Shown: piece after piece, positions 1 to 39,599 of the stretch
Layout: every line of letters starts with the position of its first letter
Numbering within the stretch: the stretch's first letter is position 1
NCBI GenBank assembly: GCA_029261965.1
Contig: JAJDAH010000048.1
Span: 1 to 39,599 of the forward strand
Length of the DNA: 39,599 bases
Direction: 5' to 3'
From: Polyangiaceae bacterium
GTDB taxonomy: Bacteria > Myxococcota_A > Polyangia > Polyangiales > Polyangiaceae
Made by a program: the position numbers and the translations under genes
Notes under the pieces: generated by a model
The model's database searches: none
The model's input: the letters and a program-made list of their open reading frames with translations, nothing else
What the model was told of the DNA's origin: nothing

Positions 1-167
1 GGCGTTCCGGCCAGCGACAGCTCGACGATCATGGCGGACTTGCCGGGCTCGGGCCGCAACACCGTCTCGATGACGCTGTCGGGCAGCAGGGACACGTAGT
101 ACTCCGCCGCCTCTTCGCTGCTGCCGTCGAACCACAGGCAGGTACGAACCTTGGGCGTGTTACTCAT
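1..167 (-). CDS. VOC/PhnB-like protein (partial, runs off left edge)
   Basis: The first 55 codons are present; the rest lies outside the window. The protein begins MSNTPKVRTCLWFDGSSEEA and continues with AAEYYVSLLPDS. This matches the start of PhnB-like glyoxalase/VOC proteins (often annotated as 3-demethylubiquinone-9 3-methyltransferase domain, PF06983), which share a CLWFDG...A..FY.SLFPDS opening. Members are small metal-binding or metal-free beta-alpha-beta-beta-beta folds, mostly without an assigned substrate. The ATG at 167 lies 8 nt inside the end of the preceding small ORF, so translation is probably coupled to the tetR gene upstream. Family recognition is good; function is unknown. 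Confidence 0.8.
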   Translation of the reverse strand, partial: MSNTPKVRTCLWFDGSSEEAAEYYVSLLPDSVIETVLRPEPGKSAMIVELSLAGT

Positions 168-276
168 CTCGACTGCGCCTCCTCTCGCCGGACTGCAAGA
201 TGCCCGCGCTCGCCAGGTCTTCGTTGTACTGGCCCGTGGCGGTGAGCAGCGCCAACGAGACGTACCGCCCGTTCAT
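160..276 (-). pseudogene. 38-codon YciI/DGPF-like remnant between tetR and the VOC gene
   Basis: This short frame encodes 38 residues. The stretch LLTATGQYNEDLASAGIL resembles the helix in YciI-like (YCII/DGPF) proteins that usually reads roughly LLAAMGKYNEELVKAGVL, followed by a GEGLHPSS-type segment. Here only GE survives before an Arg-rich tail. Both the first beta strand and the last 80 or so residues of a normal 110-140 aa YciI protein are missing. The ATG overlaps the tetR stop as ATGA, and the stop overlaps the VOC start by 8 nt. It is probably a deletion remnant kept as a translational bridge, or a real microprotein. The similarity is by eye. Confidence 0.55.
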
Positions 277-893
277 TGCTTCTTCTCCACCGTTGAAGGG
301 TGAGTAAACAGGAGCTCGACGTAGCGGCGCAGGTGCTCGACGCTCTCAATCGCGACGCCCACCTCGTTCTTGGCCTTCGCAAGGATGAACGCGCCTTGCA
401 GCACCGCCTGGCTGTGCGCCGCGAGGCTCTCGGCTGTCCAATCGGCGACGAGTCCGCGCTTCGTCATGGCCTCGGCGATGTCGTCTGTGAGCGTGCCGGC
501 GTGCCCGAAGATGCTCGCCGCGCAAGCGTCTCGGATCTGTGGGTACTGCCCGTATGTCTCCTGGACCATGGTCCCGACGACGCACGTGAACTCCGGGATG
601 TCGCCTCGGAGCAGCGCCCGGCGGAACTCGATGTAGCCGAGGACTCGGTCGAGTGGGTCTTCTGCGTCGTGGTACGGCGCGCGCTCGAAGAGCGCGCCGG
701 TCACGGCCGACCAGTGCTCGGCGGCGGCGACACCGAGCTCATCCTTGCTCTTGAAGTAGTGAAAGAACGCGCCCTTGGTCACGCCCGCCCGCGCGCACAG
801 GTCATCGACCGTCATCGCCGAGAAGCCCTTCTCGCGAATCAACGACAACGCTGCATCGAGCAGCTTCTCCTTCGCGGCTCGAGCCTTGGGCAC
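273..893 (-). CDS. TetR/AcrR family transcriptional regulator
   Basis: A 206-residue repressor. The N-terminal TetR helix-turn-helix spans about residues 5-50 (KEKLLDAALSLIREKGFSAM, then TVDDLCARAGVTKGAFFHYF and KSKDEL). The remainder is an all-helical ligand-binding domain whose inducer cannot be read from sequence. I chose the GTG at 893, not the upstream in-frame TTG at 929, because that TTG is the first part of a -35 TTGACA and because a 28-bp palindrome lies between the two. The GTG falls where transcription should start, so the message may be leaderless. The palindrome across its own promoter implies autorepression. It is coupled by ATGA to the YciI-like remnant and through it to the VOC gene. 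Confidence 0.9.
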   Translation of the reverse strand: MPKARAAKEKLLDAALSLIREKGFSAMTVDDLCARAGVTKGAFFHYFKSKDELGVAAAEHWSAVTGALFERAPYHDAEDPLDRVLGYIEFRRALLRGDIPEFTCVVGTMVQETYGQYPQIRDACAASIFGHAGTLTDDIAEAMTKRGLVADWTAESLAAHSQAVLQGAFILAKAKNEVGVAIESVEHLRRYVELLFTHPSTVEKKQ

Positions 894-897
894 GAGC

Positions 898-929
898 CAT
901 ACATACCAACTGGTTGGTATGTATGTCAA
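898..929 (-). promoter_or_regulatory. tetR promoter with 28-bp palindromic operator
   Basis: Positions 898-925 form an inverted repeat with 13-nt arms (CATACATACCAAC and its complement) around two unpaired central bases. On the minus strand TTGACA (929-924) is a consensus -35. After an 18-nt spacer, TATGTA (905-900) is a fair -10. The arms cover the spacer and the -10. The predicted transcription start is about 893, the GTG itself. ACATACCAAC-type palindromes are common operators of TetR regulators. Binding is inferred. Confidence 0.75.
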
Positions 930-1061
930 TTGCCCATGAATCTGCTCTACCGGCGCCCCAGAGTCTCGCTCGGGCGGATGAAGGCGGGGTGGGTCACGGC
1001 AGCCGAGGCCTTCGCGATGTTCTCCGGCCGCGAAACCTGAGGAGGCTCGCCTCCCGCGCGT

Positions 1062-1619
1062 TCATTGCCAGCGAAGAGTCACGCGCAGCGAGCCCAGGTA
1101 GAGTCCATGCGTCCCGGACACGTTCTTCGCGCGAGTCATCTCGATGCAATAGATGAGGACTTCCGCCATCGACGCTCTGGCGTGAGGCGTCTCGCAATAC
1201 GGGTGGTCCGACAAGGTCCAGACGGCTTGTTTGTCGTCGACTTCGACGGTGACCCGTCCGCCGCGGTTGTCACGGTCCCAAAGCTCGGGAGCGCGATTGA
1301 GTAGCATCTTCGGGGACACCATCGTCAGTAGGGCGCGACGCACTCGGCCGAAGCCGAGATCGACCTGTCGCCGCGTGTACTCGACCATCGTGTCGCGGCT
1401 GCGTTCGGCGGGACCCTCCCAAACGCCGAAGGTCCACGTGATGAGGTTCTCGACGGGGATCCAGCTCATCGCCGTCGAGATGTCCGAGATGGTCTTTTGC
1501 ACGTCCTCGGGCATGGCTTGCACCACCGCCGCGGTCGCCTCGTCGCCGAACTGCTGCTTGGCGGCGTCGACGGACGCGCCGAGCTGGTAGTAACGAATGC
1601 TGTGCGAAGGCTCGCTCAC
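1062..1619 (-). CDS. V4R/DUF2378-like small soluble protein
   Basis: An unassigned protein of 185 residues from the GTG at 1619 (a TTG at 1649 is also in frame). The N-terminal half is helical. About residues 95-185 read like the sensor-type fold of Myxococcota DUF2378 (TIGR02265) and V4R proteins. That part contains a helix ending in SPKMLLNRAPELWDRDNRGG, then beta-rich VTVEVDDKQAVWTLSDHPYC, then MAEVLIYCIEMTRAKNV, and a closing strand LRVTLRW. There is no signal peptide or membrane segment. It stands alone, between tetR and the end of the RND gene, on the minus strand. A TACAAT lies about 10-15 nt before the GTG. Family assignment is tentative and no function is proposed. Confidence 0.5.
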   Translation of the reverse strand: MSEPSHSIRYYQLGASVDAAKQQFGDEATAAVVQAMPEDVQKTISDISTAMSWIPVENLITWTFGVWEGPAERSRDTMVEYTRRQVDLGFGRVRRALLTMVSPKMLLNRAPELWDRDNRGGRVTVEVDDKQAVWTLSDHPYCETPHARASMAEVLIYCIEMTRAKNVSGTHGLYLGSLRVTLRWQ

Positions 1620-1806
1620 TTTCGTCGCATTGTAGCCCCAACTGGCCAAGCGCGGTGTCGTGACCTCCGGCTCGTTCGGCGGCGAGAGTTCCGCGCGGAG
1701 CGATGTGCAAAAAGGTATCTGGCCCTACCCGAGAGCTTCGCGTGGGCGTGGCGCTCGCTCCTCGGAGCGGGCGAACGGCGACGCCGCGGATTCGCTCGAG
1801 GGTGTT

Positions 1807-4800
1807 TCAACGGAAGCTGGGGGCGAGCACATCCTCCACGCCCGCGAACCGGGCGAACAGGGCAGGGATGACCACCAGATTGAGCGCTGTAGCGCTCACC
1901 AGACCACCGAGGATGACCGTGGCCATCGGCCCCTGGATTTCGTGTCCAGGCTCACCCGAGGACATCGCGATCGGAATGAGAGCCAGCGCCGCGGTGAGCG
2001 CCGTCATGAGAATCGGGGTCAGCCGATGCACGCTGCCTTCGATGACCGCGGTCTGCACGGGCAACCCGTCCTCGCGGATCAGCTTTCGATAGTGCGAGAT
2101 CATCATGATGCCGTTGCGGCTGGCAATGCCGAACAGCGTGATGAATCCGACGAGGGAGGCTACCGTGATGATGCCGTCGGTGAGCCACACCGCCACCGCG
2201 CCGCCAACCAGAGCGAAGGGCAAGTTGACCATCACGATGATCGCGTGGCGCATCGAGCGGAAAGCGGTGGACAGGAGCAGCAGCATCCCAAAAACGGCGA
2301 ACAACGACAGACCCACGATCGTGCGGCTGGCGGCGGCTTCGCTCTCGAATTCGCCGCCGAGGGCGTAGCGATATCCACTGGGCATCGGCACCGAGCTCCG
2401 GAGCGCGGATTCGATCTCTTCGACGGCGCCCTTCACGTCGCGGCCTGACACGTTGGCACTGACCACGAGGCGCCGTTCGACGTTTTCGCGATTGATGAGG
2501 TTCGGCCCCATCGTGCGATCGATCGACGCCACCGCCTCGAGCGGCACGAAACGTGTCCCCTCGGCCTCGAGGGGCAAAGAGCGCATGCGGTCGATGTCTT
2601 CGAGGTAGTCAGCGGGAAATCGCGCGACGATGGCTCGGGTTCGTTCGTGTTCCCACCAGGTGCCCACGCGTTCGCCGGCGAGCGCCATCTGCACGAAGTG
2701 GATGAGATCTCCCTGGGATCGACCCAGCACGGCAATTTCGGTCGCCCGCGGGCGGATGACGAGGTGAGGGACCTCGGTTTGCTGCTCGACGCTCACATCC
2801 ACCGTGCCGCGCACGCTTCGCACCGCGCTCTCCGCGCGCCGGGCGAGCGAGCGAAGCGTGTCGAGATCGGGGCCGAACAGCTTCACCGCAATCGTCGTCC
2901 GAACGCCGCTCAGCATGTGGTCGATCCGGTGGCTGATGGGCTGGCCGACGGTCACCGTGAGTCCGGGGATGCCGGCTGCCATGGCGCGCACGTCTTCGAG
3001 AACCTGGTCTCGGTGGTGCTTGTTTTCGAGATCGAGGGTCACCTCGAGCTCGGAGTAGTTCACGTCGAGCGCGTGCTCGTCTTCTTCTGCGCGGCCCGTG
3101 AACCGGATGACCGACGTGACCGCCGGATGCTCGGTGAGCACGCGTTCGAGTCGCGCCGCGATGTTGCTCGACGTTTCGAGCGACGTGCCCGGCGCCGTGG
3201 CGGCGGCGATGTTCAGCGCGCCTTCGTTGAACGGTGGCAGGAACCCGCGTCCGAAGGTGGCGAGGGCGGCGCCTGCCAGCACGACTCCGACAATCGACAG
3301 CGCGGTGACGAGTGTCGTCGCCCGGAGGGTGGCGCGCACGAAGGGGCGGTAGGCGCTCTCGAGCCACCGCGCGACGAAGCTCTGCCGCACCCGCTCGCCG
3401 CCTCGTTCGTCGCGAAGCAGGAGCAGGCAGAGGACCGGAGTCACGGTCAGCGCCACCAAAAGCGAGGTGGCGATGCTCGTGACGAAGGCGAGGCCGAGTG
3501 GGCCGAGCAGCCGCCCTTCGAGGCCGCTCAGGAAGAACATGGGGAGGAAGGCCAGGATGATGATCGCCGTCGCGTACACTATGGAGCCGCGAATTTCACG
3601 CGACCCCTCGAGCACGACGTGGAACGTCGCGAGACGTTCGGTCGCCGGCAACTTGCCGTTCTCGCGCAGGCGCCGGTGCACGTTGTCCACGTCGATGATG
3701 GCGTCGTCGACGAGCTCGCCGATGGCGATGGCGAATCCACCGAGCGTCATCGTGTTGATCGAGGCGTCGGTCATGCGCAAGACCACGATGCCAGAGAGCA
3801 GCGACAGGGGCAGGGCGACGACGCTGATGAACGTCGTCCGCCAGCTCATGAGGAACATCAAGAGCACGATGACGACGAGGGCTCCGGCCTCGACGAGAAC
3901 GCGGGTGACGTTGTCCACCGCCACCCGAATGAACTGCGCCTGACGAAAACCCTTCCGATACAGCGTTACGCCCTCGGGCAGACTGGCTTCGATGCCGTCG
4001 AGGGATTGATCGATCCTCCGAGTGAGGTCGAGCGTATTCGCTCGCGATTGCTTCTGGATCTTCAGGACGACGGCGTTTTCCCCGTTCACCGATGCCGTGC
4101 CCCGACGGACCGCCGAGCCGGTGGCGACGTCGGCGACGTCCCGAAGCATGATGGGAACGTCGTCCTTGCGGGCGACGACGGTTCGGCCGAGATCTTCGAG
4201 CGACGACGGTCGACCGAAGGCGCGCACCAGGTATTCCTGCGGTCCGGCGATGTGGAAGCTCCCGCTTCCGGCGGCCGAGGCCCGGTGGAGCGCCTCGACG
4301 ACGCTGTGCGCCGAGAGCTCGTGAGCCATGAGTCTCTCGGGACGAAGAGTCACGTGGACTTGAGCCACCTCGCCACCGATGGGCACGACTTGGGCCACCC
4401 CCGGAATCGAAAGCAAGGTTCGACGCACGTCCCAGTCCGCCACGGTTCTGAGATCCCGAGGCGACATGCCGTCCTTGGCGAGCAATCCAACGAACATGAT
4501 CTCGCCCATGATCGACGTGGCGGGCGCGAGCACTGGCTCCGGGTGCTCTTCGCGCCCGCCGTGGGCGACTCTCAGGCGCTCGTTGACCACCTGTCGTGCC
4601 ACGAGAGGATCGACGTCCCATTCGAACTCGACCCAGATGAGCGAGAGCCCGATCGCGCTGGATGAGCGAATGCGGCGCACGCCTCCGGCTCCGTTCAGCG
4701 CTTGTTCCAGCGGAATGGTCACCGTCTGCTCGACCTCCTCGGGCGAGAGCCCGTGGGCCTCGGTGACTACTGTCACCGTGGGTGCGGTCAGCTCGGGCAA

Positions 4801-4914
4801 GACGTCGACCGGCATCGTGCGAATCGAGTCGACTCCGTGGGCGGCGACGAGCACCGCAAGGAACAGGACGAGCCAAGGACGCCTGAGGGAGTTGCGGATG
4901 ATGAGATCGAACAT
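1807..4914 (-). CDS. HME-type RND heavy-metal efflux permease (CzcA/CusA family)
   Basis: At 1035 residues this is the normal length for an RND pump. It has the N-terminal membrane helix (LVLFLAVLVAAHGV), the periplasmic VVTEAHGLSPEEVEQTVTIP region typical of CzcA/CusA proteins, two large periplasmic loops, and two blocks of membrane helices. It should drive proton-coupled export of metal ions from periplasm or cytoplasm through the adaptor and outer-membrane factor encoded just upstream. The TM4 motif near residue 400 is GELVDDAIIDVDN. This is neither the CzcA form (DFG...DGA...EN) nor the CusA form (A.GAMVDAA...EN), so substrate cannot be assigned from it. The ATG starts 9 nt after the adaptor stop. 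It is the last gene of the efflux operon. Confidence 0.93.
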   Translation of the reverse strand: MFDLIIRNSLRRPWLVLFLAVLVAAHGVDSIRTMPVDVLPELTAPTVTVVTEAHGLSPEEVEQTVTIPLEQALNGAGGVRRIRSSSAIGLSLIWVEFEWDVDPLVARQVVNERLRVAHGGREEHPEPVLAPATSIMGEIMFVGLLAKDGMSPRDLRTVADWDVRRTLLSIPGVAQVVPIGGEVAQVHVTLRPERLMAHELSAHSVVEALHRASAAGSGSFHIAGPQEYLVRAFGRPSSLEDLGRTVVARKDDVPIMLRDVADVATGSAVRRGTASVNGENAVVLKIQKQSRANTLDLTRRIDQSLDGIEASLPEGVTLYRKGFRQAQFIRVAVDNVTRVLVEAGALVVIVLLMFLMSWRTTFISVVALPLSLLSGIVVLRMTDASINTMTLGGFAIAIGELVDDAIIDVDNVHRRLRENGKLPATERLATFHVVLEGSREIRGSIVYATAIIILAFLPMFFLSGLEGRLLGPLGLAFVTSIATSLLVALTVTPVLCLLLLRDERGGERVRQSFVARWLESAYRPFVRATLRATTLVTALSIVGVVLAGAALATFGRGFLPPFNEGALNIAAATAPGTSLETSSNIAARLERVLTEHPAVTSVIRFTGRAEEDEHALDVNYSELEVTLDLENKHHRDQVLEDVRAMAAGIPGLTVTVGQPISHRIDHMLSGVRTTIAVKLFGPDLDTLRSLARRAESAVRSVRGTVDVSVEQQTEVPHLVIRPRATEIAVLGRSQGDLIHFVQMALAGERVGTWWEHERTRAIVARFPADYLEDIDRMRSLPLEAEGTRFVPLEAVASIDRTMGPNLINRENVERRLVVSANVSGRDVKGAVEEIESALRSSVPMPSGYRYALGGEFESEAAASRTIVGLSLFAVFGMLLLLSTAFRSMRHAIIVMVNLPFALVGGAVAVWLTDGIITVASLVGFITLFGIASRNGIMMISHYRKLIREDGLPVQTAVIEGSVHRLTPILMTALTAALALIPIAMSSGEPGHEIQGPMATVILGGLVSATALNLVVIPALFARFAGVEDVLAPSFR

Positions 4915-4923
4915 CGTTCGGGC

Positions 4924-6483
4924 TCAGTGCTGGTGGGACTCCACCGTGCCCATCACGCTCGCGAGGTGGATGTCGTAGCCGCCCTGGCTGACGACGCGTT
5001 CGTCGGTCTTCACCCCGCTGACGATTTCGACGTAGTCGTTGTCGGAAACCCCGACGACCACGCGTCGCTTCTCGAAACTCTCGCCTTCGAGCTGAACGAA
5101 CACGTAGGGGCGAGTGTTGATATCCACGACCGCGCCGCGGGGCACGGCGACCCGTTCTTCGACTTTACCGACGCTGAGTAGAAGAACGACTCGCGCACCG
5201 GATCTCAGATCGTGACTCGGCTCCTCTTGTCCGTCGCCGAGCTTTACTTGGGCGATCCAAGTGGCCAACTGCGTCTTCGGGTCGACGATCGGGTGAAGCG
5301 ACAGGAGCTTGGCTCTCCCCCGTACGTCGACGCGCTCGCCCTCGGCCGTGCGGATCGCCACGGGAACCGCGGGACTGAGCTCGTGATCCGGCCGAACGAC
5401 GAATCGCGCTCTGAGCCAACGGCTGCGCTCGCCGCCGATGCGCACGAGCGGTGCGCCGGGCGCCACGGGCTCGCCGTTCGCCACCAGGATCTCCGTGACG
5501 ACGCCGGCCAAAGACGACTTCACGGAGAGACCGCCTTTGCCGCCGGGGGCGACGACCCGCGCGAGGCGACCCCGGGTGGCCTTGAGCCGAGCGTTTGCTC
5601 GCTCGACGTCGTTACGGGCCGTCGTCAGCCTCTTGTTGGGCAGGAGCCCATCGGCGACGAGCGGCTTGATGCGTTGTAGCTCGGCGAGTGCCTGGTTCTT
5701 CGCGACCCTCGCTTCGTCGACTGCGCCGGTGAGCTCGCTGAAATCGTCGCCCGCCACCGTCGGAGCGATGCTGCCGACCTGCTGACCCCGGTCGATGTGC
5801 AGACCCTCGGCGAGTGACAGTTTCGGACTGTGGAAAAATCGGCCGGAGGTCGGCGCGGAAATCGTGAGTCGATCGCTGCCCGCCGGCTCGACGATCGCCG
5901 GGAGCTCGACTTCTCGGGCCATCTTTCGTTTGACCGAAAGCGACGTGGCGAAGGGAATGACCCACTGCTGCTCCTTCGTGAAGCCGAGGCTTGGCGACTC
6001 CTCGTGGGCCTCGGCCTCGCCGCCGACTTCGACCTTGCCGCAGTCGAAGCGCGCCTTCTGTTGGCCGAGCTCGTAGCGAACGACGACTTCGTACGCGCCC
6101 GGCGGGGGAGATTTGGATTCCGGCGTGAAGATGCCCGCTCGTGCTACCGCGTCGGCGCGAGCCTCGGTGACCACGCTTCCGCCACTTCGCCACTCCACCG
6201 TGAGCACACCCTTCATCGCCGGCTTGAAGTCGACGAGTCGGGTGATGTGGGCGTGGTAGCCGACGTTTTTTCCCTCTTGGGGGCGGTCGATTTCCACGAA
6301 GAGCTCGAACTCGTCGGTCCACGCCGTGCACCCGATGGACTCGTCTCCGCCGTGCTCGTGCTCCTCTTGCTTCGACTCGGCGTGCTCGTGGCCGTGATCC
6401 TGGCCATGACCATGGCCGTCATGCTCGTGGTCATGGCAACCGAGCGCGAGCAACGCGACGCCCGCTTTGGCGGCCAGCTTCAA
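4924..6483 (-). CDS. RND efflux periplasmic adaptor (CzcB/CusB-like) with His-rich lipoprotein N-terminus
   Basis: From the TTG at 6483 the protein has 519 residues, longer than a typical adaptor (350-450). A lipobox (LALGC, Cys16) follows a short signal peptide. Residues 17-50 are packed with His, Asp and Glu (HDHEHDGHGHGQDHGHEH), a likely metal-binding tail. An extra domain of about 120 residues comes before the adaptor core. The core has barrel and lipoyl-like segments, a helical hairpin near AKNQALAELQRIKPLVADGL, and the membrane-proximal end. TTG is preferred because GGAG lies 7 nt upstream and it overlaps the preceding stop as TTGA; a GTG at 6501 would overlap by 22 nt. The adaptor links the inner-membrane pump to the TolC-like factor. 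Confidence 0.88.
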   Translation of the reverse strand: MKLAAKAGVALLALGCHDHEHDGHGHGQDHGHEHAESKQEEHEHGGDESIGCTAWTDEFELFVEIDRPQEGKNVGYHAHITRLVDFKPAMKGVLTVEWRSGGSVVTEARADAVARAGIFTPESKSPPPGAYEVVVRYELGQQKARFDCGKVEVGGEAEAHEESPSLGFTKEQQWVIPFATSLSVKRKMAREVELPAIVEPAGSDRLTISAPTSGRFFHSPKLSLAEGLHIDRGQQVGSIAPTVAGDDFSELTGAVDEARVAKNQALAELQRIKPLVADGLLPNKRLTTARNDVERANARLKATRGRLARVVAPGGKGGLSVKSSLAGVVTEILVANGEPVAPGAPLVRIGGERSRWLRARFVVRPDHELSPAVPVAIRTAEGERVDVRGRAKLLSLHPIVDPKTQLATWIAQVKLGDGQEEPSHDLRSGARVVLLLSVGKVEERVAVPRGAVVDINTRPYVFVQLEGESFEKRRVVVGVSDNDYVEIVSGVKTDERVVSQGGYDIHLASVMGTVESHQH

Positions 6484-7862
6484 GGGGCTGCTCCGTTGCA
6501 CGCTGCGCCGAGCTCGGTCTCGGCGAAACGACCGCGTGCTTTCACCAAGGTCATGATGGCGTCGGCTCGCGCCCCGGCGAGCTCGATCAGCAGGAGCTCG
6601 AGCTCGGTGCGGCTGCGAGTCGCCTGCATGACGGCCAAAAGCTCACCCTCACCGGCGAGGTAGAGCCGTTGGGCCCCGTTCTCGGTTTTCTTCGCGAGCT
6701 CGACTGCTTTTTTCAGTCGCGGCATCGTCTGGGCGATCGCCGTCAGGCGCTGCCGTGCGGCTTGCCTCTCGGCCCGCGATTGACGTTCGGTTTGGCCGAG
6801 CTTCGCGCTCGCAATGGCCGCTCGGGCCTCGGCTCGTTGGGCTTCAGCTTGTCCGTGGTCGAATAGAGTGAGCGGCACGGACAAGGAAAGCGAGAATCCG
6901 TGCCCGGTTTCGCTCGCCTCGCTGCCGACGACCCGATAGCCCGCGAACAAGTCGACGTCCGGCACGCGTTTCCTTCGCGCGGCGTCGGCTTCGATTCGAC
7001 TCGCCTCAGCAGCTTTTTCGAGCGCGGCCACGGCCGGATTCGTCGCTGGCGTTCGGCCGTCGGCCGGGGGCGCCGCTCCCCCGAGCTCGCCGAGCTCTGC
7101 GGTGAGCTCGACCGAAGCGTCGAGCACGGTTTCGAGCCAGGCCATTTGCGAGGTCAGCTCGAGCTCGTGCGACACCCGGCCCGCAGCGCTCAGCTCGGCT
7201 TCGACGAGCAAGCGGTCCCGGTCGAGCTGGGCGTTTTCTCCACTACCCTCGAGTCGTTCGAGCTTCTTGACCAGGAACTCGTAAGCGTCCTGTTGGGCCT
7301 GCAACACGTCGAGGCGTGCGCGCGCCAGCGAAGCGCGGACGAACGCCCGTCGGAACGACAAGGCGGCCACGAGCCGCTGATGACTGGACTCGAGCTCGAT
7401 CTGTGCTTGCCGCGCCGCGGCCGCAGACTTCATGAGGCCCCGTTTTCCGCCGAGACTGATGGGGATCTCTATTCCGACCACCGTTTCGTGGTCGCGTTCG
7501 CCCGTCAGGCTGCGGTCGTGCGCGCCAAGCAACGTGGGGTTCGGTCGAGTAGCCGCCTCGGTGACCCCCGCACTGGCCAAGAGCGCCCGGCCACGGGCAA
7601 CCGCTACTTCCGGGCCTGTCTGACAGAAGTGCCGGGTGGCGTGAATTTCGTCGAGCCGCTCGAGTGATGTCGCGCCGAGCCCCCGAGGGGCGTTGGCGTG
7701 GCTCGGCGCACCGGCTGGCCATGTCGACGCTCGTGCCCCGCCGCCCGCGGTCGCCCCGCCGCAGCTGGCCACCGAGCACGAGAGGACGAGCAACAAGCAG
7801 GAAAAAACCGATTGCCAATCGGTTTTTTGGTTCGACGACGGCCGGTGTGTGGTGAAAAACAC
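6480..7862 (-). CDS. TolC-family outer-membrane factor (CzcC-like lipoprotein)
   Basis: A 460-residue protein with a signal peptide ending in a lipobox (VASC, Cys34) and two OEP repeats rich in Ala/Glu/Arg helices. One example is the conserved segment EIPISLGGKRGLMKSAAAAR; another is SLSVPLTLFDHGQAEAQRAE, typical of CzcC/CusC relatives. It forms the outer-membrane channel of the tripartite efflux system. The GTG at 7862 lies 12 nt after the M56 stop and has AAAAGGG 6 nt upstream, so it is the best start. This places a perfect palindrome (7802-7828) inside codons 12-21, which is odd. A shorter start at a TTG codon after the palindrome would leave the palindrome upstream but gives a poor signal peptide. 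It overlaps or abuts the adaptor start. Confidence 0.87.
   Translation of the reverse strand: MFFTTHRPSSNQKTDWQSVFSCLLLVLSCSVASCGGATAGGGARASTWPAGAPSHANAPRGLGATSLERLDEIHATRHFCQTGPEVAVARGRALLASAGVTEAATRPNPTLLGAHDRSLTGERDHETVVGIEIPISLGGKRGLMKSAAAARQAQIELESSHQRLVAALSFRRAFVRASLARARLDVLQAQQDAYEFLVKKLERLEGSGENAQLDRDRLLVEAELSAAGRVSHELELTSQMAWLETVLDASVELTAELGELGGAAPPADGRTPATNPAVAALEKAAEASRIEADAARRKRVPDVDLFAGYRVVGSEASETGHGFSLSLSVPLTLFDHGQAEAQRAEARAAIASAKLGQTERQSRAERQAARQRLTAIAQTMPRLKKAVELAKKTENGAQRLYLAGEGELLAVMQATRSRTELELLLIELAGARADAIMTLVKARGRFAETELGAACNGAAP
7802..7828. promoter_or_regulatory. Perfect 27-bp palindrome at the start of the outer-membrane factor gene
   Basis: Arms of 13 nt (AAAAAACCGATTG and its complement) flank a single central C. 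On the minus strand the centre reads TTGGCA, like a -35. Aligned with the palindrome over the blaI promoter (9257-9283) it is nearly identical, differing only at a few central and end positions. The simplest reading is a second operator for the BlaI-type repressor, giving the efflux genes their own control. Because the A/T tracts flank a short GC stem, it could instead be a bidirectional terminator or attenuator, or a dispersed palindromic repeat. Confidence 0.6.
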
Positions 7863-7874
7863 GACGCGCCCTTT

Positions 7875-8855
7875 TCAGACGAGCAGCGCGAGCAGATGCT
7901 CGGCCGCGTGGTGAAGCTCGTGATTGCCAATGGTCGCGAGCGCGAGGCTCGCCACCGCCGCCCCGAGCGGCCACCAGTGGCGTCGGCTCGTCGCGGGTTC
8001 CATCAGTAGGGCGCGAACGCGCAGGTCTACTCGGCTGAGCGAACCGTCGGCGAAGGCGAGCGTCGTCGACGGTTGAGCGGCGACGAGACGATGAGCTCGT
8101 ACGAGTGCGCTGGCGACCCGAACTCGATCATCGACGTGGATGGCGGCGCACTCGTCGGCGCGGCGTTCGCAAGCGAGGTCGAGCAAGCTCCCGAGCTCAC
8201 GCTGGACCCGAGGCAAATGAAACGTGCCGCTGACGGTGGCCAGCAGCTTCAACAGCGCGTGACGCTCACGCGAATGGCACCTTTCGTGAGCGATGGCGGC
8301 ATCGAGCTCGGCGTCGTCTAGACCCCGTTCGAGTCCCGACGACACGTAGATGCGCGGGCGCAGCAGGCCGACGGTGAGGGCGAGGGGAAACCGCGATTCG
8401 ATCCAACGGATCTCCCCCCGTTGGTGAGAGATGGCGGCGAGCACGTGGGCCTCGTCACGGCCCGAGCAAAGAAGGGTCGCTGCCCGCCACGAGGCGCACG
8501 CCGTCATGATCAGTCCGACGGCGACGGCGATGGCGGCGCTCAGGGGCGGGGCGGTGCTGGGAAGGTGAGCTAGGCACAGGTGCAGGGCATGGTCGATGTG
8601 AACGAGGCAGTGATCGCCACTGAGCCCGAGCCCCTGCGACAACGAGGGCCAAAGGCATGCCGTGACCAACACCACCCCCGAGAGCAGGGGCAACCCCGAG
8701 AGCAGGGCCAGCAAACGCGTTCTGCCGGCGAGCGCCGCCGCTTCGAGCCACGGTCTGATGAGAGGAAGCATCACGGCGACGACGACCGCCGAGAGCAGGA
8801 CTTGCAGAGTGCCGAGGGCCGCCACGAGCGCGGCAAGCGCCAAGATGCCGGTCAT
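7875..8855 (-). CDS. M56 (BlaR1/MecR1-like) membrane metallopeptidase without sensor domain
   Basis: A 326-residue integral membrane protein starting at the ATG at 8855, which overlaps the blaI stop as ATGA. Several N-terminal membrane helices (LALAALVAALGTLQVLLSAV and others) are followed by the zinc peptidase domain. The HExxH motif is in AIAHERCHSRERH, with a downstream ExxxDE (CERRADECAA) as third ligand and helper. The regulator class normally signals by cleaving, or causing cleavage of, its BlaI partner. Here the protein ends about 20 residues after a last membrane helix (WWPLGAAVASLALATIG), with no extracellular penicillin-binding domain. The signal must come through the membrane part or another protein. 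It is encoded between blaI and the efflux genes. Confidence 0.87.
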   Translation of the reverse strand: MTGILALAALVAALGTLQVLLSAVVVAVMLPLIRPWLEAAALAGRTRLLALLSGLPLLSGVVLVTACLWPSLSQGLGLSGDHCLVHIDHALHLCLAHLPSTAPPLSAAIAVAVGLIMTACASWRAATLLCSGRDEAHVLAAISHQRGEIRWIESRFPLALTVGLLRPRIYVSSGLERGLDDAELDAAIAHERCHSRERHALLKLLATVSGTFHLPRVQRELGSLLDLACERRADECAAIHVDDRVRVASALVRAHRLVAAQPSTTLAFADGSLSRVDLRVRALLMEPATSRRHWWPLGAAVASLALATIGNHELHHAAEHLLALLV

Positions 8856-9235
8856 GTGGTCCCACCCCGACGCTTCTTGGCGATGAGCTCCTCGAGTTGA
8901 ACCAGGGCTTCGTCGCCCTCGCGTTCGGCGAGATTGGCGAACGCCGTCAGCATCACGCCGGTTTCGCCGCCCGCGAGTGTCTCGAGCACCTCGCCGATGA
9001 CCCGCGTGCTGAGCTCCTCGCGGCTCACCGCGTGCGTGTAGACGTACGCGTGGCTGACTTTCTCCCGCTGCAACATGCGCTTTCGGAACAGCCGATCCAT
9101 CGTCGATTGAATGGTGTTCAGCTTGATTCCGCGGCGGTCGCCAAGGGCTCGGTGCACGTCCTTGGCGCTCGACGCCCCGTGCCGCCAAAGGTGCTCCATC
9201 ACCGCGGTTTCCAGCTGCCCGACGACCAAACCCAT
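8852..9235 (-). CDS. BlaI/MecI/CopY-family transcriptional repressor
   Basis: A 127-residue winged-helix repressor. It reads LVVGQLETAVMEHLWRHG at the start, then ALGDRRGIKLNTIQSTMDRL, and then a wing with VSHAYVYTHAVSREE. The C-terminal dimerisation helices end in LEELIAKKRRGG. BlaI proteins are released from DNA when the M56 partner is activated. An in-frame ATG at 9313 would add 26 residues, but those codons are the promoter and palindrome, so I use the ATG at 9235. That ATG lies about 3 nt from the predicted transcription start, hence the mRNA may be almost leaderless. It is the first gene of a five-gene minus-strand operon leading into the RND pump, so its likely targets are its own promoter and the efflux genes. 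Confidence 0.88.
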   Translation of the reverse strand: MGLVVGQLETAVMEHLWRHGASSAKDVHRALGDRRGIKLNTIQSTMDRLFRKRMLQREKVSHAYVYTHAVSREELSTRVIGEVLETLAGGETGVMLTAFANLAEREGDEALVQLEELIAKKRRGGTT

Positions 9236-9244
9236 CTCGAGCGG

Positions 9245-9283
9245 ATTATGCCCGCCGAAAAAACCGACCGTCAATCGGTTTTT
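9245..9283 (-). promoter_or_regulatory. blaI promoter overlapped by a palindromic operator
   Basis: On the minus strand TTGACG (9274-9269) and CATAAT (9250-9245) are separated by 18 nt and form a good sigma-70-like promoter. The -35 lies in the centre of an inverted repeat at 9259-9283 (arms AAAAACCGA and TCGGTTTTT, 7-nt centre). The arrangement is what a repressor that blocks polymerase would need. The same palindrome, in perfect form, recurs at 7802-7828. Confidence 0.72.
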
Positions 9284-9306
9284 GAAAAGCGTGCTCCCAG
9301 TAGGGT

Positions 9307-9334
9307 TTGACATATGAAAATATGATCATATAAC
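9307..9334 (+). promoter_or_regulatory. arsR promoter with ATATGATCATAT operator
   Basis: TTGACA (9307-9312), a 16-nt spacer and TATAAC (9329-9334) make a near-consensus promoter. A perfect 12-bp palindrome ATATGATCATAT occupies 9320-9331, covering the spacer and half of the -10, with a further CATATG at 9311-9316. ATATGA/TCATAT half-sites are typical of ArsR/SmtB operators. The block is strikingly AT-rich against its surroundings. It is divergent from the blaI promoter, about 35 nt away. Confidence 0.75.
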
Positions 9335-9367
9335 ACATGTATGCCGTCGACCAGAAAGGCGGGCGCC

Positions 9368-9664
9368 ATGCAGGCCGCTGAAGCCGTCGAGCTGTCCCGT
9401 GTCTTCAAGGCGCTCGGCAGCCCGACCCGCCTCAGATTGCTCGCGGCGCTCAGAGACGGAGAGCGGTGCGTGCACGAGCTCGTCGCCGAGTTGCACGCCG
9501 ATCAATCCGCCGTGTCCCACCAGCTCCGCGTTCTGCGAGATCTGCGTATCGCACGGGCACGCCAGGACGGGAGGCACGTCTACTACTCGATACACGACAA
9601 CCATGTGCGTCACTTGTTCGACTACGCGCTTCGTCATGCACGAGAAGGTTTGGAGGCGTCGTGA
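9368..9664 (+). CDS. ArsR/SmtB-family metal-sensing repressor
   Basis: A 98-residue winged-helix regulator: LSRVFKALGSPTRLRLLAAL, the recognition helix DQSAVSHQLRVLRDLRI, and the wing ARARQDGRHVYYSI. The last helix has Asp, His, His and Glu at relative positions 0, 2, 13 and 16 (DNHVRHLFDYALRHARE). This is the alpha-5 zinc site of SmtB and CzrA, so zinc or cobalt sensing is likely. A CVHEL segment stands where alpha-3N sensors carry ELCVCDL, so a second site is possible but incomplete. The ATG at 9368 has GAAAGG 9 nt upstream and is preferred over the in-frame ATG at 9341. The gene ends in a GTGA overlap with the methyltransferase. Confidence 0.9.
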   Translation: MQAAEAVELSRVFKALGSPTRLRLLAALRDGERCVHELVAELHADQSAVSHQLRVLRDLRIARARQDGRHVYYSIHDNHVRHLFDYALRHAREGLEAS

Positions 9665-10278
9665 TCGCTCTGGCGTTGCTCGCGTATTCCCTCGTTTTCT
9701 TGGGTCTGGCGGTGGTGCTTCGCGCGTATCTGGTCAAGAGAAGAATCGGTGCGAGTGCCATCGTTCTTGCGACTCGCGACGACGTGCACACGTACCTGAG
9801 TCGATGCATTGGTGGACTGACGGCGCTCGTGGCCGGCGCGCTCGTGTTGCCTTTGGCGGCGCCGGGGTTGCTGTCGCCGTTCGCGTGGCTCGAGCGGCCG
9901 ATATTTCGACTGGTGGGCGCCGTGGTGCTCGTGGTTGCGCTCACCCTCGTCGTTCTGGCGCAGTCACAGATGGGCACGTCTTGGCGGATCGGACTCGATC
10001 ACCAGAACGACCGCGCGCAGCAGGAGAATCGCGCCGTGGTCGAGCGAGGTTTGTACCGGTTATCGCGCCACCCCATCTATCTCGGCGTTCATGGGTATCT
10101 CGTCGGTTTGTTCCTGTGCCTGCCGAACGTGCTCAGTTTGCTGGCGCTCGTCGTCGGACACGTGCTGCTTCAGTTGCAGGCCCGGGTGGAGGAAGCGTTC
10201 ATGACCGAGCTCCACGGGGACGAGTACCGGCGATACGCACGGGACGTGCCAAGGTGGTGCTGGCGTCGGTGTCCGTAG
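9661..10278 (+). CDS. ICMT-family membrane methyltransferase (CzcN-like)
   Basis: A 205-residue integral membrane protein of the isoprenylcysteine carboxyl methyltransferase family. It has about five membrane helices. The family signature region is TSWRIGLDHQNDRAQQENRAVVERGLYRLSRHPIYLG, split here by me as GLYRLSRHPIYLG followed by VHGYLVG. Near the C-terminus is EEAFMTELHGDEYRRYARDV, the usual RxEE/F...YxxYxxxVPR end. In Cupriavidus metal-resistance clusters the CzcN/NccN proteins belong to this family, and the position here, coupled to an ArsR sensor beside an RND locus, supports a metal-linked role. No substrate can be read. The GTG start overlaps the arsR stop by 4 nt. Confidence 0.85.
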   Translation: MIALALLAYSLVFLGLAVVLRAYLVKRRIGASAIVLATRDDVHTYLSRCIGGLTALVAGALVLPLAAPGLLSPFAWLERPIFRLVGAVVLVVALTLVVLAQSQMGTSWRIGLDHQNDRAQQENRAVVERGLYRLSRHPIYLGVHGYLVGLFLCLPNVLSLLALVVGHVLLQLQARVEEAFMTELHGDEYRRYARDVPRWCWRRCP

Positions 10279-10395
10279 TAGGACTGATGAGCAAAGAGCC
10301 ACGAACAGGGTACAATCGCGGGGGCGGCGACCAGGTTCCGACGGCTCATCGATGGGAGCGCCATTGCCGGCTCGCCAGAGCTTGGCTAGGTCTAG

Positions 10396-12201
10396 TTGGT
10401 GGAGAAATCCGAGAAATCGCGGTTTTGGGCGTTGCGCCAGTGGCTCATCCCCGAGCAACTCAGGGCCAAGGGCCCGGACGCGGTCCACCGGGCTGAAGTG
10501 ATCTTGCTCATCGTCGGCTTGGCGTCGGCGGTGACCCTCGTCCGCCTCGTTTCGTTCGCCGTCGCCGGTCCGGCCGCACAAGTACCCGTGAGCGCGACGA
10601 TGTTGCTGTTGTTGCTGGGGATCCCGATTGCCTTGCGGCGGACGGCCTCGCTGACGATTGCCGGCAACTACTTGGGCTTCGTGGTTTTCGTGGCGATGAG
10701 TATTTCCGCTTACTTCCGGGGAGGCCTCGGGACGCCGCCGATGCTGGCGCTCGGCGTCGTTCCACTGCTGACGCTTTTTGCCGTCGGCTGGCGTTCCGGT
10801 GCTTTCTGGACGGTGGCCTCCGTGGTCGAGTTCGCGGCCTACGTCGTCTTTTCGCCGCAGCTACCGGATCATTTTGCTGTCGAGACCCGGGCGGGAATGC
10901 ACTTCGTGGGCTTCACGTTGTTCGCGGCCTTTCTATTCGGGCTTGGAGTCGCCTACGAGGTGGCGCGAAAGCGCGCGCTAGCGGCGTTGGCCACGTCGGA
11001 AACCAAGCGGCGTTCGATCGCCCAAGAGGCTGAAATGCTGCGCGCGGACCGCATGGCGTCGGTCGGGCAGCTCGCTGCCGGAGTCGCCCACGAAGCCAAC
11101 AATCCGCTGGCTTACGTCGTGGCCAATCTCGAATACGTTGCGACGGAGCTAGCAGAGCTGCCGGCCACCGACGCCGAAGGGAAGCGGTTTTCGCACGTGC
11201 TCGAAGCGGTGACCGAAGCCCAGGACGGGATTTCGCGGGTCGTGCAGATCGTGCGAGATCTCAAGTCCTTCGCGCGCGACTCGGAGGATCGCATCGAGTC
11301 GACCGACGTCAACGACGTCATCGATGCGGCAACCAAGATGGCCGGGGCGCTGGTGCGTCATCGCGCACGCATCGTCCGGGAGTACGACGCGGTGGCCCCA
11401 GTCTCCGTGGATCCGCAGAGACTCAGTCAGGTCGTGTTGAACCTCGTAATCAACGCGGCCCAAGCCATTCCGGAGAACCGCCCGGACGGCCTGATCCAGA
11501 TCCGGACGATGGCGACCGCCGACGGACGCCGGGTCGTCATCGAGGTCGTCGACGACGGGGAGGGCATCGCGCCGGAGACGCTCGGGCGCGTATTCGAGCC
11601 TTTTTTTACGACCAAGCCCGTCGGTGTCGGCACCGGCCTCGGGCTCTCCGTCTGTCGAGGCATCATCGAGGGTTACGGCGGCGACTTGTCGATTCAGAGT
11701 GAGCTTGCCCGTGGCACGACGGTCAGGGTGACGCTGCCGGCTGAGGCGGCCGAGCTCGAGTCGCGCCAACCAGACTCGGGAGCGCCGGCGCGCAGTGGCT
11801 CACGGCGGGTCAACGCTGCGCGGCGGATCCTCATCATAGACGACGAGCCGCTCGTGCTCCGGGCGTTCAAGCGCATGCTCAACTCTCATGACGTCGTCGC
11901 GGTCTCCGGCGGTCAGGAAGCGCTCGACCTTCTCGAGCGTGATGCGGAGTTCGACTTGATCCTCAGCGACGTCATGATGCCCGGCAAGTCCGGCATCGAC
12001 GTCTATCGGGAGCTCGCCAGCAAACAGGGCAAGCTCGAAAAACGCGTCGTCTTTCTGACCGGCGGCATCTTGACGGACTCGGCGCAGGAGCTCATCGACG
12101 CTCTGCCCAATCCATGCCTCGAAAAGCCTGTTTCTTCCGAGCGGGTCGCCGAGTTGCTCGAGTCTACCCGCCCGCGTCCACGCTTCACCGCCCGGGCGTA
12201 G
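10396..12201 (+). CDS. Hybrid sensor histidine kinase with C-terminal receiver domain
   Basis: A 601-residue protein. About residues 35-190 hold roughly six membrane helices without a recognisable sensor. A HisKA dimerisation domain follows, with the H-box LAAGVAHEANNPLAYV (His232). The HATPase domain has the N-box LVINAAQAI, G1 VDDGEGI and G2 GTGLGLSVCRGIIEGYGG. A receiver domain begins near residue 475 (ILIIDDEPLVLRAFKRML), with phospho-acceptor Asp525 in ILSDVMMPG and the conserved Lys in LEKPVS. There is no output domain, so phosphate may pass to a separate regulator; none is adjacent. The start is TTG 10396 or GTG 10399. Upstream 10279-10395 holds no gene; a TACAAT at 10310 may be a -10. 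Confidence 0.92.
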   Translation: MVEKSEKSRFWALRQWLIPEQLRAKGPDAVHRAEVILLIVGLASAVTLVRLVSFAVAGPAAQVPVSATMLLLLLGIPIALRRTASLTIAGNYLGFVVFVAMSISAYFRGGLGTPPMLALGVVPLLTLFAVGWRSGAFWTVASVVEFAAYVVFSPQLPDHFAVETRAGMHFVGFTLFAAFLFGLGVAYEVARKRALAALATSETKRRSIAQEAEMLRADRMASVGQLAAGVAHEANNPLAYVVANLEYVATELAELPATDAEGKRFSHVLEAVTEAQDGISRVVQIVRDLKSFARDSEDRIESTDVNDVIDAATKMAGALVRHRARIVREYDAVAPVSVDPQRLSQVVLNLVINAAQAIPENRPDGLIQIRTMATADGRRVVIEVVDDGEGIAPETLGRVFEPFFTTKPVGVGTGLGLSVCRGIIEGYGGDLSIQSELARGTTVRVTLPAEAAELESRQPDSGAPARSGSRRVNAARRILIIDDEPLVLRAFKRMLNSHDVVAVSGGQEALDLLERDAEFDLILSDVMMPGKSGIDVYRELASKQGKLEKRVVFLTGGILTDSAQELIDALPNPCLEKPVSSERVAELLESTRPRPRFTARA

Positions 12202-12265
12202 CAGCCAGCGAGTGCATGGACTTGGGGTTCCGAACGGGCGCCTGCGGCGGTTGGACCGGAGGCGT

Positions 12266-13117
12266 TCACCGTCTCAGCACTCGGTACGCCCCGTACACGA
12301 CGAGAAGCGCGCCAAGTCCTGCGATCGGTCCGGGTATCTCCTTCCAGACCACGACGCCGACCAAGACCGCGACCAGAGGCTCCAACAGAGTGAGGACCGA
12401 TGCGCTAGCGGCGTTCACCCTCGTCAGCCCGGCGACAAAAACGAAACCGCCGACGCCTCCGAGCAACAAGCCGGCCGAGCCGATCAATGCGTACGAACGA
12501 AGTGACAAGTCGAGACCGTTCCAGGCGAAAGGCAAGAGCACGAGCATGCCGGGGATTGCTTGCCAGGCTTGGATCTCGATCGGTTTGAAGTGTGCCCCGA
12601 GCTTTTTGATGATGATCGTGTTGGCGGCGTAGAACACGGCGCTCGCGGCGCCGAGGCACGCTCCCAAGAGCGCACCGCTGCTCGAGCTTCGCCAAGGTTC
12701 GAGCAAGAGTGCGAGGCCGCCGAGCGACAGCCCGAGAGCGGTCCACGTTCCCGGCCGGAGCTGCTCGCGGAGCACCAGCGGTGCGAACAGGGCAACCAGA
12801 ACGGGAGCGAGGTAGTGAGACAACACGGCGATGGCGAGGCTCGTTTGCTGCATCGCCCAGAAAAACAGCAGCCCGTTGGCTGCGTTAAAAACGCCGTTCA
12901 GAACCATGCCGCCCCAAGCCGCCGCCGAGCGCCCTCCGCCACGCTGTTTGATCGCGATGGGCCCCGTGAGCAGCAGAACTGCGCCGAGCACGATGAAGGT
13001 CTCCGCGGCCGGCAAGATCGTTTCGGCCGCCTCGGCAGGTCGAAAGAACAAGCTCCAGCAGCCCCAGACCGAAGCGGCCGCGGCCACCATCAAGTAACCA
13101 CGGTCCGGCAGCTTCAT
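12266..13117 (-). CDS. EamA/DMT-family transporter
   Basis: A 283-residue membrane protein with ten predicted helices arranged as two EamA repeats. The second repeat starts near ALLGACLGAASAVFYAANTI, and the end is LLEPLVAVLVGVVVWKEIPG then IAGLGALLVVYGAYRVLRR, a classic DMT ending. Members export or import small metabolites; the substrate is not evident. It converges with the histidine kinase (64-nt gap) and diverges from the YtkA-like lipoprotein gene. No operon partner. Confidence 0.9.
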   Translation of the reverse strand: MKLPDRGYLMVAAAASVWGCWSLFFRPAEAAETILPAAETFIVLGAVLLLTGPIAIKQRGGGRSAAAWGGMVLNGVFNAANGLLFFWAMQQTSLAIAVLSHYLAPVLVALFAPLVLREQLRPGTWTALGLSLGGLALLLEPWRSSSSGALLGACLGAASAVFYAANTIIIKKLGAHFKPIEIQAWQAIPGMLVLLPFAWNGLDLSLRSYALIGSAGLLLGGVGGFVFVAGLTRVNAASASVLTLLEPLVAVLVGVVVWKEIPGPIAGLGALLVVYGAYRVLRR

Positions 13118-13229
13118 GAGCGGGCGCGCAGCATAGGGGTGAAGGTGGAGAGCCGGTAGCGCTCTCGCAGCACCTGCGACAATTCGCCCGATCGACCCTC
13201 CAGCGGGCGGTGACTAAGCTCCATGCACC

Positions 13230-13643
13230 ATGAAGTTGGTCCGGGTCGTCGCCATCACCCTCGTCGGGGGCCTGGCTTCCTGCGTGACCGCCCCGGACGA
13301 GTCGCTCGCTCGTTTCGACGGCGACACGCTCCGCCTCGAAAGCACCGGAGGCCTCTTGCTGGCGGACATCGAACTCGTCGGTGACCGGATCATTCAAGGG
13401 GAGAACGTTTTCGCTGTCGCGCTCGACCCCGTCGACGCGGATGCGCTTGCGGGAGTCACCCAGGCCTCGGCCTTCATGCCGGCCCACGGCCACGGGACGT
13501 CGCTGCCTGTCGTCAGTGTGGAGGGAGACGGATTTCGGGTATCCGAGCTCATGCTGTTCATGCCGGGGCGCTGGGACGTGACCTTCGAGCTGGATGTGGC
13601 GGGAGCTCACGACCAGCTCGAGTTCACCGTCGACGTCCGGTGA
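13230..13643 (+). CDS. Lipoprotein with YtkA/FixH-like beta domain
   Basis: A 137-residue exported protein. A short signal peptide ends in a lipobox (LASC, Cys18). The rest is a beta-sandwich with FMPAHGHGTSLPVVSVEGDG and LMLFMPGRWDVTFELDVAG, close to YtkA-like (PF13115) proteins, which carry M.aHgHg...P and M..pG.W.v.f. The Met/His-rich MPAHGHG could bind copper; that is inference from similar periplasmic folds. It overlaps the following beta-barrel gene by 4 nt (GTGA), so the two are made together. Confidence 0.8.
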   Translation: MKLVRVVAITLVGGLASCVTAPDESLARFDGDTLRLESTGGLLLADIELVGDRIIQGENVFAVALDPVDADALAGVTQASAFMPAHGHGTSLPVVSVEGDGFRVSELMLFMPGRWDVTFELDVAGAHDQLEFTVDVR

Positions 13644-14602
13644 GTAGGTCGTCTGTGGCGGCGTTAACCGTCGCGGTGGCGCTGTCGACCGTGGAAGATC
13701 CGGTCTCGGCTTGCCCATGCCGCGGGTCTTCGGGACCCGGTGGTGCGCTCACCTCTCAGCTAGACACGTTCGGGGCAAGTTTCACCCAGTCGGTGTTGTT
13801 CGTGCACGGGGGATGGTCGCCGTTCGGCGAGTACGCGGACTTGGGCAGCGGCGCGATGCAAACCCAGCTCGACTATGCGCTGGCGCTGGCGTGGCGGGCG
13901 GTCGACACCGTCGAGCTCGGGGCCGACGTCGCCTACGGTCGCCAGTCGACATCGGCGGTGGGTTTCAGCTCGGAGCGCACGTCGTTCGGCGACACTTCGC
14001 TTCGAGCTCGATGGGAGGCCTTCGACGAACCGATGCCGTGGAGGGGCGAGCCTTGGCCGTCGGTTGCTGGCGTTTTCACGGTTCGGACTCCGACGGGCAG
14101 CGTGGATCCGCCTCGGCAGCCCGACGAGGGGCGTGTGCAGTCGGGCACCACGGGCACCATCGGCGCTTCTGCCAGCAGCCAAGGGCTCGGTTCTTGGGAA
14201 ATGGGCTTGGCCGTCGACCTCTCGCGCCGCATCACCGCGTGGTGGCGCGTCAACGCCGTTGGCGAAGTGGCGTTTCGGCTGCCGGACGATTCGATCGGAC
14301 TCGAGCGACGACTCCCGCCACGCGCTTTCACGCAGGCCAGTCTCGTGCATTCGCCTTCGACGACGATGACACTTGGGCTGAGCACGGATCTCGGATGGGA
14401 AGCAGACGTCAGGTTCGACGGCCAAAAGCGCAGCGGCACTACCCAGCGACTCTGGAATGTCGGGGCGTTCTGGACCTTGCGCTCGGAGAAAACAGGCGTG
14501 CGAACCGGTATTCTGATTCGGCACGCGCCCCCGGTCGACGAAATCAGCGTCAACGCCGCGAGGGCGACATCGGTCGGGGTCTCGCTCGGTTGGTCGGGTT
14601 AG
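13640..14602 (+). CDS. Outer-membrane beta-barrel-like protein with N-terminal CPCRG motif
   Basis: A 320-residue exported protein from a GTG overlapping the previous stop. After a signal peptide comes CPCRGSSGPGGAL, then alternating hydrophobic strands with aromatic belts (FLVHGGW-like, DYALALAWRAVDTVELGADV, LSTDLGWEADVRFDG) and a final strand SVGVSLGWSG, as in outer-membrane barrels of about 12 strands. I do not know a named family with certainty. The pairing with a YtkA-like lipoprotein suggests envelope metal or redox handling, possibly copper, given the CPC motif. The gene faces the minus-strand lipoprotein gene and its end overlaps that gene by 4 nt. Confidence 0.65.
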   Translation: MSRSSVAALTVAVALSTVEDPVSACPCRGSSGPGGALTSQLDTFGASFTQSVLFVHGGWSPFGEYADLGSGAMQTQLDYALALAWRAVDTVELGADVAYGRQSTSAVGFSSERTSFGDTSLRARWEAFDEPMPWRGEPWPSVAGVFTVRTPTGSVDPPRQPDEGRVQSGTTGTIGASASSQGLGSWEMGLAVDLSRRITAWWRVNAVGEVAFRLPDDSIGLERRLPPRAFTQASLVHSPSTTMTLGLSTDLGWEADVRFDGQKRSGTTQRLWNVGAFWTLRSEKTGVRTGILIRHAPPVDEISVNAARATSVGVSLGWSG

Positions 14603-15450
14603 GGCGTCGACGTGTCTGGAAGCGACGCGACGTCGAAGCTGAAGCTGCGGCCGCCGTTGTCGACTCGAACCTGGATTTTCGTCGGCGAGACTCGTTCGAA
14701 GATCATCCGGGCTTGTTTGTCGAAGGGCGTGTCCAAGACGTAGGAGCCAGCCTGCGGAACCGGATCCACCCAGCGAATCTCGACGTCGTTGATCCCGAGA
14801 CGCCAGCGGCCCGACGTACCGTCCCATTCCCTTTGGCCCGTTGTTTGGATGCCTTCGAACAGTCCGCCGTCCAGCGTGGATTGTGTCCGGTCCCCAATGC
14901 CCACACCTCGCCTGGAGTCCCGGAGGCGGGTCCACTCGAGGCTGTGCTGCACGCGTCGAGTCCGGTCTTCGAAGTTCCATGTCACCGTGGCTTCTCCGGT
15001 GACCTCCACGGTTTGATTCGCCAGCTCGTCCCAGCTGTGCTCGACGATGACCTCTGCCATGTCGTTTTTCGACACGGTTACGCTGTGGCTGCCCGAATAG
15101 AGCTGCCCGCGGTACGTGCACACGCCGTTGGCGCCGTACTCGATGGTCAGCGTCGAGCCCGACAGCGTCGTGCTGGCGCACGGTAGCTGCGAGGCGTAGA
15201 AGTCGAGGATCTCTTGTGCGGCCGTTTCGACCGCGTTGCCTATCTGGAAGTCGGTTTTTATCTCGATGGTGCTCGAGGTCAGCGAAGACGCTTGTGTCGC
15301 GAGTTGAGCCTCTTCTAGAGCTTCGGCCGCTTCGCTCCGACTCAAGGGCGGGGCACACGCGGCCAGGGTACCCGCGGCCAGGGTACACGCGGCTACGGTG
15401 CACGCGGCCAGTGAGCGCACGAAGAGACGACAAGCGGCGCCAAGGTTCAT
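14599..15450 (-). CDS. Hypothetical lipoprotein with repeated lipobox
   Basis: A 283-residue lipoprotein of unknown function, starting at the ATG at 15450 (an upstream in-frame start at 15537 adds residues unlike a signal peptide). The signal peptide contains four 5-residue units, LAACT VAACT LAAGT LAACA (residues 14-33), giving three candidate lipid-acceptor cysteines (17, 22, 32). The mature part is beta-rich with many Thr/Ser, for example STTLSGSTLTIEYGANGVC, and repeated Trp residues. No catalytic motif is seen. Its 3' end overlaps the convergent beta-barrel gene by 4 nt. Confidence 0.7.
   Translation of the reverse strand: MNLGAACRLFVRSLAACTVAACTLAAGTLAACAPPLSRSEAAEALEEAQLATQASSLTSSTIEIKTDFQIGNAVETAAQEILDFYASQLPCASTTLSGSTLTIEYGANGVCTYRGQLYSGSHSVTVSKNDMAEVIVEHSWDELANQTVEVTGEATVTWNFEDRTRRVQHSLEWTRLRDSRRGVGIGDRTQSTLDGGLFEGIQTTGQREWDGTSGRWRLGINDVEIRWVDPVPQAGSYVLDTPFDKQARMIFERVSPTKIQVRVDNGGRSFSFDVASLPDTSTP
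15352..15411 (-). repeat. Four 15-bp tandem units inside a signal peptide
   Basis: The repeated unit on the plus strand is about CGCGGCCAGGGTACA, with copies diverged at 1-3 positions. It encodes the LAACT-type pentapeptide in the signal peptide of the 14599-15450 lipoprotein. Slippage is the likely origin and would lengthen the hydrophobic core in steps of five residues without breaking the frame. Confidence 0.8.
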
Positions 15451-15523
15451 GCCACCGATCATCCCCCGCGCTTTGCCGGTGCGCAAGTCGACGACGAGTT
15501 CACTCTGGTAGGCGCCCAGATTA

Positions 15524-15856
15524 CTAATCCGAGCCACGAGCGCAATCGATGCACACCGTCGCGCCGGGGTCGTGCTGGAGTCGTTTTTCAGCGATCGGTT
15601 CGCCGCAGTCGATGCAACCGCCGAACTCGCCCTCGTCGAGCCGCTTGCGGGCGCTCCGAAGGCGACTGAGCTCGATACGACGACGTCGTTCGGTCTCCGC
15701 GCTCAGCGCTTGGGCCTGGATGGCGTCCATTCTCGACAGCCGACCGACGCGGGATTGATCGAGCTCCACCGGCTTGGTGTCGCCGGCCGCGTCGAGCAGA
15801 GCTTCGACTTCTTTGATGCGACGGCGGATGAGCGAACGAAAGCCTTCGGCATCCAT
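15524..15856 (-). CDS. DksA/TraR-family C4 zinc-finger protein
   Basis: A 110-residue protein. The first 80 residues are helical (LIRRRIKEVEALLDAAGDT then RIELSRLRSARKRLDEGEFG), forming the coiled coil of DksA/TraR proteins. The C-terminal zinc finger is CIDC...CIDC with 17 residues between the pairs. Such proteins enter the RNA polymerase secondary channel and modulate initiation. The VELDQSRVGRLSRMDAIQAQ segment is typical of the short DksA-like/YbiI-type group rather than full DksA. The ATG at 15856 is preferred over a TTG at 15883. It is divergent from the acyl-CoA dehydrogenase gene. Confidence 0.88.
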   Translation of the reverse strand: MDAEGFRSLIRRRIKEVEALLDAAGDTKPVELDQSRVGRLSRMDAIQAQALSAETERRRRIELSRLRSARKRLDEGEFGGCIDCGEPIAEKRLQHDPGATVCIDCARGSD

Positions 15857-15915
15857 TCGTTCATGATAGGACGGGACCAACAAAGGTTGGAACTGACTGA
15901 CGCCGCGGACGCGCT

Positions 15916-16023
15916 ATGCTGGTTCAGGCCGCCATGCTGGTTCAGGCCGCCATGCTGGTTCAGGCCGCCATGCTGGTTCTGGCCGCCATGCTGGTTCTGG
16001 CCGCCATGCTGGTTCTGGCCGAA
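15916..16023 (+). repeat. Six 18-bp tandem units in the leader of the acyl-CoA dehydrogenase gene
   Basis: Units 1-3 read ATGCTGGTTCAGGCCGCC. Units 4-6 have CTG in place of CAG, and the last ends GAA. The array would encode MLVQAA/MLVLAA repeats in frame with the gene downstream, and each unit carries an ATG. The better start at 16051 lies beyond it. It sits in the divergent region between the DksA-like gene and the dehydrogenase. There are no spacers, so it is not CRISPR. Confidence 0.85.
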
Positions 16024-16050
16024 GATGACCCCCCCGGAGGAAGTGCAGAC

Positions 16051-17694
16051 GTGAGCCAAAGACTGACCCTCGAAGACGCGAGAAAATGCCTAGACGCTGG
16101 CCAGGAGCTCGGAAAGTCGTGCCTGGTCGCCGCGCGCAAGCTGACCGAGGCTGGCGCGAAGATTGACGATCATCAGGTGCTCGTCGAGCGGGTCGTCTAT
16201 GCGGAGGCGGAAATCGCTGCTGCTCGCGAGCTCGTGAAGTACGCCGAGTCAGCCCCCGCGTCAGCCCCCGAGATGCTCGCACCGATGGCGATGGCGGCAA
16301 CGGGCGAGCTGGTCCAGAGCGCCTGCAATCGATTGGAAACTGTCATCGACGACCTCGGTTTGCCGGAAGATGCGGTCGACCAGGCGCTCGGGGGGGGCAT
16401 TCGGCGAGCGCTGCGCGATCTCGCTCACGAGTCGAGGTTCCGAGAGATCGGCCGATGGATCGCCGCTGATCCCAAACGCAACGTGATCGTTTTGGATGAA
16501 ACCGAAGAACAGATCCGAGCGAGCGTGCGAGAGTTCGCCGACCGCGAGGTCGCGCCGCACGCCGAGCGGATCCACCGTCACGACGAGCTCGTCCCCGAAG
16601 AGTTCATCGAGAAAATCAGCGAGCTCGGCTACTTCGGCCTGAGTGTGCCCGAGCAATACGGTGGTCACGAAATGGGGAACCTCTCGATGGTTCTCACCAC
16701 CGAGGAGCTCAGCCGCGCGTCGCTCGCCGCCGCGGGGAGCTTGATCACCCGCCCGGAGATCCTCACCAAAGCGCTGTTGAGCGGAGGCACTGACAAACAG
16801 AAGGAAGATTGGCTGCCGAAGATCGCTGCCGGCGAGCTGATGGTCGCGATCAGCGTGACCGAGCCCAACATCGGAAGCGACGTCGCTTCGGTCAAGTGCA
16901 AGGCAGAGCCTCGCGAAAAGGATGGCAAGCCGGGTTACGTCATCAACGGCGCCAAGGCTTGGTGCACGTTTGCGGGGCGCGCAAACATCATCGCGTTGCT
17001 TGCCCGCACCGATCCCGATCTGTCGAAGGGCGCCAAAGGATTGAGCCTGTTCGTCGTTCCGAAGGACACGTTCGACGGGCACGAGTTCGAGATCGTGCAG
17101 CCCGGCGGGGGCAAGCTCACCGGAAAGGCCGACGTGACCATCGGGTACCGAGGCATGCACTCCTACACCTTGAGCTTCGAAGACTACTTCGTGCCGGCAG
17201 AGAATCTTCTCGGCGAGGAGGCAGGGGCGGGGCGCGGGTTCTACATGCAGATGGCGGGTTTCGCCGCCGGCCGACTTCAGACCGCGGGTCGAGCGTGCGG
17301 GCTCGCTCAAGCCGCCCTCGAAGTCAGCGCGGCGTACGCCGTCGACCGGGTTCAGTTCAAAAAACCGATCGTCGACTTTCAGCTGACTCAGTTCAAGCTC
17401 GGTCGGATGGCGACGAAGCTCGCCGCCTCCAGGGCCATGAGCTACGCCGCCGCGTTGGCGATGGACGAGGACGAAAGAAAAGCGGCGCCTCAGGCGGCGC
17501 AAGCCAAGCTCTACACGTGCGACGTGGCCGTCGAACTCACCCAGGAAGGGCAGCTGCTCCACGGAGGCTGGGGTTACGCCGAGGAGTACGCCATCAGTCG
17601 CTATGTCGTCGATGCGCTGGTTCTGCCGATTTTCGAAGGGGTCAAACCCACCCTCGAGCTGAAGGTCGTCGGTCGAGCGATGCTGGCCGGCTGA
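16051..17694 (+). CDS. Acyl-CoA dehydrogenase with helical N-terminal extension
   Basis: Starts at GTG 16051 after GGAGG (10 nt away) and encodes 547 residues. Residues 1-145 are a helical extension absent from ordinary acyl-CoA dehydrogenases (about 380-400 aa). From about 148 the canonical fold follows: LDETEEQIRASVREFADREV, then ISELGYFGLSVPEQYGG, the FAD/substrate signature MVAISVTEPNIGSDVASVKC, and the C-terminal QLLHGGWGYAEEYAISRYVVD. Glu529 (IFEG) is in the position of the usual catalytic base. It should oxidise an acyl-CoA to the enoyl-CoA and pass electrons to ETF. It heads a plus-strand series of CoA-related genes. The substrate is unknown; an alicyclic acyl-CoA is possible given the nearby BadH/BadI homologues. 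Confidence 0.92.
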   Translation: MSQRLTLEDARKCLDAGQELGKSCLVAARKLTEAGAKIDDHQVLVERVVYAEAEIAAARELVKYAESAPASAPEMLAPMAMAATGELVQSACNRLETVIDDLGLPEDAVDQALGGGIRRALRDLAHESRFREIGRWIAADPKRNVIVLDETEEQIRASVREFADREVAPHAERIHRHDELVPEEFIEKISELGYFGLSVPEQYGGHEMGNLSMVLTTEELSRASLAAAGSLITRPEILTKALLSGGTDKQKEDWLPKIAAGELMVAISVTEPNIGSDVASVKCKAEPREKDGKPGYVINGAKAWCTFAGRANIIALLARTDPDLSKGAKGLSLFVVPKDTFDGHEFEIVQPGGGKLTGKADVTIGYRGMHSYTLSFEDYFVPAENLLGEEAGAGRGFYMQMAGFAAGRLQTAGRACGLAQAALEVSAAYAVDRVQFKKPIVDFQLTQFKLGRMATKLAASRAMSYAAALAMDEDERKAAPQAAQAKLYTCDVAVELTQEGQLLHGGWGYAEEYAISRYVVDALVLPIFEGVKPTLELKVVGRAMLAG

Positions 17695-17743
17695 AATCTC
17701 CAAGAATTACGGCTCCTAGCCGACGGCGCCCTACACTTGGGCC

Positions 17744-18874
17744 GTGTCCGCTCCACCCGAGGCTCCGCCAAAGCGACGTTGGAAGTTGCGCCTCGGTGCC
17801 TTTCTACTGCTCGCCATCGGCCTGACACTGAGCCACTCGACGGGCTGGTTCTCGGCGTTCGGTGGCGTTCCCCACGGCAAGCGACTCGAACGGATGAAGA
17901 GGTCACCGAACTATCTCGGCGGCGTTTTCCAAAACCCCATCGAGACCAGCGTCAGCATGGATGGGCGGTATCTCGAAACCTTGTGGGCGTGGTTCTCCGG
18001 GACCGAACAGCGTCGCCCAGCGGAGCCGCCCGAGATTCTTCGGCCACCCTCGGATTCGTTCGATGAGTCTTCGCCGACCGGGCTTCGGGTGACTTGGCTT
18101 GGTCACTCGACCGTGCTCGTGGAAATCGAAGGGCGCCGGATCCTCACCGATCCCGTGTGGTCGGAGCGGAGCTCGCCGTCCACTCTCGTCGGGCCGCGAC
18201 GGTTTCACCCGACTCCGATCGCGATCGCCGACTTGCCGCGTCTCGACGCCGTGGTCATCTCCCACGACCACTACGACCACCTCGACGAAGGCTCGATCCG
18301 CCAGCTCGCGGCGAGCGGAGTCCCGTTCTTCGTCCCTTTGGGGGTCGGAGCCCACCTCGAAAAGTGGGGTGTGCCGGAGCTACAATTGAGAGAGCTCGAC
18401 TGGTGGGAGGAAGAGACCGCCGGGGCCGGCAAATTGACCTTGGTGGCGACGCCGGCGCGTCACTTTTCCGGCCGTGGCTTGTTCGATCGGAACGAAACCC
18501 AGTGGGCCTCCTGGGTGATTTGGGGACAGAACAAGAGCGTGTTCTTCAGCGGAGATACCGGGATGTTCCCCGACCTGGCGGAAATCGGCACCCGATACGG
18601 TCCCTTCGACCTCACGCTCATCGAGATCGGCGCCTTTCACGAAAACTGGGGCAGCATTCATCTCGGGCCGCGCGGCGCGCTCGACGCGCACGAGCTCGTG
18701 CATGGCCGCGCGATGCTCCCGATCCATTGGGGCACGTTCAATCTCGCGTTTCACGCCTGGGACGGGCCGGTCCGCGAGGCGAAGAAGCTCGCGAGCAAGC
18801 GCAAGATTCGATTGCTCACACCCCAAGTCGGCGAGTCGGTCGACGTTGGTGCCGCGAAGCCGCTGGCGGACTGA
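17744..18874 (+). CDS. MBL-fold hydrolase (UlaG/NAPE-PLD-like), membrane anchored
   Basis: A 376-residue protein from a GTG start. An N-terminal membrane helix (LRLGAFLLLAIGLTLSHSTG) follows a basic segment. The metallo-beta-lactamase domain begins near residue 105 (VTWLGHSTVLVEIEGRRILT) and has HxHxDH (SHDHYDHLD), a later His (ARHFSGRG), the bridging Asp (FSGDTGMF) and a last His (PIHWGTF). The pattern TWLGHST...TDPV...RR is that of NAPE-PLD/RomA-type phosphodiesterases acting on N-acyl phospholipids or related substrates. It lies 49 nt after the acyl-CoA dehydrogenase in the same direction. Confidence 0.9.
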   Translation: MSAPPEAPPKRRWKLRLGAFLLLAIGLTLSHSTGWFSAFGGVPHGKRLERMKRSPNYLGGVFQNPIETSVSMDGRYLETLWAWFSGTEQRRPAEPPEILRPPSDSFDESSPTGLRVTWLGHSTVLVEIEGRRILTDPVWSERSSPSTLVGPRRFHPTPIAIADLPRLDAVVISHDHYDHLDEGSIRQLAASGVPFFVPLGVGAHLEKWGVPELQLRELDWWEEETAGAGKLTLVATPARHFSGRGLFDRNETQWASWVIWGQNKSVFFSGDTGMFPDLAEIGTRYGPFDLTLIEIGAFHENWGSIHLGPRGALDAHELVHGRAMLPIHWGTFNLAFHAWDGPVREAKKLASKRKIRLLTPQVGESVDVGAAKPLAD

Positions 18875-18951
18875 GCCGCTCTCAGCCTCGAAGAGGGTCT
18901 TGCCCTCACGTTGTTCCCCCTGAGACAGACCACTAGTCTAGGCTGAGCGGC

Positions 18952-20109
18952 GTGGCATTCAGCGGTATTCGTGTGCTCGACCTGTCCGCTCTGGCGCCCG
19001 GGCCCTACGCGACGATGCTGCTCGGCGACTTCGGGGCCGACGTGCTCGTCATCGAAGCGGTGCCGAAGTCCGAGACCACGCCCGAACGAGCCCGCACCGC
19101 CGCGCACTTCGCCCTAGGACGCAACAAGCGTTCGCTGCGATTGAACCTCAAGGCCCCCGAGGGCCTCGAAGTCTTTCGCCAACTCGCGAAACGAGCAGAC
19201 GTCGTGCTCGAAGGTTTCCGTCCCGGGGTCGTCCGGCGCTTGGGCATCGACTACGAGACGCTTCGCGTCGACAATCCCAGGCTCGTCTACTGTTCGCTTT
19301 CCGGCTACGGCCAGGATGGTCCCTACTCTCAGATGGCGGGTCACGACATCAACTACGCGGCCATCGGTGGCGTGCTGGGCATGACGGGATCTGCGGGGGC
19401 ATCGCCGTCCGTCCCCATGAACTTTCTCGCCGACTACGCGGGTGGCGGCCTCATGGCGGCGTTCTCCATCGCCGCCGCTCTCTTCGCGCGCGAGAACACG
19501 GGCAAGGGGCAGTACGTCGACATCGCGATGAGTGATGGTGCCATGAGCCTGATGAGCAAGCTCGTCGGCCTCTATGAAGAGACGGGTGTCGTGCCGAAGC
19601 CTGGGCGCCATCGGCTCAACGGTTTGATGCCGTACTACGATACGTACGAGTGCCGCGACGGCGGCTATCTCGCCGTCGGACCCCTCGAAGATCGGTTCTA
19701 CCGGAATCTCTGTCGCGCGCTCGGACTCGACGAGCTCGCGGATCATCAGCACGACGAGTCCCGGCGCGAAGAGATCCGTGAGGCATTTCGGCGACGCTTC
19801 GGCGAAAAGACGCGGGACGAGTGGTTCGCCGAGCTCGGCGACGCCGACGCTTGCGTCACCCCGGTATTGTCGCTCGAGGAGGCGATGAGCGACGAGCACA
19901 ACGTGCATCGGGGCATGGTGGCCGAAGTCGAGCACCCAGAGCTCGGGCGTCTACGCGAGGTGGGGGTCGCGCCGAAGCTGAGCGAAACTCCGGGGACCGT
20001 GCGAAGCGCGCCCTACGCTCCGGGCCAACACACCGACGAAGTCTTGCAAGAGCTCGGCTATTCGGCCGAGCGTATCGCCTCCCTTCGCGAATCCCGCGTC
20101 GTCGGGTGA
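18952..20109 (+). CDS. Class III CoA transferase (CaiB/BaiF family)
   Basis: A 385-residue enzyme with the family start IRVLDLSALAPGPYATMLLG, then DFGADVLVIE, FALGRNKRSLRLNLK and VLEGFRPGVVRRLGIDYETL. The catalytic Asp is expected in QYVDIAMSDGAM (GQ.VD.....D). The family transfers CoA between carboxylic acids, or racemises 2-methylacyl-CoA; the GH.inY...G.l...G region (AGHDINYAAIGGVLGMTGSA) is closest to alpha-methylacyl-CoA racemase relatives. The start is the GTG at 18952. It is 14 nt upstream of the isomerase gene and probably cotranscribed with it. Confidence 0.92.
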   Translation: MAFSGIRVLDLSALAPGPYATMLLGDFGADVLVIEAVPKSETTPERARTAAHFALGRNKRSLRLNLKAPEGLEVFRQLAKRADVVLEGFRPGVVRRLGIDYETLRVDNPRLVYCSLSGYGQDGPYSQMAGHDINYAAIGGVLGMTGSAGASPSVPMNFLADYAGGGLMAAFSIAAALFARENTGKGQYVDIAMSDGAMSLMSKLVGLYEETGVVPKPGRHRLNGLMPYYDTYECRDGGYLAVGPLEDRFYRNLCRALGLDELADHQHDESRREEIREAFRRRFGEKTRDEWFAELGDADACVTPVLSLEEAMSDEHNVHRGMVAEVEHPELGRLREVGVAPKLSETPGTVRSAPYAPGQHTDEVLQELGYSAERIASLRESRVVG

Positions 20110-20123
20110 CCTAAGGAGTGCTC

Positions 20124-20714
20124 GTGCGTCAGCTTCAGTTCTGGTTCGAGTTTGCGAGCACCTACTCGTACCCGGCGGCCCTGCGCATCGAAGAAGTGTG
20201 TGCCCGCGCGGGCGTGCAAGTGGTCTACGAGCCGTTCCTGCTCGGGCCCATCTTCAACGAGCAGGGTTGGCAGGATTCGCCGTTCAACATCTACCCGGCG
20301 AAGGGACGCTACATGTGGCGGGATCTCGAAAGAATCACCGAACGCCAAGCGATCCCCTTTCGTCGCCCGAGCACGTTTCCACGAAGCGGTTTGACCGCCG
20401 CGCGAATCGCTTGCGCCGCGCGGACCGAGAGTTGGCTCTCCCAGTTCGTGCGGAAGGTTTACATCGCCAACTTCGCCGAAGACCGAGAGGTCAACGCGTC
20501 GGAGGTTCTCGGTGAGGTATTGACCGATCTCGGGCTCGACGCAGACGTTTGGCTCGGCGCGGCTGCTTTGCCCGAAAACAAGGTTCTCTTGCGTCACCAG
20601 ACCGAGCGGGCAATCTCTCTCGGGATTTTCGGTGCTCCGTCGTTCGTTTCGGGTACCGAGCTGTTCTGGGGCAACGACCGCCTCGAGCACGCTATCGAAC
20701 ACGTGTCCGGATGA
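20124..20714 (+). CDS. DsbA-like 2-hydroxychromene-2-carboxylate isomerase family protein
   Basis: A 196-residue thioredoxin-fold protein of the kappa-GST/HCCA isomerase family. The active-site region is FWFEFASTYSYPAALRIEEV, with Ser or Thr in place of Cys. VVYEPFLLGPIFNEQG follows, and the end has the cis-Pro segment GIFGAPSFVSG plus FWGNDRLEHA. The start is GTG 20124, 5 nt after AAGGAG; a GTG at 20118 is less likely. Known members isomerise a naphthalene breakdown intermediate using glutathione, but most genomic members have no known substrate. Two further copies are fused in the gene at 34360-35583. Confidence 0.87.
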   Translation: MRQLQFWFEFASTYSYPAALRIEEVCARAGVQVVYEPFLLGPIFNEQGWQDSPFNIYPAKGRYMWRDLERITERQAIPFRRPSTFPRSGLTAARIACAARTESWLSQFVRKVYIANFAEDREVNASEVLGEVLTDLGLDADVWLGAAALPENKVLLRHQTERAISLGIFGAPSFVSGTELFWGNDRLEHAIEHVSG

Positions 20715-20763
20715 TTGCCCCCTGGCGTTTCGTGTCTGCTGACGCTATCGAGTCGACTCCGCG

Positions 20764-21837
20764 ATGATAGACCAGTCGAGCAAACCCTGGATGATCTACG
20801 GCGCCTACGGCTTCACCGGGGAGCTGGCCGCGCGCCGCGCCAAGGAAGGCGGGCTTCGACCTGTGCTTGCCGGACGAAGCGAAGAGAGGACCGAGGCCAT
20901 CGCTCGAGAGCTCTCGCTCGAACACCGCACGTTTTCTCTGGACGACCCGAACGAGGTAGATCGAGGGATCGAGGGGATGGCGCTCGTTTTGCATTGCGCC
21001 GGTCCGTATTCGAAGACGAGTCGACCCATGGTGGACGCCTGTCTCGACCAGGGGGCGCACTACCTCGATGTCACCGGCGAGTATCGTGTCATCGAAGCCG
21101 TTCTGGGACGCGACGCCGAAGCAAAAAGGGCGGGGGTGGTCCTGATGCCGAGCGTCGGATTCGACGTCGTGCCGACCGATTGCATGGCGGTCAAGCTCAA
21201 AGAGGAGCTTCCGGACGCGACCCTGCTCGAGCTCGCGTTCAGCGGAGGAATGAAACCGAGCCCCGGCACGGCAAAAACTACCGTCGAGGGCCTCGACGCC
21301 GGGGCGCTCGTGCGTCGCGACGGAGAAATTGTCGCGATGAAGGAGCCGGCGACGAAGAAGATTCACTTCGGTGGTCGCGAACGGACGACGATGTCGATTC
21401 CTTGGGGGGATTTGGTCAGCGCCTACCGATCGACGGCGATCCCCAACATCCGCGTCTACACCGAGGTTCCACCGGCGGTGATCCGCGGCGCCAAGATGTT
21501 GAAGTACGCGACGCCACTACTCAGGCTCGCCGCCGTGCAGAGATTTTTGAAGAAGCAGGCTGGCAAGCGTGCCCTCGGGCCGAGCGAAGACGAGCGAAAA
21601 ACCGCGCGCATGCACGTCTGGGGAAGAGTCGAGAACAGCTCCGGCCAAAGCGTCGAGGGACAAATCGACGTGCCCGAGGGCTACGAGCTGACCGTGCTCG
21701 CGGCGCTCGAGTGCATGGCGCGTGTGCTGCGGGGCGACGCCGCGCCCGGAGCGACGACGCCGGCCAGTGCGTTCGGCCCCGACTTGCTGACGGATTTGCC
21801 GGGGGTCGACAGCTTCGAGTTGGTTCGGCGGAGCTGA
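20764..21837 (+). CDS. Saccharopine dehydrogenase-like oxidoreductase (trans-acting enoyl reductase family)
   Basis: A 357-residue enzyme with an N-terminal Rossmann motif (WMIYGAYGFTGELAARRA, GxxGxxG). CAGPYSKTSRPMVDACLDQG and HYLDVTGEYRVIEAV follow; these are hallmarks of the SCCPDH/Rv2449c-type family rather than true saccharopine dehydrogenase. A middle FDVVPTDCMAVKLKEEL and FSGGMKPSPGTAKTTVEG region completes the match. These enzymes reduce lipid or polyketide intermediates in mycobacteria, or act on unknown substrates. It is separated by 49 nt from the isomerase and by 7 nt from the VTT membrane gene. Confidence 0.88.
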   Translation: MIDQSSKPWMIYGAYGFTGELAARRAKEGGLRPVLAGRSEERTEAIARELSLEHRTFSLDDPNEVDRGIEGMALVLHCAGPYSKTSRPMVDACLDQGAHYLDVTGEYRVIEAVLGRDAEAKRAGVVLMPSVGFDVVPTDCMAVKLKEELPDATLLELAFSGGMKPSPGTAKTTVEGLDAGALVRRDGEIVAMKEPATKKIHFGGRERTTMSIPWGDLVSAYRSTAIPNIRVYTEVPPAVIRGAKMLKYATPLLRLAAVQRFLKKQAGKRALGPSEDERKTARMHVWGRVENSSGQSVEGQIDVPEGYELTVLAALECMARVLRGDAAPGATTPASAFGPDLLTDLPGVDSFELVRRS

Positions 21838-21844
21838 ATCCGCC

Positions 21845-22501
21845 ATGCTTCGCCGCCTAGCCATCGTTGCTGTTCTCGTGGCGATCGCTGTCGCTGCGTA
21901 TTCGCTCGGTGTCGTCGACCTTCTCAGAGATCCGGAACGGGTCAAGGCGATGCTGCTCGACTGGGGAGCGTGGGGGTACGTCGTGTACCTGGCGAGTTTC
22001 GTCCTGCTCGAGCCACTCGGGGTTCCGGGCCTCTTGTGGATCGTGCCGGCGAGCCTCGTTTGGCCGAAACCGCTCGCTTTCGTGCTCTCACTGGCCGGTG
22101 GAACTGGCGCGGGCCTCGTGGGGTTCTTGTTCGCGCGGTTTCTGGCCCGCGACTGGGTCGAAAAAAATCTGCCCGAACGCTTTCGGCGCTTCGACGACCG
22201 GCTCGGCGAAAACGGATTTCAGGCCGTCGTCTTGATTCGCTTCGTCTTTTTCCTCGCCCCGCCCTCGCACTGGGTGCTGGGTATTTCGAAGGTGCGTATC
22301 GGGCCGTTTCTCGCGGGCTCGATCGTCGGTATCGCCCCCGGCGTGGCTGCGGCGACATGGGTCGGGGGCAGTCTCTTTGCCTGGCTCGGCAACCAGCCCG
22401 CGTGGGTCTGGTTGTGCATGGGCGGCGGCCTGCTCGGGCTCGTGCTCTTGCGGCGGGTGTTCGCCGGCAAGAAGGTGACCGACGCCGAGTCCACGAGCTG
22501 A
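21845..22501 (+). CDS. VTT-domain (DedA/TVP38) membrane protein
   Basis: A 218-residue membrane protein with about five helices. The VTT domain contains PLGVPGLLWIVPASLVWPKP, then LAGGTGAGLVGFLFARFLAR and FQAVVLIRFVFFLAPPSHWV, with the family's central G..G...F..AR and R.....P elements. DedA/VTT proteins are linked to phospholipid (undecaprenyl-phosphate) flipping. It starts 7 nt after the oxidoreductase gene. Its TGA stop abuts the stop of the convergent BadI-like gene, with no intergenic base. Confidence 0.9.
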   Translation: MLRRLAIVAVLVAIAVAAYSLGVVDLLRDPERVKAMLLDWGAWGYVVYLASFVLLEPLGVPGLLWIVPASLVWPKPLAFVLSLAGGTGAGLVGFLFARFLARDWVEKNLPERFRRFDDRLGENGFQAVVLIRFVFFLAPPSHWVLGISKVRIGPFLAGSIVGIAPGVAAATWVGGSLFAWLGNQPAWVWLCMGGGLLGLVLLRRVFAGKKVTDAESTS

Positions 22502-23287
22502 CTACTTCGCGAACTTGCGGAAGTCGGGCTTGCGTTTCTCGTTGAACGCGATGACGCCTTCTTTGGATTCGTCGGTTTCGTAGAACAGCTTGAGCGTCTG
22601 AAATCCTTGTGCGGCGATGCCGTAGATGTGGTCGGTGTCCGCGTTGAACGAGCGCTTGGCGATCGAGATCGCCGTCGGGCTCTTTTCCAGGATCTCGTCG
22701 CACCACCGCCGGACTTCGGCGTCGAGCTCGTCGCGGGGCACGACGCGGTTCACGAGCCCCATCGCCAGCGCCTCTTCGGCGGAGTACTTCCGGCACAGGT
22801 ACCAGATCTCCCGGGCTCGCTTCTCTCCGACGACGTGCGCCAGGTAAGCGGTTCCAAAACCCGGATCCACGGAGCCCACTTTGGGGCCCACCTGACCGAA
22901 CACGGCGGTGTCCGCTGCGATGGTGAAGTCGCAGATGGTCGCGAGCACGTTGCCTCCGCCGATGGCGTAGCCCTGCACTTTGGCGATGACCGGCTTGGGA
23001 ACACCGCGCATGAGCGCGTGCAGCTCTTCCATCGGGAGACCGGCGATGCCGCGCCCGTCGTATTGACCCTTTTTCGCCTTCTGGTCCCCGCCGGTGCAGA
23101 ATGCCTTGTCGCCAGCTCCCGCGAGCACGATCACGCCGATCTCGTCGTTCCATCCGGACCGGTTCAGGGCATGGATGATCTCGTCGACGGTTTGCCCGCG
23201 AAAGGCATTGTAGACCTCGGGGCGGTTGATTGTGATGAACGCTGCCCCGTTGTCCTCTTCGTAGAGGATGTCTTCGTACTGTTTCAT
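22502..23287 (-). CDS. badI: 2-ketocyclohexanecarboxyl-CoA hydrolase homologue (BadI-like)
   Basis: A 261-residue crotonase-fold enzyme. It matches, as I recall it, the Rhodopseudomonas BadI almost throughout: MNAFRG-like NAFRGQTVDEII, IVLAGAGDKAFCTGGDQ, YDGRGIAGLPMEELHALMR, KVQGYAIGGGNVLATICD, FGQVGPKVGSVDPGFGTAYL and KRKPDFRKF at the end. BadI hydrolytically opens the ring of 2-ketocyclohexanecarboxyl-CoA to pimelyl-CoA. MenB is its close relative, but no men genes are nearby. The ATG has GGGAGAG upstream, and it follows the BadH homologue by 12 nt, in one operon. This pair supports the assignment strongly. Confidence 0.82.
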   Translation of the reverse strand: MKQYEDILYEEDNGAAFITINRPEVYNAFRGQTVDEIIHALNRSGWNDEIGVIVLAGAGDKAFCTGGDQKAKKGQYDGRGIAGLPMEELHALMRGVPKPVIAKVQGYAIGGGNVLATICDFTIAADTAVFGQVGPKVGSVDPGFGTAYLAHVVGEKRAREIWYLCRKYSAEEALAMGLVNRVVPRDELDAEVRRWCDEILEKSPTAISIAKRSFNADTDHIYGIAAQGFQTLKLFYETDESKEGVIAFNEKRKPDFRKFAK

Positions 23288-23299
23288 GCTCTCTCCCGG

Positions 23300-24067
23300 T
23301 TACCCGTTCATCGTCAGTCCGCCGGATACGCTGATCACCTGACCGGTGATGAAAGCCGACTCTTCGCTCGCCAAGAAGGCGACGATGCCGGCGACGTCGT
23401 CTGGTTGTCCCAGGCGTCGAAAGGGGATCGCTTTTTCGAGCCCAGCGTGGATCTTCTTGCCAAGCTCGCCCTCCCCGAGGAAGGAGCGCAAGAGCGGCGT
23501 GTCCGTCGGCCCTGGGCAGACGACGTTGACGGATATGCCCGCCCGCTCGACCTCGCGGGCGATCGTCTTGGAGAAGCTGATGACGCCGCCCTTGCAGGCC
23601 GCGTACACCGATTCTCCGGTCGAACCGACGCGCGCCGCATCGCTGGCCACGTTGACGACCCGTCCGCGCTTTCGCTCCACCATGCCCGGCAGCACGACGT
23701 GGTGCATGTTGAGCGGACCCTCGAGATTGATGCTGATGAGCTTCTTCCAGAGGTCGGGATCCGACTCGAGGAAAACGGCGAACTTGTCCCAGCCAGCGTT
23801 GTTGACCAGAACGTCGACTGGTCCGGCTTTCTCTTCGAGCTCATCGACCGCCGAGCGGCACCGGTCGTAGTCGGTGATGTCGCACTCGACGGCGAAGGCC
23901 TTGCCGCCGGCGGTTTCGATCTTCTCCGCGGTTTTTTCGGCCGCGGTCCCGTCGAGGTCGAAGGCCCCCACGATGGAGCCGGCTTCGCCGAGGCGCCGAC
24001 AGATGGCGCTGCCTATCCCACCGCCGGCACCGGTGATGACGATGACCTTGCCTTCGAGTCCATGCAT
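23300..24067 (-). CDS. badH: 2-hydroxycyclohexanecarboxyl-CoA dehydrogenase homologue (BadH-like SDR)
   Basis: A 255-residue short-chain dehydrogenase starting at the ATG at 24067 (an upstream in-frame start at 24112 adds a non-homologous tail). The NAD site is VITGAGGGIGSAICRRLGEA, followed by NNAGWDKFAVFLESDPDLW, the Ser at ASDAARVGSTGE, and YAACK (Tyr-xxx-Lys). The end is FITGQVISVSGGLTMNG. The DKF.F..SDP and VISVSGGLTM segments are those of BadH, which oxidises 2-hydroxycyclohexanecarboxyl-CoA to the keto form. The product is the BadI substrate, and badI follows directly. Confidence 0.82.
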   Translation of the reverse strand: MHGLEGKVIVITGAGGGIGSAICRRLGEAGSIVGAFDLDGTAAEKTAEKIETAGGKAFAVECDITDYDRCRSAVDELEEKAGPVDVLVNNAGWDKFAVFLESDPDLWKKLISINLEGPLNMHHVVLPGMVERKRGRVVNVASDAARVGSTGESVYAACKGGVISFSKTIAREVERAGISVNVVCPGPTDTPLLRSFLGEGELGKKIHAGLEKAIPFRRLGQPDDVAGIVAFLASEESAFITGQVISVSGGLTMNG

Positions 24068-24175
24068 CGAGCAGCGAAATGTACCGGAAAGAAGGGGAGC
24101 ACTAAAGCGCACATTGTCGCACGCCAGCTCTGCATCATATTTCGGCGTGCGTGGGCTAACGGTTTGTCAAGACAG

Positions 24176-25831
24176 CTAAATACCCCACGTTTTGTCTGCC
24201 TCCGGGCTCCTGAGCTCCCGCCGCAGCACTTTGCCCGTGACGGTTCTGGGGAGATCGCGGGCGAACACTATCTGCCGAGGATACTCGTACGCGGCGAGCC
24301 GCGATTTCACGAAGCGTTGGATCTCCTCGGCGAGCCCGTCTCGACTCGCGCCGGCCTCGGTCACCACGAACGCTTTGACGACGTGGCCGCGTTCGGCGTC
24401 GGGGATCCCGACTACGGCCGCTTGTCGAACAGCGGGGTGGGATTCGATCGTCTCTTCGATTTCCGTCGGGCCCACGCGGTACCCCGACGTGTTGAACATG
24501 TCGTCGTTGCGGCCGACGTACCAGAAGTAGCCGTCCTCGTCTCGCCGTGCGACGTCGCCCGTGACGAGGTAGTCGCCGCGGAAGCGCTTCCGAGTGCCTT
24601 CCTCGTCGTTCCAGTAGCCGAGGAACATGCCCGGATCGCCTTTGCGGACGGCGATTTCTCCCACGCCCGGTCCTTCGACGACAGCGTCGCCGTCCAACAA
24701 CACGACGTCGTGGCCGGGGTAGGGTTTGCCCATGGCCCCGGCCTTCACGTCGAAGAACGGGCTGTTGCCGACGATGGCGCCGATCTCGGTCATGCCATAG
24801 AGTTCGAAGACCCGACCGAACGTATCGCGCGCCCACTCGTACGCTTCTTCGGAGAGCGGCTCTCCGGCGGTGTGCACACTGAACACGTCCGGTAGCTTTT
24901 TCGGAGGTGCGGCGAAGCGCATCCGGTTCAGTGCGGTCGGAGGAAGAAAGAGGGAACGAGCTCCTACCTCATCGAGCAGCTCGTACACCTCCGCCGGGTC
25001 GAATCGTTGGCGACGGAAAGCGAGCACGGGTTGACCGAACGCCCAGGGCGTGAGGACGCAGTCGGCGAGCCCCCCAATCCAGGCCCAATCCGCCGGAGTC
25101 CAGAACGGTCGGTGGTCGCTCGACTCGCGCTCGAGCGCGTGCACGAGCTCGAACCCCGGGAGCCGGCCGGGAATGAAACGATGGGCATGCAGGGCGCCCT
25201 TGGGTTTTCCGCTGGTGCCTGACGTGTAGACGATCATCGCGGGGTCGTCGGCGCTCGTATCGACCGCCGGTGCGGGGGCGCTCACCGACGAAGTCAGCGT
25301 GGACCAACCGACGGTTCCCTGGACATCGTCCTCGCAGCAAACGACGTGGCGCAATTCGGGCAGATCGGCGAGCTCTGCCAGATGCAGATGATGCGCGGCG
25401 TCGGTGACGAGCACCTTGGCTCCGCTCGCCCGCAGACGATGGTCCAGAGCATCTGCCCGAAACAGTGGAGAGAGCGGAACGCTGATGGCGCCAAGCCGGA
25501 ACGTCGCAAGGTGGGCTACCCCCGTTTCGAGCCTTTGCGGCAAAAAAACGGCGACGCGGTCTCCGCGCTCGACGCCGAGCCCAGCGAGGACCGCGGCGAA
25601 CCGGCCGGTCAGGTTGTCGAGTTCGTCGAAGGTGTAGCTCGACACGTGCCACGCGCCGCCTTCGTGCCGCACGTCGACCAGGGCTCGGCGCCCGCTGCCG
25701 TCAGCGTGCCTCGAGCAGGCGGCCACCGACAGGTTGAAACGCTCGGGGATGTGCCAACGGTAGCTTCGCCGCAGGGCTTCGTAGCTCGGCGAGTTCCAAT
25801 CGATACCGCTCTCGAGACCGCTTTTTCGCAC
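24176..25831 (-). CDS. AMP-dependent acyl-CoA synthetase
   Basis: A 551-residue ANL-superfamily ligase, normal length. It has the phosphate-binding loop MIVYTSGTSGKPKGALH, the A5 motif FELYGMTEIG, GD and aromatic hinge elements in YLVTGDVARRDEDGYFWYVG then RNDDMFNTSGYRVGPTEIE, and the catalytic Lys in RTVTGKVLRREL. The overall look is of medium-chain/ACSM-like synthetases that activate medium-chain or aromatic and alicyclic acids. The GTG at 25831 follows the response-regulator stop by 3 nt, so the two are likely cotranscribed, and badH begins 108 nt after its stop. It may supply the acyl-CoA for the BadH/BadI steps, in the role AliA or BadA play elsewhere; substrate is inferred. Confidence 0.9.
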   Translation of the reverse strand: MRKSGLESGIDWNSPSYEALRRSYRWHIPERFNLSVAACSRHADGSGRRALVDVRHEGGAWHVSSYTFDELDNLTGRFAAVLAGLGVERGDRVAVFLPQRLETGVAHLATFRLGAISVPLSPLFRADALDHRLRASGAKVLVTDAAHHLHLAELADLPELRHVVCCEDDVQGTVGWSTLTSSVSAPAPAVDTSADDPAMIVYTSGTSGKPKGALHAHRFIPGRLPGFELVHALERESSDHRPFWTPADWAWIGGLADCVLTPWAFGQPVLAFRRQRFDPAEVYELLDEVGARSLFLPPTALNRMRFAAPPKKLPDVFSVHTAGEPLSEEAYEWARDTFGRVFELYGMTEIGAIVGNSPFFDVKAGAMGKPYPGHDVVLLDGDAVVEGPGVGEIAVRKGDPGMFLGYWNDEEGTRKRFRGDYLVTGDVARRDEDGYFWYVGRNDDMFNTSGYRVGPTEIEETIESHPAVRQAAVVGIPDAERGHVVKAFVVTEAGASRDGLAEEIQRFVKSRLAAYEYPRQIVFARDLPRTVTGKVLRRELRSPEADKTWGI

Positions 25832-25834
25832 GTA

Positions 25835-26491
25835 TCAGCGCGCCATGTCCTCGGGGCGCGTCGGATCGAGAAGGCCGATGTCGATGGCGTATTTGACGAG
25901 CTCGGCGCGGCTCTTGAGTTGCAGTTTCTCGAGGACCCGCGACCGGTAGGTTTCGACGCTCTTGACGCTCACGTCCAGGACCGTGGCCACCTCCTTGTTG
26001 GTGTGTCCGCGCGCGACGAGCTCTAAGACCTGCCGCTCGCGCCTGCTCAACGACGCGCGCTCCTCTTCCTCTTCGGAACCCAGCGCTTCGTCCAGGCTCG
26101 GATCGATGAAGCGCTGGTTGGACAGAATCGTGCGAATGGCGTCGATTAGGTGCTCGCCCGGAGTTCGCTTGACGAGATATCCGTCCGCGCCGGCGCTGAA
26201 GGCATCCCGAACCGACGCGGCGTCGTCGTGCATCGTCAGGACGAGGATCTTGCAACTGGGTGCCGCCGCCCTGACGCCGCGAATACCAGCGACGCCGCCG
26301 CCCGGCATCGTCAGGTCGAGCACCGCGACATCGGCTTGCTGGCCTGCCGCGAGCTCTGCTGCTCGTCCCGCGGACTCGGCTTCACCGACCACCGACATGT
26401 CCCCTTGGGCATCGATCAATCCGCGCAGGCCCGAGCGAACGATGGGATGATCGTCCGCGATCAGAATTCGCGTCGGGGTGCTATCGGCCAT
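25835..26491 (-). CDS. NarL/FixJ-family response regulator
   Basis: A 218-residue regulator. The receiver domain is ILIADDHPIVRSGLRGLIDA with phospho-acceptor Asp in AVLDLTMPGGG and the Lys in GYLVKRTPGE. The C-terminal LuxR-type HTH is LSRRERQVLELVARGHTNKE then VATVLDVSVKSVETYRSRVL. An acidic linker (EALGSEEEEE) joins them. No histidine kinase is adjacent. Its 3-nt spacing to the acyl-CoA synthetase and the following badH/badI suggests that it controls that operon. Confidence 0.93.
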   Translation of the reverse strand: MADSTPTRILIADDHPIVRSGLRGLIDAQGDMSVVGEAESAGRAAELAAGQQADVAVLDLTMPGGGVAGIRGVRAAAPSCKILVLTMHDDAASVRDAFSAGADGYLVKRTPGEHLIDAIRTILSNQRFIDPSLDEALGSEEEEERASLSRRERQVLELVARGHTNKEVATVLDVSVKSVETYRSRVLEKLQLKSRAELVKYAIDIGLLDPTRPEDMAR

Positions 26492-26531
26492 CGTGACTTG
26501 GGTTTAGCGTGAAGAGTGCAACCGAAAGCAG

Positions 26532-27614
26532 TCAGGAAAAACCTGACCTTTGGTTTTCGGAAGCATGGGGTCCTGCGTGAGCGGCTTCGTGCTCGAGGTA
26601 ACCCTCCGCCTCCGGGGCGTCCGAGCCCAGCACACATTGTGCAGTGAAGGCACCAGCTCGTCGAACGGCGCGCTTGCATTCATCGAATCCGGCGGCGAAC
26701 AGGTGCCACGCGTGAATCATGTCCTCGCCAATTTCGAGCTCCACGTCGATCCCCGCGGCTTCGGCGCGCTCGGCGAGCCGAACCGAATCGTCGAGCAAGG
26801 TTTCCGCACCGCCCGCCTGAATCAGCAATGGGGGCAGGCCGTGCAGCTCCGCATGCAAGGGGGCGGCGAGCGGGTGCGTGAGCTGGCTCGGCTCGACGAA
26901 CCGCTTGGCAAAAGTGCGAATGACGTTGCGATCGACGTAGTCGAACCTCCGGTTGGTGCGCATCGATGCACCGGTTGCCTCGAGATCCACCCATGGGGAA
27001 ATACAGACGGCGCCGGCCGGGAGGGGCCTGCCCGTGTCTCGCAATTGGACCAGCGTCGACACGGTGAGTCCGCCGCCCGCCGACTCGCCGGCAATCACGA
27101 TGCGCTTCGGATCGTAGCCGCGTTCGAGCAGCCAATCGTAGACCGTGACGGCGTCGTCGAGTTGCGCTGGAAATCGGTGCTCGGGCGCCAAACGATATTC
27201 GACGCCGAGGGTGAGCGCACCGCTTGCTCTCGCGAGGCGCGAAATCAGATCCCGATGGGTATTGAGCGACCCGATCGAGTAGCCGCCGCCGTGCAAGTAG
27301 ACCAGGACACGCGATTCGTCGCTGTCTTCCCGCCGGAACCATTCCGCCTCGACACCCCCCGCGCTCACCGCCTCGAACTGGGTCTCGGCAACGACCCGCG
27401 AGCGCGGAAGGATCGCCTGAGCTGCCCGTCGCTGGGCTCCCAGGGGGAGATGAGTCGACCGTTTGCCGTAGTGGTGCAGGATCGTCGCGAGAGTCTCGAA
27501 GTTCTCGTCCCAGCTCGGCCGTAGTGGCCCCCGCAAGCGCCGCTGGACGCGGACCACGCCCCTCACGGCCCGGGCAAATTGAAGAAACGGCGACACGATC
27601 CGACCATTTACCAC
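26532..27614 (-). CDS. HSL-family alpha/beta hydrolase (esterase/lipase family IV)
   Basis: From GTG 27614 the protein has 360 residues; the longer in-frame start at 27863 adds an Arg-rich non-homologous stretch that overlaps the divergent nuclease gene. The catalytic domain has the oxyanion motif VYLHGGGYSIGSLNTHRD, the nucleophile elbow AGESAGGGL, the acid region LIQAGGAETLLDDS, and the His in MIHAWHLFAAGFDE, all typical of hormone-sensitive lipase relatives acting on short acyl esters. About 90 residues precede the domain. The last 25 residues after the His are a polar tail. It sits 40 nt upstream of the response regulator. Confidence 0.88.
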   Translation of the reverse strand: MVNGRIVSPFLQFARAVRGVVRVQRRLRGPLRPSWDENFETLATILHHYGKRSTHLPLGAQRRAAQAILPRSRVVAETQFEAVSAGGVEAEWFRREDSDESRVLVYLHGGGYSIGSLNTHRDLISRLARASGALTLGVEYRLAPEHRFPAQLDDAVTVYDWLLERGYDPKRIVIAGESAGGGLTVSTLVQLRDTGRPLPAGAVCISPWVDLEATGASMRTNRRFDYVDRNVIRTFAKRFVEPSQLTHPLAAPLHAELHGLPPLLIQAGGAETLLDDSVRLAERAEAAGIDVELEIGEDMIHAWHLFAAGFDECKRAVRRAGAFTAQCVLGSDAPEAEGYLEHEAAHAGPHASENQRSGFS

Positions 27615-27763
27615 ATCCCGCGTCGGGCTCGGTCGAGCAGGAACTCCTCGGGGGGCCGGCCGAATTCTTTCGCGTGGCGGCACATGGCCGGGGCTGCTGA
27701 CAAACAATGTCCGCCCTGGCCGGTCACGTCGCCACCGCCGTGGTAGTAGGTGCACCGGGCAAC

Positions 27764-29026
27764 GTGAAGTTCGTTCACGCCGCGGATCTACACCTCGACA
27801 GCCCCATGCGGGGGCTCGAGCGCTACGACGGCGCTCCCGTCGAACGTTTCCGCGGCGCGACACGCCGAGCGCTCGAGAATCTGGTCGAACTCTGTGTCGA
27901 CGAGGCCGTCGATTTCCTCCTCGTCGCCGGAGATCTGTACGACGGGGATTGGAAGGACTACTCGACGGGACTCTTCTTCTCCGCGCAGATGTCGCGGCTA
28001 CGCGAGGCGGGCATTCGGGTGTTTCTCGTGCGTGGCAATCACGACGCCGCCAGTCAAATCACCCGCCATCTCGAGTTGCCTCAAAACGTAACGGAATTGT
28101 CCGCACGCGCTCCAGAGACCCACCGGGACGAGTCTCTGGGTCTGGCCGTGCACGGGCAGAGCTTTGCCCAGCGGGTCGTCGACATCGATCTCGCCGCGAG
28201 ATATCCGGACGCCGAGCCCGGTGTGCTCAACGTCGGGCTGCTTCACACGTCTCTCACCGGAAGAGAGGGTCACGAGCCCTACGCCCCCACCGAGCTGGGG
28301 ATCCTCGTAGGCAAGGGGTACGACTATTGGGCCCTCGGGCACGTGCATCGTCGAGAAATCGTGTGCGAGGACCCTTGGGTCGTCTATCCGGGCAACCTCC
28401 AGGGTCGACACGTACGCGAACCGGGAGCGAAGGGGGCGACGCTGGTGGTCTCCGACGGCGCGAAGATCCAAACCGTCGAGCATCGGACCCTCGACGTCGT
28501 GCGCTGGGGCATCGTCGATGTCGACGTGCGCGACTGTATGAGCGCGGACGACGTGCTCGAGTGCACTCGCCAGCGGGTAGAGGATGCCTACCTTGCCGCG
28601 GACGGACGAACGCTCGCCGTGCGAGTCGTGACCACCGGTCACAGTAGCGCCCACGAACAGCTGCAGCGAGACCCTGAACGCTGGGAGAACGAGATCCGCG
28701 CTCAAGCCACCGACATCGGCGCCGACAACATCTGGGTGGAAAGGGTTCGTTTCGATACTCGGGCCCCGTACGACGTCGACGAAATCGCTTCCCGCGACGA
28801 CGCGCTCGGGCAGTTGCTTCGGTCGCTTCGGGAGCTCCGAAGCGACACTCGCGCGCTCGAAGAGCTTTCGAGCCAGCTCGACGATCTCCGGAGATGGCTT
28901 CCGCGAGAAGCCAAGGAGGGGCCAAACGCCGTTCGGCTCGATGACCCGGACGAGCTCAGTCGCGCGCTCGAAGACGTCGAGCAAATGCTGCTGCCACGAC
29001 TGCTTGGCGGAGCGGATTCGTCATGA
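27764..29026 (+). CDS. SbcD/YhaO-like DNA repair exonuclease subunit
   Basis: A 420-residue metallophosphoesterase from the GTG at 27764 (an in-frame ATG at 27707 gives a non-homologous leader). The nuclease motifs are in order: FVHAADLHLDSPM, VAGDLYDGDWKD, LVRGNHDAASQ, LLHTSL, and the closing YWALGHVHRREIV with VVYPGNLQGRHVRE. This is the YhaO form of SbcD/Mre11 proteins, whose partner is a YhaN/SbcC ATPase. The stop overlaps the start of exactly such an ATPase (ATGA). Likely role: nicking or trimming blocked or hairpin DNA ends. Confidence 0.9.
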   Translation: MKFVHAADLHLDSPMRGLERYDGAPVERFRGATRRALENLVELCVDEAVDFLLVAGDLYDGDWKDYSTGLFFSAQMSRLREAGIRVFLVRGNHDAASQITRHLELPQNVTELSARAPETHRDESLGLAVHGQSFAQRVVDIDLAARYPDAEPGVLNVGLLHTSLTGREGHEPYAPTELGILVGKGYDYWALGHVHRREIVCEDPWVVYPGNLQGRHVREPGAKGATLVVSDGAKIQTVEHRTLDVVRWGIVDVDVRDCMSADDVLECTRQRVEDAYLAADGRTLAVRVVTTGHSSAHEQLQRDPERWENEIRAQATDIGADNIWVERVRFDTRAPYDVDEIASRDDALGQLLRSLRELRSDTRALEELSSQLDDLRRWLPREAKEGPNAVRLDDPDELSRALEDVEQMLLPRLLGGADSS

Positions 29027-32000
29027 GGATACTCGAGCTCGGACTCAAACGGTTCGGTCCGTTCACTGACGTCGAGCTCGACTTGTCGCGGTCCGGCCCC
29101 ACTCTGCACGTCGTGTACGGGAGCAACGAAGCGGGCAAGAGCACTTCGCTTCGGGCGATTGCCGGGCTCTTGTTCGGCATCCCCACGACCACACGAGACG
29201 CGCATTTGCATCCGATGAAGGACCTTCGGATCACGGGTCGTCTCGAAGCCGCGGACGGCGCGGAGCTGGCGGTGGAACGGCGAAAAGGCAGCAAGAACAC
29301 GTTGCTCGACCCTCGCGGTGCGCTGGTGGACGAGGCGCTTCTCCGGCGTGTTCTAGGGGGGATCACCGAGGAAGCGTTCGCGGCCATGTTCGGGCTCGAC
29401 CAGGAGGCTCTTCGCCGCGGGGCGCAAGCACTGCTCGCCGGCAAGGGTCACATCGGCGAGAGCTTGTTCGACGCCGGTCTCGGTGGGCGAGGGATCCAAC
29501 GTGTGCTCGATCGCCTGCGCGCCGAGGCAGACGAGCTCTACACGCCTAGAGCGAAGAAGCGGAAGCTGAACACCGCGAAACGCGCGTGCGACGAGGCTCG
29601 CAAACGTGTGGGTCAGAACTCGTTGAGCGCGGAGGGCTGGATCAAGCAGAAGGAGGCTTGCGAGGCGGCGAAAGCCGACCATGCGGCCGCGACAGAGCGA
29701 CGTCGTGCCCTCGAGGCCGAGCAGCGGCGCCTGCAGCGTGCCGTCTTGGTCTTGCCCAAGTTGGGTGCGCGCACAGTGGCCTTGCGTGACCGAGCGTCCC
29801 TCGGGGACTTCGAGCCGATGAGCGAAGACGCGATCTCCGATCGAAGTGAGGCTCAACGATTGGCAGACGAAGCGTCGCGCGAGGTCGAGCGGCTCGAAGG
29901 CGAGATCCAGCGGCTCGAGGCCGACCGCGACCGCCTCGACGTCCCCGTCGCCCTGCTCGACATCTCGAGCGAGGTCATCGAAGACGTTCGCGACCGCCTG
30001 GGAAATCACCGAAAGGCGGCGAAGGACCTGCCTCGGCGGCAGGGGCAGCTGCGCGCGCTCGAAGAAGAGGCCGCCGCCATGCTGCGGGGATTGGGTGCCG
30101 GTGTGCCACTCGACCGCGTGGAGGAGCTACGGGTGAGCGCCGGCGACCAGGCTCGCATAAAGAGCCTGGCGACCCGACGAAGCGGCATCATTTCTGACCT
30201 CGACAACATCCGCAGCCAGCGCGACAGGAGCTCGTCCAAGCTCGAAGCTCGGCGACGTGTACTCGTAGCGATCGCCGACGCGCCGGAGACTTCTCGGTTG
30301 CGCGAAGCCGTGGTGAACGCAAAGGGCCTCGGCGGAGTCAACGACAGAATCGATGGCGCTGAAGCGCGCTTGCGCGCGCTCGAGCTTCGGGTGGCGCCGG
30401 CGTTGGCGTCGCTTCGCCCGTATGTCGGCTCGCTGACCGACCTCGGCGAGCTGACGACGCCCACGAAGGAGACCATCGCGCGTTTCACGCGGGACTGGGA
30501 GTCTGCCCTGCGCGCCGACGACGAACTCGAGAAACGACGTGCAAACGCGGAGGCACGATTGCGTGAGGTCCGGCGCGAGATCGACCGGTTGCGGCACGAG
30601 GGCGATGTGCCGACCGAGCAACAGCTCGAGGCGGCGCGAGCTCGTCGGAGCGACTTGTGGGCAGAGATGAAGCGCGGCGATCGAAGGAGCCCTGAAGCCG
30701 ACGAAAACTTCGAGCGAGCGATCCAGGAAACCGACGTCCTCGCCGACCGCCTGCGGCGCGAGGCGAGTCGTGTGGCGGCTCGTGCGAGACTCTTGAGCGA
30801 AAAGACCGATCTGGAAATCGAGGCCGAAGGCGTCGACGCGACCGCTTCTCGGCTAGATCAAAAAAGACGCTCGCTAGAGGCGGCATGGGCGGCGGTGCTC
30901 GGGCCCCTCGGAATGGAGGAACTCCCTCCGCGTGAGCTCGGAGAGTGGCTCACTCGGGTAGAAACGGCACGTGAGCTTGCTTCCGAACGCGCGGCGATTG
31001 GGGCGGAACTGGAGACGCTCCGAGCACGCCGGACCCAGCTACGCCTGGAGCTCGCCGCTGCCCTCGAGCTGGCCGAGCAAGTGGTCGGCGAGGCGGAGTC
31101 CGCCGAAACACTCATAGCTCGCGCCGAGGGTCTGATCGAAACCGCGGCCGAGAGCGCCGCCGAGCGCCGGGACGGCGAACGGGACGTCGCGGAGCTCGAG
31201 CGAGAGCTCGACGAGTTGGATGGACGCCTCCACGAGAGCGAGAAAGCGCTCACGGTCTGGAAAGACGCTTGGTCATCGAGCGTGAGGCGCTTGCGCTTGG
31301 AGTCGGACGCGTCGCCCGAGGAGGCGGACGCCGTCCTCGTCGAGCTCGGTGAAATATTTCGAAAGGTCACCGAAATCGCCCAGCTCGCTGGACGAATCGA
31401 AGGCATGAGTCGCGATGCCGTGGCATTCACGACCGACGTTCGGGAGCTAGCCGCGCAGCACCTGCCCGACGTGGCCGGACTCGCGGTCGACGAGGCCGCT
31501 CACCAGCTCGTCGGCCGCTACACTCGCGCGGCGGCGGACGCGGCGAAACGAAGTCACATCGACTCGCAGATCGAGGAAAAGCGCGCGGCGCGTGACGACT
31601 TTCAACGGGCTCGTTCGAACGCACTCGGCCGAACCGAGAAAATCATGTCGAAGCTCGGCGTCGACTCGAGCAAGGCTTTGGCCGAAATCGAGGCTCGCTC
31701 CAGAAGGGCACGCGAGCTCGACGAGCAGGTCGCTCTGCTCGAGCGTGAGCTCGTCAGCCTCGGCGATGGTGCGTCGATCGAGGAGCTATTGGTGCAGACG
31801 CGCGGAGTGGAGATGGACTCCGCGAGGTCTCGGATTTCGGAGCTCGACGACGAAGTTCGTGAGGCGGAGGAGGAGCGCGACTCGCTGACTCGCGAAGTGG
31901 TCAGCCTGACCAGCGGATTCGACAGGCTCAAACAAGGCGCCGCGGATGCCGCCGCGGATCTGCAGACCGAGGTCGCCTGGGTGCAGACCCATGCCCGACG

Positions 32001-32526
32001 ATACTTGCGAGTTCACCTCGCGACGATGCTGCTCGAGCGAGAAGTAGAACGGTACCGCGAGCTCAACCAGGGGCCCATCCTCAAGCGGGCCAGCTCTCTA
32101 CTATGCCAACTCACCCTCGCTGGATACACGGGCTTGCGCGAGGGGATCGGGGCCAAGGACGAGCCCGTGCTTCGATGCGTGCGGGCCGAGGGTAGCGAGG
32201 TTTCGGTCGAGGGCTTGAGTGAGGGTACGCGAGATCAACTCTACCTCGCGCTCCGCCTCGCCAGTCTCGAGCGGTACGCGGAGACGAACGGGCCCCCTCC
32301 GTTCATCTTGGACGACGTGTTCATCACGTTCGACGAGCAGCGGACCAAAGCCGCGCTGTCGGTGCTGGCAGACGTGTGCGAACGGGTCCAGGTGCTGTAC
32401 TTCACGCATCACGCGCGCGTCGTCGAGCTCGCGCGGGAGACCGTCGGGTCCGAGAGGCTCGTCGTGCACGACCTCGACGAGGCTCGCGCCCGGATGGCAC
32501 CAGCCCAGCCGATGCTCTTGAGTTGA
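29023..32526 (+). CDS. YhaN/SbcC-like SMC-type ATPase
   Basis: An 1167-residue protein. Walker A is YGSNEAGKSTSLRAI near residue 37; Walker B is FILDDVFITFDEQR near residue 1090; a signature-type LSEGTRDQLYLALRLA precedes it. Between them about 900 residues are Ala/Glu/Arg/Leu-rich coiled coil with a central hinge-like break; no zinc hook CxxC is obvious. YhaN proteins have this layout and act with the YhaO nuclease, as SbcC does with SbcD. It overlaps the nuclease gene by 4 nt (ATGA), so the complex is made from one message. Confidence 0.92.
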   Translation: MRILELGLKRFGPFTDVELDLSRSGPTLHVVYGSNEAGKSTSLRAIAGLLFGIPTTTRDAHLHPMKDLRITGRLEAADGAELAVERRKGSKNTLLDPRGALVDEALLRRVLGGITEEAFAAMFGLDQEALRRGAQALLAGKGHIGESLFDAGLGGRGIQRVLDRLRAEADELYTPRAKKRKLNTAKRACDEARKRVGQNSLSAEGWIKQKEACEAAKADHAAATERRRALEAEQRRLQRAVLVLPKLGARTVALRDRASLGDFEPMSEDAISDRSEAQRLADEASREVERLEGEIQRLEADRDRLDVPVALLDISSEVIEDVRDRLGNHRKAAKDLPRRQGQLRALEEEAAAMLRGLGAGVPLDRVEELRVSAGDQARIKSLATRRSGIISDLDNIRSQRDRSSSKLEARRRVLVAIADAPETSRLREAVVNAKGLGGVNDRIDGAEARLRALELRVAPALASLRPYVGSLTDLGELTTPTKETIARFTRDWESALRADDELEKRRANAEARLREVRREIDRLRHEGDVPTEQQLEAARARRSDLWAEMKRGDRRSPEADENFERAIQETDVLADRLRREASRVAARARLLSEKTDLEIEAEGVDATASRLDQKRRSLEAAWAAVLGPLGMEELPPRELGEWLTRVETARELASERAAIGAELETLRARRTQLRLELAAALELAEQVVGEAESAETLIARAEGLIETAAESAAERRDGERDVAELERELDELDGRLHESEKALTVWKDAWSSSVRRLRLESDASPEEADAVLVELGEIFRKVTEIAQLAGRIEGMSRDAVAFTTDVRELAAQHLPDVAGLAVDEAAHQLVGRYTRAAADAAKRSHIDSQIEEKRAARDDFQRARSNALGRTEKIMSKLGVDSSKALAEIEARSRRARELDEQVALLERELVSLGDGASIEELLVQTRGVEMDSARSRISELDDEVREAEEERDSLTREVVSLTSGFDRLKQGAADAAADLQTEVAWVQTHARRYLRVHLATMLLEREVERYRELNQGPILKRASSLLCQLTLAGYTGLREGIGAKDEPVLRCVRAEGSEVSVEGLSEGTRDQLYLALRLASLERYAETNGPPPFILDDVFITFDEQRTKAALSVLADVCERVQVLYFTHHARVVELARETVGSERLVVHDLDEARARMAPAQPMLLS

Positions 32527-32538
32527 AGCGAGCCGTGC

Positions 32539-33111
32539 TCAGTCTTCGTCGGGTTTGTTTTTTGCGATGAGCTCGTCGATGCGGATGCCGTCGATGATGA
32601 GCCCCTCGATGTTCGAAGCATCGATGGCGGCGTTCGAGAGGTCGATGTCGCGCAATTTTGCGCCGGACATGTTGGCGTCCTCGATCGACACGCCCGAAAG
32701 GTCCACGTTCTTGAGCTTCGCGCGGCGCAGGTTCACGTCCTCGAGGTCGCTGCCCGAAAGGTCGACATTTTTCATCGTCGTTCCGCTGAAGTTGGCGTCG
32801 TCTAGGACGGCGTTCTTTCCGTTTACGTTCTGCAACCTGGTGCCGTCGAGGTTGGCGTCTTCCACTTCGGCGCCCGTCAAGTCGACGTTGTGGAGCTTGG
32901 CATCGTTCGCTTTGACGTCGTCGATTTCCACCCCAGTGAGCGTGACGTCGTGCAGCTTGGCGCGCTCGAGGGTCACGTCTTCGAAGTGCGTGTCTTCGAG
33001 CACGGCGTCGTGGAATCGCGCCCCGGTCAAATCGGTCTTCTTGAAGCTCGCCCCCTTGAGATCCGCGCCGTCGAAGTTTTCGGGTTCTTGCGGTTCGACT
33101 TCGTCAGCCAT
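32539..33111 (-). CDS. Pentapeptide-repeat protein
   Basis: A 190-residue acidic protein starting at the ATG at 33111. From about residue 12 almost the whole sequence follows the pentapeptide pattern A(D/N)LxX, for example NFDGADLKGASFKKTDLTGA and NVDLSGSDLEDVNLRRAKLK, continuing to residue 175. About thirty pentapeptides should form a square right-handed beta helix. Many units use VDL/VTL in place of ADL, and Asp/Lys-rich exteriors recur. There is no signal peptide. Some pentapeptide proteins mimic DNA and inhibit gyrase; no evidence ties this one to that. It is divergent from the radical SAM gene. Confidence 0.9.
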   Translation of the reverse strand: MADEVEPQEPENFDGADLKGASFKKTDLTGARFHDAVLEDTHFEDVTLERAKLHDVTLTGVEIDDVKANDAKLHNVDLTGAEVEDANLDGTRLQNVNGKNAVLDDANFSGTTMKNVDLSGSDLEDVNLRRAKLKNVDLSGVSIEDANMSGAKLRDIDLSNAAIDASNIEGLIIDGIRIDELIAKNKPDED

Positions 33112-33145
33112 GGTCGAACGCACGCCACCACGACAGCCTGCTGGC

Positions 33146-33181
33146 GGCAATGCCACCGGTGACGGCAATGCCACCGGTGGC
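33146..33181. repeat. Two 18-bp direct repeats in a divergent intergenic region
   Basis: GGCAATGCCACCGGTGAC is followed at once by a copy ending GGC, matching at 17 of 18 positions. Each copy contains CCACCGGTGG or a near form, a short palindrome. The pair lies between the pentapeptide gene (start 33111) and the radical SAM gene (start 33217). It may be a regulator site or slippage; nothing more can be said. Confidence 0.6.
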
Positions 33182-33216
33182 GAGAGATCGCGGCGCCGAC
33201 GTGATTCCCGAGAGGC

Positions 33217-34239
33217 ATGCCGATGAAGCTCCGCACCGCTTCGAATCCACCCAACCCGTGGTCGGACAACGAAACTGAATGGGTCGGTGAGCCACCGGAC
33301 GCCAAGCTAGAGATCTTCGAAGAGACGGCCAAGTCGATGCTGAGCCGCAACGACAGCCCCGATCTCACCTTCCGCTGGAGCACCAATCCCTATAGGGGCT
33401 GCCTGCACGCCTGCGCGTACTGTTACGCGCGTCCGAGTCATCAGTACTTGGGTTTCGGTGCGGGGACCGACTTCGACACGAAGCTCGTGGTCAAGCTGAA
33501 CGCTGCGGTCGTGCTCGAACGAGAAATCGCTCGGCCGAGTTGGAAGGGTGAGTCGATCGTATTCAGCGGCAATACCGATTGCTACCAACCCATCGAAGCT
33601 GGCTACCGGCTCACCCGCCAATGTCTAGAGGTCTGCCTCAGGTACAATAATCCGGTAGTCGTCATCACGAAGGGCGCCCTCGTGCGGCGAGACGTCGAGG
33701 TGCTTTCCAAGATCAACCAAGACGCGCGAGCCGTCGTTCACATCAGCGTGGCATTCGCCGACGACACGATGGCACGGAAGATCGAGCCCTATGCGAGCGC
33801 GCCGTCCGTGCGCTTCGAAACGATCCGACGGCTTGCAGAGGCGGGGATCCCGACCGGAGTGTCCGTGTCCCCCGTCATAGTCGGGCTGAACGATAGCGAC
33901 GTCCCGAGCATTCTCCGAAGAGCACGAGAGGCGGGAGCCGAATCAGCATTCCTGACACCGCTGCGGCTCCCGAAGGAAGTCTTGCCCGTGTGGGAAGAGC
34001 GGTTGGCCCGCGTGTGTCCCGACCGAGCCAACAAGGTCAAAAACGCGACACTCGAGGTGCGAGGAGGGAAAATGAACGAGGCTTCGTTCGGTCAGCGCAT
34101 GCAGGGGCGTGGGCCACGATGGGATGCGATTCGGCAGCTCTTCGAGTTGCACTGCCGGAAGTTGGGGCTCCGAAATACCGAGGGCCCGGACACGCCGCCG
34201 AAGAGGCACGGCATCCAGCAGCGCTTGTTCGAAGAGTGA
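33217..34239 (+). CDS. PA0069/Rv2578c-family radical SAM protein
   Basis: A 340-residue protein with a radical SAM cluster motif CLHACAYCYARP (CX3CX2C) following NPYRGC. Next come IVFSGNTDCYQPIEAGYRLT, VVVITKGALVRRDVEVL and VHISVAFADDTMARKIEP, all typical of the PA0069/Rv2578c family (spore photoproduct lyase-like). It binds a 4Fe-4S cluster and cleaves S-adenosylmethionine; the substrate of the family is unknown. The C-terminal PKRHGIQQRLFE is also usual in the family. ATG 33217 or 33223 (two codons later) is the start. Confidence 0.92.
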   Translation: MPMKLRTASNPPNPWSDNETEWVGEPPDAKLEIFEETAKSMLSRNDSPDLTFRWSTNPYRGCLHACAYCYARPSHQYLGFGAGTDFDTKLVVKLNAAVVLEREIARPSWKGESIVFSGNTDCYQPIEAGYRLTRQCLEVCLRYNNPVVVITKGALVRRDVEVLSKINQDARAVVHISVAFADDTMARKIEPYASAPSVRFETIRRLAEAGIPTGVSVSPVIVGLNDSDVPSILRRAREAGAESAFLTPLRLPKEVLPVWEERLARVCPDRANKVKNATLEVRGGKMNEASFGQRMQGRGPRWDAIRQLFELHCRKLGLRNTEGPDTPPKRHGIQQRLFEE

Positions 34240-34265
34240 GCTGCCGGAGCTCGCGCTCGGCCCGC

Positions 34266-34360
34266 GGGGACCTAGTCCCCTGGATCTGTGATTGCTTACA
34301 AAACTCGGCGGCCCGTCCGGGGCGAGGCCGCCGGTGTGGTGGACTCCTCGTCCACCACAC
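34266..34360. terminator. Cluster of three hairpins between convergent genes
   Basis: Three perfect stems lie between the radical SAM stop (34239) and the isomerase stop (34362). They are GGGGAC/GTCCCC around CTA (34266-34280), an 8-bp CGGCGGCC stem with 12-nt loop (34306-34333), and a 10-bp GTGTGGTGGA stem with 7-nt loop (34334-34360). The last begins next to the isomerase stop codon. None is followed by a T-run in either direction, so they are terminator-like without the usual U-tract. Confidence 0.6.
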
Positions 34361-35583
34361 TAGCCTGCGAGCGCCTTTTCGACGAACCCTGCTCGGTCTT
34401 GCCCCCAGAAGACGTGCTCGCCCACGACGTAAGACGGCGCGCCGCAGAGACCTCGCCGCTCGGCGGTTTCGGTGGCGTCGCGCAAGGCCAGCTTGATCGA
34501 GTCGTCGTTCGTCCTCGCGAGCAAGGCGGGGTCGACACCGGCGGCCCGACAGCACGCTCGGAGCTCCTCGTCGTCGTCGATGTCCCGGTCCTGTTCCCAG
34601 TAGGCTCGAAAGATTTCGAGACTGAGCGATCCGATGTCGTCGCCCGCCGCGAGGGCGAGTCTGAGCGCGGTCACCGTCCGCATGGGGAAGCGGGACGGAA
34701 AACGGAACGCCAAGCCGTGGCGCGCGGCGAATCGCGCCATGTCGGCGCGGTAGTGCTTCTGTTTCTGCGGAGAGAACGTGGAGATCGGCACGTTCGAAGT
34801 TCCGATCGATCGGAAGAGTGCCCCCAAGAGAAACGGTCGCCAGACGACCTCAACCCGGGATCGAGCTGCCAGACGCTCGACTTGGGTTGCGCCCAGATAG
34901 GCGAACGGGCTCGAAAAGTCGTACCAGAACTCGAATGACGACGCGCGTGGCTCAGCGGGCGTGGACTCTGTCCGGACGGGCATTGGCGGCGTTCCACCGA
35001 GGGCTTCTTCGACGAAGTCCAGCCGGTCCTGTCCCCAGAAGAGCTCTCCGTCGACGAACATTGCCGGGGCGCCGAAAACGCCCCGCGCGATGGCTTCGTC
35101 GGTGCATTCCCGAAGGCGTGCCTTCGCCGCGGGCTCCGATGCGCGCGCCACGAGCGATTTCCCGTCGAGCCCTGCTTGGGTGAGCGCCGTTTCGACCACC
35201 GTCGGCTCCGAGAGATCGCTGCCTTGCACCCAGTAGGCGCGATAGAGCGCGTGGGTGGCCCGCCGCACGTCATCCGAGCACAAGGTGGCCCGGAGAGCCG
35301 TCACGGTCCGATTCGGGTGTCCCGGCGGCTTGTCGAGCGGCACGCCCCAGTGCTCCGCCCAGCGGCCCATGTCGAGCAGGTTTTGGCGAGCGCGAGCGGG
35401 TACTACCGGCGCCTTGCCGGGCGCCGCGTCGCCGAGAGAGTTGAACACTCCGCCGAGCAAAAACGGTTTGTAGACGAGCTTGGCGCCCGTTCTCTCGGCG
35501 AGTGACTCGATCTGGGTGGAGGCGAGGTACGCGTAGGGGCAGGAATAGTCGTAGAAGAATTCGAGCTGAAGCGTCACGGTCAC
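34360..35583 (-). CDS. Tandem-fused DsbA-like isomerase (two HCCA isomerase domains)
   Basis: A 407-residue protein with two complete kappa-GST/HCCA isomerase domains. Domain 1 (about 1-200) has FFYDYSCPYAYLASTQ and GVFGAPAMFVDGELFWGQDR. Domain 2 (about 213-407) has FWYDFSSPFAYLGATQ and GLCGAPSYVVGEHVFWGQDR. Domain 1 keeps a Cys before the Pro of the active loop and domain 2 a Ser. The linker is Pro/Thr/Glu-rich. Ordinary members are single domains of about 200 residues, like the gene at 20124. The GTG start overlaps the TPR stop (GTGA), placing the gene at the end of the DUF4331/TPR operon. The substrate is unknown; glutathione- or disulfide-linked chemistry is likely. Confidence 0.88.
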   Translation of the reverse strand: MTVTLQLEFFYDYSCPYAYLASTQIESLAERTGAKLVYKPFLLGGVFNSLGDAAPGKAPVVPARARQNLLDMGRWAEHWGVPLDKPPGHPNRTVTALRATLCSDDVRRATHALYRAYWVQGSDLSEPTVVETALTQAGLDGKSLVARASEPAAKARLRECTDEAIARGVFGAPAMFVDGELFWGQDRLDFVEEALGGTPPMPVRTESTPAEPRASSFEFWYDFSSPFAYLGATQVERLAARSRVEVVWRPFLLGALFRSIGTSNVPISTFSPQKQKHYRADMARFAARHGLAFRFPSRFPMRTVTALRLALAAGDDIGSLSLEIFRAYWEQDRDIDDDEELRACCRAAGVDPALLARTNDDSIKLALRDATETAERRGLCGAPSYVVGEHVFWGQDRAGFVEKALAG

Positions 35584-36956
35584 TCACCCTTTTTCGAGGG
35601 CTCGATGGGTCCTTCGAGCTCGGCGATCTTCGGGTTCAGCTTCTTGGCTTTCTCGATCAGCTTCTTGGCTTCGTCGCTTTTTTTCTGTGCGGTGCGCACC
35701 TTCGCTGCGGTCCAGAACAGCTCGGCGGTCTTGAACGGGGTCGCGAGGGCTTTTTCGATGCTCGCCCCGGCTTCGTCGACCTTGCCGTTTTCGAGTTGCG
35801 CTCCGGCGAGTGCGACGTAGCTCTTGTAGGTGGGCCGAAGTTCGACGTTCTTCTCGAGCAGCCGGAGCGCGCGTTTGGGATCTCCACCCTCCTCGAGGAA
35901 GAACCCGGCAGCGTGCCAGTACATGGCGTTGGGGTACTTCTTCATCAGCTCTTCGATGCGCTTCTTCGCCTGGTTTCGCAGCTCGTCGGCTTCCTTCCTC
36001 TCTCCCTTCTCACGAAGAACGCCGGACAAGGCCCCGATGAACTCGGGGTCTTGGGTCTGCTCGATGACCTTTCGATAGAGCTCGATCGAGCGATCGGTGT
36101 TTCCGAGCAGGTGCTCGATCTCGGCGAGGTGCTCGATGGCCATGGGGTAGGTGGGGATGCGCTCCATCGCTTCGGTGTAGAATCGCTTCGCCTTTTCGAA
36201 CTGTCCGGTATGCAGCGCGATCAAACCCCGCTGCACGTTGAGCCACGCCACCGGCACCGGGCTGACGTCGCGAAACAAGAGCTCGGCGCGCGCCATGGTT
36301 TTTTCGGCGGCCTTGGGGTTACCCAGATCCATCTCGAGTTGCCCGATGCGCGCGAGGGTGTACAAGTCGCTCCTCTTGCTTTCGGCAGCTCGGAAGAACT
36401 TGATGGCGGGCTCGTGGTTGCCGACGTTCCACTGGTAGTCGGCGATGACGTGCTCGGCGGCGGGCTGCGACCCGAGCTCGATGACGCTCTCGGCGTCCGC
36501 CCGAGCTTGCTCGAACTCGTGCAAGCTGATCCGTGCGCGCGCTCGCAAGAGCAGGCTTCCGGCGTGTTTCGGTTGCCGCTTGAGGGCCTGGTTGGCCATC
36601 TCGATGGCCTCGGCTAGCTGCTCGAGGTCGCCGAAGATCCTCGCCCGCGCCATGAGCGCGTTGCCCGTCATCGAATAGCGCGAAACAATTTCCGGGTTCT
36701 GCTCGATGAGCTTCTTGCCCGCGTCGATTCGGCCATCGAGATTGGCGAGAAAAATCTTCGCCGACGTGGTCGGAAGCTCCTTCTGGTTCCGGGGCCGGTC
36801 GAGCGACTTTCTTTCCGGAGGCGGGGGTCTAGCCGCCGTGGCGGCGGTTTCGATCTGCTGTGTCGCGGGCGTCGGGTCCTTGTCGCAGCCCGTGCAGAAC
36901 CCCGACAGGGTGACGGCTGCGGCGAAGGCGATGGTGGTCGCGTGGCGGTGGGGCAT
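35580..36956 (-). CDS. TPR-repeat lipoprotein
   Basis: A 458-residue exported protein. The signal peptide starts at ATG 36956 and ends at Cys24 (FCTGC; the -3 residue is Cys, an unusual lipobox). From about residue 60 the sequence is a run of tetratricopeptide repeats with the A/G/F/A/P pattern, for example SVIELGSQPAAEHVIADYQW, RIPTYPMAIEHLAEIEHLLG and RPTYKSYVALAGAQLENGKV. TPR arrays scaffold protein complexes in the periplasm. The start is 73 nt from the DUF4331 C-half, across a strong hairpin, with GAGAGGA upstream. Its stop overlaps the isomerase start. DUF4331 genes are often followed by TPR genes, which fits. Confidence 0.88.
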   Translation of the reverse strand: MPHRHATTIAFAAAVTLSGFCTGCDKDPTPATQQIETAATAARPPPPERKSLDRPRNQKELPTTSAKIFLANLDGRIDAGKKLIEQNPEIVSRYSMTGNALMARARIFGDLEQLAEAIEMANQALKRQPKHAGSLLLRARARISLHEFEQARADAESVIELGSQPAAEHVIADYQWNVGNHEPAIKFFRAAESKRSDLYTLARIGQLEMDLGNPKAAEKTMARAELLFRDVSPVPVAWLNVQRGLIALHTGQFEKAKRFYTEAMERIPTYPMAIEHLAEIEHLLGNTDRSIELYRKVIEQTQDPEFIGALSGVLREKGERKEADELRNQAKKRIEELMKKYPNAMYWHAAGFFLEEGGDPKRALRLLEKNVELRPTYKSYVALAGAQLENGKVDEAGASIEKALATPFKTAELFWTAAKVRTAQKKSDEAKKLIEKAKKLNPKIAELEGPIEPSKKGE

Positions 36957-36976
36957 GGCGGTCCTCTCACAAAACA

Positions 36977-37010
36977 CGAACGCCGTGACACTCTCGTGCC
37001 ACGGCGTTCG
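36977..37010 (-). terminator. Perfect 11-bp hairpin between the DUF4331 C-half and TPR genes
   Basis: Arms CGAACGCCGTG (36977-36987) and its complement (37000-37010) enclose a 12-nt loop. In the minus direction the stem is followed by TGTTTTG, a weak U-tract. It can act as a terminator or attenuator that lowers expression of the TPR and isomerase genes relative to the DUF4331 genes, or stabilise the upstream message. Confidence 0.72.
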
Positions 37011-37028
37011 CTCCTTCGGTACTCCCGG

Positions 37029-37772
37029 CTACGGGATCATGTAGGGGAACGTCGTCGTAGCGGTTCCCTCCACGTTGTTGTCGACAGCGTCGGTGACCAC
37101 GGTGGTCGCCGAAGCGTCGACCACCGCCTGCAACGTCGCGTCGATCACGTCTTGATCGAGTGTGCGACCGCCGCAGTTTCCGACCACGGCCGTCTCGACC
37201 GCCAGATAGCCGTCCACGCAGTTGGCGATGCTGACGTCGATCTTCAGGCGATCGTCGTTCAGCACTCCCGCGAGGGTGGCGCTGTTGCCGAGCAGGGCGT
37301 TACCCGCCGTGCCATCCAGGCTGTCGTAGACGTCGAGGAACCCGGTCATTTCCGTGACGAAGTTCCACGGCGGCATGGCCTGGTTGTAGCGGTCCTTGTC
37401 CGCGGCCCCGATGAGGGCCGTGTTGATGGCCGGCCGACCCACGCGGTCGATCTGGCCGGTCGGTGCACCAGCGGCACCGCCCGAGCCCGCAGCGCCCGCA
37501 GCGCCACCTGCTCCGGCCGCACCTCCGGCGCCCGCGGTACCCGCCGTGCCCGCGGTACCCGCCGTGCCCGCCGTGCCAGCAGTGCCAGCGCCACCGCCGG
37601 TGCCACCACCAGAGCCGCCGGTGCCGCCACCAGAGCCGCCGGTGCCGGTGCCCGTGCCGGCGGCGCCTGCGGCGCCGTCGCTGTTTCCGTCGCCGTCGCT
37701 ACAACCAGCGACTGCCAGACCCGAAGCGACCAAGAGACCGCCGAAGAACTTCACCATTTCTGACTTTTTCAT
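37029..37772 (-). CDS. C-terminal half of a DUF4331 protein, as a separate lipoprotein
   Basis: A 247-residue lipoprotein. The signal peptide ends at Cys24 (VAGC). Residues 33-106 are a Gly/Ala/Thr/Ser-only linker with (GTA)n and TGGSGGG repeats. After it, QIDRVGRPAINTALIGAADK and DRYNQAMPPW correspond to the second half of DUF4331 domains, which carry (V/L)SR.G.P.vN.v.i...K..yN. GRTLDQDVIDATLQAVVDA near the end matches the usual NGR.l.DDViD. The first half is encoded by the gene 11 nt upstream. GAGGAG stands 8 nt before the ATG. The function of DUF4331 is unknown; it is an exported beta-rich domain. Confidence 0.8.
   Translation of the reverse strand: MKKSEMVKFFGGLLVASGLAVAGCSDGDGNSDGAAGAAGTGTGTGGSGGGTGGSGGGTGGGAGTAGTAGTAGTAGTAGTAGAGGAAGAGGAAGAAGSGGAAGAPTGQIDRVGRPAINTALIGAADKDRYNQAMPPWNFVTEMTGFLDVYDSLDGTAGNALLGNSATLAGVLNDDRLKIDVSIANCVDGYLAVETAVVGNCGGRTLDQDVIDATLQAVVDASATTVVTDAVDNNVEGTATTTFPYMIP
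37455..37676 (-). repeat. Low-complexity Gly/Ala/Thr linker region
   Basis: Codes residues 33-106 of the DUF4331 C-half lipoprotein. It consists of short in-frame repeats, including TGGSGGG twice and GTA about six times, with near-identical 9-bp codon blocks such as GGTACCGCG and GGCACGGCG. The tract is prone to slippage, and its length likely varies between strains. Such linkers after the lipid anchor are common in myxobacterial lipoproteins. Confidence 0.8.
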
Positions 37773-37783
37773 GGCGTATCTCC

Positions 37784-38425
37784 TCAGGGGATCCGGGTGG
37801 TGGTGCCGTAGACGTCGAGAACCGACGTGCCGGTGAACAAGGCGTTGTCGACCTCGACGACGATCGCCAGGGTGTCGCCGCCAGCAAAGGCGTCGGTCCC
37901 GGTGTTGTCGACGAGCTCACTGGGATCACACGTACCGCCCAAGCAGCTGTTGAGCACCGTCGTGAAGTCGCCCGAGTCGAAGAAGAAGTGGTCGTCGCGG
38001 GTGCCGGCGAACACTCTCATGCCGTTGGCCAAGATGGTGTCGTCGACGACGTCGAACGCCACGGTGTCGGTGGCCGCGCCCAACGTGCACGTGACGTTCT
38101 GAGGCGTTCCGTTGTCGGCCGTGCAGAGAATGGTCTGCTCCACCGGGGTCGTGCTGCTGTCGGCGATGTGGAACCGGTACTCGATCTTGTCCGAGAACGC
38201 GGTGCCGCCGATGCCGCCGACCGTCATGATGAACACGGTTCGGTCGAACGCGGGCCCGGTGTCGGTGCTGCGGAAAACGTAGAGATCGTTGATGTCCGCA
38301 GCCGGGTCGGACCTGACGCCAGGCGCCTCGGCATGGTCGGCGGCTTCGCTCGTGGCGCCCAGGAACAAAAGACCTGCTCCGACGGCGAGCGGACCGCTCA
38401 ACGCAAATAGCCATTGCTTTCGCAT
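37784..38425 (-). CDS. N-terminal half of a DUF4331 protein, secreted
   Basis: A 213-residue exported protein starting at ATG 38425, with GGAGG 8 nt upstream. The signal peptide (MRKQWLFALSGPLAVGAGLL) ends near ATSEAADHAEAPG. DHAEAPGVRSDPAADINDLY and VFRSTDTGPAFD correspond to the DUF4331 opening (SSHREAP....DP.AD.TDvYaF). The middle has ANGMRVFAGTRDDHFFFDSG, like the family's R.DPFFFDl. The protein stops after SVLDVYGTTTRIP, where the family normally continues into the SR.G.P.vN region. That region is in the next gene, 11 nt away. It is the first gene of a minus-strand operon. Confidence 0.85.
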   Translation of the reverse strand: MRKQWLFALSGPLAVGAGLLFLGATSEAADHAEAPGVRSDPAADINDLYVFRSTDTGPAFDRTVFIMTVGGIGGTAFSDKIEYRFHIADSSTTPVEQTILCTADNGTPQNVTCTLGAATDTVAFDVVDDTILANGMRVFAGTRDDHFFFDSGDFTTVLNSCLGGTCDPSELVDNTGTDAFAGGDTLAIVVEVDNALFTGTSVLDVYGTTTRIP

Positions 38426-38636
38426 TCGGTATCCCTCCAAAACGTGTTCAAAAAAAAAGGATGGGTTAGTGGTCGCGGTGGTGGCAAACCCGCCCACCGG
38501 TGCGATGGTTTAGTGTCCGGGTTGGGTCGGGGCAAGGGAGAGTTTGCCCCACGAGCGAAAGGGTCCGAATCGCGGGGGATTTTGGACCCTGGGTTGGATT
38601 TCGGCGAAGAACGCCAATTTCGACGACATTTGAAGC
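38426..38636. other. Divergent intergenic region with two inverted repeats
   Basis: No gene is seen in these 211 bases. They hold a 9-A run (38450-38458) near the DUF4331 ribosome-binding site. A 7-bp stem GGGGCAA/TTGCCCC lies at 38529-38550, and a 7-bp stem AGGGTCC/GGACCCT at 38560-38590. Either could be a regulator site for the divergent genes. I found no clear promoter hexamers. Confidence 0.5.
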
Positions 38637-39599
38637 GTGCCGACTACCGAATGTTCGATCGAGCTCGAGCCAGATGAGCTCGACGACCCCGAAGCGCTTC
38701 GTCGGCGAGCCGCGGCAGCTCTCGGAGTGGCCGCGACAAATCTCCCTGAATTATCGGTGCTTAGACGTTCCATCGATGCGCGCAGAGGCCGCGTACGGTT
38801 TCGGCTGCTTCTGGGGATTGGGGTACGGTCCGCGGAGCCAAGCGGATCGACCCCCCGAGAGGTTTCTCTTCCGGCGCGAGTGCTCATCGTCGGGGCTGGC
38901 CCCGGTGGCCTGTTCTGCGCCTACCAGCTCGCGAGGGTCGGGGTGGGCAGTATCGTGCTGGATCGAGGAAAACCCGTCCAACCTCGGCGCCGCGACCTCA
39001 AGGGGCTGAATCGCGACGGGCGGGTCGACCGGGACAGCAACTATTGCTTCGGAGAGGGCGGAGCCGGGACCTACAGCGACGGCAAGCTCTACACCAGGGC
39101 GCACAAGCGGGGCAGTGTGCGTGATGTGATCGAAACGTTGGCGTTGCACGGCGCTCCCGGGTCGATCCTGGTGGACGCTCGTCCTCACATCGGCAGCAAC
39201 AAGCTGCCGAAGGTCGTCACCGCAATGCGCGAACGGCTCGAGCGCGTCGGCGTCGAGTTTAGGTTCGGAGCTCGGGTCACCCGACTCGTCACCTGCTCGG
39301 GGGCTGTGCGCGGAGTGGAGCTGGCGGACGGCACCGAGCTTGGCGCGGACGCCGTGGTCCTCGCTACCGGACATTCGGCGCGGGACGTGTTCGAGCTCAT
39401 CGAGGTAGCGGGGGGGCGTCTCGAGCAGAAGCCGTTCGCGGTTGGCGTCCGTGTCGAGCACCCGCAGCCGCTCGTCGACCACATGCAGTACGGGCAACAC
39501 GCCGGCCATCCCAAGCTCCCGAGTGCGTCGTACCGCTTGGCTCACACCGTCGACGACCGAGGCGTCTTTTCTTTCTGCATGTGCCCGGGGGGGTTCGTC
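38637..39599 (+). CDS. COG2509-type NAD(P)/FAD-dependent oxidoreductase (partial, runs off right edge)
   Basis: At least 321 residues; the C-terminus lies outside. Start GTG 38637 is fixed by an in-frame TGA four bases upstream. Residues 1-80 form the small N-terminal domain of this family (ELDDPEALRRRAAAALGV, then LPELSVLRRSIDARRGRVRF). The FAD dinucleotide site follows (VLIVGAGPGGLFCAYQLARV), then CFGEGGAGTYSDGKLYTRA, PHIGSNKLPKVVTAMRERLE, VVLATGHSARDVFE and SFCMCPGGFV. These are the exact landmarks of the COG2509 FAD-dependent dehydrogenases, whose substrate is not established. It is divergent from the DUF4331 operon. Confidence 0.9.
   Translation, partial: MPTTECSIELEPDELDDPEALRRRAAAALGVAATNLPELSVLRRSIDARRGRVRFRLLLGIGVRSAEPSGSTPREVSLPARVLIVGAGPGGLFCAYQLARVGVGSIVLDRGKPVQPRRRDLKGLNRDGRVDRDSNYCFGEGGAGTYSDGKLYTRAHKRGSVRDVIETLALHGAPGSILVDARPHIGSNKLPKVVTAMRERLERVGVEFRFGARVTRLVTCSGAVRGVELADGTELGADAVVLATGHSARDVFELIEVAGGRLEQKPFAVGVRVEHPQPLVDHMQYGQHAGHPKLPSASYRLAHTVDDRGVFSFCMCPGGFV

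Follow-up and report, generated by a model that had tools for sequence, protein, structure and literature searches.

A DUF4331 domain divided between an exported protein and an adjacent lipoprotein in Myxococcota and other bacteria

Closest described systems and the divided gene pair

The DUF4331 domain (PF14224) is already catalogued; its division over two chains appears to be undescribed, and a search confined to the open PMC literature yielded no paper naming DUF4331 or PF14224. The closest comparison is with single-chain DUF4331 proteins. The present locus shares with them two halves that both exceed the profile cut-off and jointly span most of PF14224, the conserved H-x-D/E-x-P start, the FPYL end, and a TPR neighbor, which accompanies 18 of 22 single-chain loci. 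It differs in having two genes, two export signals, and a lipid anchor plus linker on the second half. One continuous chain does not occur in the window (the whole stretch of 39,599 nucleotides analyzed here, from a Polyangiaceae bacterium), and the PF14224 profile does not require it.

Chaperone-usher pilins provide a second comparison: their Ig-like fold lacks the last strand and is completed by a strand of another chain. A similar completion is proposed here from models with VIA-align Z scores below 8, with the difference that the donor strand would lie inside a helical lipoprotein half rather than in an N-terminal extension. No sequence relation of either protein to these pilins was seen, and no usher or chaperone genes occurred among the Pfam-named neighbors, in the part of the neighbors that was scanned. 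The third comparison is with ATCUN motif proteins, the motif being defined as H2N-X-X-His (PMC7701195). The predicted mature N-terminus of the first DUF4331 half, Ala-Asp-His or Ser-Ser-His, is of this kind, with both cleavage and metal binding predicted by rule.

The gene pair of the window has the following features:

37784..38425, minus strand: gene A, the exported N-terminal DUF4331 half (213 aa; open reading frame, PF14224 match, kept in relatives)
38342..38425, minus strand: signal peptide of A, residues 1-28, with a rule-based AxA-type site SEA|ADH of the signal peptidase I type
38333..38341, minus strand: putative mature N-terminus of A, Ala-Asp-His, residues 29-31, an ATCUN-type X-X-His
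37773..37786, minus strand: stop of A and 11-nt spacer with the GGAG ribosome-binding-like site of B (from the sequence)
37029..37772, minus strand: gene B, the C-terminal DUF4331 half, a lipoprotein (247 aa; open reading frame, PF14224 250-418)
37701..37772, minus strand: lipoprotein signal of B, ending at Cys24 (AVAGC lipobox; from the sequence, with similar signals in other split B proteins)
37455..37700, minus strand: flexible Gly/Ala/Thr-rich linker of B, residues 25-106 (from the sequence)
37233..37247, minus strand: candidate donated strand of B, LKIDV, residues 176-180 (L083 286-290), suggested by the alignment to L083, VIA-align, and couplings

In the Pfam profile search, gene A matches PF14224 at positions 2-85 and 149-236 (whole-protein E 3.5e-16, 59.9 bits against a cut-off of 27), and gene B at positions 250-418 (whole-protein E 1.3e-13, 51.5 bits against the same cut-off). 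The two proteins cover separate parts of the profile and are therefore complementary halves, not duplicates. This agrees with the first-pass annotation, which had read the locus as one DUF4331 domain divided over two adjacent exported chains; the comparison of each half with the PF14224 HMM that it had proposed places them at complementary positions rather than in one shared region. Duplication was rejected because the halves match different PF14224 regions and show no homology to each other, none being found between the A and B profiles (hhalign probability 0.1). No NCBIfam match was found for A or B, and a PF14224 search of the genome assembly (480 contigs) gave no second DUF4331 match elsewhere.

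The TGA of A and the ATG of B are separated by 11 nt, with GGAG immediately past the stop, and each gene has its own Shine-Dalgarno-like sequence. The junction had been described in these terms, with a ribosome-binding-like site and a lipoprotein signal for B and no lipoprotein signal for A, and that description holds. The Gly/Ala/Thr-rich character of the linker is likewise borne out, its length of 74 residues being approximate: 82 residues, mostly Gly, Ala, and Thr, are counted here ahead of QIDRVGRP, compared with a median Cys-to-domain stretch of 46 residues across split B proteins under a rough choice of starts. In L035, L091, L093, and L100, the linkers of split B measure 87-208 residues and are partly Cys-rich, not simple Gly/Ala/Thr. 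A lipoprotein-type signal is present in 97 of 101 split B genes by a loose pattern and in 67 of 80, duplicate loci included, by a strict one. Among the B genes lacking the loose-pattern signal, those of L054 and L185 begin at a contig edge, that of L173 is ambiguous, and the second copy in L097, with a GTG start, looks lipoprotein-like by eye. The cut itself falls at a constant place: the domain of split A ends in a WAsT-R/K strand, and A stops 0-6 residues beyond it in 91 of 92 pairs, the window pair being left out of this count.

Distribution and inheritance of the split

Removal of identical pairs left 93 split and 51 one-chain pairs. Among 97 relatives, PF14224 occurs in 47, of which 22 have a full-length row and 25 part-length rows only; in the phylum of the window, it occurs in 61 of 235 genomes, 26 with a full-length row and 35 with part-length rows only, both sets including the window's own genome. 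The phylum of the Saprospiraceae locus L117, Bacteroidota, has matches in 15 of 118 genomes, among them the centre genome G301, known beforehand to be split; 4 of these carry full-length or nearly full-length rows, and 11 carry rows that are part-length only or stop-interrupted. The DNA-level check of part-length rows covers the fetched regions. The survey of Myxococcota that had been suggested returns the split form, with part-length rows only in 35 of 61 DUF4331-bearing genomes. The view of DUF4331 as normally a one-chain protein is contradicted here by the 93 split pairs and the part-length-only genomes (35/61 and 11/15), the part-length form being the commoner in the sampled Myxococcota and Bacteroidota.

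Part-length matches can also arise when a pseudogene, a frameshift, or an assembly error breaks a one-domain gene, and such matches can resemble the present ones. That a normal DUF4331 gene was broken in this way in the window's genome is extremely improbable: B is equipped with a separate start, lipoprotein signal, and linker, and the same arrangement recurs in the 93 non-identical pairs, which come from several phyla and cluster on the tree. The recurrence of the arrangement in many genomes led to the rejection of frameshift and assembly error, and the earlier argument that a simple frameshift could not have produced B is upheld on the same grounds.

An A-half alignment was used to scan genome contigs of 84,980 species, and the best 80 of 290 loci were used. 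By the taxa given in the records, split pairs occur in Myxococcota, Bacteroidota, Gammaproteobacteria (L085 and the Nevskiaceae locus L151), and Gemmatimonadota (L139); single chains, among the best 80 of the 290 loci, occur in Chloroflexota, Planctomycetota, Acidobacteriota, Actinomycetota, Calditrichota, and others. One split locus, L080, is labelled as a Klebsiella pneumoniae MAG and is presumably a mislabelled bin. A search for related loci with B alone found none. Since the loci used for the tree and the couplings were found through A or PF14224, divergent halves are under-sampled in both. Duplicate loci were kept in the strict B-signal, X-X-His, tree, and neighbor-clustering counts (identical contexts being dropped for X-X-His); eight loci shared by the two collections were removed from the TPR, hairpin, loose B-signal, and His-column counts, and ten duplicate loci from the non-redundant clustering of genes after the TPR gene. 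The split is common to many bacteria and would thus be an old, stable design, as far as the sequences can tell.

The tree comprises 128 concatenated rows: 78 split, 44 single, and 6 one-chain rows with a long insert. The split label changes state 5 times on it, compared with a mean of 39.7 for shuffled labels, and starred branches force 4 of the changes, a pattern from which the split state is read as inherited. The window pair clusters with L042, from the same family, and L074 (98, starred), and the split pairs from Bacteroidota, 12 in all, fall together in a single clade (100, starred) away from the other split pairs. One-chain proteins appear three times inside otherwise split clades: in Lysobacterales with L083, in Chloroflexota L141, and in L084. 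The tree is a quick one with SH-aLRT support alone and no known root, and therefore gives no direction for changes between split and fused states. The halves are separated by 137-155 residues in six Lysobacterales-type fusions and by 44 in L084; in the fusions of L075, L078, L079, L082, L088, and L092, the exact position of the split is occupied by an extra domain-like stretch of about 140 residues. With split and fused versions of the same fold both occurring in nature, the family lends itself to work on how strands are complemented across a membrane anchor.

Among the A rows inspected that had enough downstream sequence, all were followed by B or belonged to a single chain. Fifteen rows had at first appeared as A without B, and these candidates were rejected. 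L175 has a divergent B lipoprotein directly downstream; L109, L111, and L147 (3231-5297) are one-chain proteins in which the B part matches weakly; in L062, part of a B is present where the contig ends; and the remaining rows, judged from coordinates alone, lie close to where the contig or the fetched sequence stops. In Enhygromyxa salina (L097 5884-10306), one A is followed by B, a TPR gene, and two more B-like genes, with no second A there.

Fit between the two halves

Residue couplings and structural models bear on whether the halves assemble. Mean-field couplings over the 128 rows recover antiparallel pairs within A (63-172, 64-171, 67-168, and 59-176) and include inter-half pairs such as 58-288 and 193-286. 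For the 93 split pairs, the mean of the ten highest A-B couplings is 1.34, compared with 0.91 when partners are shuffled freely (0 of 21 shuffles as high) and 1.05 when the shuffling is confined to 12 clusters (0 of 22 as high); these clusters have 35, 25, 12, and fewer members, and relatedness inside them is the remaining confounder. The top-50 mean behaves in the same way. Values as high as the top single A-B coupling arise in 3 of the 22 within-cluster shuffles and in 1 of the 21 free ones. Of the 30 strongest inter-chain pairs, 12 involve B 334-348 rather than the candidate strand, which accounts for 6 (B 286, 288, or 290).

The AlphaFold2 model of the natural fusion L083 (352 aa; 80-row alignment) reaches pLDDT 88.9 and pTM 0.87 over both halves, confidence being low nowhere but in the signal peptide and the junction (pLDDT 64). 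The identity to L083 is 34% for window A and 54% for window B. In this model, the A half is beta and the B half mostly helical, with strands at 210-214 and 286-289. VIA-align relates it to antibody V domains (Z 6.5-7.5); all 50 of the 50 listed rows have an aligned range that extends into the B half and stops there, at 290-321. Window A alone gives a sandwich-like model (pLDDT 75, pTM 0.70), also related to V domains (Z 6.2-6.7); its aligned range ends at its own C-terminus, 211-213, corresponding to about V-domain residue 98-107, again in 50 of 50 listed rows. The two models cover the whole L083 fusion and window A, so that the difference in pLDDT between window A (75) and the fusion (88.9) is an uncontrolled comparison. 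Since all Z scores are below 8, only a common arrangement is claimed for both models. Foldseek returned nothing at E<=0.001 for the L083 and window A models, and a sequence search of solved structures with the A profile gave nothing convincing; this lack of matches does not argue for a new fold.

The simplest reading of the models is that A is an Ig-like beta-sandwich through the F strand, lacking the last strand, and that B supplies a G-like strand at about L083 286-292, that is, from residues 176-180 of window B onward. The gap in A would then be filled by the LKIDV strand of B, a mostly helical half carried on a flexible linker. This strand donation, drawn from the models, has about an even chance of being correct. 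If the strand of B does complete A, the free half would thereby be captured at the membrane by the lipidated half.

Alternatively, the halves may be independent co-operonic domains that do not assemble, the one-chain proteins being fusions of co-expressed domains. The flexible junction (pLDDT 64), which accepts inserts of 137-155 and 44 residues, is what such domains would be expected to show, as is the sandwich-like model of window A alone (pLDDT 75), and the A-B coupling could partly reflect shared descent. Against independence, the fusion model holds pTM 0.87 across both halves, the couplings exceed those of the within-cluster shuffles, the pair is kept together in the examined loci with enough sequence, and A alone aligns only to about V-domain residue 98-107. 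Independent domains are accordingly considered unlikely, and assembly of A and B into one two-chain DUF4331 unit is the favored interpretation, with a probability of roughly 0.75. Reassembly had been raised earlier as a condition only; it gains support from the natural fusions, the fusion model, and the A-B coupling, and stays at the level of an inferred event. Gene-by-gene annotation would call A and B separate or partial DUF4331 proteins, and such pairs should be read as one unit. DUF4331 can now be approached as a two-chain lipoprotein open to testing, for which the cut is defined and a donor strand and an N-terminal metal site are available as candidates.

Candidate metal site and gene neighborhood

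The predicted mature A begins with Ala-Asp-His, which by sequence rules and in view of the neighbors may constitute an ATCUN-type Cu(II)/Ni(II) site. The predicted cleavage site comes from the AxA rule applied to the sequence together with column statistics. Ala, Gly, or Ser stands three positions ahead of the conserved A-half His in 95% of the split contexts (74) and 98% of the single-chain ones (49). Cleavage by the AxA rule would put X-X-His at the predicted mature N-terminus in 66 of the 74 and 48 of the 49, compared with 29/74 and 25/49 for the best other offsets; some of the 74 split contexts are an upstream His picked up by the pattern. Of the rows missed by the His pattern, L050 and L059 have no His, and L141 has the His with no signal peptide seen before it. 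Among the His and Cys columns, only this N-terminal His (97%) exceeds 70%; the His column ranking after it stands at 68%.

Downstream of the pair, the window contains:

36976..37011, minus strand: 16-pair hairpin between B and the TPR gene (MFE z -4.93; contains a G-U pair)
35580..36956, minus strand: TPR gene with a lipoprotein-like signal (Pfam TPR), a kept partner of the A-B pair
34360..35583, minus strand: gene with two DSBA domains (PF01323 twice), overlapping the TPR stop, with the same neighbor in L042

A TPR gene lies directly downstream in 56 of 69 split loci other than the window, in the 18 of 22 single-chain loci mentioned above, and in 5 of 5 long-insert loci; 13 of the 69 split loci lack it. 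These counts are profile-based and cover loci with at least 900 nt downstream, rough gene starts having given 50/69. The TPR protein would be a partner of the A-B lipoprotein. In the window, it is followed by the double DSBA gene, not by a metal transporter, and that gene is probably the end of the operon.

Elsewhere, the slot immediately after the TPR gene can hold members of the HupE_UreJ_2 and NicO families, which transport nickel. A HupE_UreJ_2 gene occupies it on the same strand in six non-redundant loci: L048, L049, L053, L122, L134, and L146. The assignment comes from clustering, with Pfam on L049, L122, L134, and L115 (a copy of L053), with a genome search for L048, and from clustering alone for L146. 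A NicO gene, named by Pfam, does so in two loci, L133 and L144. Across the eight loci, which come from Myxococcota, Planctomycetota, and Chloroflexota, these families keep to one gene slot. When 16 genomes were searched for HupE_UreJ_2, 5 of 24 places were same-strand neighbors of DUF4331 at a distance of no more than about 4 kb, and 19 of 24 did not lie near it; these genomes were hand-picked, and G003, G025, G034, and G079 were known beforehand to have HupE near DUF4331. The open PMC literature searched contained nothing on HupE together with ECF, TPR, and nickel. Given the predicted ATCUN-type N-terminus, the assembled lipoprotein would probably bind, buffer, or hand over divalent metal in the envelope; a metal role for A-B, suggested by sequence rules and gene neighbors, is itself put forward only tentatively.

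The clustered regions also contain regulators. An ECF sigma cluster is present in 23 of 121 clustered regions, and ChrR-cupin or RskA-type anti-sigma clusters in 7, 6, and 4 of the 121, copies included and representatives named by Pfam. An ECF sigma gene with an RskA- or ChrR-type anti-sigma gene stands beside the cassette in several phyla (L117, L089, L137, L144, and other loci); the clustered part of the window contains no such genes. These neighbors hint at stress control in other species. In two Bacteroidota cassettes, a TonB-dependent receptor follows directly after the TPR gene (L104 8551-10773 and L137 8616-10844).

The assembled protein might instead be free of metal and serve as an envelope binding module for a polymer or a partner protein under stress control, a proposal that falls a little short of an even chance. 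Ig-like sandwiches are common binding scaffolds, and the Ig-like arrangement of the models, taken as a common arrangement only, fits such a module, as do the ECF sigma and RskA- or ChrR-type anti-sigma genes near some cassettes, the TonB receptors after the TPR gene, and the many conserved Asp, Arg, Gly, and Phe residues. It sits less easily with the one near-invariant His of the family, which would be the third residue of the mature chain, and with the recurrence of nickel-transport families in one gene slot in three phyla. On the metal side, the most extended proposal is a widespread envelope metal system comprising an ATCUN-bearing soluble chain, a strand-donor lipoprotein, and the TPR protein, with HupE/NicO and ECF sigma/anti-sigma in some lineages and recurrent fission and fusion as the anchoring changed; in this full form, it is an improbable conjecture.

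The hairpin after B perhaps sets the expression of A-B apart from that of the TPR gene. Of 101 split loci, 20 have a perfect stem of at least 9 bp in the first 100 nt downstream of B, compared with about 0.5% in mononucleotide shuffles, a rate that is a lower-bound estimate; the perfect-stem pattern misses the hairpin of the window itself, which contains the G-U pair.
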